This document shows positions 1 through 64,000 of a stretch of DNA of 64,000 bases, piece by piece; the stretch's first letter is position 1; each line of letters begins with the position of its first letter. Source of the DNA: Nocardioides marmoriginsengisoli (GTDB taxonomy: Bacteria > Actinomycetota > Actinomycetes > Propionibacteriales > Nocardioidaceae); contig NZ_RJSE01000009.1 in the NCBI RefSeq assembly GCF_003725695.1, forward strand, positions 124,001 to 188,000, in the 5' to 3' direction. A program made the translations under genes and the position numbers. The notes below the pieces were generated by a model. It worked only from the letters and a program-made list of their open reading frames with translations, made no database searches and had not been told where the DNA came from.

Positions 1-138
1 CACGCCGAGCACAGTCCAGCTGGTGCCGAGCAGGAACGGGAAGGTGGCGACCGGGACCAGGATCGCCGCGACCAGCGCGCGGTCGAACCAGACCTGGCCG
101 CGCGGGCCCAGCCGCCAGCGCTGCCCCGTCTGATCCAT
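1..138 (-). CDS. Membrane protein N-terminus, cut by the window edge
   Basis: Only the first 46 codons are inside the window. Translation from the ATG at 138 gives a short basic, Trp-containing cytoplasmic start (MDQTGQRWRLGPRGQ) followed by a hydrophobic stretch (ALVAAILVPVATFPFLLG), so it starts as a membrane protein. This layout resembles the N-terminal membrane region of actinobacterial sensor histidine kinases, but the part that could prove a kinase is missing, so that is only a guess. About 65 bp separate its start from the end of the gene at 203. Confidence 0.5.
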   Translation of the reverse strand, partial: MDQTGQRWRLGPRGQVWFDRALVAAILVPVATFPFLLGTSWTVLGV

Positions 139-202
139 GGCCCGACCGTAGCCGTCGGGGCGGCACCGGTCGTCAGACTGGGGGCTGATCTGCCCGGGTC
201 GG

Positions 203-784
203 CTAGCGGCGGGTCCGCTCCAGGTAGGCGAGACCGCGCGGCGAGAGCTCGTAGCCGACCGGGTGGCTGATCGTCAGACCCATCCCCTTCAGCTTGCGGA
301 CGTCGATCTTGAACGGCGCAGTCTCCCGGCCCTCGATCTCGGCGAGGTCGGGAGCCCGCCGCTGCGGGTGCTGGCGGATCAGGTCCAGGGTGCGCATCGT
401 CCAGGCGCCGTGGCTGCTGGCGCGGTCGAGCCGGTCCAGCTTGGCGTCGATCGCGGCCACGTCCTCGTCGGTCAGTTCGGCGCTCTCCCGCAGCGCGATC
501 CGCGGGTCCGCTCCGGCGTACTCGAGCTCGATCCGGTACGTCGTCCAGTCCTCGTCCCCGGCCAGCCGCTTGCGCACCGAGTCCGGGTCGACGTGCCCGG
601 CCCGGACCGCGTCCGCCTTGGTGATCTTCTCGGGACGCACCGCCCGGACCGACACCACCCGGATCACCCCGGCGATCGTCTTGAACTCCGACCCGGGCTT
701 CACCGCCTGTTTCTTCCACCGCCGGAAGGCGACACTCATCGAGCCGTCGGCAACACCGTGGGCGACCTGGGGTGGGAGCAGCAC
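203..784 (-). CDS. ASCH/PUA-like domain protein with C-terminal winged-helix-like tail
   Basis: The protein has 193 residues. Residues about 12-100 look like an ASCH (PUA-like beta barrel) domain: a start of the type VAFRRWKK followed by a V-x-P-G-S-x-F segment, then ITKADAVRAG and a YAGADPRIALR strand-loop. ASCH domains are thought to bind RNA or modified bases; no substrate can be read here. Residues about 110-193 are rich in helices and end in VGYELSPRGLAYLE, similar to a winged-helix wing. It follows the HicB-like gene with a 2-bp gap, so the two are probably co-translated. The long start at 784 is preferred because similar proteins carry the sequence before VAFRRW; Met16 is the alternative. 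The function is unknown. Confidence 0.65.
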   Translation of the reverse strand: MLLPPQVAHGVADGSMSVAFRRWKKQAVKPGSEFKTIAGVIRVVSVRAVRPEKITKADAVRAGHVDPDSVRKRLAGDEDWTTYRIELEYAGADPRIALRESAELTDEDVAAIDAKLDRLDRASSHGAWTMRTLDLIRQHPQRRAPDLAEIEGRETAPFKIDVRKLKGMGLTISHPVGYELSPRGLAYLERTRR

Positions 785-786
785 GG

Positions 787-1179
787 CTACCTCTTCGCCT
801 CGGCCGAGAGCAGCTGATGGACGCGCTGGTGCGAGACCGCGAGCACCGAACCGATGTCTCGGAGCGGAACGTCCGCCTTGGCGAGCGCCTTCGCCGTCCG
901 CACCATCAAGGCGGCCGCTCGCTCCTCGGCCTCCTTCGCCTCAGCACGCAGGTTGAGGATCTCCGCCATCGTGGCGGCGAGGTCGCTGCCCTCGACCTCC
1001 ACCTGCGGATTCATGAGCTGGATCTGCGACGGCACCAGATCCTGGTCCACGGCGATGTACGACCTCGCCATGTCCTCGACATCGCTGAGTCGACGCGCCT
1101 GGGTGAGCCCGTCGATCTCGGGAATCTCGATCATCCACCACTTCCCGTCGCGGCGGACCTTCACCTCGAACGTCCTCAT
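787..1179 (-). CDS. HicB-like protein with C-terminal helix-turn-helix
   Basis: A 130-residue protein. The N-terminus (MRTFEVKVRRDGKWWMIEIPE) has the beta-beta pattern of HicB-type partial RNase H folds, followed by an acidic helix and a long Ala/Glu-rich helix (about 70-100). It ends in LRDIGSVLAVSHQRVHQLL, a clear helix-turn-helix similar to those in actinobacterial antitoxin-like regulators. No HicA toxin lies next to it; the partner is the ASCH-like gene at 203. The start at 1179 is chosen because AAAGG stands 9 bp upstream; an ATG at 1188 overlaps the stop of the 26-codon ORF (ATGA) and is a real alternative. Its role is probably DNA-binding; no target is known. Confidence 0.7.
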   Translation of the reverse strand: MRTFEVKVRRDGKWWMIEIPEIDGLTQARRLSDVEDMARSYIAVDQDLVPSQIQLMNPQVEVEGSDLAATMAEILNLRAEAKEAEERAAALMVRTAKALAKADVPLRDIGSVLAVSHQRVHQLLSAEAKR

Positions 1180-1184
1180 GGCCG

Positions 1185-1265
1185 TCATCCTTTGCACTCA
1201 TCGATCGCTTTGCGGGCCTTGCGCACCACTCCCGGCGAGATGGCCCGGTGGCCATCACTCACCAT
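1185..1265 (-). CDS. Leaderless 26-codon leader ORF upstream of the HicB-like gene
   Basis: Translates to MVSDGHRAISPGVVRKARKA and six more residues. It is too short to be recognised by homology. Two things support translation: a good promoter (TTGACT-N18-TAGCCT) whose -10 lies 6 bp before this ATG, so the transcript would begin at the start codon, and a TGA that overlaps the ATG at 1188 in the next frame. It could act as a leader peptide that sets translation of the HicB-like gene. It is not related to HicA as far as I can see. Confidence 0.45.
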   Translation of the reverse strand: MVSDGHRAISPGVVRKARKAIDECKG

Positions 1266-1271
1266 CAGAAT

Positions 1272-1301
1272 AGGCTAGTGAGATAGACAGATACAAGTCA
1301 A
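1272..1301 (-). promoter_or_regulatory. Sigma70-type promoter of the HicB-like/ASCH-like operon
   Basis: On the minus strand TTGACT (1301-1296) is separated by 18 bp from TAGCCT (1277-1272). The -10 is 6 bp from the ATG at 1265, the spacing of a leaderless transcript. Confidence 0.6.
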
Positions 1302-1353
1302 GGGGGCTAGACACATCTGTGGATTCCGGTCCGGATCGACCAGGTAGGACCGG

Positions 1354-2079
1354 CTAACGGTTGCGGCGACGCCAGAGCGCGTAGCCGATGCCGGCCGCGG
1401 CGAGCCCTCCGGCGATCAGACCCGGGGTGTTCCGGAGCTTCGCGTACTCCTCGGAGACGGTCGGCCAGAGCGTCTGGTCGAGGAGCATCCCGGCGTGCTC
1501 GGGCGAGGCCTGCAGGTCGGTGACCGGGATCGGCTCCCCGAACACGATCCGGACCTTGCGCGGCAGCGGCCACTTGCGCTTCTCGGTACCGGTCATCGCG
1601 GTCGGGATGATCACCGCGCCGGTCTCGATCGCCAGCCGGGTCGCGCCGCGCTTGGGGTTGCCGAGGCGCTCCGGGTCGGAGACCCGGGTGCCCTCCGGGA
1701 ACAGCGCCAGCACGTCGCCGCGCAGCAGGATCGCGCGCGAGGTCTCCAGCGCCTCCTGGTCGGAGGCGCCGCGCAGGACCGGGAACGCACCCAGCGCCAG
1801 GAAGAGCCGTCCGCGCCAGCCCCGGAACAGCTCGGCCTTGCCCATGAAGTGCAGCCGGCGCTTGACCACCGCCGCCAGGAAGAACGAGTCCCAGAAACTC
1901 TTGTGGTTCGGGGCGATCACGACCGGTCCGGTCTTCGGGATGTTCTCGACACCCTTCGCCTGGAGGCCGAAGAAGATCCGCAGCACCGGGACCAGGATCA
2001 GTCGGACCAGGAAGTACGCGACCGGGTTGCTGCCCTTCTCCCGGGCGAGCTCGTGCGCCTGCTCGTGCGTCAACTCCAT
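1354..2079 (-). CDS. 1-acyl-sn-glycerol-3-phosphate acyltransferase (PlsC family)
   Basis: A 241-residue membrane-bound acyltransferase that would put the second acyl chain on lysophosphatidate in phospholipid synthesis. The family motifs are present: NHKSFWD (H-x4-D catalytic motif) near residue 58, the GxFPVLRG segment, FPEGTR near residue 124 and the P-T-A-M block after it. There is an N-terminal hydrophobic segment (YFLVRLILVPVLRIFF) and a C-terminal one (GLIAGGLAAAGIGYALW) ending in RRRNR. The start at 2079 is chosen because it does not overlap the upstream gene and has GGGAG 9 bp before it; an in-frame ATG at 2124 would overlap. It is the last gene of a P450 - SCO4848-like - PlsC operon. 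The exact acyl acceptor is not certain. Confidence 0.85.
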   Translation of the reverse strand: MELTHEQAHELAREKGSNPVAYFLVRLILVPVLRIFFGLQAKGVENIPKTGPVVIAPNHKSFWDSFFLAAVVKRRLHFMGKAELFRGWRGRLFLALGAFPVLRGASDQEALETSRAILLRGDVLALFPEGTRVSDPERLGNPKRGATRLAIETGAVIIPTAMTGTEKRKWPLPRKVRIVFGEPIPVTDLQASPEHAGMLLDQTLWPTVSEEYAKLRNTPGLIAGGLAAAGIGYALWRRRNR

Positions 2080-2098
2080 GAGGGAAGTCTCCCAGAGG

Positions 2099-2332
2099 TC
2101 AGCCGGCGTCGGCATCCGTGGCACGGGACGCCTTGAGCGCCTGCCAACCCCAGCGCCCCAGGACGACGGCGATGAGCACGTTCACCACGATCAGGAACGA
2201 GTGCGCGACGTAGTAGCCGGTCGCGCGGTCCTCGGTCGTGTCGATCAGCGCCTTGGTGAACCTGGCGTAGGTCAGCACGTTCCAGACGGCGACGGCGAGC
2301 AGGACGAGGGCGTGCTTGCGTTCGAACTTCAC
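2099..2332 (-). CDS. SCO4848-family small membrane protein
   Basis: 77 residues with two or three hydrophobic segments (ALVLLAVAVWNVLTYARF; YYVAHSFLIVVNVLIAVVLG) and a short charged loop between them. Length, the W-x-x-x-x-x-x-F start of the first segment and the H-x-x-L second segment resemble the small actinobacterial membrane family named after Streptomyces SCO4848. No function is established. It sits 14 bp after the P450 and 19 bp before PlsC, so it is in their transcript. Confidence 0.6.
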   Translation of the reverse strand: MKFERKHALVLLAVAVWNVLTYARFTKALIDTTEDRATGYYVAHSFLIVVNVLIAVVLGRWGWQALKASRATDADAG

Positions 2333-2346
2333 CGGACCAGTCTCGC

Positions 2347-3735
2347 CTAGCGCCGGGTGACGATGATCTTGGCCCCGTTCTTGGGCACGGACGTGATGTT
2401 GCGGACCTTCGCCTCCTCCTTGGTCCCCGGAGGCAGGCTCACGTCGTACGCCGACAGCACCTCGCGGAGGACGGCGACGCCCTCCATGATCGAGAACCCG
2501 GCACCGATGCAGCGCCGGACGCCACCACCGAACGGGATCCAGGTGTTCGTCGCGACCGCCCCGTCGGCGAACCGCTCCGGACGGAAGGCGAGGTGGTCCG
2601 GGTGGCTCTCCTCGGACTCGTGGGCGAGGATGATCGACGCCGCCACGTTGGCACCAGCCGGCAGGTCGATGCCGCCGATCGTGGCCGGCTCCATCAGGTG
2701 ACGAACCACCATCGGGATCACCGGGTGCAGCCGCATCGACTCCTTGAGGACCGCCTCCAGGTAGTCGTTGTCGCCCGCAGTCGCCGCCTCGCGGGCGCGC
2801 TGCTCGACGTCCGGGTTCTGGCCGAGCTCGTGCAGCGCCCAGGCGAGCGCCGTCGCGGTGGTCTCGTGCCCGGCGAGCAGCAGGGTGACGAGCTGGTCGC
2901 GGAGCTCCTCGTCGCTCAACCCGGTGTCGGCCGGATCTTCCTCGTCACGAACCATCAGCAGCCGGGAGAGCACGTCGGTGCGGTGCTCGAGGTCCTCGGC
3001 ACGACGCCGCTCGGCGATCTCGGCGTAGATCACCTTGTCGAGCGCGGCCTGGTTCTCGAACGCCCGCCGCCACGGGCCGAGCTTCTGCATCTTCGGGAAG
3101 CCCCACCCGAGGAACACCGCCGGGCTGACGTTGACGGTCTTGTTGACCAGCGGCCGCATCTCCGCGAGCCGAGCCTCGTCGGTGACGCCGAAGACGACCT
3201 GCAGGATCACCTCGAGGGTGAGCGCGTTCATCCGTTCCAGGGACTCGAACGCCTGCCCCTCGCGCCACGAGCCGACCTCGGTCTTCGTGAGCCCCTCGAT
3301 CATCGACTCGTAGGAACGCAGTGCGTGCCCGTTGAACGCCGGCATCAGCAGCTTGCGGGCCCGCTTGTGCTGGCTGGAGTCGACCAGGAGCAGCGAGTGC
3401 TCCCCCATCACGGGGCCGAGGATCGCGTTGCCCTTGCCCGCGTGGAACACCTCCGGGTCGCCGGCGAAGATCTCGCGGACGTGCTCGGGCTTGTGGAAGA
3501 AGACCATCCAGCGGCCCTCGGGAAGGATCTTGATCGAGAAGACGTCGCCGTACTTGCGGCGCAGTCGCGGGACCCACTGGTGCCGGAAGCGCATCAGCAT
3601 GATGCTCTGCAGGAGGCCGGAGTAGCGCGGCCCGTCGGGGATCTGGTCCCCGGTCACCTTCGCCGCCAGCCCCTGGCCGAGCGGGCGCATCTTCTCGAAG
3701 CGAGCCTCGGTGCGCGGGTCGATGTCAACAGTCAT
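2347..3735 (-). CDS. Cytochrome P450
   Basis: A 462-residue soluble P450 monooxygenase. Visible motifs: the I-helix oxygen-binding segment AGHETTATA (about residue 290), the K-helix ExxR in KESMRLHP (about 335), the PERF meander (about 390) and the heme-binding loop FGGGVRRCIG with the proximal Cys near residue 412. The N-terminal part (RRKYGDVFSI, then VFHAGKGNAILGPVMGEHSLL) is close to the CYP135/CYP138 type of mycobacteria. The substrate is unknown. It heads a minus-strand operon with the small membrane protein and PlsC, which hints at a lipid-like substrate, but that is inference. A CTACCT-type inverted repeat overlaps its promoter -35 region. Confidence 0.93.
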   Translation of the reverse strand: MTVDIDPRTEARFEKMRPLGQGLAAKVTGDQIPDGPRYSGLLQSIMLMRFRHQWVPRLRRKYGDVFSIKILPEGRWMVFFHKPEHVREIFAGDPEVFHAGKGNAILGPVMGEHSLLLVDSSQHKRARKLLMPAFNGHALRSYESMIEGLTKTEVGSWREGQAFESLERMNALTLEVILQVVFGVTDEARLAEMRPLVNKTVNVSPAVFLGWGFPKMQKLGPWRRAFENQAALDKVIYAEIAERRRAEDLEHRTDVLSRLLMVRDEEDPADTGLSDEELRDQLVTLLLAGHETTATALAWALHELGQNPDVEQRAREAATAGDNDYLEAVLKESMRLHPVIPMVVRHLMEPATIGGIDLPAGANVAASIILAHESEESHPDHLAFRPERFADGAVATNTWIPFGGGVRRCIGAGFSIMEGVAVLREVLSAYDVSLPPGTKEEAKVRNITSVPKNGAKIIVTRR

Positions 3736-3756
3736 GGGTCACGTCCCTTCCCGGCC

Positions 3757-3797
3757 ATCCTAGGAGCGAGGTCCGCACAGGAGTACCTCCCCAGGTA
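3757..3797 (-). promoter_or_regulatory. P450 operon promoter with overlapping TACCT/AGGTA inverted repeat
   Basis: TAGGAT (3762-3757) is a good -10. Seventeen bp upstream there is no good -35; instead TACCT-N4-AGGTA (3784-3797) covers that place. This is the layout of a promoter that needs a bound activator. The same CTACCT sequence occurs near the LuxR gene's operon and the lipoprotein at 7457. Confidence 0.45.
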
Positions 3798-3944
3798 GGA
3801 GATCCGAGCAGGGAGGACGCGCCCCCGGGACCGGAGAGGGTGGGCCCCGGGGACGCGCGATCAGGGGGCCGGGCGGCGGGCCCGGCCGTCATGCCAGGGA
3901 GCAGGTCGCGCTCCGCGAACACCCCGCCCGGGCGCCGAGGGAGA

Positions 3945-3979
3945 CCTCGCCCGCATCCGCTCGGAGGATGCGGGCGAGG
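3945..3979. terminator. Perfect 14-bp hairpin, possible terminator of the LuxR gene
   Basis: Arms 3945-3958 and 3966-3979 are perfect inverted copies around a 7-bp loop. It lies 155 bp past the stop of the minus-strand LuxR gene. There is no T-run, so termination is not certain. Confidence 0.4.
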
Positions 3980-4004
3980 ATTCGCAGGAGCGAGAGAACT
4001 TCCC

Positions 4005-4069
4005 TTCATCGGCGCCGATGAATCGGAGCACATCGGCTGTTATGGGCATTTCTGGTAACAGATCCGATG
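4005..4069. repeat. Perfect palindrome plus interrupted inverted repeat
   Basis: TTCATCGGCGCCGATGAA (4005-4022) is a perfect 18-bp palindrome. Next to it CATCGGCTGTTA (4031-4042) pairs with TAACAG-AT-CCGATG (4056-4069), with a 13-bp loop. Either a hairpin set at the LuxR gene 3' end or operator sites; nothing here decides. Confidence 0.4.
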
Positions 4070-4133
4070 TTCTAATGCCGTAAAGTTCCCGTCAAACGTC
4101 AATCCACAGGCTGCCTCAGGCGCCGATCCGGCC

Positions 4134-7100
4134 TCAGAGAAGCTTGTTGCGCTGCGCGATGGCGGCCGCCTCGGTGCGGGTGCTGGCACCGAGCTTGGCG
4201 AGGATGTTCGACACGTGCACGCTGACCGTCTTGGTCGCGATGAAGAGCTGCTTGCCGATCTCGCCGTTGGAACGACCCTGGGCGACCAGCGCCAGGATCT
4301 CCGACTCGCGGGCGGTCAGCGCCTCGTTGGACTGGACCGCGCGCTGCCGCGGCGCGGCACCGAGTCCGCGCAGCTCCGCGAGCAACGGAGCGGCTCCGAG
4401 GCGGGTGGCCTCGGCACGAGCCGGGTCGGCGAACGAACGCGCCTGGGCCTGGTCACCGCCGGCCTGCAGCACCGCCGCCAACCGGGCCTGGCAGCGCGCG
4501 ATCTCCCAGCGGTGGCCGTAGTCGGTGAACCGGTCCAGCGCGGTGCGCCAGGACTCGATCAGCTCGGCCTCGTCCGGAGGATCGATCCCGAGCAGCCAGC
4601 GGAGCCGGAGGTGCTCCGCGGTCAGCCGGGCCGCCCACGCGACGCCCTCGGGACCCCAGTGGGTGGTCTCCTCGGCCTGCAGCGCCAACGTCCGGCGACT
4701 GCCCTCGATGACCCGGTCGGCCACCTCCGCGACCCGCTCGCGCTCGGCACCGACGAGGCCGGGGACGCAGCAGGCGAGCGCACCGAGCGTGACCGCCCCG
4801 AGGCGGACCCGGGCATGGAAGAACTCCCGCCACAGCGCGGTCATCGTCTCCACCACGGCGTCGTGCTCGGCGATCACCGCGTCGACATCGCCCTTCAGCG
4901 CGTGCAGCTCGATCGCCGCCGGACCGACGGTGATCGGGATCAGCCCGTCCTTCGACCAGTGCGAGCGGAGCTGCGGCAGCAGGGCTGCTGCCTTCTCGTC
5001 GCCCCGCGTCGCCCTCACGGTCAGGTCGATCGCCGCCAGCAGCGTCTCCGGTACGGCGGGCGGCGCCTGTCCGCTCACGTCGGAGAGCCGGACGGCGTCG
5101 TCGAGGTCACCGGTGATGGTGGCGATCTGGGCCAGCAGCAACCGGGAGTCGAAGGCGAACGGCGCCCACGGCTGGCCGATCCCGACCGCCACCGCGTAGG
5201 CACGCTCGAACTTCTCCACCGCCGCCGGGAACGAGGCCCGGTCCTGGTGCCACCGGCCGAGCAGGAAGAGCGAGCGGAGCTGCGCACCGGCGGCCCCGGT
5301 CTCCTCGGCCCGGCGGACCGCTTCCTCGAGACCGGAGCGGACGTCCTCGGAACCCTTCGCCCCCAGGGCGGCGAGGGTGGTGATCACCTCGGTGGCCAGC
5401 CGCGGCAGGTCCTGGGTCTCGGCCAGGGTCAGCGCCTCGGCACCGACCTCGCGAGCCTGGTCGACGTTGTCGTTGAGCGCGTGCGCCCGGGCGTGCGCCG
5501 CCAGCACCGTCGCGCGCAGCCGGGACGGCTCGTCGGGGATCAGCCGCAGCGCTTCCTCGGTGAACTCCAGCGGGTTGAGCCGGGTCTCCTCGACCATCAC
5601 CGCGGTCGCCATCGCGATCAGCAGCCGGCCGCGCTGCTCCGCGGGCCAGTCGTCGGCCAGGCCCTCCAGCATCTCGCGGACCACCGAGAGCGCCCGACCG
5701 GGACGCCCGGAGGCGATCAGCGCGTCGGAGACCCGGTGACCCAGGTAGCCGAGGTCGACGGCGACGTCGGTGCGCGACGCCGGGTCGGCGAGCAGCTCGA
5801 TCGCGGTCGAGAAGTGATCGGCTGCCTCGTCGGGCCCGCCGACCGACATCGCCTCGTCGCCGGCCCGGATGCTGGCATCGACCGCGGTGGCGAGGTCGTG
5901 GGCGGCGCGGGCGTGCCGGGCCAGCTCTGCCGCCGTACCGCTGGCTCGTCCGGAGGCGAGGGCGCCCACGTAGGCGGCATGCATCCGGACCCGCTCGCCG
6001 GGCAGCAGGTCGCCGTACACCGCCTCGGCGAGGAGGGCGTGCCGGAACCGGTAGAAGTCGTTGCTGGTCGGCACCAGGACGTTGAGCTCGACCGCCTCGC
6101 GCAGCGCGGACTCGAGGGCGTCGGCCGTCACCGGCGCCACCTCGGTCAGCAGCCCGTGCGAGACCCGGCGACCCGAGACGGAGGCCGCCCGCACCACGAG
6201 CTGGGCCGACTCGCTGAGCCGGTCGAGCCGGACCAGGAGCAGGTCGGCCAGGTCCTCGGGCACCGGCCCGCCGTGCGCCGAGGTCGCGCCCACCAGCTCC
6301 TCGACGAAGAACGCGTTGCCCTCGGCCCGGGCGAGGATGCCGGCCATCTCGCTCTCCCGCAGCGGTGCCGGGTGCAGCTGCTTGACCAGCGAGCGCACGT
6401 CGCGCGGACCGAGCGGGTCGAGCTGCATCCGCGCGACCCCGGGGATCCGGCCCCACTCGGCCGAGGCCTGGCGCAGCGGGTGCCGGCGGTGCAGGTCGTC
6501 GGACCGGTACGACGCGACGATCGCCACCTGGTGCTCGAACGGGCGCGAGAGCAGGAACCGGATCAGGTCCCGGGTCGAGGTGTCCGCCCAGTGCACGTCC
6601 TCGAGGACGAGCAGCAGCGGGGACTCCTCGGCGACCGCGTCGAGAAGTCCATGCACCGCGTCGAAGAGATCGCCGCGGCCGACCGCCGCCGAGGTGTCCT
6701 GCTCGGAACCCTGCATCGTCCGGCGGCCGGGTTGCAGGGCGCGCAGCACCGGGCGCTGGCCGGCGACCTCGTCGAGGAGGTTGGGCACCTCGTTGGCGAG
6801 CCGGCCGATCACCTCGGAGAACGGCAGGTAGGGCAGCGCGCTGTCGCCGAAGTCCAGGCAGTGCCCGGCGACGACCTGCCAGCCCGTTCCGAACGCGACG
6901 TCGCGCAGCTCGGTCAGCAACCGGGTCTTGCCCACGCCGGCGTCGCCGCCGAGCAGAACCGCCCGGTGCGAGCCGTCGCCCCGGACCCCGATCGCCGAGG
7001 CGAGCTCGTCGAGCTCGGCCTGGCGACCGATCAGCTCGCGGACGTCTGCAGGCAGGTCGGGAAGGGGCACGCCCCCCATGATGACGGTTTCGACCGACAA

Positions 7101-7145
7101 CGTCGCCTCGGTTAGCCGACCGACGCTCGGCTCCGCCAGCGTCAT
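4134..7145 (-). CDS. LuxR-family transcriptional regulator with AAA ATPase domain (LAL/MalT type)
   Basis: 1003 residues, the usual size of a large ATP-binding LuxR regulator. An N-terminal STAND-type ATPase has Walker A GGDAGVGKT (about residue 66) and Walker B LLLVLEDVHW (about 175). A long TPR-like helical region (about 450-900) follows, and the C-terminus carries the LuxR helix-turn-helix (TARESEILALVAQGRSNGEIG then TVSVHVSNIL). Such proteins bind a small ligand and ATP, oligomerise and activate promoters. The start ATG at 7145 comes 1 bp after the stop of the 49-residue ORF upstream, so the two are translationally coupled; a later Met (MGGVPLP) is possible. Likely targets are the promoters with CTACCT boxes at 3784, 7355 and 7411 (inference). 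Confidence 0.93.
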   Translation of the reverse strand: MTLAEPSVGRLTEATLSVETVIMGGVPLPDLPADVRELIGRQAELDELASAIGVRGDGSHRAVLLGGDAGVGKTRLLTELRDVAFGTGWQVVAGHCLDFGDSALPYLPFSEVIGRLANEVPNLLDEVAGQRPVLRALQPGRRTMQGSEQDTSAAVGRGDLFDAVHGLLDAVAEESPLLLVLEDVHWADTSTRDLIRFLLSRPFEHQVAIVASYRSDDLHRRHPLRQASAEWGRIPGVARMQLDPLGPRDVRSLVKQLHPAPLRESEMAGILARAEGNAFFVEELVGATSAHGGPVPEDLADLLLVRLDRLSESAQLVVRAASVSGRRVSHGLLTEVAPVTADALESALREAVELNVLVPTSNDFYRFRHALLAEAVYGDLLPGERVRMHAAYVGALASGRASGTAAELARHARAAHDLATAVDASIRAGDEAMSVGGPDEAADHFSTAIELLADPASRTDVAVDLGYLGHRVSDALIASGRPGRALSVVREMLEGLADDWPAEQRGRLLIAMATAVMVEETRLNPLEFTEEALRLIPDEPSRLRATVLAAHARAHALNDNVDQAREVGAEALTLAETQDLPRLATEVITTLAALGAKGSEDVRSGLEEAVRRAEETGAAGAQLRSLFLLGRWHQDRASFPAAVEKFERAYAVAVGIGQPWAPFAFDSRLLLAQIATITGDLDDAVRLSDVSGQAPPAVPETLLAAIDLTVRATRGDEKAAALLPQLRSHWSKDGLIPITVGPAAIELHALKGDVDAVIAEHDAVVETMTALWREFFHARVRLGAVTLGALACCVPGLVGAERERVAEVADRVIEGSRRTLALQAEETTHWGPEGVAWAARLTAEHLRLRWLLGIDPPDEAELIESWRTALDRFTDYGHRWEIARCQARLAAVLQAGGDQAQARSFADPARAEATRLGAAPLLAELRGLGAAPRQRAVQSNEALTARESEILALVAQGRSNGEIGKQLFIATKTVSVHVSNILAKLGASTRTEAAAIAQRNKLL

Positions 7146-7146
7146 C

Positions 7147-7296
7147 TCAGGCTGCGGTGCCCGAATCGGTGCTCTTGATCCGGTTGCGGGTCAGCGCTGC
7201 CGCCACCCGGCCGTTGAGCAACGGCCGGTAGGAGCGGCGCAGCTGCTCGCGGTGGTACTCGTTCTCGGCCCGGATGAACGTGGTGTCGTACAACAT
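7147..7296 (-). CDS. 49-residue ORF coupled to the LuxR regulator
   Basis: Reads MLYDTTFIRAENEYHRE and continues with an Arg-rich stretch (QLRRSYRPLL) to a short polar tail. A strong ribosome site (GAGAGGAG) stands 7 bp before the ATG. The TGA is 1 bp from the LuxR start. No family recognised; a charged, helix-prone peptide, with no signal peptide or membrane segment. The good ribosome site and coupling make it likely a real gene. Confidence 0.6.
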   Translation of the reverse strand: MLYDTTFIRAENEYHREQLRRSYRPLLNGRVAAALTRNRIKSTDSGTAA

Positions 7297-7354
7297 GATG
7301 GTGCTCCTCTCCGGGCGTCTGCCCCGGTTTCTCGATGACTAGAGACTCGTTGCC

Positions 7355-7418
7355 TGAGGTAGGCCCGGACATCGGGCGGGTGCCCTAGATCTGCGGGACC
7401 CGGGTGCTGGCTACCTCA
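7355..7418. promoter_or_regulatory. Divergent pair of CTACCTCA boxes
   Basis: CTACCTCA is present on the minus strand (7362-7355), facing the 49-residue ORF and LuxR gene, and on the plus strand (7411-7418), facing the lipoprotein. The second sits 2 bp before a TTGACC -35, the normal place for a LuxR-type activator. Confidence 0.45.
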
Positions 7419-7420
7419 CA

Positions 7421-7449
7421 TTGACCCGGCGCGGCCGTGCCGACAGGCT
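7421..7449 (+). promoter_or_regulatory. Leaderless promoter of the lipoprotein gene
   Basis: TTGACC (7421-7426), 17 bp, CAGGCT (7444-7449), then 7 bp to the ATG at 7457. Confidence 0.5.
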
Positions 7450-7456
7450 GAGGCCC

Positions 7457-8161
7457 ATGCCCTACCTACGACCCGTCCCGGCCACCGTCCTCGCGGTCGT
7501 CGCCGCGATCGGCCTCACCGGGTGCGGCAAGGAGGACCCGGGCTTCACGTTCCCGGACCCGGTCACCACGACCACCGGGCCGACGGCGACCACGAGCACC
7601 GGCAGCACCCCCGGAGCGACCGAGGGCACCAGCCCGCCGGCGACGCCGACCGATGCTCCTTCCACCGGGAGCCCCGGGTGCCCGGCGGCCACCGCGATCC
7701 CCGACGGCACCTGGTCGGGCCCGCTCGCGGTGGCGCTGCACGGCGTCGGCGGCACCAGTCAGTTCACCGACTCCCCCGCGACCGGCACCCTGCGCCTGAC
7801 CGTCGCCAACGGCAAGGTCACCGGCGGTGCCTGGAACCTCGGCTGGAATTCCGAGGGCTCCGCGAAGTCCCAGGGCACCGAGGCGTTCATCAAGGTCGCC
7901 GGCAGCATCCGCGGATCGGTGGCCGGCTCCGCGAAGAAGCCCGCCCTCGCCGGCACCTGGCGCCTGGACGGCTCCGCCGGACTGGTCCTGCCCGAGAAGA
8001 CCCAGGCACCGGTCCGGGACAGCGGCACCGAGAAGACCACCCTGACGATCGCCTCCGCCGACTGCCGGACCGCCTCCGGGACGCTGCGGATCTCCTTCGA
8101 CAGCAAGGAGACCCTGGCCACCTTCAGCGGCAACGGCAGCTGGGCCGGGAAGCTCAGCTGA
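7457..8161 (+). CDS. Secreted lipoprotein of unknown function
   Basis: 234 residues. The N-terminus has a lipoprotein signal: a basic start, a hydrophobic segment ([11 protein letters not shown]) and the lipobox LTGC with Cys at residue 23. Residues about 30-75 are a Thr/Ser/Gly/Pro-rich linker. The rest, from [14 protein letters not shown] on, looks like a beta-rich domain ([35 protein letters not shown]) with two Cys that may pair. The start at 7457 is set by the signal peptide and by the leaderless promoter; a start at 7421 would put extra charged residues before the signal. Its 3' end overlaps the convergent hutI stop by 8 bp. A CTACCTCA box upstream suggests control by the neighbouring LuxR regulator. 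Confidence 0.75.
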
Positions 8162-9308
8162 CGGTGTCGATCACCAGCGGCACGCCCGGCCGGTAGGCCA
8201 GGTGCAGGTACGACGGCGCGTCCAGGACCGCGTAGTGCGCCCGCGCGCCGACGGAGAGCCGGCCGACGTCGTCGCGACCGAGGGCGCGCGCCCCGCCGCG
8301 GGTCGCGGCCCAGAGCGCCTCGGCCGGCGTCATCCCCATCTCGCGCACCGCCACCGCGACGCAGAACGGCAGCGACGAGGTGAAGCTCGATCCCGGGTTG
8401 CAGTCGCTCGCCAGCGCCACGACCGCACCCGCGTCCAGCAGTGCCCGCGCGTCCGGGTACGGCGACCGGGTGCTGAACTCGACACCGGGAAGCAGGGTCG
8501 CGACCGTGCCGGACGCCGCCAGCGCCGCGACGTCGGCGTCGGTCAGGAAGGTGCAGTGGTCGACCGCGGCCAGACCCAGCTCGCAGGCCAGCTCGATTCC
8601 CGGCCCGGGGCCGAGCTGGCTGGCGTGCAGCCGCCCGGCCAGGCCGGCCTCGCGACCGGCGGCCAGGATCGCCCGGGCCTGGTCGACGTCGAAGGCACCG
8701 GTCTCGCAGAACACGTCGATCCAGCGGGCGTGCTCGGCGGCCGCCGCCAGCATCGGCCCGGTGACCAGGTCGACGTAGCCGGCCGGGTCCTCGGCGAACT
8801 CCGGCGGCACCACGTGTGCGCCGAGGAAGGTGGTCTCCTCGGTGAACCCGCGGGCGATCGCCAGCGACCGGGCCTCGTCCAGCACGGTCAGGCCGTAGCC
8901 GCTCTTGATCTCGACGGTGGTGGTGCCCTGCCGGCGCATCTCCGCGACCAGCCGGGCCACTCCGGCGGTGAGCTGCTCGTCGGTGGCGGCGCGGGTGGCG
9001 GCGACCGTCGTACGGATGCCGCCGGCGGCGTAGGGCTCCCCGGCCATCCGGGCCGCGAACTCAGGCCCGCGGTCGCCGGCGAAGACCAGGTGCGCGTGCG
9101 AGTCCACGAACCCGGGAACGACCGCGCGACCGCCGAGGTCGGTGCGGGCGTCGGCGGCAGGGGCGTCGACCCGGCGACCGACCCACGCGACCCGGCCGCC
9201 CTCGACCACCAGCGCCGCATCGGTCACCAGCCCGAGCGCCGACCCGTCGCCGACCTGCGGATCGTTGGTGACCAGCTCGCCGATGCCGGTCACCAGCACA
9301 CTGGTCAT
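8154..9308 (-). CDS. hutI: Imidazolonepropionase
   Basis: 384-residue amidohydrolase that opens the ring of imidazolone-5-propionate to N-formimino-L-glutamate, the third step of histidine breakdown. Seen: the metal-binding [12 protein letters not shown] motif (about residue 65), EIKSGYGL (about 130), [14 protein letters not shown] (about 205), and [11 protein letters not shown] (about 325), all standard for HutI. The ATG at 9308 overlaps the hutF stop (ATGA), so the start is firm and translation is coupled. It is the last gene of the M20 - hutF - hutI operon and ends convergent to the lipoprotein gene. Confidence 0.95.
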
Positions 9309-10528
9309 CGGAGCACCCGGACGTCGGCGCCGGTCGCCGCGAACACGACCGCCTCGGTGCTGGCCCCCGTGCCGCGCAGCCGCCAGGAGTCCAGGTCGAG
9401 GGTGCGCAGGTCGGCACGGTGGCCGACCGCGATCCGGCCGCCGTCGTCGAACCCCAGCGAGGCATGGCCGTCGACGGCCGCCGAGGCGAACAGCTCGGCC
9501 GCGCTGAAGTGCCCGCGCTCCTGAGTGGCCAGACGTTCGTGCATCTCCACCCCCCTCATCTCCTCGAAGAGATCGATCACCGCGTGACTGTCCGATCCGA
9601 GCGTGAGCCGGACCCCGGCATTGCGCAAGGCCCGCGCCGGCCCGATCCCGTCGGCGAGGTCGCGCTCGGTCGTCGGGCAGAAGCACGCGAACCCACCGGC
9701 CTGGCCGAGCAGCCCGATGTCGGTCGGCGTCAGGTGGGTCGCGTGCACGACGCTGGTCATCGGGCCGAGGACACCCTCCTCGGCGAGCAGCTGCGTCGGG
9801 GTCAGCCCGTACGCCGCCAGGCAGGCCTCGTTCTCGGCGACCTGCTCGGAGAGGTGCACGTGCAACGGGCGGCCGGCGGCGGCCTCGGCGACGACCGCGA
9901 GCTGGTCCCGCGGGACCGCGCGCACCGAGTGGATCGCGACGCCGACCCGGTCGTCGTCCAGGGCCGCGACCCGCTCGGCCCACCGGTGCGCGCCGCCGTC
10001 GCTGAACCGGCGCTGGACTCCCTCGGCGGGGCGGCCGATGCCGGCGGCCAGGTAGCAGCCGTCGAGCAGCCGGATCCGGATCCCGGCGTCGTCGGCGGCG
10101 GCGAGCAGCGCCCGCCCCATCTCGTTCGGGTCGTCGTACGGGGTGCCGTCGGGCTGGTGGTGCAGGTAGTGGAACTCGCCGACGGCGCCGATCCCGGAAG
10201 CGACCATCTCGGCGTAGGTGTCCCGGGCGAGCGCGAAGTAGCTGTCCGGGGTCAGCTCGGCGGCGACCGCGTACATCTGCTCGCGCCAGGTCCAGAAGGT
10301 CCCCCGTTCGGCCTGGACGTGGCCGCGCAGGGCCCGGTGGAAGGCGTGCGAGTGGCAGTTGGCGAGGGCCGGGATGGTGAGGCCTGGAGTGAGCTCCGCG
10401 GGTCCGTCACCGCGTCTCGACAAGCTCGACGTCCGGAGCCCGGTGATCACGCCGTCGGTCACCTCGATGCCGACGTCCGGCTCCACCACCCCGTCGACCA
10501 GCGCGTGCTCCAACCGGTACGACGTCAC
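9305..10528 (-). CDS. hutF: Formimidoylglutamate deiminase
   Basis: 407-residue amidohydrolase that deaminates N-formimino-L-glutamate to N-formyl-L-glutamate and ammonia. The metal site is visible as [13 protein letters not shown] (about residue 60), HVHLSEQ (about 225), HATHLT (about 262) and [15 protein letters not shown] (about 315), typical of HutF. Start ATG at 10528 overlaps the M20 hydrolase stop by ATGA. Odd feature: residues about 31-38 (LRTSSLSRR) are encoded by a copy of the palindromic GTCGAGCTTGTCGAGAC repeat, in a variable loop before the active site. HutF makes this a five-step pathway that needs an N-formylglutamate hydrolase afterwards. Confidence 0.94.
10414..10437. repeat. 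Palindromic repeat copy inside hutF
   Basis: GTCTCGACAAGCTCGAC followed by GTCCGGA; one internal base differs from the copies at 15591 and 25801, which share the TCCGGAC flank. It is in frame and adds residues to a surface loop of HutF. Confidence 0.7.
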
Positions 10529-11742
10529 GACGCCAGCTCCGCCAGCGCGTCCGCCAGGGCCTCCACCCCGGCCAGGCAGTCCGCCGTCTCCGCGAACTCT
10601 GCGGGCGAGTGCGAGACACCGGTGGGGTTGCGGACGAAGAGCATCGCCGACGGGATCCCGGCGACGGCCAGCACGCCGGCGTCGTGGCCGGCGGCGGTCG
10701 CGATCACCGGACGGTCCGTTCCGAGCGCCGCGAGCCGCCGGGTCAGGTCCGTGTCGAAGAGCACCGCCGGCGAGACCGACTCGGCCGTCACGGCGAGCGT
10801 GGTCCCGTCACGTGCGGCCCGGTCCAGCCCCTGGCGCTCGATCGCGGCGACCAGTCCGGCCAGCTCCTCCTCCGTCTCGCAGCGGGCGTCGAGCCAGGCG
10901 GTCACCGACGAGGGCACCGCGTTGGTCGAGTTCGGGCCGACGTCGAGGCGTCCGAAGGTCGCGCGCGCCCCGGCCGCCGACGCGCTCAGCCTGGCCTGCT
11001 TGTTCGCCGCGAGCGCGGTCATCGCGAAGGTCAGCATCGGGTCGTGCCGGTCCGCCATCGCGGTGCTGCCGGCATGGTTCGCCTCGCCGTCGAAGTCGAA
11101 GCGGTACCGGCCGTGCGGCCAGATCGAGGACGCCAGGCCGACCGCGACGTCGCGGTCGACCAGGTCGCGCCCCTGCTCGACGTGCAGCTCCAGGTAGCAG
11201 CCGACGTCGCCGAGCCAGTCGCTGCGACCGAGCACCGGCTCCAGCCCCTGCGCGCTCATCGCGTCCTCGAGCCGGACCCCGTCGCGGTCGCGCAGCGCCC
11301 GGGCCTGGTCGGCCGAGACCGACCCGACCGCGAGCCGCGATCCCAGGCAGGCCAGGCCGAACCGGGAGCCCTCCTCCTCGGCGAACGCGGCGACGCCGAT
11401 CGGCCGGGTCGGGTGGATGCCGCGTTCCCGCAGCAGGTCGATCGCGGCCAGGGCGGAGACCACGCCGAGCGGGCCGTCGTACGCGCCGCCGTCGAGGACC
11501 GAGTCCAGGTGCGAACCGGTCAGGACCGCGGGGCCGGACGCACCGGCGTGCTCCCACCAGCCGACGGTGTTGCCGTTGCCGTCGCTCTGGACCCGGAGGC
11601 CGCGGGCGGCGCACTGCTCGACGAACCAGGCATGGCACTCGCGTTCCGCCGACGCGAACGGTTGCCGGAAGTAGCCGCCGCCGACTCCGGACCGGCCGAC
11701 CGGGGCGAGGGCGGCCCACATCTGCTCGAACGACTCAGGCAT
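10525..11742 (-). CDS. M20-family amidohydrolase (allantoate/N-carbamoyl type), probable N-formylglutamate hydrolase
   Basis: 405-residue zinc peptidase-like hydrolase of the allantoate amidohydrolase group. Metal motifs: TGSHLDSVLDGGAYDGPLG (about residue 80-98) and AEEEGSRFG (about 125); LELHVEQG (about 190) and a C-terminal AGHDAGVL (about 358) complete the site. The family removes N-linked carbamoyl or similar groups. No hutG-like deformylase is seen here, yet HutF makes N-formylglutamate, and this gene is coupled to hutF by an ATGA overlap. The best reading is that it releases formate and glutamate from N-formylglutamate; allantoate use is the alternative. The start at 11742 is 10 bp from the divergent nitroreductase start, so its promoter must lie within that gene. 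Confidence 0.82.
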   Translation of the reverse strand: MPESFEQMWAALAPVGRSGVGGGYFRQPFASAERECHAWFVEQCAARGLRVQSDGNGNTVGWWEHAGASGPAVLTGSHLDSVLDGGAYDGPLGVVSALAAIDLLRERGIHPTRPIGVAAFAEEEGSRFGLACLGSRLAVGSVSADQARALRDRDGVRLEDAMSAQGLEPVLGRSDWLGDVGCYLELHVEQGRDLVDRDVAVGLASSIWPHGRYRFDFDGEANHAGSTAMADRHDPMLTFAMTALAANKQARLSASAAGARATFGRLDVGPNSTNAVPSSVTAWLDARCETEEELAGLVAAIERQGLDRAARDGTTLAVTAESVSPAVLFDTDLTRRLAALGTDRPVIATAAGHDAGVLAVAGIPSAMLFVRNPTGVSHSPAEFAETADCLAGVEALADALAELAS

Positions 11743-11752
11743 GCTCGACCCT

Positions 11753-12382
11753 ATGCAACTCCAAGAGGTGATCGACCGCCGCCGGATGGTGCGCAACTAC
11801 GCCGACCGACCGGTCGACCGCGCGATCGTCGACCGCGCCCTGCGCAACGCCACCCACGCGCCGAGCGCCGGCTTCACCCAGGGCTGGGGCTTCCTGGTGC
11901 TCGACACCCCGGCGGACGTGCGGCGCTGGTGGGCGACCACCACCGACGCGGAGGCGCTGGCCTCCCCGGACCCGTGGCTGACCGGGATGATGCGCGCGCC
12001 GGTGGTGATCGTGCCCTGCTCGAGCAGGTCCGCCTACCTGAGCCGGTACGCCGAGAAGGACAAGGCCCTGGGCCGCCTCGACCGGGCATCGACTGAAGAC
12101 CCCTGGCCGGTGCCGTACTGGCACCTCGACACCGCGATGGCCGCGCTGCTGATCCTGCAGACCTGCGTCGACGAGGGCCTCGGCGCCTGCTTCTTCGGCA
12201 TCCCGGGCGACCGGATGACGGCGGTCCGCGACGCGTTCTCCATCGCCGCCGACTTCGACCCGATCGGCGTGATCACGCTCGGCCACCGGGTCGAGGACAC
12301 CGGCTCCGCGGGGTCGCCGAGCCGCCGGGTGCGCAAGCCGATGGACGACGTCGTTCATCGCGGCAGCTGGGCGAGTTCGTAG
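11753..12382 (+). CDS. Nitroreductase family protein
   Basis: 209-residue flavin-dependent oxidoreductase. The N-terminus (MQLQEVIDRRRMVRNY) holds the usual R-R-x-x-R FMN phosphate contacts, followed by NATHAPSAGFTQGWGFLV, the common A-P-S-A/N-x-Q-x-W motif, and EGLGACFFG near residue 142. Substrate unknown; this family reduces nitro compounds, quinones or flavins. It starts 10 bp from the divergent M20 hydrolase gene and lies between the two hut operons without an obvious role in the pathway. Confidence 0.85.
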   Translation: MQLQEVIDRRRMVRNYADRPVDRAIVDRALRNATHAPSAGFTQGWGFLVLDTPADVRRWWATTTDAEALASPDPWLTGMMRAPVVIVPCSSRSAYLSRYAEKDKALGRLDRASTEDPWPVPYWHLDTAMAALLILQTCVDEGLGACFFGIPGDRMTAVRDAFSIAADFDPIGVITLGHRVEDTGSAGSPSRRVRKPMDDVVHRGSWASS

Positions 12383-12439
12383 CACCTGCCCAGTCGACCG
12401 CCCCGGTTCGGCCGGGTCAATCCGCCGGGCCGCGACCTC

Positions 12440-12455
12440 GTCTCACATCCGAGAT
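12440..12455. promoter_or_regulatory. IclR-type operator-like site between nitroreductase and sortase genes
   Basis: GTCTCACATCCGAGAT differs in one base from the site upstream of hutH (17244-17259). It is 58 bp downstream of the nitroreductase stop and 58 bp before the sortase start. Confidence 0.45.
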
Positions 12456-12500
12456 GCCACGAACCGGACCCAACTGGTCCGCGGAGGCCCGGGGCCGATC

Positions 12501-12506
12501 TAGGCT
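12501..12506 (+). promoter_or_regulatory. -10 box TAGGCT of the sortase gene
   Basis: TAGGCT stands 7 bp before the GTG at 12514, giving a leaderless transcript and fixing the start. Confidence 0.5.
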
Positions 12507-12513
12507 GGGAGGC

Positions 12514-13179
12514 GTGATCAGCAGGGAGCGCATCGAGAACGCCGTACGCCGCGGCTCGTTGACGGTGCTCATCGCCGCCACCGTCGGCGCCCTGGCCTGG
12601 GTGCTCTGGCCGCAGCAGTCGGCCACGCCGAAGACCGAGCCGAACGTCCCGCTCGCGGTGGTCCCGGGCACGGTGCTGAAGGCCAAGGAGTGCGGCGAGC
12701 CGGCGACCCGGCCGTTCACCCCGAAGAGCATCACGGTCCGCAACGTCGCCAAGAACGCCGAGGTGCTCGCCCTGCCGCGGGACAGCAACAACGTCCCGCA
12801 GGCGCCGCCGATCTCGGCAGCCGGCAAGACCCAGTTCGCCTGGGACGAGCCGACGCTGCCGCCGGGCAGCCCGCGCGGCAACGCCCTGTTCAACGCGCAC
12901 ACCTGGCCCGACGGGACCGCGCTGGGCAACCGCCTGCTCGAGCACCTCCAGGTCGGCGGCAAGATCATCGTGAAGGGCAAGCACGGGGCGGAACTCTGCT
13001 ACCGGGTCACCAAGCGCACCGTGATCAAGGCGGCTGACGGGTCGTACGAGTACTACGTCAAGGACGGCCCGCCGCAGCTGGCGCTGATCGTCTGCTCGCC
13101 GCCCCGGCTCGGTCCGGGGAACTGGCAGAACAGGACGATCTGGTACGCGTCGCCGATCACCGCCGACGACCCGGTCTGA
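12514..13179 (+). CDS. Class F-like sortase
   Basis: 221 residues. One N-terminal membrane segment (SLTVLIAATVGALAWVLW) anchors it outside the cell. The C-terminal half carries a sortase fold: NAHTWPDG with the catalytic His near residue 130, LALIVCSPP with the catalytic Cys near residue 195, and an Arg in NRTIWYAS near residue 211. Short class F sortases of actinobacteria have this layout; they link or trim surface proteins, but their substrates are poorly known. The GTG start at 12514 is set by the TAGGCT box 7 bp upstream; an ATG at 12454 would remove that promoter. No substrate gene is adjacent. Confidence 0.72.
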   Translation: MISRERIENAVRRGSLTVLIAATVGALAWVLWPQQSATPKTEPNVPLAVVPGTVLKAKECGEPATRPFTPKSITVRNVAKNAEVLALPRDSNNVPQAPPISAAGKTQFAWDEPTLPPGSPRGNALFNAHTWPDGTALGNRLLEHLQVGGKIIVKGKHGAELCYRVTKRTVIKAADGSYEYYVKDGPPQLALIVCSPPRLGPGNWQNRTIWYASPITADDPV

Positions 13180-13192
13180 CCCGACCCGCTGA

Positions 13193-13882
13193 TCAGTAGT
13201 ACGTCGGCCCACCCGGAGGCGTCCCCGGCTGGACGGGCGCGAGCTGGTTCTTGCTCTTGTACCACTCGTTCGCACCGCCGGTGAAGAGCAGCACGATCGT
13301 GGTGATCGCCGCGATCAGGAACAGACCCGGGAGCAGGACGGTGATCGTGCCGAGCGCGAGCGGGATGATCGCCACCGACGCCGAGACCACCAGCGTGATC
13401 CGGCCGCCGTTGCTCCGCCGGTAGGCGAACACCGCGGCGACGATCGCGGAGAGCGACCAGACGAGCAGGATGATGCCGATCACGATCAGTCCGGTCCGGA
13501 GGTCGTTCACGTCGAGGTCGCTCATGTCGACGTCGGTGCCGTCCTTCTCCAGCTCGCGCTCGATGTCGTCGAAGAAGGCCTGGTCCATCACCGCGGCGAA
13601 CACGAACATCAGCGCCGCGAATCCGAGGGACAGCGCGCACGAGATCCAGGTGATCACCGCGGCCGCGGTAACGGTCCCGGGGCGCTTGTCCGGACCCGGC
13701 GTCGGGGGCGACCACGCGCCGTACTGCTGCTGGGCGTAGTTGGGCTGCGCGTAGGGCTGGCCGTAGGCGCCCTGCTCGTACGCCGGCGGCGCCGACGGCG
13801 TCGGGTAGGCCGGCGGCTGCGCCGGATACGTCGGCTGCTGCGGCGGGACGGGCTGGCCCTCGGGCGGGGTCGGGTCGCTCAT
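13193..13882 (-). CDS. Pro/Gln/Tyr-rich membrane protein
   Basis: 229 residues. Residues 1-65 are low-complexity, with repeated P-x-Y, A-Y and Q-P-Y units and no charge. Four hydrophobic segments follow (VTAAAVITWISCALSLGFAA; LIVIGIILLVWSLSAIVAAV; ITLVVSASVAIIPLALG; LLPGLFLIAAITTIVLLF), with an acidic loop between the first two (DIERELEKDGTDVDMSDLD). It ends in a Pro/Gly-rich tail. This is a common actinobacterial type, often annotated DUF4064-like or 'Pro-rich membrane protein'; no function is established. Its stop is 13 bp from the convergent sortase stop and its start is 35 bp from the hutU stop. Confidence 0.7.
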   Translation of the reverse strand: MSDPTPPEGQPVPPQQPTYPAQPPAYPTPSAPPAYEQGAYGQPYAQPNYAQQQYGAWSPPTPGPDKRPGTVTAAAVITWISCALSLGFAALMFVFAAVMDQAFFDDIERELEKDGTDVDMSDLDVNDLRTGLIVIGIILLVWSLSAIVAAVFAYRRSNGGRITLVVSASVAIIPLALGTITVLLPGLFLIAAITTIVLLFTGGANEWYKSKNQLAPVQPGTPPGGPTYY

Positions 13883-13916
13883 GACGGCATTCCACCACGA
13901 GCAGGGCGCTCGCGCG

Positions 13917-15620
13917 CTACCCCTCCGCCATCGGGATCCGGACGCTCCTCGCCGCCGCCACCTCGGCCGCCCGCTCGTAGCCGGCATCCACGTGCCGGAT
14001 CACGCCCATCCCGGGGTCGTTGGTCAGCACCCGCTCGATCTTCTCGGCCGCCAGCGCGGTGCCGTCGGCGACGCAGACCTGGCCGGCGTGCAGCGATCGG
14101 CCCATCCCGACACCACCCCCGTGGTGGAAGGAGACCCAGGTGGCACCGGAGGCGGTGTTGACCAGGGCGTTGAGGATCGCCCAGTCGGCGATCGCGTCGG
14201 ACCCGTCGAGCATCGCCTCGGTCTCCCGGTACGGCGATGCCACCGATCCGCAGTCCAGGTGGTCGCGACCGATCACGATCGGCGCGGACAGCTCGCCGGA
14301 CGCCACCATCTCGTTGAACTTGAGCCCGGCCAGGTGGCGCTCGCCGTACCCGAGCCAGCAGATCCGGGCCGGGAGGCCCTGGAAGTGCACCCTCTCCTGC
14401 GCCATCCGGATCCACTTGTGCAGGCGCTCGTTGTCCGGGAAGAGCTCGAGGATCGCCTCGTCGGTCTTGCGGATGTCCTCGGGGTCGCCGGAGAGGGCCG
14501 CCCAGCGGAACGGGCCCTTGCCCTCGCAGAACAACGGCCGGATGTACGCCGGCACGAACCCGGGGAACGCGAACGCCCGGTCGTAGCCGCCCTTGCGGGC
14601 CTCGTCGCGGATCGAATTGCCGTAGTCGAAGACCTCGGCGCCGGCGTCACCGAACTCGACCATCGCGCGGACGTGGGCTGCCATCGACGCCTGCGCCTCC
14701 TTGGTGAAGCCCTCCGGGTCGCGGTCCGCGGCGTCGCGCCAGTCCCCGAACGCCACGCCGGCCGGGAGGTAGGAGAGCGGGTCGTGCGCCGAGGTCTGGT
14801 CGGTGACGATGTCGATCAACGGGCCGTGGCCGGCCTCGACCCGGTCCTGGTGGCGTTGCAGCAGGGCCGGGAAGATCTCGGCCGCGTTGCCCAGCAGGCC
14901 GATCGAGAGGGCACGCTTCTCGTCGCGCGCGGCCAGAGCCAGCTCGACCGCGTGCTCCAGCGAGTCGGCCTGGACGTCGAGGTAGCGGTGCTCGATCCGG
15001 CGGGTGATCCGGGACTGGTCGACGTCGACGCAGATCGCGACGCCGTCGTTCATGGTGACCGCGAGCGGCTGCGCGCCGCCCATCCCGCCGAGCCCGGCGG
15101 TCAGGGTGATGGTGCCCGCCAACGTCCCTCCGAACCTCTTGTCCGCCACGGCCGCGAAGGTCTCGAAGGTGCCCTGCAGGATGCCCTGGGTGCCGATGTA
15201 GATCCAGGAGCCGGCGGTCATCTGTCCGTACATGGTCAGGCCGAGGTCCTCGAGCCGGCGGAACTCCTCCCAGTTGGCCCAGTCGCCGACCAGGTTGGAG
15301 TTCGCGATCAGCACCCGCGGCGCCCAGGCGTGGGTGCGCATCACGCCGACCGGCTTGCCGCTCTGCACGAGCAGGGTCTCGTCGTCGGCGAGCGTGGTCA
15401 GCGAGCGGACGATGGCGTCGTACGCCTCCCAGCTGCGGGCGGCCTTGCCGGTGCCGCCGTACACGACCAGGTCCTCGGGCCGCTCGGCGTTCTCCGGGTC
15501 GAGGTTGTTCATCAGCATCCGCAGCGGCGCCTCGGTCTGCCACGACCTCGCGGTGAGATCGGTACCGCGTGCGGCACGTACGGGCGCCCTTCCGGACGTC
15601 GAGCCTGTCGAGGTGCTCAC
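13917..15620 (-). CDS. hutU: Urocanate hydratase
   Basis: 567-residue NAD-dependent enzyme that hydrates urocanate to imidazolone propionate. Seen: [23 protein letters not shown] start (about residue 33), the Gly-rich NAD loop ([12 protein letters not shown], about 165-175), ICWLGYGER with the conserved Cys (about 418) and [10 protein letters not shown] (about 500). Start GTG at 15620 overlaps the hutH stop (GTGA), so it is coupled. Its first ten codons come from a palindromic repeat copy (STSTGSTSG), giving a Ser/Thr-rich start not seen in usual HutU. The repeat may thus supply the start codon itself. Confidence 0.95.
15591..15612. repeat. Palindromic repeat at the hutH/hutU junction
   Basis: TCCGGAC + GTCGAGCCTGTCGAG-type sequence, the same 22-bp flank plus core as at 25801. 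It encodes the first residues of HutU after the GTG. Confidence 0.7.
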
Positions 15621-17188
15621 TGGAGTTCTCCGATCACGGACTGGGCGGCGGCCAGGACGGCCCCGCTGCGGACGAGTTCGACGCAGGCCTCGATCTCCGG
15701 GGAGAGGTGCCGGTCGGGACCCGGCCCGGCGATGCCGGCGTCGCGCAGCAGCGCGATCACGGCCCCGGTCGCCGGCGACGGCTGCAGCGGCGCCCGCAGG
15801 TCGAGGGCGCGCGCGGCGGTGAGCACCTCGATCGCGAGCACCCGGGTGAGCCCGTCGACCGACCGGCGCAGCTTGCGCGCGGCGGACCACCCCATCGAGA
15901 CGTGGTCCTCCTGCATCGCGCTCGACGGGATCGAGTCGACCGACGCCGGAGCGGCCAGCCGCTTGAGCTCCGAGACGATCGCGGCCTGGGTGTACTGGGC
16001 GATCATGTGGCCGCTGTCGACGCCCGGGTCGTCGGCCAGGAACGGTGGCAGCCCGTGGCTGCGGGCCTTGTCCAGGAACCGGTCGGTACGACGCTCGCTG
16101 ATCGACGCGACGTCGGCGGCCACGATCGCGGCGAAGTCGAGCACGTAGGCGACCGGCGCTCCGTGGAAGTTGCCGTTCGACTCGACCCGACCCTCCTCGG
16201 CGAGCACGACCGGGTTGTCGACGGCCGAGGCGAGCTCGCGACCGGCGACGACGCGGGCGTGGTCGAGGGTGTCGCGGGCGGCGCCGTGCACCTGCGGCGA
16301 GCAGCGCAGCGAGTAGGCGTCCTGGACCCGGTTGCACTGGGTCCCATCCTCTTGGGGCCCTCGGTGCGAGGCGACGACGCCGGAGTCGCGCAGCAGCGCG
16401 ACCAGGTTCGCCGCCGAGGCGGCCTGACCGGGATGCGGCCGGATCGCCTGCAGCTCCGGCGCGAAGACCCGGTCGGTGCCGAGCTGGCCCTCGACCGACA
16501 TCGCCGCCGCGATGTCGGCGGTCCGGAGCAGCAGGTCGAGGTCGGTCAGCGCCATCACCAGCATCCCGAGCATCCCGTCGGTGCCGTTGATCAGGGCCAG
16601 GCCTTCCTTGGCGACCAGCTCGACCGGTGCGAGCCCGGCGGCGGCCAGCGCGTCGGCGGCCGGCACCAGCGCCCCGGCCGCATCCCGCACCATCCCCTCG
16701 CCCATCAGGGCCAGCGCGCAGTGCGCGAGCGGCGCCAGGTCTCCGGAGCAGCCGAGCGAGCCGTACTCGTGCACGACCGGGGTGATCCCGGCCGACAGCA
16801 GCGCCGCGATCAGCTCGGCCGTCCCGACCCGGACCCCGGTGCGCCCGGTCGCCAGCGTGGAGAGCCGGAGCAGCATCAGCGCCCGGACCACCTCGCGCTC
16901 GACCTCGGGACCCGAGCCGGCGGCGTGCGAACGGACCAGCGACTTCTGCAGCTGCGCGCGCATCTCGGTCGGGATGTGCCGGGTGGCCAGGGCGCCGAAC
17001 CCCGTCGAGATCCCGTACGTCGGCGTCTCACCCCCGGCGAGCCGGTCGACCACCTCGCGGGCGCGCTCGATCGCCAGCCGGGCGTCCTCGGTCAGGGCCA
17101 CGGGTGCACCGTCGCGAGCGACCTTGATCAGGTCCTCGAAGGAGATCGGGCCGACGCCGACCTGGACGGCGGGAGCAGCGGAAGTCAT
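15617..17188 (-). CDS. hutH: Histidine ammonia-lyase
   Basis: 523 residues; it removes ammonia from L-histidine to give urocanate. The MIO-forming region reads [14 protein letters not shown] (about residue 150), with Cys-Ser-Gly where the textbook triad is Ala-Ser-Gly. Other family blocks are present: YGISTGFG near residue 58, the Y-S-x-R-C-x-P-Q segment ([13 protein letters not shown], about 290) and the Glu-rich MQEDHVSMG (about 420). Start ATG at 17188 is preceded by GGAGG. It is the first gene of the hutH-hutU operon, with an inverted repeat 55-72 bp upstream that matches one at the iclR promoter. Confidence 0.95.
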
Positions 17189-17242
17189 GCCTCCATTCAA
17201 GGTCGGCGCAGCCGGATCGAGAACCACCCGAACGCCCGGACC

Positions 17243-17278
17243 CGTCTCACATCCGAGACGCGTCGGGAGACGCATCTC
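17243..17278. promoter_or_regulatory. IclR-type operator between hutH and the MFS gene
   Basis: CGTCTC-ACATCC-GAGACG (17243-17260) is a perfect 6-bp-arm inverted repeat. A second GAGA-N4-TCTC (17267-17278) follows. Both lie between the divergent promoters, so a bound regulator could act on both genes. Confidence 0.55.
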
Positions 17279-17337
17279 ACCGGCCACGGGCCAAGATTTC
17301 GGCTCTCGCCGGTCTCGGCACGCCTAGCGTTCCGAGG

Positions 17338-18513
17338 GTGACTCCCCAGCGCCCGCGCCCCTGGCTGATGCTCGGGCTGTCCACGCTCGGGCAGTCCGCC
17401 AGCTCGGCCGCGGTCAACGGGCCGGCCTTCCTGATCCCGGCGCTGCACCATGGCGGGCTCAGCCTGGCCACGGCAGGACTGATCGCCGCCGCCGCCATCG
17501 CCGGCAGCACCTGCACCCTGGTGCTCTGGGGCGCGGTGGTCGATGCGAGCGGCGAGCGGTTCGTCCTGGTCAGCAGCCTGGCGTCCTCGGCCCTCGCCCT
17601 GGCGGCGGCCGCCTGGTTCCACGAGAGCACCGTCCTGCTGGGGGTGTTCCTGTTCCTGGCCGGAGCGGCCTCCGCGGGGACCTCGTCGGCCAGCGGGCGG
17701 GTCGTGGTCGGCTGGTTCCCGCCGCGACGCCGCGGCACCGCGATGGGCATCCGGCAGATGGCACAACCGATCGGTGTCGGGCTGGCGGCGATCGCGATCC
17801 CGGTCATGGCCGACCTGCACGGTATCGGCGCCGCGCTCGCCGTACCGGCCGCCTTCGCCGCGGTCACCGCGCTGGCCTGCTGGGCCTGGGTGCTCGACCC
17901 GGCGCGACCACCGCGCCCGGCGGACGTCGCCGCGGAGAACCCGTACCGCAACAGCACCTACCTGACCCGGATCCACGCGGTCTCGATCCTGCTGGTCATC
18001 CCGCAGTTCACGGTCTGGACCTTCATGCTGGTCTGGCTGCAGGTCGGACGGGACTGGAGCCCCGGAGCGGCCGGAGCGCTGGTCGCGGCGGCCCAGGTCC
18101 TCGGCGCCGTCGGCCGGATCGGCGCCGGACACCTCTCCGACGTCGTCGGCTCCCGCACCCGGCCGCTGCGCTGGGTGGCAGTCGCCGCCGGGCTCACCAT
18201 GCTCGCCGTCGGCGTCACCATCCGGCTGGACTGGTCGGTCGCCGTCCCGCTGATCATGCTCGCCACCATGATCACCGTCGCCGACAACGGCCTCGCCTTC
18301 ACCGCGGTCGCCGAGCGTGCCGGCCCGTTCTGGTCGGGTCGCGCGCTCGGCCTGCAGAACACCGGCCAGTACCTGACCGCCACCGCGGTCCCCCCGCTGA
18401 TCGGCCTCCTGATCCCGCTCTGGGGGTACGGCGTCGCCTTCGGACTGACCGGCCTCTTCCCCCTCCTCGCCGCCCCCCTGGTCCCCCGCGACGAAGCGGA
18501 CCTCGACACCTAG
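17338..18513 (+). CDS. MFS transporter
   Basis: 391 residues with about twelve hydrophobic segments. The loop between segments 2 and 3 reads GAVVDASGERFVL and the matching loop in the second half GHLSDVVGSRTR, both the G-x-x-x-D-x-x-G-R/S motif of the major facilitator superfamily. Start GTG at 17338 follows TAGCGT by 7 bp (leaderless). It is divergent from hutH and shares an operator, so uptake of histidine, urocanate or a related compound is a reasonable guess; nothing in the sequence shows the substrate. Confidence 0.85.
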   Translation: MTPQRPRPWLMLGLSTLGQSASSAAVNGPAFLIPALHHGGLSLATAGLIAAAAIAGSTCTLVLWGAVVDASGERFVLVSSLASSALALAAAAWFHESTVLLGVFLFLAGAASAGTSSASGRVVVGWFPPRRRGTAMGIRQMAQPIGVGLAAIAIPVMADLHGIGAALAVPAAFAAVTALACWAWVLDPARPPRPADVAAENPYRNSTYLTRIHAVSILLVIPQFTVWTFMLVWLQVGRDWSPGAAGALVAAAQVLGAVGRIGAGHLSDVVGSRTRPLRWVAVAAGLTMLAVGVTIRLDWSVAVPLIMLATMITVADNGLAFTAVAERAGPFWSGRALGLQNTGQYLTATAVPPLIGLLIPLWGYGVAFGLTGLFPLLAAPLVPRDEADLDT

Positions 18514-18520
18514 CCGACCC

Positions 18521-18610
18521 CGTCGAGTGGGCCCTTGTCGTCCGTCGAGTGGGCCCTTGTTGTCCGGCCAGTGGGCCCTTGTCGTCCGTCGAGTTGTGAC
18601 GGGCCCTTGC
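18521..18610. repeat. Tandem 22-bp GGGCCC repeat, locus A
   Basis: Three adjacent units (18521-18542, 18543-18564, 18565-18586), each of the form CGTCGAGTGGGCCCTTGTYG + TC, and a degenerate fourth to 18610. The period is exactly 22 bp. It fills the gap between the MFS stop and the pentapeptide gene. Related arrays are at 38602 and 53221. Confidence 0.85.
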
Positions 18611-18655
18611 GGTAGAAACGTCCCGCCCCGACCGACCAGATCTCCAGGACGTCTC

Positions 18656-19327
18656 ATGCCCCGACCCGCACGCCGTACGACGATCGCCCCCGCCTTCGAC
18701 CAGATCATCCTGGGCGACCTCCGACCTGCAGACGCCAGCGAGCTCTCCGACGGCACCGTCATCGACGGCCTCCAGTTCGACGAGATCACCGTGGACGAGT
18801 GGCGGGTCGATGCCCGCACCGGCCTGGAGTCCTCGCTGTTCCGCGGGGTCGTCGCCGATCGCTGGGAGATCCGCGGCGCCAAGGTCGCCGAGACGATCGT
18901 GGAGCGCGGCGACTTCACCACCACCTCCGGCGGCCGAGCCCGGATGCGCGACGTCGAGGTTCGAGACAGCAGGTTCGGGGCCGCCGAGCTCTTCGGGTCG
19001 AAGCTGAACAGCGTCCGGTTCACCCGCTGCAAGCTGGGCTACGTCAATCTGCGTGCAACCGAGCTGACCAACGTCGCGTTCGTCGACTGCACCATCGAGG
19101 ACCTCGACCTGATGGAGGCCGTCGCGGACCGGGTCGCGCTGAGCGGCTCGCGGATCGGGGCCCTGCACCTGACCGGTTCCACCCTCACCAACGTCGACCT
19201 GCGCGGAGCCGACCTGACCGAGATCGTCGGTCTCGACCATCTGCGCGGCGCGACCATCTCCACCGACCAGCTGATGGCGCTCGCGCCGGCGATGGCCACC
19301 GGGATGGGGATCCGCGTCGAGGACTGA
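18656..19327 (+). CDS. Pentapeptide-repeat-like protein
   Basis: 223 residues. After a polar N-terminus, residues about 60-205 repeat a five-residue pattern A/V(D/N)LxX: for example ESSLFRGVVADRWEIRG, DSRFGAAELFGSKLNSVRF, YVNLRATELTNVAF, STLTNVDLRGADLTEI. That gives the quadrilateral beta-helix of pentapeptide proteins. Such proteins can mimic DNA or act as scaffolds; the function here is unknown. The start at 18656 has AGGA 8 bp upstream, just past the 22-bp repeat array. Confidence 0.75.
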   Translation: MPRPARRTTIAPAFDQIILGDLRPADASELSDGTVIDGLQFDEITVDEWRVDARTGLESSLFRGVVADRWEIRGAKVAETIVERGDFTTTSGGRARMRDVEVRDSRFGAAELFGSKLNSVRFTRCKLGYVNLRATELTNVAFVDCTIEDLDLMEAVADRVALSGSRIGALHLTGSTLTNVDLRGADLTEIVGLDHLRGATISTDQLMALAPAMATGMGIRVED

Positions 19328-19331
19328 GCCG

Positions 19332-19643
19332 CTACTCCGCGCTCGTTCGCAACGTCACCAGGCAGGGCTCGCCGTCCTCGAGCCCCTCGGCGAGACGGAC
19401 GGCCTTCTTCACCGGGAGCACGAAGCAGCCGGACTCCTTCTGCGGAAACACGGAGGTGCGCCAGGCCGTCGCACCGATTCTCGCCTCGACCCGGACGCTG
19501 CCGAAACCCCGCGGCGGCCCGGCCTCCATCCGCAGGTCCGCCGACGCGTCCTCCGGCATGGTCACGAAGTACCAGGACGCCGGCGCGCTGTCGCTCTGCC
19601 ACTGCCAGAGCTCAGCCTCGAATTCGTACGACTCCGCTTCCAT
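19332..19643 (-). CDS. DUF1905 domain protein
   Basis: 103 residues. The sequence EFEAELWQWQSDSAPASWYF, then VEARIGATAWRTSVFP and YxLPVKKAVRLAEGL-type blocks, is the pattern of DUF1905, a small beta-barrel family (often with an OmdA-like C-terminus, which is absent here). No activity is known. It is convergent with the pentapeptide gene (4 bp gap) and divergent from iclR (66 bp), so its promoter may overlap the iclR operator. Confidence 0.75.
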   Translation of the reverse strand: MEAESYEFEAELWQWQSDSAPASWYFVTMPEDASADLRMEAGPPRGFGSVRVEARIGATAWRTSVFPQKESGCFVLPVKKAVRLAEGLEDGEPCLVTLRTSAE

Positions 19644-19679
19644 CGCACCAGCGTCGCACCTCGCTCCGACATCACCCGG

Positions 19680-19703
19680 GTCTCGGATCCGAGGCCGTAG
19701 GCT
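19680..19703 (+). promoter_or_regulatory. iclR promoter with overlapping operator
   Basis: GTCTCGGATCCGAGGC (19680-19695) contains a perfect 12-bp palindrome and resembles the hutH-site GTCTCACATCCGAGAC. TAGGCT (19698-19703) follows, 6 bp from the ATG at 19710. This suggests autorepression. Confidence 0.5.
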
Positions 19704-19709
19704 CGGCCC

Positions 19710-20462
19710 ATGAGCCAGGTGCCGGCCGCGACGAAGGCGATGCGCGTCCTGAAGTTCCTCGCCAGCCAACCCGACCCGGTCCCGCTCGAGCGGGTGATGC
19801 GGGCCTGCGAGCTGCCGCGTTCCACGGCCTACCACCTGATGACCGCGATGGCCGAGGAAGGCTTCGTCACCCATCTCGCCGACGAGCGGCGGTACGGCCT
19901 CGGGGTCGCCGCCTTCGAGGTCGGCAGCGGCTACGCCCGCCAGGCTCCGCTGCAACGCCTCGCCCGGCGCCCGCTGGCGACCCTGGCCGACCGGGTCGGC
20001 GAGTCCGCCCACCTGGCGGTCCCGCACGGCCGCGACGTTCTCTACGTGATCGAGGAGCGCGCTCCCGGCCGGCCGCCGCTGATCACCGACGTCGGCGTCC
20101 GGCTGCCCGCCCACCTCACCGCCAGCGGCCGCGCGATCCTGGCCGAGCTGCCCGCCGCCCAGGTCCGTGCGCTCTACCCGGGCAAGGACGCGTTCGTCGC
20201 CCGGACCGGCGTCGGCCCGACGACCCCGGCAGCCCTGCGGACGATCCTGGTCGAGACCCGGCAGCGCGGGTACGCCGTCGAGGACGGCGAGGTGTCCCCC
20301 GGGCTGGCGTCGATCGCCGTACCGGTGCTCGATCACAACGGCCTGCCGCTGGCCGGCCTCGCCGTGACCTACCCGGTCGACGGCAGCGCCGACGTCGCCG
20401 CGATCGCCGCCGCCGTCCGGGCCACCGCGCAGACCTTGAGCCGGCGCGTCAGCGGCCACTGA
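19710..20462 (+). CDS. IclR-family transcriptional regulator, likely of the hut genes
   Basis: 250 residues. N-terminal winged helix-turn-helix (PVPLERVMRACELPRSTAYH, about 20-40) and a C-terminal IclR effector domain with the usual landmarks: LGVAAFEVGS, LAVPHGRDVLYVIEE, LPAHLTASGRAILAELP and SIAVPVLDHNGLPLAGLAV. Start is fixed by TAGGCT-N6-ATG. Its promoter carries a site that resembles the one between hutH and the MFS gene, so it probably controls histidine use and itself; whether as activator or repressor cannot be told. Related regulators bind small carboxylates; urocanate is the natural candidate inducer (inference). Confidence 0.88.
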   Translation: MSQVPAATKAMRVLKFLASQPDPVPLERVMRACELPRSTAYHLMTAMAEEGFVTHLADERRYGLGVAAFEVGSGYARQAPLQRLARRPLATLADRVGESAHLAVPHGRDVLYVIEERAPGRPPLITDVGVRLPAHLTASGRAILAELPAAQVRALYPGKDAFVARTGVGPTTPAALRTILVETRQRGYAVEDGEVSPGLASIAVPVLDHNGLPLAGLAVTYPVDGSADVAAIAAAVRATAQTLSRRVSGH

Positions 20463-20506
20463 CCGACGCGCCGAAAACCTTCCGCAGCCGATCGATCCGC
20501 CCTAAC

Positions 20507-20520
20507 CTACTGAGCGGTAA
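20507..20520. promoter_or_regulatory. TetR-type site CTACTGAGCGGTAA
   Basis: The reverse complement is TTACCGCTCAGTAG, fitting TTACYNNNNNGTAR found also before etfD, the CocE-type gene and the FadE5-like gene. It is 92 bp before the start at 20612. Confidence 0.5.
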
Positions 20521-20611
20521 GTTCCCTCGACTCGGGCCGTGACTCGGACCGTCGCGTCGTCGTTGGGCATCACAGCAGTACTCACCGGGGGCAGTAAAGG
20601 GATAGGTCTTC

Positions 20612-23176
20612 ATGCGCGGAAACTTCCGGCTCGCCCTCGTGGTGTGCGTCTCCATCGCCGTCCTCGCGGCCACCTTGGTCTACAACCGTGCCGGCAACGA
20701 CAGCGGACCGAGCCAGGCCGACGAGCTGAAGAAGTCGTACGCCGCCACGACGGCCAACACGGCCGCGAAGAAGTCCGACACCGTGATGAACGCCGACGGC
20801 ACCCACTCGCACGACCCGGGCGCGCCGCCGCACGACGACAACGACCCGAAGACCAAGAACTCGGTCTCCCGCTCGGCTCCGACGACCGACGCCGACACCG
20901 CCGACCCGACCACGCCGCTGCAGGCGGCCCGGCACGCCGGCTCCGCCGCCCAGCAGCGCAACGAGAAGGCGGTGCCGCTGCGGAACGTGGCGATCAACCC
21001 GCCCCAGCCGACGATCCCGAGCAACCGGTACAACCTCTTCAACGCCTGCTACGGCCTGAAGTCCGCGAGCAGCGGCCGGTGGCTCACCGGCTTCGGCCCG
21101 ACCTTCACCGGTGCCGACGTGAACGCGGCCGCGCCCTTCTACTTCAAGCCGACCGCGCTCGGCCGCTACCTGCTGTACACCAAGTCCGGCACCTACCTCG
21201 GCGGCAACAAGTCCCGGGCGACCTTCGGCACCAAGCCCGGGCCGGCCGTCGACTGGACCGTCACCCAGGTCGGCGCGCAGCGGTTCCGGCTGTTCCTGGC
21301 CGACAACGGCTACCTCTCCGCCGGCCCGAACGGCCGCGCCGTCTTCCTCACCAGCCCCAACGCCAGCTCCGACCTCACGCCGTACAAGCGTGGCGGGTGC
21401 ACGGCGTTCCCCGAGATCAGTACCAACGTCGTCGGCAACCCGGCTGCCGGTGTCACCAGCTTCCAGGAGACCCGCGGCACCGTCGACGCGCACACCCACG
21501 GGATGGCGTTCGAGTTCCTCGGCGGCGAGCTGCACTGCGGACGGCCGTGGTCGCCGTGGGGCGTGACCGTGGCGCTCAAGGGCTGCGAGAACGTGAACTC
21601 GGTCGGCAGCGGCGTCGTCGAGTCGTTCCTCTCCGGCGAGGTCAACGCCGACCCGGTCGGCTGGCCGACGTTCAAGAGCTGGCCGGCCCCGGACGCACTC
21701 GCCCACGAGGGCACGTACTACAAGTGGATGGAGCGCTCCTGGCTCGCCGGGCAGCGACTGCTGGTCAACCTGCTCGTCGAGAACAACCAGCTCTGCATGC
21801 TCTACCCGATCAAGCGCAACTCCTGCGACGACATGGCCTCGCTGCGGCTGCAGGCCAAGGACATGCGGTTGATGGAGGCCTACATCGACGCCCAGCACGG
21901 CGGCCCCGGCAAGGGCTGGTACCGGATCGTCACCACCCCGGTCCAGGCCCGCCAGGTGATGAACCAGGGCAAGCTCGCGGTCGTGATGGGGATCGAGACC
22001 TCGGTCCTCTTCGGCTGCCACACCCGCCTGGGCCGCGCGACCTGCACCGAGGCGTCGATCGACAAGCAGCTCACCGCGGTCCGCAAGATGGGCGTCACCC
22101 AGATGGAGCTCGTCAACAAGTTCGACAACGCGCTGGCCGGCGTCGCCGGCGACTCCGGGACGACGGGCTACCTGGTCAACGCGGCCAACATCCTGGAGAC
22201 CGGGTCGCCGTGGCGGATGACCACCTGCGCCCCGAACGACCCCGAGGTCCACGACAACGACCAGTCCAACTCGATCCCGATCCCGGCGCAGGACGGCCTC
22301 TTCGGAGCGATCCTCAAGGTGCTCCCCAAGAAGATCGCGGACACCCTGCCGGCCGTCCCGATCTACCCGGCCAAGCACCACTGCAACACCCTGGGACTGA
22401 GCGGGCTCGGTGCCTACACGATCAAGTCGATGGCGAAGCGGCACATGCTCTTCGACCCGGACCACATGAGCGTCAAGGCACGGAAGCAGTCGCTGAACCT
22501 GATCGACAAGATCAACTACCCGGGCGTCGTCTCCAGCCACTCCTGGTCCACCCCGGACGCGTACCCGCGGATCTACCAGGAGAAGGGCTTCATCACGCCG
22601 TACGCCGGCGACAGCACCGGCTTCGTGGCCAAGTGGAAGCGGCACCTGACCTGGGCGAACCCGCGGACCTACTGGGGCTTCGGCTTCGGCGCCGACATCA
22701 ACGGCCTCGGCGCGCAGGGCGACCCGCGCCCGGGCGCCTCCAAGAACCCGGTGAAGTACCCGTTCACCGCGCTCGGCGGCGTGAAGGTCTACCAGCAGGT
22801 CAGCGGCCAGCGCGTCTACGACATCAACAAGGACGGCGTCGCGCACTACGGCCTATACGCCGACTGGATCGAGGACCTCCGGAAGATCGCCGGACCCAAC
22901 ATCGTCAAGGACATGTACCGCGGCCCGGAGGCCTACCTGCAGACCTGGGAGCGCGCGTACGGCGTGAAGCCCGACGCCTGCACCAACCCGTCGGTGAAGC
23001 GCTCCAAGCGGTGGATCAAGAGCCACGTGCGCCGTGGCGCCGGCTGGTGGAAGGTGGTCTCGACGGTCGGCCAGCCGCACCGCCGCCTCGCCCAGAAGTT
23101 CACCTACTGCACCACCAAGGGCGCGCTCACGATCACGTTCACCAAGAGCGGCCGGGTCTCCGCGATCAAGGGCTGA
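20612..23176 (+). CDS. Secreted metal-dependent hydrolase with beta-trefoil-like domain
   Basis: 854 residues. A short basic start and a hydrophobic segment (LALVVCVSIAVLAATLVY) export or anchor it. Residues about 50-125 are a low-complexity linker. Residues about 140-240 (NACYGLKSASSGRWLTG; GRYLLYTKSGTYLGGN; FRLFLADNGYLSAG) look like a fascin-like trefoil. From about 290 on, amidohydrolase metal-site signatures appear in order: VDAHTHGM, GIETS, FDPDHMS, SSHSWS and FGADINGLG, similar to membrane dipeptidase (M19) and related enzymes. The natural substrate is unknown. Ribosome site AAAGGGATAGG lies before the ATG. It starts 149 bp after iclR and has its own TetR-like site. Confidence 0.75.
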   Translation: MRGNFRLALVVCVSIAVLAATLVYNRAGNDSGPSQADELKKSYAATTANTAAKKSDTVMNADGTHSHDPGAPPHDDNDPKTKNSVSRSAPTTDADTADPTTPLQAARHAGSAAQQRNEKAVPLRNVAINPPQPTIPSNRYNLFNACYGLKSASSGRWLTGFGPTFTGADVNAAAPFYFKPTALGRYLLYTKSGTYLGGNKSRATFGTKPGPAVDWTVTQVGAQRFRLFLADNGYLSAGPNGRAVFLTSPNASSDLTPYKRGGCTAFPEISTNVVGNPAAGVTSFQETRGTVDAHTHGMAFEFLGGELHCGRPWSPWGVTVALKGCENVNSVGSGVVESFLSGEVNADPVGWPTFKSWPAPDALAHEGTYYKWMERSWLAGQRLLVNLLVENNQLCMLYPIKRNSCDDMASLRLQAKDMRLMEAYIDAQHGGPGKGWYRIVTTPVQARQVMNQGKLAVVMGIETSVLFGCHTRLGRATCTEASIDKQLTAVRKMGVTQMELVNKFDNALAGVAGDSGTTGYLVNAANILETGSPWRMTTCAPNDPEVHDNDQSNSIPIPAQDGLFGAILKVLPKKIADTLPAVPIYPAKHHCNTLGLSGLGAYTIKSMAKRHMLFDPDHMSVKARKQSLNLIDKINYPGVVSSHSWSTPDAYPRIYQEKGFITPYAGDSTGFVAKWKRHLTWANPRTYWGFGFGADINGLGAQGDPRPGASKNPVKYPFTALGGVKVYQQVSGQRVYDINKDGVAHYGLYADWIEDLRKIAGPNIVKDMYRGPEAYLQTWERAYGVKPDACTNPSVKRSKRWIKSHVRRGAGWWKVVSTVGQPHRRLAQKFTYCTTKGALTITFTKSGRVSAIKG

Positions 23177-23209
23177 CCGCCGGCCCGGAGCATTTCCGAG
23201 ACGGCGAAG

Positions 23210-23223
23210 TTACCCGAGAGTAG
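23210..23223 (+). promoter_or_regulatory. TetR-type site TTACCCGAGAGTAG before etfD
   Basis: Fits TTACYNNNNNGTAR. It is 121 bp upstream of the TTG start at 23345. The fadE5-like gene has the same type of site. Confidence 0.55.
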
Positions 23224-23344
23224 CGTTTCTCACACGACCTGCGGGTGCGGTGCATCCGTGCGGGGCAATAGTCTGTGCCCGACTACACGCACGCTTCCTC
23301 AATGTTGTGACCGGCCGAGCGCCGGAAGGTTGGAGTGACTCCCC

Positions 23345-26170
23345 TTGGACACCAAGCTCACGCTCATCCTGGGCCTGATCCTGAACATCGTGATCCTGCC
23401 GCTCGCCCTGAAGCGGGTGATCTTCCTGGTGCGGCTGATCACGGGGGGCAAGCCGGCCCCGGACCGCATCGTCGGTGTCACCTCCCGGGTGAGCAAGGCG
23501 CTGAAGAACCAGCTGGTCGAGGTCCTCGGTCAGAAGAAGCTGCTCAAGTGGTCGATCCCCGGCATCGCGCACTCCTTCGTGATGTACGCGTTCCTGATCC
23601 TCGGCACCGTGTACGTCGAGGCGTACGGCATCCTGCTGTCGACCAACGCGCACTGGAAGATCCCGCTCGTCGGCGACTGGTGGATCCTCGGCTTCGCCCA
23701 GGACCTGATCGGCGTGCTCTGCCTGGTCGGCCTGCTGACCTTCGCGATCATCCGCTACAAGAACCAGCCGGCGAAGCTCGGCCGCAAGTCCCGGTTCAAG
23801 GGGTCGCACACCGGCGGCGCCTGGGTCGTCCTGATCATGATCTTCAACGTCATCTGGACGATGTTCCTGTTCCGCGGCGCGGCCGCCGCGGCGGACAACC
23901 TGCCCTACAGCAGCAGCTCGGCGTTCTTCTCGCACGCCATCGGCAACGTGATCAACTCGATGGGCCTGCACCACGGCGACAACGGCCTGGAGATCCTCGA
24001 GGGCGTCGGCCTGCTGCTGCACATCGGGATCATGCTGGTCTTCCTGATCATCGTGCTGAACTCCAAGCACCTGCACATCTTCGTGGCGCCGATCAACATC
24101 ATGTTCAAGCGCCCCGACGGCCCGGTCGCGCTCGGCGCGGTCAAGGAGATGATCTCCGACGGCAAGGCGATCACCCTCGACGACGTCGAGGACCTCGACG
24201 AGGAAACCGTCCTGGGCATCGGCTCGATCGAGGACTTCTCGTGGAAGGGCCTGCTCGACATGGCCAGCTGCACCGAGTGCGGCCGCTGCCAGTCCCAGTG
24301 CCCGGCCTGGAACACCGAGAAGCCGCTCTCGCCGAAGATGCTGATCATGAACGCGCGCGACCACGCGTTCGCCAAGGCGCCGTTCCTGATGACGCCCGAG
24401 GACAAGCGCAGCGAGCTGCCCGCCGAGGTCCTGGCCGAGGCCGAGCGCCCGCTGGTCGGCGTCTCCGAGGGTGAGTACGCGTGGCACCCCGAGGGCGGCG
24501 CGATCATCGACAACGACGTGCTCTGGTCCTGCACCAACTGCGGCGCCTGCGTGAACCAGTGCCCGGTCGACATCGAGCACGTCGACCACATCATCGACAT
24601 GCGCCGCTACCAGGTGCTGGTCGAGGCGAACTTCCCGGCCGAGCTCAACGGACTTTTCAAGGGCCTGGAGAACAAGGGCAACCCCTGGAACATGAACCCG
24701 AACGCCCGGATGGAGTGGGCGCAGGGACTCGACTTCGACGTGAAGGTCGTCGGCGAGGACGTCCAGGACCTGACCGAGGTCGACTGGCTGTTCTGGGTCG
24801 GCTGCGCCGGCGCCTACGAGGACCGGGCCAAGAAGACCACCCGCGCGGTGGCCGAGCTGCTCGACATGGCGGGCGTCTCCTTCGCCGTCCTGGGCAACGG
24901 CGAGACCTGCACCGGTGACTCCGCTCGCCGGGCCGGCAACGAGTTCGTCTTCCAGGCGCTCGCGCAGCAGAACATCGAGACGTTCAACGAGCACAAGGTC
25001 AAGAAGGTCGTCTCGACCTGCGCGCACTGCTTCAACACGTTGAAGAACGAGTACAAGCAGTTCGGCATCGAGCTCGAGGTCGTGCACCACACCCAGCTGC
25101 TCAACCGTCTGGTGCGCGAGAAGAAGCTGACCCCGGTCGCGGCCCCCGGCCCGACCCGCAAGATCACCTACCACGACCCCTGCTTCCTGGGCCGTCACAA
25201 CCAGGTCTACTCGCCGCCGCGCGAGCTGCTCCAGGTGATCCCGGGCTCCGAGGTCGTCGAGATGCCGCGCAGCGCCGAGCGCTCCTTCTGCTGCGGCGCC
25301 GGTGGCGCCCGGATGTGGATGGAGGAGACCATCGGCGAGCGGATCAACGTGAACCGCACCGCCGAGGCCGTCGAGACCGGCGCCGACCAGATCGCCGTCG
25401 GCTGCCCGTTCTGCCGCACGATGCTCGAGGACGGCCTCACCAGCGAGCAGGACGCCGGCCGCGCCGGTGAGAACGTCGAGGTCCTCGACGTCGCCCAGCT
25501 GCTGCTCGCGTCGGTCAAGGGCGAGGGCAAGAAGGAGAAGGCCCCGGCCGCGAAGAAGGCTCCCGCCGCTCCGGCTGCGCCTGCCGAGCCGGCTGAGGCT
25601 CCCGCGGCTGCTCCGGCCGCCGGTGGATCGCTCTTCGACTCGGCCCCGGCCGCACCCGCCGCTCCGGCTGCCGGCGGATCGCTCTTCGACACCCCGGCGG
25701 AGCCTGCCGCTCCGGCCTCGGGCGGATCGTTGTTCGACACTCCGGCCCCAGCCGCTCCGGCCGCCGGCGGATCGCTCTTCGACACTCCGGCCCCGGCCGC
25801 TCCGGACGTCGAGCCTGTCGAGACGCCCGCACCCAAGGCAGAGACCGCACCCAAGGCCGACCTCGGCTCGGGCGGATCACTCTTCGACGTAGCCCCCACC
25901 GAGGCCGCACCGAACGTCGAGCCTGTCGAGACGCCCGCACCCAAGGCAGCGGCTGCACCCCAGGCCGACCTCGGTTCCGGGTCGCTCTTCGACATCGCCC
26001 CCGCCGAGCCGGCCACGACCCCCGTCGCCGAGCCGGCTGCGGAAGCAGAGGAGCCCGAGGCGGAGCCCGAGCCCGAGGAGAAGCCGGCGCCCCCGGCCAG
26101 CTCGGGCGAGGCGCACCAGCCGAAGACCGACACCAAGATCCCCGAGGGCGGATCGCTGTTCGACCTCTGA
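23345..26170 (+). CDS. etfD: EtfD-like membrane iron-sulfur reductase
   Basis: 941 residues. It matches the mycobacterial Rv0338c/EtfD type, which takes electrons from the electron-transfer flavoprotein during fatty acid beta-oxidation and passes them to the membrane quinone pool. Six hydrophobic segments in the first 250 residues form the NarI-like heme part. Two 4Fe-4S ferredoxin motifs follow, CTECGRCQSQCP (about 309) and CTNCGACVNQCP (about 396). Then two CCG-type cysteine domains with WVGCAGAYEDR, CAHCFNTL, DPCFLGRHN and CCGAGGARMW, and CPFCRTML. Residues about 735-941 are an Ala/Pro tail with seven (G)GSLFD units, ending in GGSLFDL. The TTG start has GGAG 9 bp upstream. A TetR-type site upstream links it to the FadE5-like gene. 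Confidence 0.88.
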   Translation: MDTKLTLILGLILNIVILPLALKRVIFLVRLITGGKPAPDRIVGVTSRVSKALKNQLVEVLGQKKLLKWSIPGIAHSFVMYAFLILGTVYVEAYGILLSTNAHWKIPLVGDWWILGFAQDLIGVLCLVGLLTFAIIRYKNQPAKLGRKSRFKGSHTGGAWVVLIMIFNVIWTMFLFRGAAAAADNLPYSSSSAFFSHAIGNVINSMGLHHGDNGLEILEGVGLLLHIGIMLVFLIIVLNSKHLHIFVAPINIMFKRPDGPVALGAVKEMISDGKAITLDDVEDLDEETVLGIGSIEDFSWKGLLDMASCTECGRCQSQCPAWNTEKPLSPKMLIMNARDHAFAKAPFLMTPEDKRSELPAEVLAEAERPLVGVSEGEYAWHPEGGAIIDNDVLWSCTNCGACVNQCPVDIEHVDHIIDMRRYQVLVEANFPAELNGLFKGLENKGNPWNMNPNARMEWAQGLDFDVKVVGEDVQDLTEVDWLFWVGCAGAYEDRAKKTTRAVAELLDMAGVSFAVLGNGETCTGDSARRAGNEFVFQALAQQNIETFNEHKVKKVVSTCAHCFNTLKNEYKQFGIELEVVHHTQLLNRLVREKKLTPVAAPGPTRKITYHDPCFLGRHNQVYSPPRELLQVIPGSEVVEMPRSAERSFCCGAGGARMWMEETIGERINVNRTAEAVETGADQIAVGCPFCRTMLEDGLTSEQDAGRAGENVEVLDVAQLLLASVKGEGKKEKAPAAKKAPAAPAAPAEPAEAPAAAPAAGGSLFDSAPAAPAAPAAGGSLFDTPAEPAAPASGGSLFDTPAPAAPAAGGSLFDTPAPAAPDVEPVETPAPKAETAPKADLGSGGSLFDVAPTEAAPNVEPVETPAPKAAAAPQADLGSGSLFDIAPAEPATTPVAEPAAEAEEPEAEPEPEEKPAPPASSGEAHQPKTDTKIPEGGSLFDL
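25801..25824. repeat. Palindromic repeat copy in the EtfD tail
   Basis: TCCGGAC-GTCGAGCCTGTCGAGAC; encodes DVEPVET in frame. The flank is identical to the copy at 15591. Confidence 0.75.
25915..25932. repeat. Second palindromic repeat copy in the EtfD tail
   Basis: CGTCGAGCCTGTCGAGAC, encodes NVEPVET; followed by the same CGCCCGCACCCAAGGCA as the first copy, so the segment was probably duplicated together. Confidence 0.75.
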
Positions 26171-26186
26171 TCGACCGAACACCACG

Positions 26187-26229
26187 AGGGCCGTTCCTGC
26201 CACCCGGCAGGGGCGGCCCTTCGGGTTTT
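26187..26229 (+). terminator. Rho-independent terminator after etfD
   Basis: AGGGCCG...CCTGCC pairs with GGCAGG...CGGCCCT (26187-26220), with small internal bulges, followed by TCGGGTTTT. Confidence 0.8.
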
Positions 26230-26259
26230 GAGACTCCCGTCCGGCACCCCCGGCAGTTG

Positions 26260-26273
26260 TTACCGTGCCGTAA
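26260..26273 (+). promoter_or_regulatory. TetR-type site TTACCGTGCCGTAA
   Basis: Perfect 5-bp-arm inverted repeat GTTAC-N6-GTAAC (26259-26274), 54 bp upstream of the CocE-type gene start. Same class as the sites at 20507, 23210 and 39685. Confidence 0.5.
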
Positions 26274-26327
26274 CTTGCGGCCGGGAGAACTCGTTGAACT
26301 CCCGACACAACGGGAGGAAACCCTCAG

Positions 26328-28325
26328 ATGCACGCGCTCACCAAGCTGACGACCGCAGCCGTCGCCACCCTGGCGCTGACCGGCGGCTCGATCGCCGCCG
26401 TCGCCGTGGCCAAGCACGGCGGGAGCGACTCGCCCGCGAGCGCGGGTGCGCCCCGGGCGACGACCGAGACGAGGACTCCCGCCAAGACCGACAGGACCGC
26501 GGCGGACGCGAAGGCACGCCGCGGCGCGGCGAAGGGCTCGACCTCCCGGCCCGGGAAGGCGGCCGCGAGGACGGGCGCCTGGAAGGCACGCGGGGTGCAG
26601 TACCCGAAGACGGTGACCATCCCGAACCTGCCGATCAAGATGGACGACGGCGTCCTTCTCCGCGGCGACCTGATCCTCCCCGCCGACGCCGCCGGCAAGG
26701 CGATCGCGAAGAAGTTCCCGGTCATCGTGACCATCACGGCGTACAACAAGGGCGTCCAGCAGTACGCCGGCGGCCTGGCCGGCGGCGCCCCGGAGTACCT
26801 GGTCCAGCGCGGGTACGCGCAGCTCACCGTCGACGCCCGCGGCACCGGCACCTCCGACGGCCAGTGGTGCGCGTTCTGCACCCGGGAGAACCGCGACGGC
26901 GCCCTGGTCATGGAGTGGGCGCACCAGCAGCCGTGGAGCAACGGCAGCACCGCGATGGCCGGGCCGTCGTACATGGGCATCGCGCAGATGTTCGCCGCGG
27001 CCGGTCGCCCGGCGGGCTTGAAGGCGATCTTCCCGCAGGTCCCCGCCGCCGACGTGTACCGCGACGTCGTCGCTTCCGGCGGCCAGCTCGACGTCGGCTT
27101 CATCCCGCTCTGGCTGGGCCTGGTCACCGGCACCGGGCTGATCCCGCCGACCACTCCGCCCACGGACCTGAGCCCGCTGAGCACACTGGTCCAGCACCTC
27201 GCCGGCGCGGGCAACTTCACCGTCCCGCTGATCCTCAAGGCGTTCACCGGCGGCGAGGCGGCGTTCGACGGCGACTTCTACAAGCAGCGCTCGCCGATCA
27301 ACGTGGCCAGCAGGATCCAGGTGCCGACGTTCTTCGTCTCCGGCGAGTACGACCTGTTCCAGCGCGGCACGCCGTTGCTCTTCGAGAACCTGGCCAAGCG
27401 CGGCGTCCCGGCCAAGATGATCATCGGGCCTTGGAACCACCTGCAGGCCTCCGGCGGTGGCGAGGTCGGCAAGGCCGGGCTGGGCTCGCTCGACGAGCTC
27501 AAGCTGCGCTGGTTCGACCACTACGTGAAGGGGGTCGCGGACCCGTCGCTGGATCGCGACATCCCGCCGATCACGTACTACGAGCAGGGCACCGGCGCAT
27601 GGAGGTCGGCGTCGTCGTGGCTGGGCAACCGGAAGGCGGTCAGCTACCGGCTCTCCGGCACCTCCCGGACGGCCTCGACCGCCGGCGCGCTGACCACCGG
27701 CGCCGTCACCGCGGGCACCTCGTCGGTCTACCCGGTTCCGGTCTCCGGCCTCTGCACCCGCTCCACCGACCAGTGGACGGCAGGCCTGCTCGGCAGCTTC
27801 CCGGGCAAGAACCCCTGCTTCACCAACAACAAGCTCAACGACAAGTCCGGCGTCGTCTTCCGGACCGCCCCGGTCACCAAGGCCGTCGCGCTGCAGGGTC
27901 CGATCAACGCGCGGCTGTACGTCTCGAGCAACAGCGGCGACGGGATGCTGTCGGTCGCCGTCGAGGACGAGGCACCCGACGGGACGGTCTCCCGGTACAC
28001 CGGCGGCTGGCAGGTGATCTCGCACCGGGCCCTGGACAAGAGCAGGTCGCGCTACCTGGACGGGCAGCTGATCCAGCCGTACCACCCGTTCACCAAGGCG
28101 GCGAAGGCGAAGCTGGCCAGGGGCGCGATCGCCCCGGTCGACGTCGAGATCTTCCCGACCGGCGGCAAGATCCTGCCCGGCCACCGGCTGCGGATCGCCG
28201 TCCAGGCGTTCGACGTACCGCACCTGTCGCCGATCCTCCCGGACCTGCTGAGCACCCTCACGGTGATCAAGATCCACAACTCGGCCCAGTACCCGTCGAT
28301 GCTGACGATCCCGGTGGTGAAGTAG
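26328..28325 (+). CDS. Secreted CocE/NonD-family (X-Pro dipeptidyl-peptidase-like) hydrolase
   Basis: 665 residues. A signal peptide (TAAVATLALTGGSIAAVAVA) is followed by a Lys/Ala/Arg-rich linker. The alpha/beta hydrolase (S15) domain spans about 95-380, with the nucleophile in AGPSYMGIAQ (Ser about residue 215), an acid in SGEYDLFQRG and a His in GPWNHLQ. The C-terminal beta-sandwich (about 420-660) is the PepX_C domain, with VFRTAPVTKAVALQGP near its start. It cleaves ester or amide bonds; substrate unknown. GGGAGGAAA precedes the ATG by 7 bp. It lies after the etfD terminator with its own TetR-type site. Confidence 0.88.
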   Translation: MHALTKLTTAAVATLALTGGSIAAVAVAKHGGSDSPASAGAPRATTETRTPAKTDRTAADAKARRGAAKGSTSRPGKAAARTGAWKARGVQYPKTVTIPNLPIKMDDGVLLRGDLILPADAAGKAIAKKFPVIVTITAYNKGVQQYAGGLAGGAPEYLVQRGYAQLTVDARGTGTSDGQWCAFCTRENRDGALVMEWAHQQPWSNGSTAMAGPSYMGIAQMFAAAGRPAGLKAIFPQVPAADVYRDVVASGGQLDVGFIPLWLGLVTGTGLIPPTTPPTDLSPLSTLVQHLAGAGNFTVPLILKAFTGGEAAFDGDFYKQRSPINVASRIQVPTFFVSGEYDLFQRGTPLLFENLAKRGVPAKMIIGPWNHLQASGGGEVGKAGLGSLDELKLRWFDHYVKGVADPSLDRDIPPITYYEQGTGAWRSASSWLGNRKAVSYRLSGTSRTASTAGALTTGAVTAGTSSVYPVPVSGLCTRSTDQWTAGLLGSFPGKNPCFTNNKLNDKSGVVFRTAPVTKAVALQGPINARLYVSSNSGDGMLSVAVEDEAPDGTVSRYTGGWQVISHRALDKSRSRYLDGQLIQPYHPFTKAAKAKLARGAIAPVDVEIFPTGGKILPGHRLRIAVQAFDVPHLSPILPDLLSTLTVIKIHNSAQYPSMLTIPVVK

Positions 28326-28339
28326 TCCACCGCCAGGCG

Positions 28340-28388
28340 TGACATCAGAAAGATGTTGACATGACACCACAGTGATGTCACTGTGGTG
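28340..28388 (+). promoter_or_regulatory. Promoter with nested inverted repeats
   Basis: TTGACA at 28356-28361. A perfect repeat CACCACAGTG-N4-CACTGTGGTG (28365-28388) follows directly up to the start codon, and TGACATCA (28340-28347) pairs with TGATGTCA (28373-28380). No clear -10 is seen inside the repeat. Likely an operator for the downstream DNA-binding protein (autoregulation) or another regulator. Confidence 0.55.
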
Positions 28389-28391
28389 CAC

Positions 28392-28916
28392 ATGGACATC
28401 ACCCCGTACGTCGACCGGCTGCGCGAACACCTCGCCCAGTCCGCTGCTGCCGGCGACGAGCACATCCAGGCCGCCGCCGAACGGCTCGCCCTGGCCCTCG
28501 ACCCCAGCATGCGCCTGGCCCTGATGGAGGCGCTCTCCCAGGCCGCCGCCGAGATCACCACCGAGATGCGCGCCGGCTCGGTCGACGTACGGCTCTCGGG
28601 CCGCGAGCTCGAGTTCGTCGTCGCCCACCCCGCGCCGGCCGAGGAGCCGATCGCACCGAGCGCGGCCGAGGACGACGAGAGCGACGCCGCCACCGCCCGG
28701 ATCACGTTGCGTCTCCCCGAGGGCGTCAAGTCCCGGGCCGAGGAGCTGGCGGCCAAGCACGGCAGCTCCCTGAACACCTGGATCGTCAACGTGCTGCGCA
28801 CCGCCACCCGCGAGAGCGGCATCAACATCGACATCGACCTCTCCAGCTTCCCGCTCGACGGCTTCGGCCCGGGCGGCAAGGGCCGCGGGAGCAAGCGCAT
28901 GACCGGCTGGGTCTGA
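28392..28916 (+). CDS. Ribbon-helix-helix (HicB/Arc-like) DNA-binding protein
   Basis: 174 residues. N-terminal helical region (about 1-60), then a short acidic linker (EEPIAPSAAEDDESDAA) and the C-terminal motif ARITLRLPEGVKSRAEELA-x-KHG-SSLNTWIVNVLR, a ribbon-helix-helix domain as in HicB-type antitoxins. The tail is Gly/Lys/Arg-rich. No toxin gene is next to it: the partner is the DUF4097 gene, 28 bp downstream. The ATG at 28392 is preferred; a GTG at 28383 is possible. The perfect operator-like repeat in front suggests autorepression. Confidence 0.7.
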   Translation: MDITPYVDRLREHLAQSAAAGDEHIQAAAERLALALDPSMRLALMEALSQAAAEITTEMRAGSVDVRLSGRELEFVVAHPAPAEEPIAPSAAEDDESDAATARITLRLPEGVKSRAEELAAKHGSSLNTWIVNVLRTATRESGINIDIDLSSFPLDGFGPGGKGRGSKRMTGWV

Positions 28917-28944
28917 GCCGGTGCCGACACCACGAGGAGGAGTC

Positions 28945-29760
28945 ATGAGGAAGACCTTCACCACCCCCGAGCCGGTGAACCTGTACGTCGAACTCGGGTC
29001 CGGGCAGCTGGCCACGATCTGCGCCGACGTCACCGAGGCGGTCGTCGAGATCGACGGATCCCGCGCCGAGGAGTTCGTCGTCGAGCAGAACGGCAAGCAG
29101 CTCGCGGTCGTCGCACCGCGCGGCCGGTTCTTCGGCCACGGGGACGCGCACCGGGTCCGGATCACGGTCCCGAACGGCAGCGCGCTCGTCACCAAGACGG
29201 GTTCGGCGGACACCACCTCCTCCGGCACCCTCGGCTCGGTCAAGATCAAGACCGGCTCCGGCGACGTCGAGGTCGAGCGCGCCGACGGGCCGGTGGTGAT
29301 CGAGACCGGCTCGGGTGACGTCAAGGCGGGTGAGCTCGCCGGCGCGGTCCGGATCAAGAGCGGGTCCGGCGACGTCCAGCTCGGTGACGTGCACGGCACC
29401 ACCGGCATCTCCACCGGCTCCGGCGACGTGGTCCTCGACCTGGTCCACGACACCGTGGTGATGAAGACCGGCTCGGGCGACCTCCAGGTCAACCGCGCCG
29501 AGGCGGACCTCTCGCTGACCACCGCCTCCGGCGACGTCACCGTCGGTCACGCCCTGCGCGGCAAGGTGACCGCGAAGAACGTCTCCGGCGACGTCCGGGT
29601 CGGGATCTCGAGCGGCACCCCGGTCTGGACCGACATCAGCACCGTCACCGGTTCGGTCGCGAACCGCCTCGACAGCGTCGGCAAGCCCGCTGAGGGCCAG
29701 GACTACGTCGAGCTGCGGGCCAGCACCGTCAGCGGCGACGTCCACCTGCAGCAGGTCTGA
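28945..29760 (+). CDS. DUF4097-family 'toastrack' beta-repeat protein
   Basis: 271 residues with no signal peptide. From residue about 70 on, a SGDV/SGDL strand repeat occurs many times (KTGSGDVEVERADG, ETGSGDVKAGEL, KSGSGDVQLGDV, STGSGDVVLDLV, KTGSGDLQVNRA, TASGDVTVGHA, NVSGDVRVG, TVSGDVHLQQV), forming a right-handed beta-helix-like stack. This is the DUF4097/toastrack family, proposed in the literature to act in membrane stress or host defence contexts; nothing is proven here. A strong ribosome site GAGGAGG lies before the ATG. It is co-transcribed with the RHH protein and perhaps the 31-residue ORF. Confidence 0.82.
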   Translation: MRKTFTTPEPVNLYVELGSGQLATICADVTEAVVEIDGSRAEEFVVEQNGKQLAVVAPRGRFFGHGDAHRVRITVPNGSALVTKTGSADTTSSGTLGSVKIKTGSGDVEVERADGPVVIETGSGDVKAGELAGAVRIKSGSGDVQLGDVHGTTGISTGSGDVVLDLVHDTVVMKTGSGDLQVNRAEADLSLTTASGDVTVGHALRGKVTAKNVSGDVRVGISSGTPVWTDISTVTGSVANRLDSVGKPAEGQDYVELRASTVSGDVHLQQV

Positions 29761-29771
29761 GGGGAGGCGAC

Positions 29772-29867
29772 ATGTGGACCAGCACCGAGAAGGACGAGCC
29801 GGCCAACGTGGTGATCACCGCCCGGGTCCGGCGCACCACCCCGAGGATCCCGGAGCAGCGCCGGTGA
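29772..29867 (+). CDS. 31-residue ORF after the toastrack gene
   Basis: Reads MWTSTEKDEPANVVITARV and then an Arg/Thr/Pro-rich end. GGGGAGG lies 4 bp before the ATG and 11 bp after the DUF4097 stop. It may be a small protein or the remnant of a longer third gene, since the next 140 bp hold a Ser/Arg-coded relic with TCTCGACTACGC-type repeat sequence. No family recognised. Confidence 0.4.
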   Translation: MWTSTEKDEPANVVITARVRRTTPRIPEQRR

Positions 29868-29979
29868 TACGCCCGTTTCACGGTCGTTGGCGGACCGGAC
29901 TGCGCGCACCGCACCACCTCTCGACTACGCGGGTCGCCGAGCTCGACCCTCGCTTCGGTGCTCGCCGCTCGATGACCGT

Positions 29980-30011
29980 CTGATCAAGGCCGCTGCCGCG
30001 TCCTTGATCAG
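29980..30011 (-). terminator. Hairpin at the 3' end of dcd
   Basis: CTGATCAAGG (29980-29989) and CCTTGATCAG (30002-30011) form a perfect 10-bp stem with a 12-bp loop. It includes the dcd stop codon. No T-run. Confidence 0.5.
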
Positions 30012-30583
30012 ATCTTGGTTCGGTGGAAGTTCGCGTAGGACTTCGACGGTGTCGGTCCTCGCTGACCCTGGTACCGGGAGCCGTACTTCTCCGAGCCGTA
30101 CGGGTGCGCCGCCGGCGAGGACAGCCGGAAGAAGCAGAGCTGACCGATCTTCATGCCCGGGTAGAGCTTGATCGGCAGCGTCGCGACGTTGGCCAGCTCG
30201 AGGGTCACGTGACCGCTGAAGCCGGGGTCGACGAAGCCGGCGGTGGCGTGGGTCAGCAGGCCCAGCCGGCCCAGCGAGGACTTCCCCTCGACCCGGGCGG
30301 CGATGTCGTCCGGCAGGCTGACCACCTCGTACGTCGACCCCAGCACGAACTCGCCCGGGTGCAGGATGAACGGCTCGTCCCCGTCGGGCTCGACCTCGCG
30401 GGTCAGGTCGGACTGGTCCGCCGCCGGATCGATGTGCGGGTAGCGGTGGTTCTCGAACACCCGGAAGAAGCGGTCCAGCCGGAAGTCGATGCTGGAGGGC
30501 TGGATCATCGCCTCGTCGTACGGTTCCACCTGGATCCGTCGGGATTCGATTTCGGCGAGGATGTCGCGGTCTGAGAGCAGCAC
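30008..30583 (-). CDS. dcd: dCTP deaminase (bifunctional dCTP deaminase/dUTPase type)
   Basis: 191 residues, matching the mycobacterial form that converts dCTP to dUMP via dUTP. Seen: [12 protein letters not shown] (about 26-37), the substrate-binding [12 protein letters not shown] (about 100-112), [20 protein letters not shown] with the catalytic Glu (about 115-135) and the C-terminal nucleotide lid ([16 protein letters not shown]). It protects the dNTP pool and makes thymidylate precursors. It runs head-to-head with the SGNH hydrolase, 34 bp apart. Confidence 0.95.
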
Positions 30584-30617
30584 GCGAGCACGCTACCGCG
30601 CCTCGTAGGGTGACTCC

Positions 30618-31397
30618 ATGCCGTTCCATCGTTACGTCGCTCTGGGCGACTCGTTCACCGAGGGTGTCGGCGATCCCGCACCCGGGCGTCCCAACGGTCT
30701 CCGCGGGTGGGCCGACCGGGTCGCCGAGGTATTGGCGACGCAGCCCGGCGCGGAGGGATTCGGGTACGCCAACCTGGCGATCCGGGGCCGCAAGCTCGAG
30801 CCGATCATCGCCGACCAGATCGAGCCGGCGATCGCGCTCGCGCCCGACCTGGTGTCGATCCACGCCGGAGCCAATGACGTGCTCCGGCCCCGCGTCGACC
30901 TGGACGCGCTGGCAGCGACGTACGACGACGGGGTCTCGCGCCTGGCCGGGACCGGCGCCCGGGTGGTGCTGTTCACGATCTTCGACCCCGGCAGCAGCGG
31001 GATCTACGCGGCGCTGCGCGGCCGGATGGCGATCTTCAACGAGCACGTCCGGGAGATCAGCGACCGGCACGGGACGACCCTGGTCGACATGTGGCGGATG
31101 CGCGACGGGGACCACGCCGAGGTCTTCGACACCGACCGGATGCACCTGAACGCCTACGGCCACCAGTACATCGCGTTCGCGGTGCTCGAGGCGCTCGGCG
31201 TCGCCCACGACGTCGCACAGCTCCCCCGGCCGACGCTGCCGTCGCTGTCGCGGCGCGAGCGTCTGGAGTCGAACGCCGCCTGGACCCGGGACTTCCTCGG
31301 ACCGTGGATCCACCGCCGGCTCACCGGCCGTTCCTCCGGCGACTCGGTCTCGGTGAAGCGGCCGACGCTGGCGCCGATCACCCCGTCCGAGAGCTGA
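30618..31397 (+). CDS. SGNH/GDSL-family hydrolase
   Basis: 259 residues. GDSFTEGVGD near residue 10 is the GDS(L) nucleophile block; NLAIRG, HAGANDVL (with the conserved N-D) and DRMHLNAYGH near residue 178 complete the SGNH set (Ser, Gly, Asn, His). No signal peptide, so it acts in the cytoplasm or is exported by other means. Esterase or lipase, substrate unknown. Leaderless promoter TAGGGT-N6-ATG. Similar in design to the gene at 41661. Confidence 0.85.
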   Translation: MPFHRYVALGDSFTEGVGDPAPGRPNGLRGWADRVAEVLATQPGAEGFGYANLAIRGRKLEPIIADQIEPAIALAPDLVSIHAGANDVLRPRVDLDALAATYDDGVSRLAGTGARVVLFTIFDPGSSGIYAALRGRMAIFNEHVREISDRHGTTLVDMWRMRDGDHAEVFDTDRMHLNAYGHQYIAFAVLEALGVAHDVAQLPRPTLPSLSRRERLESNAAWTRDFLGPWIHRRLTGRSSGDSVSVKRPTLAPITPSES

Positions 31398-31413
31398 GGC
31401 CCGGCCTCAGGGC

Positions 31414-32379
31414 CTAGCCGACGGTCTTGGTCGCCTGGATCTCGATCACGAAGACCATCGTCTGACCGGCGAGCGGGTTGTCGCCGGTCTCGCCGTACCC
31501 GAGCTTGGGCGGGATGCTGACGATCAGGCGCGCCCCGGCGCGCTGGCCGACGATGGCGGCGGTGAACCCGGGGACGAACTGGTTCGCCGGGAAGCTGATC
31601 GGCACCTTGCCCTTGCCGTAGGACTCGTCGAAGACCTTGCCGGTCTCCCAGTTCATGCCCTTGTAGTTCAGCGTGACGGTGTCGCCCGCCGCGACCTTGG
31701 CGCCGGTGCCCTTCTTGATCACCTGCACCTGCAGGTCCGCGGGCGGCTCCCCACCGGGCAGCGTCACGACCGGCGACTTGCGCCCGTCGAAGGTGACGTC
31801 CGGCGCGTCCGTCCACTCGGTCGGCTTCGGCGGCGTGTACTTCTCGACCACGTCGGTCACGATCACCACGGTGTCGGAACCGGCGAGGTCGGCCTGCGGG
31901 TTCCCGGCGTCGCCGAAGATGTCCTTCGCCTGCACCGCCGTGACCACCCGTGAGCCGATCGGGACGCACTCGAACGACGCCTGGAGGCTCTTGGAGATCT
32001 CGGCGTCGCCGACCGTGAACTTCTGGGTGCCGGCGACGACCGACTTGCCGTCCTTCCCGCTGAACATGCTCAGCGAGACGTTCAGGACGGCGTTCTTCGG
32101 CGGCGTCGCGCCGTCACCCTTGGTGACCACCGAGCGCTGCAGCGACGAGGCCTTGAGCGGCCTGGAGAAGGTCGCGGTGACCTCCTTGCCGAAGTCGCCC
32201 TTGACCTCGACCGCGTCGCTGGCGGCTCCGGACTTGTAGCCGCAGCCGTTGCTGACCGGATCGCCCGTCGCGGCCGGACCGTCCTTCTTGTCGTCACCGC
32301 CGCACCCGGCCACCGAGAGGGCCAGGACGACGAGCGATGCGATCGGAACCATCCGTCGCGAGGTCGGGGTGCGCACCAT
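31414..32379 (-). CDS. FKBP-type peptidyl-prolyl isomerase lipoprotein (degenerate domain first, FKBP last)
   Basis: 321 residues. Lipobox SVAGC near residue 26 anchors it outside the membrane. Residues about 45-195 are a degenerate FKBP-like domain (TVGDAEISKSLQAS, IGSRVVTAVQAK, FGDAGNPQA, VVIVTDV). A linker (EWTDAPDVTFDG) leads to a complete FKBP domain (about 212-318): GDTVTLNYKGM, GKVFDESYGKG, FVPGFTAAIVGQ, IVSIPPKLGYGETG and VFVIEI. It would speed proline isomerisation in exported proteins. The neighbouring gene has the same two domains in opposite order. The start at 32379 follows from the signal peptide. Confidence 0.87.
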   Translation of the reverse strand: MVRTPTSRRMVPIASLVVLALSVAGCGGDDKKDGPAATGDPVSNGCGYKSGAASDAVEVKGDFGKEVTATFSRPLKASSLQRSVVTKGDGATPPKNAVLNVSLSMFSGKDGKSVVAGTQKFTVGDAEISKSLQASFECVPIGSRVVTAVQAKDIFGDAGNPQADLAGSDTVVIVTDVVEKYTPPKPTEWTDAPDVTFDGRKSPVVTLPGGEPPADLQVQVIKKGTGAKVAAGDTVTLNYKGMNWETGKVFDESYGKGKVPISFPANQFVPGFTAAIVGQRAGARLIVSIPPKLGYGETGDNPLAGQTMVFVIEIQATKTVG

Positions 32380-32429
32380 CAGGGCCTCAGTTCGGTGTAC
32401 GGCGGGACGTGGACAGCGTGCCGGGAGGG

Positions 32430-33392
32430 CTACTTGTTCAGCTCGACCTTCGGCGGGTTGGAGCCGTCGAACTTCACGCTCGGAGCGTCCTTCCACTCAC
32501 CCGGGGTGAGCGGCTTGGCGATGTTGAGGACGTCGGTGACCAGGACCAGCGAGTCCTTCGCCTTGATGCCCGCCTGCGCGTTGCCGGTCTTGCCGAACAG
32601 CGCCTTGGCGGGGAACGCCGTCGCGACCCGCGAGCCGATCTTCACGCACGAGATCCCGGCCTGGTACTGCTTCGGGAGCGCCGCGTCGCCGACCTTCAGG
32701 GTGACCTGCTGGCTGTCGATCTGCTTGCCGGTACGACCGTTGTAGATGCTGAGCACCACGTCGAGGCTGTCACCGGCCTTGGTCACGGCACCCTTGCCGG
32801 CGGTCATGATCGTCCGCTGCGTGCCGGGCGCGTTCAACGGCTTCTTGAACGTCGCGTTCGGGACCTTGCCGAAGGCGCCGGCCGCCTTGATCGCGTCGCT
32901 GGACGAGCCGGACTTGAAGTTGCAGTCGTTGGTCAGCGTCGCGGCCTTGGTGCTCTTGATCTCGACGATGAAGAGCAGCGAGTCGGTGCCCTTGATCCCG
33001 GCCTGGGCGTTGCCGGTCTCGCCGTACCCGTACTTCGGCGGAATGCTGACCATCACCTGCGAGCCGACCTTCTGGCCGACGAGCGCCGCACCGAAGCCGG
33101 GGACGACCTGGTCGGTCGAGAAGGTGGCCGGCTGCTTGCCGTAGCTCTCGTCGAAGACCTTGCCGGTGTCCCAGTTCGTGCCCTGGTAGTCGACGGTGAC
33201 CGAGTCGCCGGTGCCGACCGTCGCGCCGTCACCCTCCTTGATGACCTTCAGCACCAGGTCGGTCGGCTGCTTGACCTCAGCCTTGTCCGAGCTGTCTTTC
33301 GAGTCGCTGCCGCAGCCGGCGAGGACCAGGGCCAGGGCCAGGGCCAGCGCCGCGACCGGAAGAAGGCGGCGAGAAGTACGTGAACGGAACAT
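32430..33392 (-). CDS. FKBP-type peptidyl-prolyl isomerase lipoprotein (FKBP first, degenerate domain last)
   Basis: 320 residues. Signal with lipobox LAGC near residue 25. FKBP domain at about 38-145 (GDSVTVDYQGT, GKVFDESYGK, VVPGFGAALVGQ, VSIPPKYGYGETG, LLFIVEI), then a degenerate FKBP-like domain at about 150-315 (KVGDAALPKQYQAG, IGSRVATAFPAK, FGKTGNAQAG, LVLVTDV) ending in EWKDAPSVKFDG. So the domain order is the reverse of its 31414 paralogue, and the EWxDAPxVxFDG piece is a terminus here but a linker there. It is 50 bp upstream of that gene on the same strand; one transcript is likely. Confidence 0.87.
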   Translation of the reverse strand: MFRSRTSRRLLPVAALALALALVLAGCGSDSKDSSDKAEVKQPTDLVLKVIKEGDGATVGTGDSVTVDYQGTNWDTGKVFDESYGKQPATFSTDQVVPGFGAALVGQKVGSQVMVSIPPKYGYGETGNAQAGIKGTDSLLFIVEIKSTKAATLTNDCNFKSGSSSDAIKAAGAFGKVPNATFKKPLNAPGTQRTIMTAGKGAVTKAGDSLDVVLSIYNGRTGKQIDSQQVTLKVGDAALPKQYQAGISCVKIGSRVATAFPAKALFGKTGNAQAGIKAKDSLVLVTDVLNIAKPLTPGEWKDAPSVKFDGSNPPKVELNK

Positions 33393-33558
33393 CAGAGTGA
33401 CTCGTTTCCCAAGGAAGTACGGCGGACGACTCGCGGTGGAGTCCGGGACAGTCTGCCAAGAGAACCCAAGTGCGTTCACAGGAACCCCGGGACTGCCCGG
33501 TGATTCCCGTACCCGCGTCGGCTACGATCTCTCTTCGTCGCCGGTTCGCCGTCGACGT

Positions 33559-33634
33559 GCGGATGTAGCTCAGCTGGTAGAGCGCGACCTTCCCAAGGTC
33601 GATGTCGCGAGTTCGAATCTCGTCATCCGCTCCA
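33559..33634 (+). tRNA. tRNA-Gly(CCC), CCA encoded
   Basis: Acceptor GCGGATG pairs with CATCCGC; D-arm GCTC...GAGC; anticodon stem CGACC/GGTCG with loop TTCCCAA giving anticodon CCC; T-arm GCGAG-TTCGAAT-CTCGT. Discriminator T and encoded CCA (33632-33634). It reads the rare-in-family GGG codon by Watson-Crick pairing. No integrated element is attached to its 3' end. Confidence 0.95.
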
Positions 33635-33661
33635 CGAATCCCGCTCTCGGGCCAGCCCGCC

Positions 33662-34318
33662 TCAGCCGGGGCTCGCCGTCACCACCAGGTTCTCCGTGTA
33701 GTGGAAGCCGCCTCCCGGGCGCACGACCCTGCGCGAGCAGGTGATCAGCACCAGGCGGTGCCGGCCGGTCTGGCGGAACACGCTCCGCGGCAGTCCCGAC
33801 TTCGGGTAGTTCCGCACCCGCTGCACCTGGAACCGGTGCTCCCGTCCTCGGAACCGGATCCGGATCTCCGCTCCGGTCCGGATCCTGCCGAGTCGCGCCA
33901 GCACGCCCGGCCGGTCCCGGTCGTCGGACACGTGGCCCACCAGGACCGTCGTCCCGACCGCGTCGGTCAGGCCGGCTCCGTCGCGCCACAACCCGACCTC
34001 GGCGACCGAGGGCGGGATCTGCAGGCGGGCGCCGACGAATCGCACCGACCTGATCCGAGCTCGGACCCCGAGCGAGCCGATCGTCATCCGGTCCCCCGCC
34101 CGCGGGACGATGCGGGCGATCGGCTGCGGATCGCCGACCGTTCCGGAGAGCGGCCGGGAAGGCGACCCGGAAGGCGGCCCGGGCGAGGTCCACCGCGGGG
34201 TCGCACCGGCCGCCACCGGACGGGCCGGGTCCGCAGCCGTAGTCGCGGGCTCCTGCGTCGGCCCGGCCCCGCAGCCGGCCAGCAGGGCGAGCACCGCGAC
34301 CAGCGCCGGCCACCTCAT
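33662..34318 (-). CDS. Class F-like sortase, lipoprotein form
   Basis: 218 residues. The signal ends in the lipobox LLAGC, so it is a lipid-anchored sortase. Linker, Pro/Thr-rich, to about residue 75. The sortase domain follows: VLVGHVSDDRDRPGVLARL with the catalytic His (about 127), YPKSGLPRSVF, and HRLVLITCSRR with the catalytic Cys (about 193). The final FHYTENLVVTA block is where I would look for the catalytic Arg, and none is there; an Arg in SRRVVR is the other choice. The ATG at 34318 overlaps the stop of the surface-protein gene (ATGA), so this sortase probably acts on that protein. Confidence 0.75.
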   Translation of the reverse strand: MRWPALVAVLALLAGCGAGPTQEPATTAADPARPVAAGATPRWTSPGPPSGSPSRPLSGTVGDPQPIARIVPRAGDRMTIGSLGVRARIRSVRFVGARLQIPPSVAEVGLWRDGAGLTDAVGTTVLVGHVSDDRDRPGVLARLGRIRTGAEIRIRFRGREHRFQVQRVRNYPKSGLPRSVFRQTGRHRLVLITCSRRVVRPGGGFHYTENLVVTASPG

Positions 34319-36042
34319 CGGAGGTCGCCCCGCCGCGAGCCCCCGGCCGGGACGTACGGCTGCTTCGGCACTGGCGGGGTCCGGCGGGCCAGGGTCGTCT
34401 CGGTGACCTCACCGCACCTGGTCGTCATGGCGTTGGTCAGGCCGGAGCCGGGCAGCGACTCGACCCAGGTGAAGTACCCGGCGGCGCCGAGCCGGACCGA
34501 GGGCGTCAGGTAGTCGCCGTCGCCCCGGACCGCGAACGTCACCTCCCGGTACGGCGCCCCGGTGCACGTCATCGCCTCCCGACTGGCGTACGGGCCGTAG
34601 AGCCGGGCGGTCACCGTTGCGGCGTAGCCCGGAGCGGTCCCGCGGATACGCACCCGGTCCGCGATCTCGGCTCCCACCTCCACCGTCGACCGTGAGGTCT
34701 GGGTGGAGACCTGGGGCGTCGTCCGGACGACCGTCGTCTCGGAGGCGACCCCGCAGGGGGTCCGCAGCGCGTCCTGGCTCCGGATGGCAGGAAGGGTCTC
34801 GACCCAGGTGTAGTAGCCGACGGCGCCCACCTTGATCCCGGGCGTGCGGTAGGAACCGTCGCCGCGCACCGGCATCGTCACCGTGCCGGCGACGGGTGCT
34901 CCGGTGCAGGAGGTCGCGGTGGGACGGGTCGGGAACGGGCCGTAGAGCACGGCGGTCACCGGGCCGACGTACGCCGGGTCCGCGCCCTTCAGGGTGACCA
35001 GGTCGGTCAGGACCGTCCCCGGGGAGGCCACCGCCGCCGAGGTCTGGGTGATCACGGAGGGCCCGTAGTGCACCTCGACCACGGCCCGGTCGGCGGCGAC
35101 GACCGCGCTCTGCCGGCCGACGAGCCCGCGCTGGCTGATCGAGCTCGGGTTGCCCGGGCGCGGGTTCGGGTGCCAGCGGTTCGGCCGGATCAGCACCGGG
35201 AGCGTGCTCGGGGCGTTCGCCACCCGCGCCGTGACGCTCGCCGCCCGGGGCGTCGACGGTGCCTTCAGCGTCACCGTGGCGACGCCGTCGGAGCCGAGCC
35301 GGACCGAGCCGGGGCCGGTGAAGCCGGCGTACGACAGCGCAGCGGTCATGTCCTGGGGCCGGCGCGAACCGTTGGTGCCGCGCACCGTCGCCCGGACCTG
35401 TTCGCCCGGCAGGAACCGGCCGTCCGGTCCGGCCGCGACCTTCACCTGCACCGACCAGGGACCTCGACGCACCCGGGCCTCGGCCCAGAGAGCTCGGGCC
35501 CGACTGACGATGGCGGGATTCACGAACGACACCCCGCGCACGTCCCGGCTCACGGTGAGCCCGCCGGGGATGCCCGGACCGCCGGTCTTGCGGACGTCGC
35601 CCATCACCTGCCGGATGATGAGCCCGATCGCGGCCGCGGTGGTGTCGTTGACGGCCGACGCCGGGTTGCGGGTGACGACGTAGGTCAGGGCAGCGGTGGT
35701 CGCGGCGGCGACGCTGCCACCCAGGCTCGTCGGCAGGGTGCCGGACAGGGTGATCCGCTTGTGCGCGACTCCCCAGTTGGTCGCGAACAGGTAGTCGATG
35801 CAGTACATCTCGACGCCGTCGTACCCGCGCAGCGTCCCGAGCCAGTACAGCCCGCCGCGGCCGTCCCGCAGGCAGAAGCCGTCCTGGACGCCGCGGTCGT
35901 ACTTGGCGCAGAGCGAACGAGGCACTGCACCTGCTCGGGCCGCGTCCGCGGACATGCTCGGGAGGCCCCAGGCGAGGCCGATCAGCGCGAGCAGGAGGGC
36001 GATCAGGGACAGGCGTGCTGGGCGTGCTCGTGGCGGCAACAT
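34315..36042 (-). CDS. Secreted surface protein with two C-terminal repeats, coupled to a sortase
   Basis: 575 residues. Signal sequence (LSLIALLLALIGLAWGLP). N-terminal region about 30-200 with MYCIDYLFATNWG resembles the Cys side of a thioester adhesin domain, but the matching Gln motif (IIRQVMG) is not convincing. Middle beta domain about 205-320. Two repeats of about 105 residues (about 350-460 and 460-570) share LYGP(F/Y), TCTGAP, VRGDG(S/D)Y, GxxGY(Y/F)TWVE. It ends in PYVPAGGSRRGDLR, with a VPAGG motif and no C-terminal membrane segment. Start at 36042 set by the signal peptide; only GAAAG lies before it. Overlaps the sortase by ATGA. Confidence 0.7.
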   Translation of the reverse strand: MLPPRARPARLSLIALLLALIGLAWGLPSMSADAARAGAVPRSLCAKYDRGVQDGFCLRDGRGGLYWLGTLRGYDGVEMYCIDYLFATNWGVAHKRITLSGTLPTSLGGSVAAATTAALTYVVTRNPASAVNDTTAAAIGLIIRQVMGDVRKTGGPGIPGGLTVSRDVRGVSFVNPAIVSRARALWAEARVRRGPWSVQVKVAAGPDGRFLPGEQVRATVRGTNGSRRPQDMTAALSYAGFTGPGSVRLGSDGVATVTLKAPSTPRAASVTARVANAPSTLPVLIRPNRWHPNPRPGNPSSISQRGLVGRQSAVVAADRAVVEVHYGPSVITQTSAAVASPGTVLTDLVTLKGADPAYVGPVTAVLYGPFPTRPTATSCTGAPVAGTVTMPVRGDGSYRTPGIKVGAVGYYTWVETLPAIRSQDALRTPCGVASETTVVRTTPQVSTQTSRSTVEVGAEIADRVRIRGTAPGYAATVTARLYGPYASREAMTCTGAPYREVTFAVRGDGDYLTPSVRLGAAGYFTWVESLPGSGLTNAMTTRCGEVTETTLARRTPPVPKQPYVPAGGSRRGDLR

Positions 36043-36229
36043 GGATCGGCTTTCGTCGAGGAACAGGAAGCCGTGATGCTGCTGCGTCCGCCAGCCCCGG
36101 CGCGCGCGACCGATCCGGCTCTGTGGACGGTCGCTCCGGTCGACGAGGCTGTGCACCTGGCACGAGCGGCCCCACGAGTTGAGTACGGGTACTGATGCCC
36201 CGGCGCCGGGATCACGGGACGGTGGAGGC

Positions 36230-36727
36230 ATGACCTCGAACCGCACGTTCGCCGCGCTCGCACTCGCCGGCGCCCTGGCCCTGTCCGCCTGCTCCTCCAC
36301 GGAGGTCGACAGCGACGGACGCTGGGTGGGCGGCGCGAAGACCATGACGGCCTGGGCCGACTCCCACATCCCCGCGACCTGGGACCGTGTCGACCAGTCG
36401 GTGACCTACGGGGACATCATCGACGACTTCGGCAACGACACGAAGCGGGACACCACCGACTTCGCCGGCTCCTACCGCGGGGTCACGGAGAGCGAGTTCG
36501 CCGAGTTCGGCAAGAGCGAGCTGAAGCTCCGCCAGGACCTCGAGTGCGAACCGTACGACCCGGAGCTCGCCACGCCGGAGGAGAAGCCGTACCTGAAGAA
36601 CTGCTACCTCAGCCTCTACCAGGGCCAGCGACCGCTCCCGCCGCAGTTCGACCTGTTCGCCGTCTGGACCGACTACCCGGACGGTACGACGACCACTCTC
36701 GTCTACCTGACCAACTCCCCCGACTGA
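36230..36727 (+). CDS. Lipoprotein of unknown function
   Basis: 165 residues. Signal AALALAGALALSAC gives a lipobox LSAC with Cys at residue 21. The mature part is acidic, with DRVDQSVTYGDIIDDF, ESEFAEFGKSELKL and a Cys pair (LECEPYD; KNCYLSLY) that may form a disulfide. No domain recognised. It is divergent from the surface protein; GGTGGAGG precedes the ATG at 36230. It ends 4 bp from the convergent GNAT stop. Confidence 0.65.
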   Translation: MTSNRTFAALALAGALALSACSSTEVDSDGRWVGGAKTMTAWADSHIPATWDRVDQSVTYGDIIDDFGNDTKRDTTDFAGSYRGVTESEFAEFGKSELKLRQDLECEPYDPELATPEEKPYLKNCYLSLYQGQRPLPPQFDLFAVWTDYPDGTTTTLVYLTNSPD

Positions 36728-36731
36728 CCGG

Positions 36732-37322
36732 TCACAACCTGCTGAACGGCTCGGCGTACCGGAACAGTCCGCGCGACCCGCGATAGCTCGACAGGGTCTT
36801 GATCTGGAAGTAGTCGCCCCAGTCCGGGTCCGGTGCCTCGACCCCGGCAGCCGACGCGGGCAGGAAACCGAAACGTCCGTAGTACGCAGGGTCGCCGAGC
36901 AGGCCCACCAGCGGCTCGGACATCTCCTCCGCCACCCCCAGCACCGCGTTCATCAGCGAGGCGCCGACGCCACCCGACTGCCGTGCCGGGAGGACGCTCA
37001 ACGGACCGAGACCCAGCACCGGGACCTCTCCCACGAACGCCCGCGTGGCGAGCACGTGACCGATCACGGCGTCGCCGTCGACCGCCACCAGCGACAGCTC
37101 GGGGATCCAGCCGGCGTCCTCGCGCAGCCACGCCACCAGCGGCACCTCACCGGGATCGCCACCCGGCTCCAGCGGAGGCGCACTGTGCTCGGCCTCCCGG
37201 AACGCGGCAGCGATCACCGCACTGATGGCTTCGATGTCCTCGGGGCGTTCGGGTCGGATGAGCACACCGGAACCGTCCGGCCTCGGGCCGCTCGCTGTCA
37301 AGGCGATTGGGGTCCGCGACAC
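36732..37322 (-). CDS. GNAT-family N-acetyltransferase
   Basis: 196 residues. The GNAT core is seen as IRPERPEDIEAISAVI (beta1), VIGHVLATRAFV (beta4) and VLGLGPLSVLPARQSGGVGASLM, the acetyl-CoA loop (R/Q-x-x-G-x-G/A) near residue 115, followed by YYGRFGF, a common sign of the small-molecule and YhbS-like group. Acceptor unknown. It is 4 bp upstream of the methyltransferase stop on the same strand, so the two are co-directional. Confidence 0.85.
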   Translation of the reverse strand: MSRTPIALTASGPRPDGSGVLIRPERPEDIEAISAVIAAAFREAEHSAPPLEPGGDPGEVPLVAWLREDAGWIPELSLVAVDGDAVIGHVLATRAFVGEVPVLGLGPLSVLPARQSGGVGASLMNAVLGVAEEMSEPLVGLLGDPAYYGRFGFLPASAAGVEAPDPDWGDYFQIKTLSSYRGSRGLFRYAEPFSRL

Positions 37323-37326
37323 CGGC

Positions 37327-37920
37327 TCAGACTTTCCGCAACCTGAACCACTGCGGCGCGGTCCGGTTCATCGGCCATCCGAGCCCGGCGGTCTCCGCCG
37401 GCGTGACGTCAACAAGCTCCCAGCCAGGGAACGCATCCTGAACCTCGGCCTGCGAGACCCCACCGACCAGCCGACGCATTCTCGTCGGCCCGAACTCGAG
37501 CATGAGAAGCGTCGCCCCCGGGTTGGCCAGAGCGGAGACTCCTCGCCCTTCGGCAAGGCGCTGCGCCGCGTCGAAGCCTTGGAAGCACCCGACATCGAGG
37601 AAGAAGTCGAACGTTCCGAGATTCGAGGCGGACAGATCGGTGACGTCTCCGACCACGTAGGTCACGCCTTCCGGCGCCTGCCGCTGAGCAGCGGCGATCG
37701 CGTCCGGCACGTAGTCGACGCCCACGGCCTGCCAGCCTCGCCGAGCCAGCTCCGGGGTGTACTGACCGCGCCCGCAGCCTAGGTCGAGCGCCCGGCCCCA
37801 AGGACGAGTGCGCGAGCGTTCCTCACGGTCCAGCAGGTCACTGATGCTCTCGGCCGCCGCAGCCCTGTAACGCTCCCAAGGAGTGAACCCCAGTCGGTAC
37901 ATGCGGTGGTAGTTGGTCAC
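37327..37920 (-). CDS. Class I SAM-dependent methyltransferase
   Basis: 197 residues with the SAM-binding Rossmann pattern: ALDLGCGRGQYTPEL (motif I, about residue 48), VDYVPDA (motif II), TFDFFLDVGCFQGFD (motif IV) and LLMLEFGP. Alignment-free reading puts it near the TehB-like or small-molecule methyltransferases; acceptor unknown. It lies upstream of the GNAT gene with 4 bp between them, so it is the first gene of a two-gene operon. Confidence 0.83.
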   Translation of the reverse strand: MTNYHRMYRLGFTPWERYRAAAAESISDLLDREERSRTRPWGRALDLGCGRGQYTPELARRGWQAVGVDYVPDAIAAAQRQAPEGVTYVVGDVTDLSASNLGTFDFFLDVGCFQGFDAAQRLAEGRGVSALANPGATLLMLEFGPTRMRRLVGGVSQAEVQDAFPGWELVDVTPAETAGLGWPMNRTAPQWFRLRKV

Positions 37921-37964
37921 CTCGCCATCGTGGCAGACGTCGTACCGGACCTAGGCTCAGTGCC

Positions 37965-38600
37965 ATGACCGACTTCACCGGCTTCCCCGAGGCGGCGCTC
38001 GACTTCTACGACGACCTCGAGATCGACAACACCAAGTCCTTCTGGGAAGCCCACAAGCCGACGTACCTTGACTCGGTCAAGGCACCGATGACCGCGCTCA
38101 CTGATGCGTTGGCGCCCGAGTTCGGAGCCGCCAAGGTCTTCCGCCCCTTCCGCGACGTCCGGTTCGCCAAGGACAAGACGCCGTACAAGACCAACCAGGG
38201 GGCGTTCGTCGGCGCCGGACCGGCGTGCGGCTGGTACGTCGAGATCGCGGCGCGCGGGGTCCGCACCGGGGCGGGGTTCTACGACGCCAGCTCCTCCGAC
38301 CTGGCCCGGATCCGGACCTCGATCGACAACGAGGCCACCGGCAAGCAGCTCGAACGGATCCTGGCCAAGCTCACGAAGGCCGGCTTCACCGTCGGCGGCG
38401 ACCGGTTGAAGACCTCGCCGCGCGGGTACGACGCCGATCACCCGCGCATCGAGCTGCTCCGGCACCGGTCGCTCACGGTCGGCAAGGACTACGGCTTCGC
38501 GCCGATCATCCACACCGCCGACCTGCTGGACGCCGTACGGAAGGACTGGACCGCTGCCCGGTCGCTCGTCGACTGGGTCAGCGAGCGTCTCGGCGACTAG
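37965..38600 (+). CDS. DUF2461 (TIGR02453) family protein
   Basis: 211 residues. The start FTGFPEAALDFYDDLEIDNTKSFWEAHKPTY, then FRPFRDVRFAKDKTPYKTNQGAF and GAGFYDASSSDLARIR, is characteristic of DUF2461. Function unknown; the family has no proven activity. Leaderless promoter TAGGCT-N7-ATG. Its stop is directly followed by a three-unit GGGCCC repeat array. Confidence 0.88.
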   Translation: MTDFTGFPEAALDFYDDLEIDNTKSFWEAHKPTYLDSVKAPMTALTDALAPEFGAAKVFRPFRDVRFAKDKTPYKTNQGAFVGAGPACGWYVEIAARGVRTGAGFYDASSSDLARIRTSIDNEATGKQLERILAKLTKAGFTVGGDRLKTSPRGYDADHPRIELLRHRSLTVGKDYGFAPIIHTADLLDAVRKDWTAARSLVDWVSERLGD

Positions 38601-38601
38601 A

Positions 38602-38658
38602 GGGGCCCACTCGACCGACTATTGGGCCCATTCGACCGACAACAAGGGCCGATTCAAC
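38602..38658. repeat. Tandem GGGCCC repeat, locus B
   Basis: Three units with GGGCCC/GGGCCG at 38603, 38624 and 38646 (spacing 21 and 22 bp), each followed by ACTCGACC, ATTCGACC or ATTCAAC. Orientation is opposite to locus A. It lies between the DUF2461 stop and the -10 of the next gene. Confidence 0.8.
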
Positions 38659-38675
38659 AGTGTTAGGTTCCGGGC

Positions 38676-39494
38676 ATGACCCTCGTGGACGTGAACGGGA
38701 TCCGGCTGAACATCACCGACAGCGGGGCGCCGGCGGGGCGGCCGGACGCGCCGACGCTGGTGATGGGACACGGTCTGCTGTTCAGCACCACGATGTGGCG
38801 GCACCAGATCGAGGCGCTGCGGTCGTCGTACCGGTGCGTGGCGATCGACTGGCGGGGGCAGGGTGCGACGCCGCCGACCGAGTCCGGCTACGACATGGAC
38901 ACCCTGTACGACGACGCGGCCGCGCTGATCGAGCACCTCGACGTCGGCCCGGTGCACTACCTGGGGCTCTCGATGGGCGGGTTCGTCGGGCTCCGGCTCG
39001 GTGCCCGCCGCCCGGACCTGATCCGCTCGCTCACCCTGATCGACACCAGCGCCGGGCCGGAGGATCCGGAGAAGGTCTCGAAGTACCGGCTGCTCGCCAC
39101 CATCTACGGCGTGCTCGGGATGAAGCCGCTGCTCGGGCAGGTCGCGCCGATCATGTTCACCCCGGCGTTCATGGACACCGACGCCGGCAAGGCCACCGTG
39201 GACACCTGGACCGCCGAGCTCGCCACCCAGCAGCGCAAGGGCGTGAAGAAGGCGATCCGGGGCGTCACCGACCGGGCCGCGCTCGGGGATGAGATCCGCG
39301 GGATCACCGCGCCCACCCTGGTCATCGTCGGCTCCGAGGACGTCGCGACCCCGGTGGCCAAGGCCGAGGCGATCGCCGCCGCGATCAGCGGATCCCGGCT
39401 CGACATCCTCGCCGGCGTCGGCCACGTCAGCACGCTCGAGGACCCGGCCCGGATCAACGCCTGCGTCCAAGAGTTCCTCGCCGGTCTCGGCTGA
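38676..39494 (+). CDS. Alpha/beta hydrolase
   Basis: 272 residues with a typical alpha/beta hydrolase fold: HGLLFSTTMW oxyanion block (about 33), GLSMGGFVGLRLG with the nucleophile Ser (about 98), an Asp in IVGSEDVATP (about 220) and a His in VGHVSTLEDP (about 250). Substrate unknown; the sequence suits small ester or lactone hydrolysis. Leaderless, TAGGTT-N6-ATG, with the GGGCCC array just upstream of that box. Confidence 0.85.
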   Translation: MTLVDVNGIRLNITDSGAPAGRPDAPTLVMGHGLLFSTTMWRHQIEALRSSYRCVAIDWRGQGATPPTESGYDMDTLYDDAAALIEHLDVGPVHYLGLSMGGFVGLRLGARRPDLIRSLTLIDTSAGPEDPEKVSKYRLLATIYGVLGMKPLLGQVAPIMFTPAFMDTDAGKATVDTWTAELATQQRKGVKKAIRGVTDRAALGDEIRGITAPTLVIVGSEDVATPVAKAEAIAAAISGSRLDILAGVGHVSTLEDPARINACVQEFLAGLG

Positions 39495-39684
39495 GCGCTC
39501 CCCCGGCCCGCTCCGCCCGCAGACCGCGCCGAGCACGTCGCCGGACTTCGGGCACGATCCGCGCCCGGGCAGTGCCGGAACCCGCCCTCGGGACCCAGAT
39601 CCCCCGCAGGGATGCGGATTTGGCCTTCATCACACGAGTCGTGGTTCCGCTTGCACGAGCGTGCAACGCGACGCATACTTGTTG

Positions 39685-39698
39685 TTACTGGCCGGTAG
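39685..39698 (+). promoter_or_regulatory. TetR-type site TTACTGGCCGGTAG before the FadE5-like gene
   Basis: Fits TTACYNNNNNGTAR; 43 bp upstream of the GTG start. Same class as the site before etfD. Confidence 0.6.
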
Positions 39699-39741
39699 CA
39701 AACCTGCGGTCAGCACATCTGATGAATGAAAAGGGTGGGTT

Positions 39742-41616
39742 GTGAGCCACTACAAGAGCAACATGCGGGACATCGAGTTCAACCTCTTCGAGGTTCTGAA
39801 CCGGGACGAGATCCTCGGGACCGGCCCGTTCGAGGCGGTCGACAGCGACACCGCTCGTTCGATCCTGGCCGAGATCGACCGGATGGCCCGCGAGGACCTC
39901 GCCGCGTCGTACGAGGACAGCGACCGCAACCCGCCGGTCTTCGACCCGAAGACCAACTCGGCGCCGCTGCCCGAGTCGTTCAAGAAGAGCTACCAGGCGT
40001 ACATGGACTCGGAGTTCTGGCGCCTCCAGATCAACGAGGACCTCGGCGGCACCCCCGCCCCGTCCTCGATCAACTGGGCCATGGGCGAGCTGATCCTGGG
40101 CTCCAACGCCCCGATCTGGATGTACGCCGCCGGCCCGAGCTTCGCTGGCGTCGTGCACCGCAACGGCACCGAGCGCGACAAGCAGATCGCCCGCCTGATG
40201 GTCGAGAAGCAGTGGGGCGCCACCATGGTCCTCACCGAGGCCGACGCGGGCTCCGACGTCGGCGCCGGCCGCTCCAAGGCGACCCTGAACGACGACGGCT
40301 CCTGGAACATCACCGGCGTCAAGCGCTTCATCACCTCGGCCACCAACGACATGACCGAGAACGTGATCCACCTCGTGCTCGCCCGCCCGCAGGGCATCGA
40401 AGGCATCGGCGGCCCGGGCACCAAGGGCCTGAGCCTCTTCATCGTGCCGGAGCACCACTTCGACCACGAGACCGGCGAGCTGACCGGTGAGCGCAACGGC
40501 GCCTACGTCACCAACGTCGAGCACAAGATGGGCATCAAGGTCTCCAACACCTGCGAGGTCACCTTCGGCGACCCGCAGGTCGGCGGCGGCGAGGCTGCCC
40601 AGGGCTGGCTCGTCGGCGAGGTGCACAACGGCATCGCGCAGATGTTCCAGGTCATCGAGAACGCCCGGATGATGGTCGGCACCAAGGCGATCGCCACCCT
40701 GTCGACCGGCTACCTGAACGCGCTGGAGTACGCCAAGGAGCGCGTCCAGGGCGGCGACCTGACCAACCAGGCCAAGGACGCCCCGCGGGTCACCATCACC
40801 CACCACCCCGACGTCCGCCGCTCGCTGATGACCCAGAAGTCGTTCTCCGAGGCGATGCGCGCGCTGGTGCTCTACACCGCGTCGTACCAGGACAAGATCC
40901 AGATCGCCGAGCACAACGGCGAGCGCGACGAGCTCGCCGAGAAGGTCAACGACCTGCTGCTCCCGATCGTCAAGGGCTACGGCTCGGAGCGCTCCTGGGT
41001 GCTGCTCGGCACCGAGTCGCTGCAGACCCTCGGCGGCTCCGGCTTCCTGCAGGAGTACCCGATCGAGCAGTACGTCCGCGACGCCAAGATCGACACCCTG
41101 TACGAAGGCACCACCGCGATCCAGGGCCAGGACTTCTTCTTCCGGAAGATCGTCAAGGACCAGGCCAAGGCGCTGACGCACATCAACAACGAGATCGACG
41201 CCTTCATCAAGAGCGAGGCCGGCAACGGTCGCCTCAAGGTGGAGCGCGAGCTGCTCGCCAAGGCGCTCGAGGACGCCGGTGCCCTCACCGGCATCCTGAT
41301 CAACACGCTGATGAGTGCCGACGAGTCCGCCGAGGGCGGCAACATCAAGAACATCTACAAGGTCGGCCTCAACACCAGCCGCCTGCTGATGGTCATCGGT
41401 GACGTCGTCTGCGCCTGGCTCCTGCTCCGCGGGGCCGAGGTCGCCCTGGAGAAGCTGGCCGGCGACGTGTCGGAGGCCGACAAGGCGTTCTACGAGGGCA
41501 AGGTCGCGGCGGCGCAGTTCTTCGCCCGCACCAACCTGCCGAAGCTCACCGCCGAGGTGGCCATCGCCGAGGCGACCGACCTGTCGCTGATGGAGCTCGA
41601 CGAGGCCAGCTTCTGA
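39742..41616 (+). CDS. fadE5: FadE5-like acyl-CoA dehydrogenase
   Basis: 624 residues, slightly longer than usual acyl-CoA dehydrogenases, as in mycobacterial FadE5. It would oxidise fatty acyl-CoA to enoyl-CoA with FAD and pass electrons to ETF. Landmarks: [18 protein letters not shown] start; [16 protein letters not shown] and GVKRFITSA (FAD and substrate contacts, about 165-205); NVEHKMGIK (about 257); [39 protein letters not shown] (about 290-340); [21 protein letters not shown] (about 430-450); YEGTTAIQ with the usual catalytic region. GTG start with AAAGGGTGGG before it. The TetR-type site links it to etfD. Confidence 0.9.
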
Positions 41617-41621
41617 GCTAG

Positions 41622-41712
41622 GTCACCGGGTCTCGACAGGCTCGACCTCCGCGGGAGCAGTCACCGGGTCTCGACAGGCTCGACCTCCGCGGGTCGAGCC
41701 TGTCGAGACCCC
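41622..41712. repeat. Cluster of three palindromic repeats, also a bidirectional hairpin
   Basis: GTCACCGGGTCTCGACAGG + CTCGACCTCCGCGGG at 41622-41655 is repeated at 41660-41693. An inverted core follows at 41693-41712, so 41666-41684 and 41693-41711 form a perfect 19-bp stem with an 8-bp loop. It lies between two convergent genes and supplies the end of the minus-strand SGNH gene. Confidence 0.85.
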
Positions 41713-42488
41713 TCGTCGTTTTCGGGTGACCGCACCGGCAGCAGCTGCGGCCGCTTGGCACCCTTGTCGCTCCCGGCGCCGCGCACCTGACGGGCCAGGA
41801 ACGGGGCCACGAAGGTCGCCACCCACCAGGCATCGCGCCGCGCCACCGTCAGGCCGGTCATCGGCGCAGAGGCCGGCACCGCCCAGGCGTGGTCGCTGTC
41901 CGGCAGCCCGAGCAGCTCGCACATCCCGGCCGCGATCCGGGCGTGCCCGACGGAACTGCCGTGGATCCGGTCGTGGCTCCACATCGCCGGGTCGGCGCTG
42001 AGTCGCAGGCTGAACAGGTCGAGCACCTCGACCCCGTGCCGGGCAGCCGCCTCGACGAGCCGCCCGTTCAGCTGCTCCTCCCGCGGGCGCAACCAGCGCA
42101 TCACCGGCAGCATCAGGGCGACGTCCGGGAAGGTCATCGTGAGTACCCGGCACCCGGTCGCCCGCAACGCCGCGAAGGTCTCCTCGACCTCGGCGACCGT
42201 CGCTTCCAGGTCGTAGTCGTGGCGGAGCAGGTCGTTCATCCCGACCACCACCGAGGCCAGGTCGGGTTCCAGCGCCAGCGCCGCCGGGAGCTGGATCTGG
42301 CGCACGTGCCGGGACCGGCAGCCGCCGACGGCGAGGTTGGCGTAGGTCAGCTCCGGGCTGGTCGTGGCCGCCAGCCGCTCCGCGAATCGGTCCGCCCAGC
42401 CGCGCCACCCGCCGGCCGGGTCGGGGTCGTTGCAGCCCTCGGTCTGCGAGTCGCCCAGGGCGACGAAACGTCGGTACTGCGGGGCCAT
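41661..42488 (-). CDS. SGNH/GDSL-family hydrolase
   Basis: 275 residues. GDSQTEGCND (about residue 12) is the nucleophile block, with NLAVGG, VVVGMNDLL, and DRIHGSSVGHARIAAG (about 175) giving the G, N and D-x-x-H elements. Substrate unknown. The last nine codons (AEVEPVETR) and the stop are provided by the palindromic repeat, so the original C-terminus was probably different. Start by TACGTT-N6-ATG, leaderless. Convergent with the FadE5-like gene. Confidence 0.85.
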   Translation of the reverse strand: MAPQYRRFVALGDSQTEGCNDPDPAGGWRGWADRFAERLAATTSPELTYANLAVGGCRSRHVRQIQLPAALALEPDLASVVVGMNDLLRHDYDLEATVAEVEETFAALRATGCRVLTMTFPDVALMLPVMRWLRPREEQLNGRLVEAAARHGVEVLDLFSLRLSADPAMWSHDRIHGSSVGHARIAAGMCELLGLPDSDHAWAVPASAPMTGLTVARRDAWWVATFVAPFLARQVRGAGSDKGAKRPQLLPVRSPENDEGSRQARPAEVEPVETR

Positions 42489-42569
42489 GCCACGAACGTA
42501 GCCAGGTCCGCAAGGATGCGCATCCGGTTTCGCGGACGACCCCCTCCGGGCACCCCCTAGGCTGCTGCC

Positions 42570-43385
42570 ATGAACGATGCACCCCGTCTGGCCGAGCTCG
42601 TCGAGACCTGGCGCGCCGCGATCGCCGAGTTCCTGACCCTGGTCCGTGACGTCCCCGAGGACCAGTGGAACCTGCCGACCGACCTCGACGGCTGGGACGT
42701 CAAGGACAACGTGGCGCACACCGCGCACCTCGAGGGCGTCCTCGCCGGCGCAGCCGAGGAGACGATCGAAGTCGCCGAGGCGCCGCACATCAAGAGCCTC
42801 ACCGGCTTCTACACCGAGCAGGGCGTGCTGGCCCGGCGCGACCGGACGATGACCGAGCTCGCGGACGAGATCGAGCAGGCGGCCGCTACCCGGCACGCCG
42901 AGCTGCTCGCCGATCCCCCGACCGACGGCGCCGGAGCGCCGCCGCGGACTCCCGGCGGCATCCCCTGGGACAACAACACGCTGCTGAGCAACCGGCCGCT
43001 GGACGTGTGGATGCACGAGCAGGACATCCGTCGCGCGGTCGGCGTGCCCGGCGGCTACGGCACCGTGCCGGCGCAGCACGCGATCTCCCGGTTCGGCGGC
43101 GCCCTGCCGATGGTGCTCGGCAAGCGCGTCGGCGCCCCGGCCGGCACCAGCGTGCGCCTCGACGTCCCCGAGGCCGGGACGACGTGGTCCGCTCGGGTCG
43201 GCGACGACGGCCGTGCCCAGCCGGTCGACCCGCTGGACGACGCCACCGTCCGGATCACCGTCTCCGCCGAGGACTTCGTCGTGCTCGCGGGCGGCCGCCG
43301 TCCGGTCGAGGCCACCGCGCCGGCGTACGACGGCGACGCCGAGCTCGGGCGGGCCGTGCTCGCGAACTTCAGCGTGACCCCGTGA
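42570..43385 (+). CDS. Maleylpyruvate isomerase-family mycothiol-dependent enzyme
   Basis: 271 residues. DinB-like four-helix N-terminus: WNLPTDLDGWDVKDNVAHTAHLEGV, with the conserved W-x-V-x-D-x-x-A/V-H-x-x-x-x-E metal/thiol site (about 40-60). The C-terminal part (about 190-270) fits the SCP2-like half found in this TIGR03083 family. These proteins use mycothiol as cofactor or substrate and occur only in actinobacteria. Actual substrate unknown. Leaderless TAGGCT-N6-ATG. Its stop overlaps the start of the SDR gene (GTGA). Confidence 0.88.
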   Translation: MNDAPRLAELVETWRAAIAEFLTLVRDVPEDQWNLPTDLDGWDVKDNVAHTAHLEGVLAGAAEETIEVAEAPHIKSLTGFYTEQGVLARRDRTMTELADEIEQAAATRHAELLADPPTDGAGAPPRTPGGIPWDNNTLLSNRPLDVWMHEQDIRRAVGVPGGYGTVPAQHAISRFGGALPMVLGKRVGAPAGTSVRLDVPEAGTTWSARVGDDGRAQPVDPLDDATVRITVSAEDFVVLAGGRRPVEATAPAYDGDAELGRAVLANFSVTP

Positions 43386-44302
43386 GGTCGTCCACCCCCT
43401 GGACCCTGGCCGACCTGCCGGACCTGTCCGGCAAGCGGGCGCTGGTCACCGGCGTCACCGCCGGGCTCGGCACCTCCACCGCGCTCGAGCTCGCCCGCGC
43501 CGGCGCGGAGGTCGTGCTGGTCGCCCGCTCCCCCGAGAAGCTCGCCAGGACGGCCCGCGACCTCCAGGACGAGCTCCCCGACGCCGTGCTGCACAGCGTC
43601 CGGGTCGACCTCGCCGACCTGACCTCGGTACGACGCGGAGCCGCCGAGGCGGCCGAGCTGGGCCCGCTGGACCTGCTGATCAACAACGCCGGCGTGATGG
43701 CGCTGCCGTACGCCCGCACGGTCGACGGCTTCGAGATGCAGCTCGGCACCAACCACCTGGGCCCGTTCCTGCTGACCGGGCTGCTGCTCCCGCAGGTGGT
43801 CGCGTCCGGCAACGGCAGGATCGTCTCGGTCGGCTCGCACGCCCACCGGATCGCCCGCCGGGTCCCGCTCGACGACCCCCGCACCCAGACCCGCCGCTAC
43901 TCCAAGTGGGGCAGCTACGGCGAGTCCAAGCTCGCCGACCTGATGTTCATCCACGAGCTCGAGCGCCGGCTCCGCGCCGCCGACCTCCCGGTGACCGCCC
44001 AGGCCGCGCACCCCGGCTACACCGCCACCGAGCTGGTCGGCAAGAGCGGGGGCCTCGGCGGCCGGTTCATGGCGGCGGCCACCCGGGTCATCGGCCAGCG
44101 GGCCGAGCTCGGCGCCCTGCCCACCCTGATGGCAGCGACGGCCGACCTCCCCGGGGCCAGCTACGTCGGCCCGGGCGGACCGGGTCAGATGGGCGGCCTG
44201 CCGGTCGTGGTGAAGCCGCGACGCCGTTTCGTCAACGATGCCGCGGCGCTGACGGCGTTGTGGGAGCTGAGCGAGCGCGCCACCGGAATCAGCTACCCGT
44301 AG
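43382..44302 (+). CDS. SDR-family oxidoreductase (retinol dehydrogenase-like)
   Basis: 306 residues. TGVTAGLGTSTALELA is the NAD(P)-binding T-G-x-x-x-G-x-G (about residue 20), INNAGVMALP the N-A-G site (about 100), YGESK the catalytic Tyr-x-x-x-Lys (about 180), and PGYTATELVG follows. This pattern is that of the WWOX/retinol dehydrogenase-type SDRs. Start GTG at 43382 overlaps the upstream stop, so translation is coupled with the mycothiol-dependent enzyme; the two may act in one detoxification pathway (inference). Confidence 0.87.
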   Translation: MRSSTPWTLADLPDLSGKRALVTGVTAGLGTSTALELARAGAEVVLVARSPEKLARTARDLQDELPDAVLHSVRVDLADLTSVRRGAAEAAELGPLDLLINNAGVMALPYARTVDGFEMQLGTNHLGPFLLTGLLLPQVVASGNGRIVSVGSHAHRIARRVPLDDPRTQTRRYSKWGSYGESKLADLMFIHELERRLRAADLPVTAQAAHPGYTATELVGKSGGLGGRFMAAATRVIGQRAELGALPTLMAATADLPGASYVGPGGPGQMGGLPVVVKPRRRFVNDAAALTALWELSERATGISYP

Positions 44303-44389
44303 CGTCCTCGTCGATTCCGGCCCTCGCGTCGGACCGGCTGCCTACACTCGGCGGAATTGTTCTCGGGACGGGCGAGGGAGGGCGTGGCG

Positions 44390-45685
44390 ATGTTGCACCA
44401 GGGCACCCGTTGGGTGATGCGCGTCTCCCGGCTCCGGGCCTTCGAGACCGACGCCGGCCGGGAGCGCTTCGTCGCCGCCTTCGAGGACCGTCAGCTGACC
44501 GCGTCGGCGAGTCGGCTGAGCCGCTGGGAGTACGGCCACTCGCGGGGCTCGCACCGCCTGCTGCGCGCGTACGAGGAGGGCACCGGCCTGGAGCCCTACC
44601 TGCTCTTCGCCGTCAACGACCGGCAGCGCCGGATCGCTGAGGACCGGTTCGCCGGCGAGCCGTCCGTCGACGTCGTCCAGGCGGTCGAGGCCGAGGACGT
44701 CTACGAGATCCTCGACCGGGCGGTCACCGCGCGCCCGGTCTCCGGGTCGGACTGGTACGCGATGGCGGCGTTCGCGGTCGCCAACGGCTACTTCTACCTC
44801 ACCCCGGCGAACACCCGGCTGCTCGCCCGCCGGCTGATCGTGGAGCTGGCACGGTCGATCGGGACCGGCTACCTGCTGCGCTTCGAGGCGCTGCACCTGC
44901 TCGCCTCGATGTCGCGGCTCGACAACGCGATGCTGGACGAGCTGACGGCGATGATCTCGGCCGGCACCACCGGCATGTTCGGCGACGCGGTGAGCCTGAT
45001 CCTCCGGTCCGATCCCGAGGTCGGCCGGAAGCTCGCCGAGCAGCTGCGGACCGCGGAGTCGCCGGTGGCGCGCCAGGGGTACGAGTGGATCACCGAGATC
45101 CTCCGGGACCGGGCGCCGCTGCCGGAACCGCTGCTCGACCGCGGCGAGGTGGCGGCCCGTCGCGAGCACCTGTGCCAGGACCTGCCCGCCTGGGCCGAGG
45201 CGCACCTCGAGGTCGAGGTCACCAAGCCGCTGGTCGACAACGCCCTCGGCGGCCGGTCCCGCCTGGTCCGGCACGAGGCGTCGCTGCTGATGATGACGGC
45301 CGGGGTCCAGGACGCGATCAACGGATCGTTGCTGGACGCCTTCGAGAGCGAGACCGACCCGGTATGGCGGACCCGGCTGGCCAACCTCAACGAGTACCTG
45401 ATCCCGCCGCCCGACCCCGAACGTCTCGAGACCCTCGCCCTGGCCGAGCAGGACCCCGAGGTACGGCGCGCGCTGTGGAACTCCCGCGCGCACGCCCGGA
45501 TCCCGATCGAGCCCGGTCCCGGCGTCCTCGCGCAGCTCGCCGACCCGACGGCTCAGGGCGGCGTGACGATGGCCCTCGGCCTCAGCGGATCGATCGATCA
45601 GCAGCTGCTCGACCGGCCCGAGCTCGAGGACGTCCGCGGCATGCTCGCGTGGTGGCGGAGCCAGGGCCCGGCTTTACGGCTCTGA
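44390..45685 (+). CDS. 431-residue helical protein, XRE-like start, unknown function
   Basis: The N-terminus (FEDRQLTASASRLSRWEYGH) looks like a degenerate helix-turn-helix with the SRWE-x-G sequence of XRE regulators. The rest (about 80-430) is almost all helix, with HEAT-like Leu/Ala patterns (LLRFEALHLLASMSRLDNAMLDEL; GLEPYLLF) and no signal peptide. No family recognised. The ATG at 44390 is 8 bp after GGGAGG; an in-frame ATG at 44357 would start before it. A perfect TTTCGCG/CGCGAAA hairpin (45720-45738) lies downstream. Confidence 0.55.
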   Translation: MLHQGTRWVMRVSRLRAFETDAGRERFVAAFEDRQLTASASRLSRWEYGHSRGSHRLLRAYEEGTGLEPYLLFAVNDRQRRIAEDRFAGEPSVDVVQAVEAEDVYEILDRAVTARPVSGSDWYAMAAFAVANGYFYLTPANTRLLARRLIVELARSIGTGYLLRFEALHLLASMSRLDNAMLDELTAMISAGTTGMFGDAVSLILRSDPEVGRKLAEQLRTAESPVARQGYEWITEILRDRAPLPEPLLDRGEVAARREHLCQDLPAWAEAHLEVEVTKPLVDNALGGRSRLVRHEASLLMMTAGVQDAINGSLLDAFESETDPVWRTRLANLNEYLIPPPDPERLETLALAEQDPEVRRALWNSRAHARIPIEPGPGVLAQLADPTAQGGVTMALGLSGSIDQQLLDRPELEDVRGMLAWWRSQGPALRL

Positions 45686-45719
45686 GCGGTTTCATTTTCT
45701 CCGGATTCCTGAAATGTCC

Positions 45720-45738
45720 TTTCGCGGCGGTCGCGAAA
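45720..45738. terminator. Short hairpin after the 44390 gene
   Basis: TTTCGCG and CGCGAAA, 7-bp perfect arms with a 5-bp loop, 35 bp after the stop. It could also be an operator for the next gene at 45782. Confidence 0.35.
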
Positions 45739-45781
45739 CCTGCGTTACTGGCGGATCACTCCCGCCGACCACAGGAGAGCA

Positions 45782-48094
45782 ATGAACATCAGGAAGCAGG
45801 GGCGCCACACCGCCCGACGCGTCAGCGTGGGCGTGGTGACCAGCGCTGTCGTCACCGGCATGCTGCTGGTCGTCAACCCGGCCCCGGCCGGTGCCGCGAC
45901 CACCGTGAACGTCGGAGCCGAGGACATCCGCGGCGACGAGTCCACCTACGCCGGCTGGCACCAGGGCTACGCCAATGCGTCCGAGTCCGCCGCCGCCACG
46001 TCCAGCGGCCTGATGATGTCCGGCAAGTCCCAGGTCATCAACGGGTACCTCGACAACGCCGCGACCGGGATCACCGGCTCCGGGATGAACGCGGACCTCG
46101 CCAGCGTGCTCCCGTCCACCGAGTACGACGTCACCGCGGGCAGCGCGTACTTCCAGGTGCCGATGTTCATCGACGACGACAACAACGCGGCCACCGCGCC
46201 CGTCTTCACGACGCTCCGGCCGGCCGACCCGAGCACCGGCGACACCTCGGTCAGCACGGGCGACGACTGGGTCTCGTCCAAGGCGGTCGTCGGCCTCGAC
46301 GCGGGCACGCCGTACGAGCTCTCGCACATCCTGGCCGAGCTCCAGGGGATCAAGTACAAGACGCTGGCCTTCGGCGTCCTCACCACCGAGGGTTCGAGCG
46401 CGACGGTCTCGTCGATCACCTGGGACGGGACGACGTACCAGTTCGTCGCCGGCACCCCGCAGACGACCGACGTGCAGAACGCCGACGTGCGCCGGTTCGA
46501 GACCGCCGCCACCTACACCTCCTGGCACCAGGGCTACGACAACGCCACGGCGGCCCAGCAGGTCACCGCGGACGGCCTCGTCCTCGCCGGAAAGTCGCAG
46601 GTCCTCAAGGGCTACGCGAACAACACCGACGCCCTGAACGCGGTCAACGCGAACCTGCGCTGGACGCTCCCCGACGCCAGCTACACGGTCGCCGCGGGTT
46701 CGGCCCCGGTCTTCTTCCAAGTCGCGGTGAAGTTCGACAACGGCGACGGCGTGAAGTTCGCGACCCTGCGCAACAGCGGCGCGGGAGCCGGCACGAACAC
46801 CTTCGCGTTCGGCGACCAGTGGCAGTCCAGCAAGCCGGTCGGCGCGATCCCCGCGAACACCGACGCCCCGCTGGGTGACCTGATCGACGCCCTCGGCCAC
46901 TACAAGACGATCGGCTTCGGCGTGCTCACCAACGCCGGCACCGCCGCGACGGTCAGCAACATCACCTTCGCCAACCGGTCCTACGACTTCGCCGAGCCGG
47001 AGACCGCACCGGGCACGACCTCCGTGCTCCGGGCCCGGGACATCCGCGCCGACGAGAGCACCTACGCCGGCTGGCACCAGGGTGCTGCCGGCGGCACCAT
47101 CACCGCGGACCCGGACAGCACCGAGCTGAACCTCGGCGCCACCCGGTCCCAGCTGCTCAACGGCTACCCGAACAACAGCAACGACCTGGACAGCCCGAAC
47201 GGCGTCAACCTGGTCACCGCCCTCACCGGGGCGTCGTACACGGTCGTCTCCGGTCCGGTGCACTTCCAGGTGGCGCTGTTCGCCGCCGACCCGGACTCGG
47301 GTCAGACCAAGTTCGCCACGCTGCGGCCCGCGGCTCCCGCCGTACCGGGTCTCAACCGGGTCGACGTCGGCCAGGAGTGGATCTCGAGCAAGGCGATCGG
47401 CACCATCGCGGCGAACACCCCGATGCTGCTGGGCGACCTGCTCAGCCAGATCCCCTCGGCCAAGGTCATCGGCTACGGCGTCTACCAGGACAACGGCGGC
47501 AACGGGAAGATCAGCGACATCACCTTCGATGGAGTCCGCACCACCTTCACCGGCAACCGCACCCCGGCGTCGGCCGCGGTCAGCGGGTCCACGACCTCCG
47601 GGCACGCGGTCACGCTGGCGCTGAAGGGCAACGACGCCGACGGTGACCCGATCACCTACAGCGTCGGGACGCCGGCGAAGGGCACGGCTGCCGTCACCGG
47701 CGGATCGGTGAAGTTCACCGCTCCGGTCGGGTACGTCGGGACGACCTCGTTCAGCTACACGGCCACCGACGATCTGGGGGCCGCCAAGGCCGGCACCGTC
47801 ACGGTCAAGGTCGGTCAGGTGCGCTCGGCGCTCTCGCTCCGGGTGACGAAGGGCGCTGCCAAGAAGACCTTCTTCACCGTCCGAGTCTCGGCTCCGGGCG
47901 CGGTCGTGGACGGGGGCCGGGTCGACGTCAAGCGCCTCGGCAAGGTCGTCGCGTCCGGCAAGGTCGTCAACGGCAAGGTCCGGCTGCTGGTCGGCAAGAA
48001 GCTCCCCAAGGGATCCAAGTACTACGGGATCTACTTCCGGGGAACGACGTCGGCCACCGCGAAGTCGGTCCTGCTCAAGGTCAGGATCAGGTAG
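45782..48094 (+). CDS. Secreted protein with three copies of an unknown domain
   Basis: 770 residues, exported (Arg-rich start, SAVVTGMLLVV, cleavage near AGA). Three copies of a domain of about 180 residues start with DIRGDESTYAGWHQGY (about 46), DVRRFETAATYTSWHQGY (about 236) and DIRADESTYAGWHQG (about 417). Each then has LxGKSQVxxGY or SQLLNGYPNN, then YxVxxGxxxFQV, DxWxSSKxVG and (G)VLTxxGxxATVSxITF. Then a cadherin/Ig-like domain (PASAAVSGSTTSGHAVTLAL, DADGDPITYSVGTPAKGTA) and a Lys/Val-rich tail (about 680-770). The repeated domain is not one I can name. AGGAGAG precedes the ATG. A terminator follows. Confidence 0.72.
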   Translation: MNIRKQGRHTARRVSVGVVTSAVVTGMLLVVNPAPAGAATTVNVGAEDIRGDESTYAGWHQGYANASESAAATSSGLMMSGKSQVINGYLDNAATGITGSGMNADLASVLPSTEYDVTAGSAYFQVPMFIDDDNNAATAPVFTTLRPADPSTGDTSVSTGDDWVSSKAVVGLDAGTPYELSHILAELQGIKYKTLAFGVLTTEGSSATVSSITWDGTTYQFVAGTPQTTDVQNADVRRFETAATYTSWHQGYDNATAAQQVTADGLVLAGKSQVLKGYANNTDALNAVNANLRWTLPDASYTVAAGSAPVFFQVAVKFDNGDGVKFATLRNSGAGAGTNTFAFGDQWQSSKPVGAIPANTDAPLGDLIDALGHYKTIGFGVLTNAGTAATVSNITFANRSYDFAEPETAPGTTSVLRARDIRADESTYAGWHQGAAGGTITADPDSTELNLGATRSQLLNGYPNNSNDLDSPNGVNLVTALTGASYTVVSGPVHFQVALFAADPDSGQTKFATLRPAAPAVPGLNRVDVGQEWISSKAIGTIAANTPMLLGDLLSQIPSAKVIGYGVYQDNGGNGKISDITFDGVRTTFTGNRTPASAAVSGSTTSGHAVTLALKGNDADGDPITYSVGTPAKGTAAVTGGSVKFTAPVGYVGTTSFSYTATDDLGAAKAGTVTVKVGQVRSALSLRVTKGAAKKTFFTVRVSAPGAVVDGGRVDVKRLGKVVASGKVVNGKVRLLVGKKLPKGSKYYGIYFRGTTSATAKSVLLKVRIR

Positions 48095-48109
48095 CAGGCA
48101 CTGCTCGAG

Positions 48110-48145
48110 GAGCCCGGTCCAGCACTGCTGGGCCGGGCTCTTCGG
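48110..48145 (+). terminator. Terminator after the triplicated-domain gene
   Basis: GAGCCCGGTCCAGCA (48110-48124) pairs with TGCTGGGCCGGGCTC (48126-48140) with one mismatch and a one-base loop, followed by TTCGG. It lies just before the TAGGGT box of the next gene. Confidence 0.65.
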
Positions 48146-48164
48146 CGTCAGTAGGGTCGGAGCC

Positions 48165-48653
48165 ATGGACGAGTCCCTGCTCCGCCCGATCACGCCCGCC
48201 GACCACGCGGCGGTCCTCTCCTGGAACGAGGCCAACGTCGAGCTCCTCTCCCCGCTGGACGAGGCCCGGCTGGCGGAGCTGCTCGCCTGGAGCGACCTCG
48301 GCGCGGTGATCGGCCACCAGGGCGTCGACGTCGGGTTCGTGCTGACCTTCGCCGCCGGGTCCGCCTACGACTCGACCAATTACCGCTGGTTCGCCGACCG
48401 GAACCCGGCCTTCCTCTACCTCGACCGGGTGGTGGTCGACCCGGCGGTCCGGCGGTCCGGCGTCGCCACCCGGGTGTACGACGCGATCGAGGCCCGAGCG
48501 CGCTCCCGCGGCCCGGTGATGTGCCTGGAGGTCAACCTCGACCCGCCGAACGAGCCGTCACTGGCGTTCCACCACCGTCGCGGCTACCTCGAGGTCGGTC
48601 AGGAGGAGGCCCAGGGGCACCTGGTGAGCCTGCTGGAGAAGCAGCTCGGCTGA
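48165..48653 (+). CDS. GNAT-family N-acetyltransferase
   Basis: 162 residues. ITPADHAAVLSWNEANV (beta1-alpha1), VGFVLTFAAG (beta4), FLYLDRVVVDPAVRRSGVATRVYDAI (acetyl-CoA loop R-R-x-G-V-A, about 95) and LAFHHRRGY (about 135), as in the rimI-like acetyltransferases of the 'predicted GNAT superfamily' type. Acceptor unknown. Leaderless TAGGGT-N7-ATG. A perfect 20-bp palindrome (48666-48685) follows its stop by 12 bp. Confidence 0.83.
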   Translation: MDESLLRPITPADHAAVLSWNEANVELLSPLDEARLAELLAWSDLGAVIGHQGVDVGFVLTFAAGSAYDSTNYRWFADRNPAFLYLDRVVVDPAVRRSGVATRVYDAIEARARSRGPVMCLEVNLDPPNEPSLAFHHRRGYLEVGQEEAQGHLVSLLEKQLG

Positions 48654-48665
48654 GCGCGAGAGGTG

Positions 48666-48685
48666 GTCCCGGACCGGTCCGGGAC
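48666..48685. terminator. Perfect 20-bp palindrome after the GNAT gene
   Basis: GTCCCGGACC and GGTCCGGGAC are inverted copies with no loop. As RNA it can only form a hairpin with an open centre, so a protein site is also possible. It begins 13 bp past the stop. Confidence 0.4.
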
Positions 48686-48794
48686 GTGAAGCGGGTCACA
48701 ATCCGTCCGGTTTCGTCATCTGAGCATGCAATTCGGGTCATTGAACGTATGGCGCTGGGGGGCGCCACGTCCGTTCACTCATTGGGAGCCCTTG

Positions 48795-51269
48795 ATGCGA
48801 AACACCCGAATCCGCTCTGCCCTGCCCGCCCTGCTCGTGGGTGGCCTGCTGGCCGCCGTCACCCAGGTGCCGGCCTCCGCCGCGGTCCCGACCCCGGCAG
48901 GCGACGAGGCGGTGATCAGCGTGCGCACCGGCGGCGACCGGCTCAGCGGCGGCATCGGCGCCACCGCCGTGTCCCGCCTCGCCGGGGTCAAGCTCGCCCT
49001 GTACGCCGACGCCACCGCACAGGACCCGATCGCCGAGCCGTGGGCCACCTGCACGTCGGACGCAGGCGGCGACTGCTCGTTCGTGGTTCCCGACACCGAC
49101 CCGGGCGGGGCGAACGAGGACCGTCGGTTCGTCGTACGCCAGCTCGCGGCTCCGGCGGGCTGGCTGGTCAACCCGTCGCTGAGCACCGGCGGCGCCAACT
49201 CGGAAGGCACCGCGCGCCCGTACCTGTTCGAGACCGGGACCGAGCTGCGGGCCGGCGCGACCTACCTCTCCCAACGCGACTTCATGTTCGCCCCGCAGAC
49301 CACCGCGAACATGACGAACCTCGGCGCGTCCTCCGGGATCTGGCAGTCCTCCCGGGTGAATCCGTCGGTGCGCTCCGGCTGCGGTCTGGACGTCGCCCTG
49401 ATCCTCGACCTCTCGTCCTCGGTCGGCGAGGAGCTCCCCGAGCTCAAGCACGCCGCGGATGCACTGGTCGACGGGCTGGTCGGCACCAACAGCCGGGTGG
49501 CGACCTTCTCGTTCTCGAACGGCAGCCCCGCCCCGAACGGCACCCCGAACCACCCTGCCCTCGCTCCGGTGGAAACCCAGACCGGCGCCGACGCGGTCAA
49601 GGCCGGCTACGCCTCCTGGGCGGTCGGCGGCGGCACCAACTGGGACGCCGGCATGTTCGCCGCCGGCACGGCCTCCCCCCAGTACGACGTCGCAGTCGTG
49701 GTGACCGACGGACACCCGTCCGTCTACGGCAGCCCGCAGCAGTCGTTCAACTCCAGCTGGGACCGGTTCAAGGAGATGGAGTACAGCATCTTCTCGGCGA
49801 ACCTGCTCAAGTCCCAGGGGACCCGGGTGCTGGCCGTCGGCATCGGCACGCTGCTGACCGGTGACGCCGACGCCCTGAACCTCGCCGCAATCTCGGGACC
49901 GACCAAGTACGACGGCACGAACGCCGACGCCGCCGACTACTACCAGGCCGCCTCGTTCGGCGCCGCGGGTGACGCGCTGGCCACCGTCGCGGAGAGCTTC
50001 TGCGCGCCGAAGCTGCACCTGGAGAAGCGGATCGCCCGGGTCCAGGACGTGAACGACAACGGCGTCAACGACGCCGGCGACAAGATCTGGTGGGAGTTCG
50101 ACCTGCACAACACCGGCGCCGTCCCGCTGACCGACCTCCAGGTCAAGGACCCGCTGCTGTCCGGTCGGTCGATCCCGGTCACCTGCCCCGCCGGGCCGCT
50201 GGCGGTCGACGCCCGGGTGACCTGCGCGGCCGACGAGGGTTACGTCATCACCGCCGAGGACGTCACCGCCGGCCAGGTGCACAACGTGGCGACCGCGACC
50301 GGCGAGAAGCCCGGCGGCAACCCTGAGGACCCGACCGACGACGTCCCCTCCGGCCCGTCCGACACCACCACGCCGGTCGAGGAGACCCCGGTGCCCGGCC
50401 TCGCGCTCACCAAGCGCGTCGCCGAGGTCCGTGACGTGAACGGCAACGGCGTCAACGACGCCGGCGACGAGATCTGGTGGGAGTTCGACCTGCACAACAC
50501 CGGCCAGACCGTCCTCACCGCCGTCCGCGTCGACGACCCGATGCTCGCCACCATCCCGGTGACCTGCCCGACGACGACCCTCGCGATCGACGAACGCACC
50601 ACCTGCAAGGCCGACGCCGGCTACGTCATCACCGCCGAGGACGTCACCGCCGGATCGGTCCACAACGTCGCCACCGCCCGGGGCGAGAAGCCCGGCGGCA
50701 ACCCCGAGGACCCGACCGACGACGTCCCCTCCAACCCCGGCGAGACCACCACCCCGGTGGAGACCCCGCCGGTGCCGGGAGTCCGGTTCGACAAGCGGGT
50801 GAGCTCGATCGAGGACGTCGACGGCGACAAGCTGGTCGACGCCGGCGACAAGGTCTACTACGAGTTCACGGTCACCAACACCGGCCAGACCACGCTGCGC
50901 GACGTCCGCGTCGACGACCCGCTGCTCACCCGGGCCCGGATCGCGGTCCTCTGCCCGCCCGGCGACCTGGCAGCGGGCCAGGACCGGACCTGCCGCTCCG
51001 AGGTCGGGTACGTCATCACCGACGCCGACGTCGCTGCGGGCTACGTCAGCAACGTGGCGACGGTCGTGGTCACGAACCCGCACGTCGACGGCCCGAAGGA
51101 GAGCGGCACCGACACCGTCACCGTCGACACCGAGGTGCTGCCGCCGGCGAGCCTGCCGGACACCGGGATGCCCACAGGCCTCTCGCTGCTGATCGCGCTG
51201 GCCCTGGCGCTGGTCACCGGCGGCGGCCTGGTCCTGTGGTCGTCACGACGGAGGACCGCTCAGTCGTGA
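48795..51269 (+). CDS. LPxTG cell-wall protein with vWFA domain and three DUF11-like repeats
   Basis: 824 residues. Signal peptide (LPALLVGGLLAAVTQVPASA). Domains: a beta-rich N-part (about 35-200); a von Willebrand A domain (about 205-400) with MIDAS DLSSSVG, GGGTNWD and VVTDGH; three DUF11-like repeats (about 410-510, 530-630, 650-750) each with DxNxNGVNDAGD/DKLVDAGD, EF(D/T)(L/V)xNTG, DVTAG and YVITxxD; two linkers of Pro/Asp/Glu. It ends in LPDTGMP, a hydrophobic stretch and SSRRRTAQS, a classic sortase signal. Start at 48795 follows the signal. The next gene starts within its stop (GTGA). No class A-type sortase is close. Confidence 0.9.
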   Translation: MRNTRIRSALPALLVGGLLAAVTQVPASAAVPTPAGDEAVISVRTGGDRLSGGIGATAVSRLAGVKLALYADATAQDPIAEPWATCTSDAGGDCSFVVPDTDPGGANEDRRFVVRQLAAPAGWLVNPSLSTGGANSEGTARPYLFETGTELRAGATYLSQRDFMFAPQTTANMTNLGASSGIWQSSRVNPSVRSGCGLDVALILDLSSSVGEELPELKHAADALVDGLVGTNSRVATFSFSNGSPAPNGTPNHPALAPVETQTGADAVKAGYASWAVGGGTNWDAGMFAAGTASPQYDVAVVVTDGHPSVYGSPQQSFNSSWDRFKEMEYSIFSANLLKSQGTRVLAVGIGTLLTGDADALNLAAISGPTKYDGTNADAADYYQAASFGAAGDALATVAESFCAPKLHLEKRIARVQDVNDNGVNDAGDKIWWEFDLHNTGAVPLTDLQVKDPLLSGRSIPVTCPAGPLAVDARVTCAADEGYVITAEDVTAGQVHNVATATGEKPGGNPEDPTDDVPSGPSDTTTPVEETPVPGLALTKRVAEVRDVNGNGVNDAGDEIWWEFDLHNTGQTVLTAVRVDDPMLATIPVTCPTTTLAIDERTTCKADAGYVITAEDVTAGSVHNVATARGEKPGGNPEDPTDDVPSNPGETTTPVETPPVPGVRFDKRVSSIEDVDGDKLVDAGDKVYYEFTVTNTGQTTLRDVRVDDPLLTRARIAVLCPPGDLAAGQDRTCRSEVGYVITDADVAAGYVSNVATVVVTNPHVDGPKESGTDTVTVDTEVLPPASLPDTGMPTGLSLLIALALALVTGGGLVLWSSRRRTAQS

Positions 51270-51715
51270 CGGGCCACACCAGGAAGCGACGTACCCGCTC
51301 CTCTCCGCGGTACGTCGTCCTGGGTGCGGCGGCAGTAGCAACGGCCGCCGCTGTCGCCGGGATCGGGTACCTGGTACCCGATCCCGGCGACCACCCGGTG
51401 AAGCCCGCGCCGGAGCGCCCGACGTCCTCGGCGCACTGGACCGGAGCCGCTGCCGACCTGGACGAGTTCCGGTGCTCCGGCACCCGCGCCGGCTGGTCGG
51501 CCCGGGGTGTGCTGACCAACACCGACGGCGTCGACCGCAGCTACCGGGTCAGCATCTCGCTGGCCAGGCGGGCGACCGGCGAGGTCGTGGACAGCGGCGA
51601 GGTCACGGTCGTGGTCGACGGTCGCTCGTCGCGGCCCATCACCGTCGACCTCGGCCCGGCACGCTCGCGCAAGGGCCTGGACTGCGTCCCGAACGTGACC
51701 TCGACCGCCTCCTGA
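51266..51715 (+). CDS. Small membrane-anchored protein coupled to the wall protein
   Basis: 149 residues. Basic start (TGHTRKRRTRSSPRY), one hydrophobic segment (VVLGAAAVATAAAVAGIGYLV), then an exported domain with two Cys (FRCSGTRAGW; GLDCVPN) and beta-strand pattern VLTNTDGVDRSYRVSISL. This resembles the small 'FxLYD'-type or 'telomeric repeat-binding-like' accessory proteins in layout only; no family assigned. GTG start with GGAGG 12 bp upstream overlaps the LPDTG protein stop, so they are translated together. Confidence 0.65.
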   Translation: MTGHTRKRRTRSSPRYVVLGAAAVATAAAVAGIGYLVPDPGDHPVKPAPERPTSSAHWTGAAADLDEFRCSGTRAGWSARGVLTNTDGVDRSYRVSISLARRATGEVVDSGEVTVVVDGRSSRPITVDLGPARSRKGLDCVPNVTSTAS

Positions 51716-51719
51716 GCGC

Positions 51720-51725
51720 TACGAT
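51720..51725 (+). promoter_or_regulatory. -10 box TACGAT of the carboxyltransferase gene
   Basis: TACGAT stands 6 bp before the GTG at 51732; leaderless. The box overlaps the end of the preceding gap. Confidence 0.4.
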
Positions 51726-51731
51726 CCGCGC

Positions 51732-53216
51732 GTGCCCCGTCTCAGCGCTCGCGACCTGATCGAGCTCGTCCTCGACCAGGGCTCGTGGGCGCCCTGGGAC
51801 ACCCCGCCGGTCTACGGCGACGTCGCGCCGGAGTACGCCGCCGACCTCGAGGCGGCCCGGGCGAAGTCGGGCGCCGACGAGTCGGTGCTCACCGGCGAGG
51901 GCCGGATCCGGGGACGGCGGATCGCCGTCCTGGCGGGCGAGTTCTCGTTCCTGGCCGGTTCGATCGGCCAGGCCGCCGCGACCCGGCTGGTCGCCGCGAT
52001 CGAGCGCGCGACCGCGGAGGGCATCCCGCTGGTGGCCGCACCGGTCAGCGGCGGCACCCGGATGCAGGAGGGCACGCCGGCATTCGTGCACATGATTCGG
52101 ATCTCGGCGGCCATCGCCGCCCACAAGAACGCCGGACTCCCCTACCTGGTGTACCTGCGGAACCCGACCACCGGCGGCGTGATGGCCTCGTGGGGATCGC
52201 TGGGTCACGTCACCATCGCCGAACCGGGCGCGCTCGTCGGGTTCCTCGGCCCCCGGGTCTTCGAGGCGCTCTACGGCAAGCCGTTCCCGGCGAACGTGCA
52301 GACCTCCGAGAACCTCTACGCGCACGGGATCATCGACGGCGTCGTCCCGGCCGAGGAGATCGCCGACCTGCTGGACCGGACGCTGTCGATCCTGCTCGCC
52401 CGTCCCGCCGACCCCGGGCCGCCGCCGGCCCAGGGACCGCTCCCGGAGGTCGACACCTGGGACGCCGTGGTCCGCTCCCGCCGGCCCGACCGACCCGGCG
52501 TACGGCGGCTGCTGCGGTACGCCGCCACCGACGTCGTCCCGCTCAACGGCACCGGGCAGGGCGAGGCCGACCCCGGCCTGATGATCGCGCTGGCCCGGTT
52601 CGGCGACGCTCCCTGCGTCTTCCTCGGCCAGGACCGTCGCGGGCAGACCCCGTCGAAGCCGATGGGGCCCGGGGCGCTGCGCGAGGCACGTCGCGGGATG
52701 CGGCTGGCCGTCGAGCTCGGCATTCCGCTGCTGACCGTGATCGACACCCCCGGCGCGGCGCTGAGTCCGGAGGCCGAGGAGGGCGGGCTGGCCGGAGAGA
52801 TCGCCCGCTCGCTCGCCGACCTGGTCACCCTGGAGGCGCCGACGCTCTGCCTGATGCTGGGCCAGGGCAACGGCGGCGGGGCGCTCGCGCTGCTGCCCGC
52901 CGACCGGGTCGTGGCCGCCCAGCACGCCTGGCTCTCCCCGCTGCCCCCCGAGGGCGCCAGTGCGATCGTGCACCGCGACACCGAGCATGCCCCGGAGATG
53001 GCGCGGGCCCAGCGGATCCGGGCGATCGACCTCCAGGCGGCCGGGGTGGTCGACCGGATCATTCCCGAGGAGCCGGACGCCGCCGACGAGGCCGAGGCGT
53101 TCTGCCGCCGAGTGGGGGCGGTGCTGGAGCAGGAGCTCGGCGGGCTGGTCCACCGCGACGTGCCCGAGCTGGTGGCGCGGCGCTCGTACCGGTTCGCCAC
53201 GCTGCCGCCGAGCTGA
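51732..53216 (+). CDS. accD3: AccD3-like acyl-CoA carboxyltransferase (beta and alpha fused)
   Basis: 494 residues with two crotonase-like halves. N-terminal half (about 1-235): FSFLAGSIGQAAATR, VAAPVSGGTRMQEG, TTGGVMASWGSLGHVTIAEPGALVGFLGPRVFEA. C-terminal half (about 250-490): PGALREARRGMRLA, LLTVIDTPGAALSPEAEEGGLAGEIARSL, LGQGNGGGALALLPADRV. That is the carboxyltransferase pattern of acetyl-CoA carboxylase, beta and alpha in one chain, similar to mycobacterial AccD3. The zinc ribbon of AccD is missing. It would transfer CO2 from carboxybiotin to an acyl-CoA; the biotin partner is not in the window. The third GGGCCC array follows its stop. Confidence 0.85.
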   Translation: MPRLSARDLIELVLDQGSWAPWDTPPVYGDVAPEYAADLEAARAKSGADESVLTGEGRIRGRRIAVLAGEFSFLAGSIGQAAATRLVAAIERATAEGIPLVAAPVSGGTRMQEGTPAFVHMIRISAAIAAHKNAGLPYLVYLRNPTTGGVMASWGSLGHVTIAEPGALVGFLGPRVFEALYGKPFPANVQTSENLYAHGIIDGVVPAEEIADLLDRTLSILLARPADPGPPPAQGPLPEVDTWDAVVRSRRPDRPGVRRLLRYAATDVVPLNGTGQGEADPGLMIALARFGDAPCVFLGQDRRGQTPSKPMGPGALREARRGMRLAVELGIPLLTVIDTPGAALSPEAEEGGLAGEIARSLADLVTLEAPTLCLMLGQGNGGGALALLPADRVVAAQHAWLSPLPPEGASAIVHRDTEHAPEMARAQRIRAIDLQAAGVVDRIIPEEPDAADEAEAFCRRVGAVLEQELGGLVHRDVPELVARRSYRFATLPPS

Positions 53217-53220
53217 CCTG

Positions 53221-53282
53221 AAGGGCCCACTCAACGTCCCGCAGGGCCTACTCGGCGGACAAGAAGGGCCTACTCAACCTAG
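53221..53282. repeat. Tandem GGGCCC repeat, locus C
   Basis: Units with GGGCC at 53223, 53244 and 53266 (spacing 21 and 22 bp), followed by CACTCAAC, TACTCGGC and TACTCAAC. Same strand as locus B. It fills the gap between the AccD3-like stop and the KstR-type site. Confidence 0.8.
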
Positions 53283-53286
53283 ACAC

Positions 53287-53300
53287 TAGAACCTGTTTCA
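53287..53300 (+). promoter_or_regulatory. KstR-type operator TAGAACCTGTTTCA
   Basis: Fits TnnAACnnGTTnnA, the site of KstR, the TetR repressor of cholesterol genes in actinobacteria. It is 16 bp before the SDR start. No kstR gene is in the window. Confidence 0.6.
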
Positions 53301-53315
53301 GTTCCAATAGGGCGC

Positions 53316-54149
53316 GTGAGTACTTATGTCATCAGCGGGGCGGGGTCCGGGATCGGCGCCGCCACCGCTCAGCGGCTTCAGGCCGACGGGCACCGGGTCA
53401 TCGGTGTCGACCTCCGGGCGCCCGGCCCGTCGACCGACACCCTCGAGTGGATCGAGGCCGACCTGAGCAGTGAGTCCGGCCGGACCGCGGCGGTCCGCCG
53501 GGTGCAGGAGCTGGCCCCGGACGGGATCGACGGGCTGATCCCCTGCGCCGGGATCGCCGGCCTCTCGGGGGTCGACCCGGCGCTGCTGGTCTCGGTGAAC
53601 TACTTCGGCGCGATCAGCCTGGCCACCGGCCTGCGACCGCTGCTGGCGAAGTCCGGTGCCGCCTCGGTCGTGCTGATCGCCTCGAACTCGGTCACCTGCC
53701 AGCCCGGCTGGGTCAGCGACGGCGTGGTCGAGGCCTGCCTGAGCGACGACGAGGGCCGCGCCCGCACGCTCGCCGCGACCCACGAGGCGGTCGAGATGTA
53801 CCCGGCGTCGAAGTTCGCGATCGCCACCTGGGCGCGCACCGAGGGCGTCAAGGAGGCCTGGGCCGGCAGCGGGATCCGGGTGAACGCGATCGCCCCCGGC
53901 CTGATCGCCACCCCGATGACCGACCAGCTCCGCGAGGACCCGGTGTTCGGGCCGTTCGCCGACGTCTACCCGAACGCACTGGGCCGCCCCGGCCGCCCCG
54001 AGGAGGTCGCGGCTCTGATCGCGTTCCTGCTGGCTCCGGAGTCCAGCCTGCTCGTCGGCACCGTGATCCTGGTCGACGGCGGCACCGACGCGATCCTGAA
54101 CGTCTCCCCGCCGCGCAGCAACGATCAGACCACCTTCCCGGCCGGCTGA
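53316..54149 (+). CDS. HsdA-like (3alpha-hydroxysteroid/carbonyl reductase type) SDR
   Basis: 277 residues. SGAGSGIGAATAQRL is the NAD(P)-binding motif, VSVNYFGAISLATGL the N-x-x-G region, and YPASKFAIATWART the catalytic Tyr-x-x-x-Lys (about 153). The wording VSVNYFGA and the PGLIATPMTDQL, FLLAPESSLLVGTVILVDGG end are close to the Comamonas 3alpha-hydroxysteroid dehydrogenase. A KstR-type box 16 bp upstream supports a steroid substrate. The catalytic Ser is in ASNSVTC. The exact position oxidised cannot be read. Confidence 0.78.
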   Translation: MSTYVISGAGSGIGAATAQRLQADGHRVIGVDLRAPGPSTDTLEWIEADLSSESGRTAAVRRVQELAPDGIDGLIPCAGIAGLSGVDPALLVSVNYFGAISLATGLRPLLAKSGAASVVLIASNSVTCQPGWVSDGVVEACLSDDEGRARTLAATHEAVEMYPASKFAIATWARTEGVKEAWAGSGIRVNAIAPGLIATPMTDQLREDPVFGPFADVYPNALGRPGRPEEVAALIAFLLAPESSLLVGTVILVDGGTDAILNVSPPRSNDQTTFPAG

Positions 54150-54202
54150 TCGGACCTGGCGATCCGGGGACGGGATCAACGGACTTTGTTAAATTGACCG
54201 GC

Positions 54203-55705
54203 ATGACCCGTCTCCGCCTCGCCGTCCTGGCCCTGCTCACCGCACTCGCCGTCGTGGTCCCGGCACAGCTCGGCGCGGCCAACGGAGCACTGCCGATCCC
54301 GTCGCTGCCGACGGACTTCCTGACCCAGCCGTTCACCGGGACGCCGGCGACCGCGAACCCGCTGCCGCACGAGCCGATCGGGCAGAACCCGTTCCTCTCC
54401 CCCAACGGCACCAACTCGATGCACAACGACGCCTACGCGTCCGACGCCTACGAGGTCAGCGGCCCGCTGGGGCGCAACATGAAGGTGCGCTCCGCGTCGT
54501 ACGGGGTCTCCGAGTGCGCCACGATCGCGTTCGACTCGCGCGACCGGATCGTCGGCCTCTGCGGCGGCCTGGAGGGCTTCAAGCTCCGGCTGATCGACCC
54601 GACCACGCTGCGGACCATCGGCACCGACCTGAAGACCTCGGCGCGGTCGCTGTTCCCGCTGCAGAACCCGTTCTCCGACATCTGCGGCGGCACCTACTTC
54701 TCGCTGAGCGCCGACGACGTCGCCTACGTGCTCACCACCAAGAAGCAGGTCTGGAAGGTGAAGGTCAACGAGAACGGCTTCACCAAGATCGGCTCGTACG
54801 ACGCCGCCGCGGCGGTCCCCGGTGACGACTGCATGGTCGCCACGCTGCCGGACTGGAGCGGCAACATCTTCTTCGCCACCCAGCAGGGCCGGGTCGGCGT
54901 GATCAACCCGGTGACCGGCTCGGTGAAGTCGATGAAGTTCCCCGACGGCGAGGGCGTCTTCAACTCGTTCGCCGGTGACGAGACCGGCGCGATCTACATG
55001 GTCACCACGCACCGCCTCGCCGCGGTCGAGGTGAACAGCGACGGCGAGCCGGTGATCCGCTGGTCCGAGGTCTACGACCGGGGCAGCGTCACCAAGCCCG
55101 GCCAGCTCTCCCAGGGCTCCGGCACCACCCCGACGCTGATCGGCGACGACCTGGTCGCGATCACCGACAACGCCGACCCGCGGATGAACGTGATCTTCTA
55201 CAAGCGCAGCGGCAACCCGGCCGAGCGGGAGATCTGCAAGGTGCCCGTCTTCGGCGCCGGCACCTCCAACACCGAGAACAGCCTGGTGTACGCCGGCAGC
55301 ATCGGCGGCGACCACTCGGTGATCGTCGAGAACAACTACGGGTACGCCGGCATCCAGTCGACCCTGCTCGGCAAGACCACCTCCCCGGGCATCGCCAAGG
55401 TCGACCTGCACGACGACGGCACCTGCTCGGTCGCGTGGACGAACCCGCTCTCGGCGCCGACCTCGGTCCCGAAGGTGTCGCTCGGCAACGGCCTGCTCTA
55501 CGCCTACACGAAGGCGGCGTCGAACCTCCTCGACGACTCCTGGTACTTCACCGCCTTCGACGTCCGCACCGGCGCGACCCAGTGGAAGCAGCGCACCGGC
55601 AACGGCATCCAGTGGAACAACCACTACGCCGCCATCTACCTCGGACCCGACGGCGCGGCGTACATGCCGGCCATGACCGGGCTGATCCGCTTCAAGGACC
55701 AGTGA
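54203..55705 (+). CDS. Secreted PQQ-like beta-propeller protein
   Basis: 500 residues. Signal (LAVLALLTALAVVVPAQLGAA). From about 75 on a repeated blade pattern appears: IAFDSRDRIVGLCGG, YVLTTKKQVWKVKVN, IFFATQQGRVGVINPVTG, IYMVTTHRLAAVEV, VFDVRTGATQWKQRTG, IYLGPDGAAYMPAMTG, as in PQQ-type propellers with strands ending in W or I. No PQQ-dependent dehydrogenase active site is seen. Leaderless TAAATT-N7-ATG. It is just after the steroid-type SDR on the same strand, perhaps for steroid or other catabolism, but this is only a neighbour argument. Confidence 0.7.
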   Translation: MTRLRLAVLALLTALAVVVPAQLGAANGALPIPSLPTDFLTQPFTGTPATANPLPHEPIGQNPFLSPNGTNSMHNDAYASDAYEVSGPLGRNMKVRSASYGVSECATIAFDSRDRIVGLCGGLEGFKLRLIDPTTLRTIGTDLKTSARSLFPLQNPFSDICGGTYFSLSADDVAYVLTTKKQVWKVKVNENGFTKIGSYDAAAAVPGDDCMVATLPDWSGNIFFATQQGRVGVINPVTGSVKSMKFPDGEGVFNSFAGDETGAIYMVTTHRLAAVEVNSDGEPVIRWSEVYDRGSVTKPGQLSQGSGTTPTLIGDDLVAITDNADPRMNVIFYKRSGNPAEREICKVPVFGAGTSNTENSLVYAGSIGGDHSVIVENNYGYAGIQSTLLGKTTSPGIAKVDLHDDGTCSVAWTNPLSAPTSVPKVSLGNGLLYAYTKAASNLLDDSWYFTAFDVRTGATQWKQRTGNGIQWNNHYAAIYLGPDGAAYMPAMTGLIRFKDQ

Positions 55706-55755
55706 CCCGGAGCAGCCCCGCGTGACCTGAGCGGCAGTGCCGTCGTTGAACGGGC

Positions 55756-55929
55756 ATGAGGACGAGATCCCTGCTCACCGAGGCGGCGTGGCTCTGGCTG
55801 CCCCTGCTCGTGGTCGGGTTCATCGCCCTCGGGTTCTACCGCAGCTACCTGGACCCCGGCGCCTCGGCGTCGGGGGTGTCCCTGTGCCCGCAAGGGTCGC
55901 ACCTGGACCAGTTCCTGGGCTGTCCCTAG
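55756..55929 (+). CDS. 57-residue membrane protein
   Basis: Reads MRTRSLLTEAAWLWLPLLVV, continuing GFIALGFYRSYLD: one membrane segment after a basic start. The outer part has two Cys (SLCPQGSH; FLGCP) that may pair. No family known. It has a clean start and stop, and it is 50 bp after the propeller gene. I cannot see a good ribosome site, which lowers confidence. Confidence 0.45.
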   Translation: MRTRSLLTEAAWLWLPLLVVGFIALGFYRSYLDPGASASGVSLCPQGSHLDQFLGCP

Positions 55930-56027
55930 ACACCCTGGGGGGTGACGGACGAGTCCCCCGCACCCAGCACCTGGTTCGGGGGAACAGGGCGCCGGATGCG
56001 GGGGACATCGGTCAGGTACGCACTCCG

Positions 56028-57455
56028 TCAGAACAGCAGCGCCGCGGCGGGATCCTCCATCATCGCCGCCACGTCGGCCAGGAACCTGGAGCCGCTCTCA
56101 CCGTCCACGTGCCGGTGGTCGAAGGAGAGGGTCAGGGTGCAGACGTCCCTGATCTCGAGGCTCTCCGACCCGTCCGGTCCGGTGACGACCCACGGCTGGC
56201 GCTTGGTGGCGCCGAAGCAGAGGATCGCGGACTCGCCCGGGTTGATGATCGGGGTGCCGCCGTCGACGCCGAAGACGCCGACGTTGGTGATCGTGAAGGT
56301 GCCGCCGGCCATGTCCGCCGGCTGGGTCCGACCCTCCCGGGCCACCGCGGTCAGGTCGCCGAGGGCACCGGCCAGCTCCAGCAGCGAGAGCGAGTCGGCG
56401 TCCTTGATGTTCGGCACCACCAGGCCGCGCGGGGTGGCCGCGGCGATGCCGAGGTTCACGTACCGCTTGAAGACGATCTCCTGGTCGGCCTCGTTCCAGA
56501 CCGAGTTCACCACCGGGGTACGGCGGAGCGCCCGCATGCACGCCGCGGCCAGGATCAGCAGCGGCGTGACCTTGACGTCGGCGAACTCGCGGCGCGCGCG
56601 CACCCGGGCGACGAACTCGGTCGTCCGGGTCACGTCGACCGCGATCCACTCGGTGACGTGCGGCGCCGTGAAGGCCGAGGCGACCATCGCCTGACCCATC
56701 ATCTTCCGGACGCCCTTGATCGGCTCGCGCCACTCGCGCTCGCCGGGCGCCGCCGGGGCGATCGCCCCGGAGGTCACGCCCGCCGCGGCACCACCGGCCG
56801 CCGCCTCGACGTCGGCCCGGGTGATCACCCCGCCCGGCCCGCTCGCCGGGCACGTCGCCAGGTCCACGCCGAGGTCGCGGGCCAGCTTGCGCACCGGCGG
56901 CTTGGCCAGGGCGTGCTCGGCGGTCGCCACCGGGACGACGGCCGAGGGCCCGGGTGCCTCCACCGGAGCGTCCACCACCACCGCCTCGACCAGCTCCATC
57001 ACCCGCTCGTGCTGCGGCGGGGCACCGGCGTTGTAGACGTCCTGCACGTCGGCCTTGGCGACGTGCACCCCGGCAGCTTCCGGGAGGGTCCGGCGGGCGC
57101 GGCGTACCGGTGCGCGATCGGCCTTGTTCCGGCCGACCAGGCTCTCGCCCTCACCGCCGCCGCTCGCGGCCGGGTTGGACAGGTCGATCTCGCCCGGGGC
57201 GTCCGGCGCCGGCACGCCGACACCGTCGCCGATCCGGATGATCGGCGTTCCGACCGCGACGGTCTCACCCTCGGGGACCAGCAGCGCCTCGACGACGCCG
57301 GCGTACGGGGAGGGCAGCTCGACCAGCGACTTGGCGGTCTCGATCTCCACCACGATGTCGTTGATCTTGACCTCGTCGCCGACCTTGACCTTCCAGGTGA
57401 CGATCTCGGCCTCGATCAGTCCCTCGCCGACGTCCGGCAGCAAATACTCCGACAT
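56028..57455 (-). CDS. bkdC: Branched-chain 2-oxoacid dehydrogenase E2 (lipoyl acyltransferase)
   Basis: 475 residues. Lipoyl domain (about 1-78) with EIETAKSLVELPSPYAG, where the Lys takes lipoate; a peripheral subunit-binding domain (about 195-230: PPVRKLARDLGVDL, GPGGVITRADV); and the catalytic domain (about 250-475) with FDHRHVDGESGSRFL as active-site His motif and GTFTITNVGVFGVDGGTPIINP. It transfers the acyl group from lipoate to CoA. Last gene of the E1alpha-E1beta-E2 operon, 11 bp after E1beta. The start ATG at 57455 is fixed by the lipoyl domain. Branched-chain specificity is from the operon type, similar to mycobacterial bkdABC; pyruvate is the alternative. Confidence 0.92.
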   Translation of the reverse strand: MSEYLLPDVGEGLIEAEIVTWKVKVGDEVKINDIVVEIETAKSLVELPSPYAGVVEALLVPEGETVAVGTPIIRIGDGVGVPAPDAPGEIDLSNPAASGGGEGESLVGRNKADRAPVRRARRTLPEAAGVHVAKADVQDVYNAGAPPQHERVMELVEAVVVDAPVEAPGPSAVVPVATAEHALAKPPVRKLARDLGVDLATCPASGPGGVITRADVEAAAGGAAAGVTSGAIAPAAPGEREWREPIKGVRKMMGQAMVASAFTAPHVTEWIAVDVTRTTEFVARVRARREFADVKVTPLLILAAACMRALRRTPVVNSVWNEADQEIVFKRYVNLGIAAATPRGLVVPNIKDADSLSLLELAGALGDLTAVAREGRTQPADMAGGTFTITNVGVFGVDGGTPIINPGESAILCFGATKRQPWVVTGPDGSESLEIRDVCTLTLSFDHRHVDGESGSRFLADVAAMMEDPAAALLF

Positions 57456-57466
57456 GGTGTCCTTCC

Positions 57467-58444
57467 TCAGAACGCGAGCGAGCGGTCGACGGCATCCAGC
57501 ACCCGGTCGAGATCGGGGAGGTACTCCTCCTCGATCCGCGCCGGCGGGTACGGGGTGTCGAAACCGCCGACCCGCAGCACCGGGGCCTCGAGCGAGTAGA
57601 AGCACTGCTCGGTGATCCGGGCGGAGATCTCCGCCCCCATGCCGAGGTTGGTGTGCGCCTCGTGCACCACCACGGCCCGGCCGGTCCGCCGCACCGAGTC
57701 GAAGGTGGGACCGAGGTCCAGCGGCGAGAGCGTCCGCAGGTCGATGACCTCGACCGAGCGACCCTCGCCGGCAGCCGCCTCGGCCGCCTGGAGGCAGGTC
57801 TTCACGGTCGGCCCGTAGCCGATCAGGGTGACCTCGGAGCCGGCCTTGGCGACCCGCGACGCGTGCAGCGGCAGCGGGGTCGCGCTCTCGTCGAGCTCGG
57901 CCTTGTCCGCGTGGTACTGCCGCTTCGGCTCCAGGAAGATCACCGGGTCGTCCGAGGCGATCGCCTGCTGGATCATGAAGTACCCGTCGACCGGGTTCGA
58001 GCAGGTGACCACCTTCAGCCCCGGGGTATGCGCGAACTGCGCCTCCGGCGACTCCGAGTGGTGCTCGACCGCGCCGATGCCGCCGCCGTACGGGATCCGG
58101 ATCACCATCGGCATCTTGACCTTGCCGTGGGTGCGGAAGTGCAGCTTGGCGACCTGGCTGACGATCTGGTCGTACGCCGGGTAGACGAAGCCGTCGAACT
58201 GGATCTCGCAGACCGGCCGGTAGCCGCGCATCGCGAGCCCGACCGCGGTGCCGATGATCCCGGACTCCGCGAGCGGGGAGTCGATCACCCGGTCCTCGCC
58301 GAAGTCCTTCTGCAGACCGTCGGTGATCCGGAAGACCCCGCCGAGCTTGCCGACGTCCTCCCCCATCACCAGCACCTTGGGGTCGTTGTCCATCGCCTTG
58401 CGCAACCCTGCGTTGAGGGCCTTCGCGAGCGTCACCTTGCTCAT
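57467..58444 (-). CDS. bkdB: 2-oxoacid dehydrogenase E1 beta subunit
   Basis: 325 residues. GEDVGKLGGVFRITDGL and DSPLAESGIIGTAVGLAMRGYRPVCEIQF mark the E1beta transketolase-like domain, IPYGGGIGAVEHHSES the cofactor region, and a C-terminal transketolase-C domain with VVVHEA and RVGGFDTPYPPA. It forms the thiamine diphosphate E1 with the alpha subunit. Its ATG overlaps the E1alpha stop by 1 bp (TGATG). The gap to E2 is 11 bp. Confidence 0.93.
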   Translation of the reverse strand: MSKVTLAKALNAGLRKAMDNDPKVLVMGEDVGKLGGVFRITDGLQKDFGEDRVIDSPLAESGIIGTAVGLAMRGYRPVCEIQFDGFVYPAYDQIVSQVAKLHFRTHGKVKMPMVIRIPYGGGIGAVEHHSESPEAQFAHTPGLKVVTCSNPVDGYFMIQQAIASDDPVIFLEPKRQYHADKAELDESATPLPLHASRVAKAGSEVTLIGYGPTVKTCLQAAEAAAGEGRSVEVIDLRTLSPLDLGPTFDSVRRTGRAVVVHEAHTNLGMGAEISARITEQCFYSLEAPVLRVGGFDTPYPPARIEEEYLPDLDRVLDAVDRSLAF

Positions 58445-59571
58445 CAGCGGGCTCCTTCGAACGACTCGAGGTAGGCGGCGAAGCCGTCGCGCTGGTCGGC
58501 CAGCTCGGTGGTCTGCTCGGCGTACACCTGATCGAAGATGCTCAGCGGGTTCGGGTCGGGCAGCGCCCGGCAGCCGTCGCGCAGACGCGCACCGATCTCG
58601 TCAGCCTCGCGCTCCACCTCGTCGAACCAGGCCTGGTCGGCCAGTCCCTGCCGCACCAGGTAGGCCTTCACCCGGGCGATCGGGTCGCGCAGCTTCCAGT
58701 ACTCGACCTCCTCGCTCATCCGGTAACGGGTCGGGTCGTCGGTGGTCGTGTGCGCACCCATCCGGTACGTGTAGGCCTCGACGAGCATCGGACCGTTGCC
58801 CTCGCGGGTGTACTGGAGCGCCGCCTGGGTGACCGCGTGCACCGCCAGCACGTCGTTGCCGTCGACCCGTACGCCGGGGAAGCCGAACCCGTTCGCGCGC
58901 TGGTAGAGGGGGATCCGGGACTGCCGCTCGATCGGCTCCGAGATCGCCCACTGGTTGTTCTGGCAGAAGAAGACCACCGGCGCGTTGTACGACGCCGCGA
59001 AGATGAACGACTCGTTCACGTCGCCCTGCGAGGACGCCCCGTCGCCGAAGAAGGCCACCACGCTGGTGTCCCGGTCCGGGTCACCGGTGCCGACCGCGCC
59101 GTCGCGCTGGACGCCCATCGCGTAGCCGGTGGCGTGCAGCGTCTGGGCGCCGATCACGATCGTGTAATTGGCGAAGTTGTGCGCGTTCGGGTCCCAGGCG
59201 CCCTGGTCGACCCCGCGGAACAGGCTGAGGATGTGCAGCGGGTCGAGCCCGCGGCAGTAGGCGACACCGTGCTCCCGGTAGGTCGGGAAGACGTAGTCGT
59301 GCGGGCGCAGCGCGCGACCGCAGCCGATCTGGGCGGCCTCCTGGCCGAGCAGCTGGGTCCAGATGCCCAGCTCGCCGTGCCGCTGCAGTGCGGTGGCCTC
59401 GACGTCGATCCGGCGGGTCAGCACCATGTCGCGGTAGAAGCCGCGGATCACCTCGGCCTCGTCGGCGGTACCTACGTCGAAGGCGTAGTCCGGGTGCGTC
59501 ACCCGCTCACCTTCGGGCGTGAGCAGCTGGATGAAGCTCTCACCGGCTCGGGCTGGGTCTACAAGACTCAA
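58444..59571 (-). CDS. bkdA: 2-oxoacid dehydrogenase E1 alpha subunit
   Basis: 375 residues. The thiamine-diphosphate motif GDGASSQGDVNESFIFAA...NNQ (about 195-225), YREHGVAY (about 95), GFPGVRVDGNDVLAVH (about 240) and AYTYRMGAHTTTDDPTRYR (about 280) with the phosphorylation-loop region are standard for E1alpha of branched-chain or pyruvate complexes. A TTG at 59571 with GGAG 5 bp upstream is the best start. Similar in sequence to mycobacterial Rv2497c. First gene of the operon, divergent from the EamA gene, 249 bp apart. Confidence 0.92.
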   Translation of the reverse strand: MSLVDPARAGESFIQLLTPEGERVTHPDYAFDVGTADEAEVIRGFYRDMVLTRRIDVEATALQRHGELGIWTQLLGQEAAQIGCGRALRPHDYVFPTYREHGVAYCRGLDPLHILSLFRGVDQGAWDPNAHNFANYTIVIGAQTLHATGYAMGVQRDGAVGTGDPDRDTSVVAFFGDGASSQGDVNESFIFAASYNAPVVFFCQNNQWAISEPIERQSRIPLYQRANGFGFPGVRVDGNDVLAVHAVTQAALQYTREGNGPMLVEAYTYRMGAHTTTDDPTRYRMSEEVEYWKLRDPIARVKAYLVRQGLADQAWFDEVEREADEIGARLRDGCRALPDPNPLSIFDQVYAEQTTELADQRDGFAAYLESFEGAR

Positions 59572-59820
59572 GGTGTCTCCTGGTGGTCGGCGGGAGGCAG
59601 GGTTTCCGCTCGCGCGTCGGCAACTCGAAAAGACTCGCGACGAGGCATCCGGATGAGGTGCTGTTGTGACACGAGCCACATGACTTGCCCAAGGTACCCA
59701 GAGGTTGGCCGGTCCCGCCAACCAACCCGTCAGTAACCTTCCTCGCCCGCTGTGACCCTCCCTATACGGGCCCCCGAATATCGGTTCGCCGTTGTCGGCG
59801 GCGTGCGACAGAGTGAGCAG

Positions 59821-60768
59821 GTGACCTCGCCGCCGACGCTCCCGACCGCCAAGGCCCCCGCCGCCGTCGGGCTGGTCGCGGTCGCGCTGGCGATCGTCTA
59901 CGTGGTCTGGGGATCGACCTACCTGGGCATCCGGGTCGTGGTCGAGGAGGCACCCCCGATGGTCGGGATGGGGTCGCGCTACCTCGCCGCCGCGATCCTG
60001 CTCGGCCTGGTGCTCAGCCTCCGCAACGGGCAGGGCCTCCGCCGGCTCCGGGTCAGCCCGCGCGAGCTGCTCGGCTGCGCCGCGCTCGGCCTGATGTTGC
60101 CGGTGCTCGGCAACGGGATGGTGGCCGTGGCCGAGGAGCAGGGCGCGCCGTCCGGGGTGACCGCGCTGCTGATCGCGATCGCCCCGCTGATGATCACGAT
60201 CTTCCGGTTCAGCGCCGGCGACCGGCCGCGCCCGGCGAGCGTCTTCGGCGTCGCGCTCGGACTCGCCGGCCTGAGCTACCTGATCCTCGCCGGACGCACC
60301 GGCTCCGCGGACGAGCACATCCCGCTGGCAGCCGCGCTGATCGTGATCTTCGCGAGCACCTGCTGGGCGTTCGGCTCCTGGGTCCAGCCCCGCCTGACGC
60401 TGCCGAAGGACGCCTTCGTGATGACCGTCCACGAGATGTGGATCGGCGGAGTGATCCTGCTGGTGGTCGGGTTCGTCAAGGGCGAGCGGACCGATCCGTT
60501 CGCGTACTCCGGCGAGATCTGGCTGGCCTGGGGCTACCTGGTCGTCTTCGGCTCGATGATCGCGTTCTCGGCGTACGTCTGGCTGCTGTCCAACGCGCCG
60601 ATCTCGCTGGTCGCCACCTACGCCTACGTCAACCCGGTGGTCGCGGTCGTCCTGGGCGCACTCATCCTCGACGAGCCGATCACGCCGGCCATCCTGATCG
60701 GCGGCGCGGTGATCGTGGTGGCGGTCGCGATCGTGATCTCGGTCGAACGGGTGCGGGCGCCCGAGTAG
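59821..60768 (+). CDS. EamA/DMT-family transporter
   Basis: 315 residues with ten hydrophobic segments in two EamA halves (WGSTYLGIRVV near 30; NPVVAVVLGALILDEPIT near 265). Such proteins export amino acids or metabolites, or take up drug-like compounds; substrate unknown. GTG start at 59821 is chosen so that the first membrane segment is near the N-terminus. A long hairpin follows its stop. Divergent from the E1alpha gene. Confidence 0.85.
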   Translation: MTSPPTLPTAKAPAAVGLVAVALAIVYVVWGSTYLGIRVVVEEAPPMVGMGSRYLAAAILLGLVLSLRNGQGLRRLRVSPRELLGCAALGLMLPVLGNGMVAVAEEQGAPSGVTALLIAIAPLMITIFRFSAGDRPRPASVFGVALGLAGLSYLILAGRTGSADEHIPLAAALIVIFASTCWAFGSWVQPRLTLPKDAFVMTVHEMWIGGVILLVVGFVKGERTDPFAYSGEIWLAWGYLVVFGSMIAFSAYVWLLSNAPISLVATYAYVNPVVAVVLGALILDEPITPAILIGGAVIVVAVAIVISVERVRAPE

Positions 60769-60775
60769 GCACGAC

Positions 60776-60815
60776 GGTGCGTGCCCTGAGGGCTCCCACC
60801 CTCAGGACACGCACC
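60776..60815 (+). terminator. Long hairpin after the EamA gene
   Basis: GGTGCGTGCCCTGAGGG (60776-60792) pairs with CCCTCAGGACACGCACC (60799-60815), one mismatch, 6-bp loop. No T-run, but position and length fit a terminator. Confidence 0.6.
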
Positions 60816-61007
60816 CTGTCCGAAGCCGTGTTGGACCGGTGGTGGCGGCGGTGCACCATGGGGGGTAGGCACGACTCGCCCGTTCCAACATCTGGGGGCT
60901 GGCTCCGGCGTCTGCTTCCACTACAGGACCGCCGAGGCGGTCGCGGCAAGAGTGGGCTCCGAGTACCGAAAGGTGGGCTAGCCCGGTCAGCGACCGAACT
61001 GGACCAC

Positions 61008-62084
61008 TCAGTCCACCCAGCCGGCCGCGAGGCGCAGCAGCACGTCGTTGGCGGCCGGTTCGCCGATCGTCACCCGGACGCCCTCGTCGGCGAACGGCCG
61101 GACCACGATCCCGGCCTTCTCCGCCGCGGCCGCGAAGGCCGCCGTACGGGTGCCGAGGTCGAACCAGACGAAGTTCCCCTGCGCGTCCGGCAGCGACCAG
61201 CCCTGGCCGGCGAGCTCGTCGACGACCCGGGACCGCTCGGCCACGATCAGCTCGACCCGGTCCAGCAGCTCCGCCTTCGCGGCCAGGCTGGCCAGGGTGG
61301 CCGCCTGCGCGATCGACGAGACCCCGAACGGCAGCGAGCAGGCGCGGACCGCCGCGGCGATCGGCTCGGCCCCGGCCAGGTAACCGACCCGCAGCCCGGC
61401 CAGGCCGTACGCCTTGGCGAAGGTGCGCATCGCGACCACGTTCGGGTGCGCCGCGACCAGGTCGAGCGAGCGCACCGGATCGGCGATCCGGACGAACTCC
61501 CGGTACGCCTCGTCCAGCACCACGATCACGTGGCCCGGGACCTGCGCGACGAACGCCGCCACCTCGGCGTGGGAGAGCGCCGGACCGGTCGGGTTGTTCG
61601 GCGTGCAGAGCAGCACCACCTTGGTGCGCTCGGTGACGGCTGCGGCCATCGCGGCGAGGTCGTGCGCCCCGGTCGCGGTCACCGGCACCGGCACCGACGT
61701 CGCCCCGGCCACCGCGATCCCGATCGGGTACGCCTCGAACGAGCGCCAGGCGTGCACCACCTCGTCGCCGGGATCGCAGTACGCCGCCAGCAGGTGGTAG
61801 AGCACCGCGACGCTGCCGGTCCCGGGCGCCAGCTGATCCGGGCCCACCCCGAGATCGGCGGCGAGCCCGGCGCGCAGCGCCGCGTTCCCCATGTCCGGGT
61901 AGCGGTTGAGCGAGCGGGCCGCCTCGGCGACGGCGTCGAGCACCCCGGCCAGCGGCGGGTAGGGGTTCTCGTTCGAGGAGAGCTTGTACGTCGCCACGCC
62001 GGGTCGCGGCGTCGGCGGCTTGCCGGGCACGTACGCCGGGATGTCGGCGAGGGCGGCCCGGGGCTGCGGGGTGAGAGCGGTCAT
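61008..62084 (-). CDS. Histidinol-phosphate/aromatic aminotransferase (HisC/Pat family)
   Basis: 358 residues, fold type I PLP enzyme. YKLSSNENPYPPL (about 33), GTGSVAVLYHLL (about 88), CTPNNPTGPALS (about 155), VVLDEAYREF (about 185) and RTFAKAYGLAGLRVGY with the PLP Lys (about 215). This set is that of HisC and of the Pat phenylalanine/aromatic aminotransferases of actinobacteria; the two cannot be told apart by eye. It stands apart from a his operon, which favours an aromatic role. Convergent with the EamA gene before it, divergent from the next one. Confidence 0.85.
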   Translation of the reverse strand: MTALTPQPRAALADIPAYVPGKPPTPRPGVATYKLSSNENPYPPLAGVLDAVAEAARSLNRYPDMGNAALRAGLAADLGVGPDQLAPGTGSVAVLYHLLAAYCDPGDEVVHAWRSFEAYPIGIAVAGATSVPVPVTATGAHDLAAMAAAVTERTKVVLLCTPNNPTGPALSHAEVAAFVAQVPGHVIVVLDEAYREFVRIADPVRSLDLVAAHPNVVAMRTFAKAYGLAGLRVGYLAGAEPIAAAVRACSLPFGVSSIAQAATLASLAAKAELLDRVELIVAERSRVVDELAGQGWSLPDAQGNFVWFDLGTRTAAFAAAAEKAGIVVRPFADEGVRVTIGEPAANDVLLRLAAGWVD

Positions 62085-62106
62085 CTCTTCACCCTAGAGT
62101 TCTCGG

Positions 62107-63054
62107 ATGGCGTCGCGTAGTCCCGCACTCGGAGTCGGGTTGGTGGTCCTCGGAGCCACGTGCTTCACGGTGAACGCGGGCGTCTCCCGGGTGGCGCTGC
62201 GCGGCGGCGTGGACCCGTCGATGCTCACCACGATCCGGGTGACGCTGACGTTCCTGACCCTGCTCGCGATCGCTGCGCTCTTCCGTCGATCGGCGTTGCG
62301 GCCGCCGTCGGGGAGGCTGCTCGCCCTGGTGATCGGCCACGGCCTGATCGGTGTCGCGGCACTGCAGTGGACCTACTTCGTCGCGATCGACCGCCTCCCC
62401 GTCGGGATGGCGCTGCTGCTGGAGTACCAGGCCCCGATCCTGGTGGCGCTCTGGGCGCGGTTCGTCCAGCGCGAGCCGGTGAGCCGCAACCTCTGGCTCG
62501 GCCTGGCACTCGCGGTCGGCGGTCTCGCCGCGGCGACCGAGGTCTGGCACGGCGCGAGGTTCGACGGCCTCGGCGTCGCGGCCGGCTTCGCCGCGGCGAT
62601 CTGCTTCGCGGGCTACTTCCTGATCGGCGAGGCGGGCGTCAGCAACGCCGACCCGCTCCGGATGATCCTCTGGTCGTTCGGGGTCGCGACCGTCGCGATC
62701 AACCTGTTCGAACCGATCTCCGGCTTCGACACCGGCCTTCTGGACGACCGGGTGTCGATGCTCGGCGTCTTCGACGGCACCCAGGTGCCGCTCTGGGGCG
62801 TGCTCGCCTGGATCGTGGTGCTGGGGACCGTGGTGCCCTTCTTCGCCGAACTGTTCGCGCTGGCCTTCGTCCGGGCGACGACCGTGACGGTGATCGCGAT
62901 GCTCGAACCGATCGGCGTCTCGGCGCTCGGGTGGGCCTGGTTCCACGAGTCGCTCGGCGTCGTCGCCGTCCTGGGCTGCCTGGCCGTCGTGGCCGGCATC
63001 CTGATCGCGCAGGCGTCCCGGATCGATCACGACGCGCCGCCGGCCATCACCTAG
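62107..63054 (+). CDS. EamA/DMT-family transporter
   Basis: 315 residues, ten hydrophobic segments in two EamA repeats (ALLLEYQAPILVALWA near 100; TVTVIAMLEPIGVSALGWAWFHE near 265). It has the common E-Y-x-x-P and E-P-I motifs of RhaT/EamA transporters. Substrate unknown. Leaderless TAGAGT-N6-ATG, 22 bp from the divergent aminotransferase start; a link to amino acids is possible but not shown. Confidence 0.85.
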   Translation: MASRSPALGVGLVVLGATCFTVNAGVSRVALRGGVDPSMLTTIRVTLTFLTLLAIAALFRRSALRPPSGRLLALVIGHGLIGVAALQWTYFVAIDRLPVGMALLLEYQAPILVALWARFVQREPVSRNLWLGLALAVGGLAAATEVWHGARFDGLGVAAGFAAAICFAGYFLIGEAGVSNADPLRMILWSFGVATVAINLFEPISGFDTGLLDDRVSMLGVFDGTQVPLWGVLAWIVVLGTVVPFFAELFALAFVRATTVTVIAMLEPIGVSALGWAWFHESLGVVAVLGCLAVVAGILIAQASRIDHDAPPAIT

Positions 63055-63065
63055 ACGACCCGGAC

Positions 63066-63947
63066 CTAGCTCAGCCAGACCTCGCCGCGACCGGTCACCA
63101 GGTCCCGACCGAGGGTGACGTCGAGCGGGTTGGTCAGGCAGCGCACCGCGCCGCCGCCCTTGAGGAACTCACCGACCTCGACGATCACGATCTCGAAGCC
63201 CCAGGCCTCCAGGACCGACCGCACCCGGGACGGGCAGGACGGCATGACCACGGTCCGGCCGACGACGATCGAGTTCGCGCAGAAGGTCAGCGCCTCGGCC
63301 TCGGTGATCACCAGCGGGTCGGGGACCAGGGCGAGCAGCCGCTCGGCGGTCTCGGGTTCGAACGCGGCCGGGCAGACGATCGCGCGCTCGGAATCGAGCG
63401 GGCAGAAGGCCAGGTCGAGGTGGTACATCCCCGGGTGCGACGTCCGGAAGCCGTGCACGCTGACGTCGAGGTCGGCGGCCAGGTGCTTCAGCGCCAGCGG
63501 ATCGGTGCGCGGCCCGAACCCGACGACCAGCTCGCCGCGCCAGGCGAACGCGTCGCCGGCCTCGAAGTGGGCGCCGACGCCGCCGGCACCGGTGCGGAAG
63601 ACCCGCGCACCGCGCTGCCGGAACCAGGCCTCGGCGTCCCCGGTCTCCATCCGCCGCTGCCCGAAGCGCATGTGCGAGAGCTCGACCACCGGTCCGGACG
63701 CTGACTCGAGGGCCAGGCCGAGGTTCATCGCGTAGACCATGTCCGGCGCGTCCGAACGCTGCGGGAGCGTCTCCACGGTGCCGCCGACCGCGACGATCGC
63801 CGCGACGAGGGCGTCCCACTGGGCGCGAGTCCGGGCCGGATCGGGCTGGTCGTCGCGATCCATGAACGGATTGATCGCGTAGTCCACCCGGAAGTGGTCC
63901 GGCTCCACCATCAGGTACCGGCGCCCCCAGTCCAGCTCGTTCCCCAT
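63066..63947 (-). CDS. Dimethylarginine dimethylaminohydrolase/amidinotransferase-like protein
   Basis: 293 residues of the pentein (guanidino-modifying) fold: YLMVEPDHFRVDYAINPFM start, DMVYAMN (Asp/Asn loop, about 82), GMYHLDLAF with the His (about 160) and KGGGAVRCLTNPL with the catalytic Cys (about 275). Such enzymes turn methyl-arginine or arginine into citrulline or ornithine. Which guanidine is used is uncertain; mycobacterial DdaH-type is the nearest thought. Ribosome site GGGGGAG before the ATG at 63947. A GntR-type inverted repeat stands 22 bp upstream. Confidence 0.82.
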   Translation of the reverse strand: MGNELDWGRRYLMVEPDHFRVDYAINPFMDRDDQPDPARTRAQWDALVAAIVAVGGTVETLPQRSDAPDMVYAMNLGLALESASGPVVELSHMRFGQRRMETGDAEAWFRQRGARVFRTGAGGVGAHFEAGDAFAWRGELVVGFGPRTDPLALKHLAADLDVSVHGFRTSHPGMYHLDLAFCPLDSERAIVCPAAFEPETAERLLALVPDPLVITEAEALTFCANSIVVGRTVVMPSCPSRVRSVLEAWGFEIVIVEVGEFLKGGGAVRCLTNPLDVTLGRDLVTGRGEVWLS

Positions 63948-63968
63948 GTTGCTCCCCCAAATTGACCG

Positions 63969-63981
63969 ATTGTCAGACAAT
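63969..63981. promoter_or_regulatory. GntR-type operator ATTGTC-A-GACAAT
   Basis: A perfect 6-bp-arm palindrome of the TTGTCnGACAA class bound by FadR-subfamily GntR regulators. It lies 22-34 bp before the DDAH-like start, so it probably covers its promoter. Confidence 0.5.
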
Positions 63982-64000
63982 CTCAGTGTGCGGCACCGCC

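Follow-up and report, generated by a model that had tools for sequence, protein, structure and literature searches.

Downstream of an MFS transporter gene in Nocardioides marmoriginsengisoli (genome G000), three 22-bp units stand in tandem, and two similar arrays follow other genes in the same window, by which we mean the whole stretch of 64,000 nucleotides analysed here. We asked what kind of element these arrays are, how far they extend beyond this window and this species, and whether they are better understood as DNA or as RNA.

Three arrays of one unit in the window

Array A begins 8 bp 3' of the MFS stop codon (TAG, 18511-18513) and consists of GTCGAGTGGGCCCTTGTCGTCC at 18522-18543, a copy with one change at 18544-18565 and GGCCAGTGGGCCCTTGTCGTCC at 18566-18587. 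Direct reading and Tandem Repeats Finder (score 129, period 22, 3.4 copies) bore out the three units and decayed fourth unit proposed by an earlier inspection of the letters (the sequence-only reading), except that the starts it gave lay one base early. The cores of array B lie at 38603, 38624 and 38646, the first 2 bp past the preceding stop codon, and those of array C at 53223, 53244 and 53266, the first 6 bp past it. The proposal that B and C each carry three copies of the unit of A at a spacing of 21-22 bp was correct, and the unit is indeed common to all three loci, but it had escaped notice that the strand of A is opposite to that of B and C. All three start 2-8 bp beyond the stop codon of a plus-strand gene and precede a plus-strand start (Table 1; neighbouring proteins were named by Pfam, and gene calls are those of our own ORF caller).

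Table 1. Positions of the three arrays and of their flanking genes in the window.
Feature	Position	Strand	Remark
Window	G000:C4:124001-188000		genome of 4.46 Mb, 16 contigs
Locus A, three 22-bp units (GTYGAGTGGGCCC plus 9; third GGCCAG...)	18522..18587	+	sense orientation, 3' of the MFS gene
Locus A, fourth unit, decayed (GTCGAGTTG..., GGGCCC displaced)	18588..18616	+	direct reading
Locus A, upstream gene	17368..18513	+	MFS transporter (PF07690)
Locus A, downstream gene	18656..19327	+	pentapeptide-repeat protein (PF13599)
Locus B, three units	38603..38658	- (GTYGAG core strand)	spacing 21 + 22
Locus B, upstream gene	37965..38600	+	DUF2461 protein (PF09365)
Locus B, downstream gene	38676..39494	+	alpha/beta hydrolase (PF00561)
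Locus C, three units	53223..53278	- (GTYGAG core strand)	spacing 21 + 22
Locus C, upstream gene	51732..53216	+	carboxyl transferase (PF01039)
Locus C, downstream gene	53316..54149	+	short-chain dehydrogenase (PF13561)

Across the window, the 15-mer AAGGGCCCACTCGAC with at most three mismatches gave 10 matches against 3.9 expected, a number reached in 0 of 100 shuffles. The sole Rfam match at gathering score in the whole window was a tRNA (33559-33631), with none at the arrays. On reading, no T tract was found at A, B or C, nor any hairpin beyond those of shuffled sequences, so these loci do not look like intrinsic terminators. Two further tandem repeats lie within genes of the window: a 381-bp repeat (50036-50927; 2.3 copies, 77% matches) in the gene at 48795-51269, and 45-bp and 108-bp repeats (25610-26008) in the gene at 23345-26170. 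Between array C and the short-chain dehydrogenase gene, TAGAACCTGTTTCA (53287-53300) resembles the KstR-type box known from regulons for steroid catabolism.

Arrays occur genome-wide and gather at gene 3' ends

The sequence-only reading had suspected a genome-wide element at gene 3' ends, to be doubted if there were only three copies or if copies fell at random with respect to genes. A search of the whole genome showed neither. GGGCCYRYTCRAC had 110 matches compared with 15 for the reversed pattern, and a score-matrix scan detected at least 46 arrays with 163 units, a lower bound to which a core-pattern search added one more array at C4:416341 (L591). Because the matrix was derived from the genome that it scanned, the conservation of the core in G000 is partly a selection effect. 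A looser 14-mer with up to two mismatches was swamped by background in the whole genome (173 matches versus 262 in the control).

Placement was non-random. In 48 stretches, 47 of them picked around matches (379,146 bases, 9.1% non-coding by our ORF caller), 84 of 105 matches were intergenic. Among the 45 arrays with known context, 22 separated convergent genes, 21 co-directional genes and 2 divergent genes; relative to the other gene pairs of the same stretches, convergent pairs were enriched (P 5.8e-8) and divergent pairs depleted (P 0.011). The arrangement of a plus-strand stop followed by a plus-strand start, proposed from A, B and C, thus describes these three loci but is not a general rule.

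The arms of an array also have a preferred direction. With '<' denoting a unit whose GTYGAG core is on the plus strand and '>' its reverse, two-armed arrays of G000 take the form '<<...>>', with the GTYGAG ends outward: among 26 junctions, 25 were '<>' and one was '><'. Of 40 two-armed arrays from other species, 39 contained '<>' and 5 contained '><'. Arms often begin flush with the stop codon or include it (GT-TGA-G): of 120 sense arms from other species, 86 begin -9 to 15 bp from the stop, 32 of these with the stop codon inside the unit. For single-arm arrays between co-directional genes the bias is weak, only a tendency: the sense orientation was found in 8 of 12 in G000 (P 0.39) and in 35 of 52 in the pooled set (P 0.018), and B and C are themselves of the antisense kind.

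Gap lengths at convergent genes reveal what an array adds. Convergent pairs numbered 58 in the stretches of G000, and the median gap was 8.5 bp for the 36 pairs without an array, 105 bp for the 15 with a two-armed array and 64 bp for the 7 with a one-armed array, most of the gap in array-bearing pairs being the array. Since convergent gaps with arrays are far longer than those without, the array represents added DNA.

Periods and arm gaps lie close to whole helical turns

The sequence-only reading had taken the two-turn spacing of the units to be meaningful, which the periods and the distances between arms support. The tandem period is 22 in most arrays, 21 in G217 (16 of 16 steps) and G145 (11 of 12), and 32 in a single array of G275 and another of G007. 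By arm gap we mean the separation of two core ends, that of the last '<' unit and that of the first '>' unit. In G000 these gaps were 9, 11, 22, 24, 30, 31 (four), 32 (three), 35 (two), 40, 41, 42 (five), 43 (two), 52 and 53 bp, and they were strongly phased at 10.5 bp (n=25; Rayleigh P 1.5e-6, phase 0.1 bp). The same was seen in other species: fourteen gaps gave a Rayleigh P of 0.026 (V test 0.004), and a newly fetched set of 22 gaps gave 6.8e-7 with a phase of -0.96 bp. Pooling the other species without the 8 gaps below 18 bp and without G272, G208 and G232, which were left out for a palindromic or ambiguous core, gave P 1.5e-7 and a phase of -1.05 bp (n=33); one value per species and distance gave 6.7e-5 (n=25), and the set with nothing dropped gave 8.8e-5 (n=65). 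The mean phase of the other species is about 1 bp away from that of G000. Off phase were two gaps of 35 bp that have a centre in common and one of 24 bp in G000, and gaps of 24, 38 and 28 bp elsewhere.

Gaps of equal length in G000 had class mean identities of 0.38-0.50, compared with 0.28-0.33 after shuffling, and one 31-bp pair reached 0.8; seven 31-bp gaps in G015 had mutual identities of 0.42-0.74. This moderate identity indicates that lengths are largely kept while letters drift, and that the gaps are not all independent cases. Periods and arm gaps in whole turns suggest that the arrays are recognised as DNA duplex, from one side of the helix. A protein bound to one face has a reason to keep such lengths and an RNA does not, and the RNA element that had been offered as an alternative is less favoured than the duplex reading.

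A family-wide core with a species-specific remainder

GGGCCC, regarded at first as the hallmark of the unit, proved to be a local variant. Read in the sense direction after a stop codon, the family-wide core is GTYGAGTNGG in a unit of about 22 bp, the remainder of which is species-specific. The strict form GGGCCYACTCRAC had 52 matches in G000 and 0 to 3 in each of 23 other genomes of the genus, and a looser GGCC-type tandem pattern, searched in 341 genomes of the family, had 44 matches in G000, 43 in G280, 11 in G290, 6 in G189, 4 in G016 and 0-3 elsewhere (controls 0-2). Pattern searches of relatives' contigs returned 36 stretches with the looser and none with the stricter pattern. Loci read in Nocardioides sp. 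TF02-7 (G290), N. insulae DSM 17944 (G189), the MAG Nocardioides sp. Bacteria.bin_20 (G280) and N. carbamazepini (G153) had their own units with GTYGARTNGG in common. Within the genus G016 was an exception, with two-armed arrays present and 3 of 6 fetched loci adjoining genes that also border arrays in G000.

At the thymidine kinase junction (PF00265), G000, G008, G012 and G007 each carry an array with a different unit, which led us to search with the wider core. The pattern GAGTNGG, a free gap (period 15 to 44) and GTYGAGTNGG had 142 matches in 24 genus genomes compared with 35 in the control, 88 of them at a period of 22, 17 at 44, 8 at 21, 6 at 42 and 23 at fifteen other values. G005, G015, G008, G000, G012 and G020 had 14 to 30 matches each, and 5 of the 24 genomes had none. 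In all, arrays were observed in 21 species of Nocardioidaceae and in G550 of another family; the family model search covered 18 candidates per genome. All 17 tabulated species consensus sequences start with GTYGA (the table being without G272, G208, G232, G007 and G275). In arrays of G272 and G208 (L269-L275, L280) the core has turned into the exact palindrome GCCGAGTCGGC, which makes the direction of their arms ambiguous. The notion that the element is peculiar to N. marmoriginsengisoli was dropped, as orthologous junctions in other species carry versions with a different remainder.

A class-level scan of 394 genomes found matches in 36; a clear excess was confined to G000, G169, G217 and G550, the rest having 0-2 (controls 0-3). 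The viral matches listed were isolated and mostly of period 21; the one stretch among them with two matches (L507) had no array of three or more units on inspection. Far from Actinomycetota, arrays with a 22-bp period were seen in a Bacteroidales MAG (L217 50-158, 5 units, GTTGAATCGGCC-type core) and a Prevotellaceae MAG (L221 1532-1618, 4 units, GGCCAACTCAAC-type core), and are chance minisatellites, contamination or real relatives. Two arrays with GTCGAGTGGGCC-type cores are intergenic on one contig of the Gordonia sp. UBA7599 MAG (L228 265-329, 3 units; L244 6179-6265, 4 units).

The same junctions in relatives and a possible selfish origin

Several junctions carry arrays in more than one species. 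Besides the thymidine kinase junction, arrays follow a metallo-hydrolase-like gene (identified by reading its sequence) in G008, G012, G016, G169 and G217. In G000, G008, G016 and G217 an array ends at a Crp-like gene (PF00027, PF13545). Elsewhere the thymidine kinase junction is a gap of only 6-8 bp (G001, G020, G002) or holds hairpins, judged by eye, or a different repeat. Other interspersed repeats were seen at gene ends of relatives (L293, L290, L321, L309), with GGTTTCGACACGCTCAACCACC, GGTCTCGACAAGCTCGACCACC or GGTTGAGGC...GCCTCAACCACC; those of L293, L290 and L321 share their junction with an array of G000. As array-less convergent genes nearly abut and close relatives are array-less at the same junctions, an array is unnecessary at any given place.

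Unit linkers are more alike within a species than at a shared junction. Over 158 arrays, linker identity was 0.56 within and 0.39 between species. At four shared junctions (metallo-hydrolase-like, Crp-like, thymidine kinase and C3:56473) it was 0.343 across species (20 comparisons), compared with 0.340 for all arrays of those species pairs, and the 14 arrays at these junctions had an identity of 0.537 to other arrays of their own species. G016 was an exception, its own arrays being unlike one another (0.39). This likeness at differing loci of one species reflects concerted evolution or repeated re-colonisation.

These observations bear on the strongest alternative, which we consider possible though somewhat doubtful: a selfish or neutral BIME/REPIN-like element, copied and amplified in tandem, which would be tolerated at gene ends since promoters and coding DNA exclude it, and whose phasing would reflect the binding geometry of a copying enzyme with no host function. 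It accounts for the patchy spread of the GGCC-type pattern, for the added DNA and for linkers that are no more alike at shared junctions, and it stays strong because the arrays are dispensable where relatives have the same junction empty or filled with different DNA. Against it, no target duplication was demonstrated, no transposase was prominent among the families recurring beside arrays, and arrays at one junction in 4-5 species would seem to exceed what random insertion predicts.

A copying enzyme of the known kind was likewise not found. According to passages of one report, REPs are short, extragenic and present in many copies, lie mostly between convergent or co-directional genes and commonly form inverted dimers, and in two species most REPs of convergent gaps lie less than 20 bp from a 3' end (PMC3733652). 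Excerpts of another describe the units as palindromes of 20-40 bp tagged with GTAG or CGTC and tied to RAYT genes (PMC2817692). The arrays resemble the REPs and BIMEs of Proteobacteria and others in being extragenic, located at gene 3' ends and rare in divergent gaps, and BIMEs, with this placement in common, are their closest parallel in genome biology; palindrome, tag and transposase are lacking here. The unit, GTYGAGTNGG plus 12 bp, is asymmetric by eye in 17 species consensus sequences, with G272 and G208 as the exception, and single arms fold no or little better than shuffled sequences (z 0.7 to -2.1). None of the 17 consensus sequences, which start with GTYGA, has a GTAG or CGTC end tag. 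Y1_Tnp (RAYT, PF01797) was found in 0 of 21 genomes, whereas the same search was positive in 5 of 14 control genomes. Unlike in REPs, head-to-tail tandems at 22 bp are the rule. Membership of the REP/RAYT family was therefore rejected. The main text of a 2025 REP survey contains neither 'Nocardioid' nor 'tandem', and its table has three Actinomycetota (PMC12306157).

Folding, promoters and slippage

The arms might instead act as RNA, forming long hairpins that stop transcription in both directions or protect mRNA 3' ends, an explanation that we regard as improbable. Two-armed arrays inevitably fold well, and far better than shuffled sequences (of 8 tested, 7 had z between -6.3 and -12.4 and one had -3.2), and relatives have hairpin terminators, judged by eye, at some of the same junctions. 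However, A, B and C fold no better than shuffles (z -0.6, 0.7 and -0.3), single arms from three other species gave 0.0, -1.7 and -2.1, and the best hairpin within 56 bases had a median z of -1.6 in gaps with two-armed and -0.6 in gaps with one-armed arrays, not clearly superior to the -0.7 of array-less gaps. Furthermore, units matched between the left and right arm had a linker identity of 0.478 compared with 0.496 for tandem neighbours. Being no more alike than neighbours, they give no sign of selection for pairing, and an origin of the two arms in RNA pairing is unsupported. A loop length in helical turns has no reason in an RNA either. Hairpins may matter where they are present.

Operator arrays for transcription factors at promoters are a very improbable explanation. 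Start codons lie 17 and 37 bp past the ends of arrays B and C, and at the B junction of G004 and G016 a single unit-like stretch, seen by eye, precedes the next gene, as operators might; but nearly half of the arrays lie between convergent genes, where no promoter is expected, and only two between divergent ones, so that the genome-wide placement largely refutes this reading. That the arrays are unrelated minisatellites, made by slippage and alike by chance, is scarcely credible: several arrays of G280, G290, G189 and G005 have near-identical units, as slippage gives, but one core recurs at non-homologous loci of the 21 family species, units mostly face outward, gaps are quantised, and the excess of GGGCCYRYTCRAC in the genome and of the wider core over its controls refutes it.

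Phased arrays as proposed sites for a DNA-binding protein

We favour protein-binding arrays that are read as duplex DNA and would most likely affect transcription where genes end. As a working mechanism, the nearest parallel is the stoperator, the site of the L5 repressor in cluster A mycobacteriophages. Stoperators are described as many asymmetric 13-bp sites scattered over short gaps between genes; they are oriented along with transcription, no longer repress when reversed, and are contacted by the repressor on a single DNA face (PMC9283540). Asymmetry and intergenic position, with the putative one-face contact, are the points of likeness. Stoperators, however, belong to phage genomes, and their repressor is known and binds as a monomer, whereas the arrays are chromosomal, tandem and phased, often two-armed, and weakly biased in orientation. 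Plasmid iterons and the TnsB sites of Tn7 are direct repeats of 17-22 bp, spaced by about two turns and bound by protein on one face. These mark one replication origin or the ends of a transposon, whereas the arrays follow genes at dozens of places. Among 473 array-adjacent proteins from 22 species, none for replication or transposition was prominent. A trans-acting gene was sought in the same set as a family recurring beside arrays: no binding protein was identified, the most frequent families reached 5 of 22 species and came from conserved gene blocks, and others, such as an amidase-like family, reached 3 species.

We tentatively lean towards a repeat element of the Nocardioidaceae made of phased protein-binding arrays of duplex DNA at gene ends, with a possible role as roadblock or insulator. 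Its observed basis is the whole-turn periods and arm gaps, the placement, the orientation of the arms and the likeness of units within species: asymmetric units of about 22 bp with the core GTYGAGTNGG sit at gene ends, either in a single arm or in two inverted ones. From this we infer a putative protein that would contact one helix face at every second (or third) turn and may bridge the two arms. With less certainty, the bound protein could act as an orientation-dependent roadblock or insulator to RNA polymerase leaving the gene. Going further, the arrays could represent an undescribed class of chromosomal element, in which helically phased, outward-facing binding arrays end genes, insulate convergent neighbours and coevolve with a species-specific DNA-binding protein across the family, which we think rather unlikely as a whole. 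Among the open-licence papers listed, the titles and the beginnings of the abstracts contained no description of such arrays.

To our knowledge, how transcription ends between tightly packed convergent genes in high-GC actinomycetes is poorly understood. A phased array exactly between such genes is a concrete, testable element, and the change of its unit from species to species offers a route to the protein behind the array. If the element is selfish, it would constitute a family of interspersed repeats lacking the transposase by which the known families are defined.
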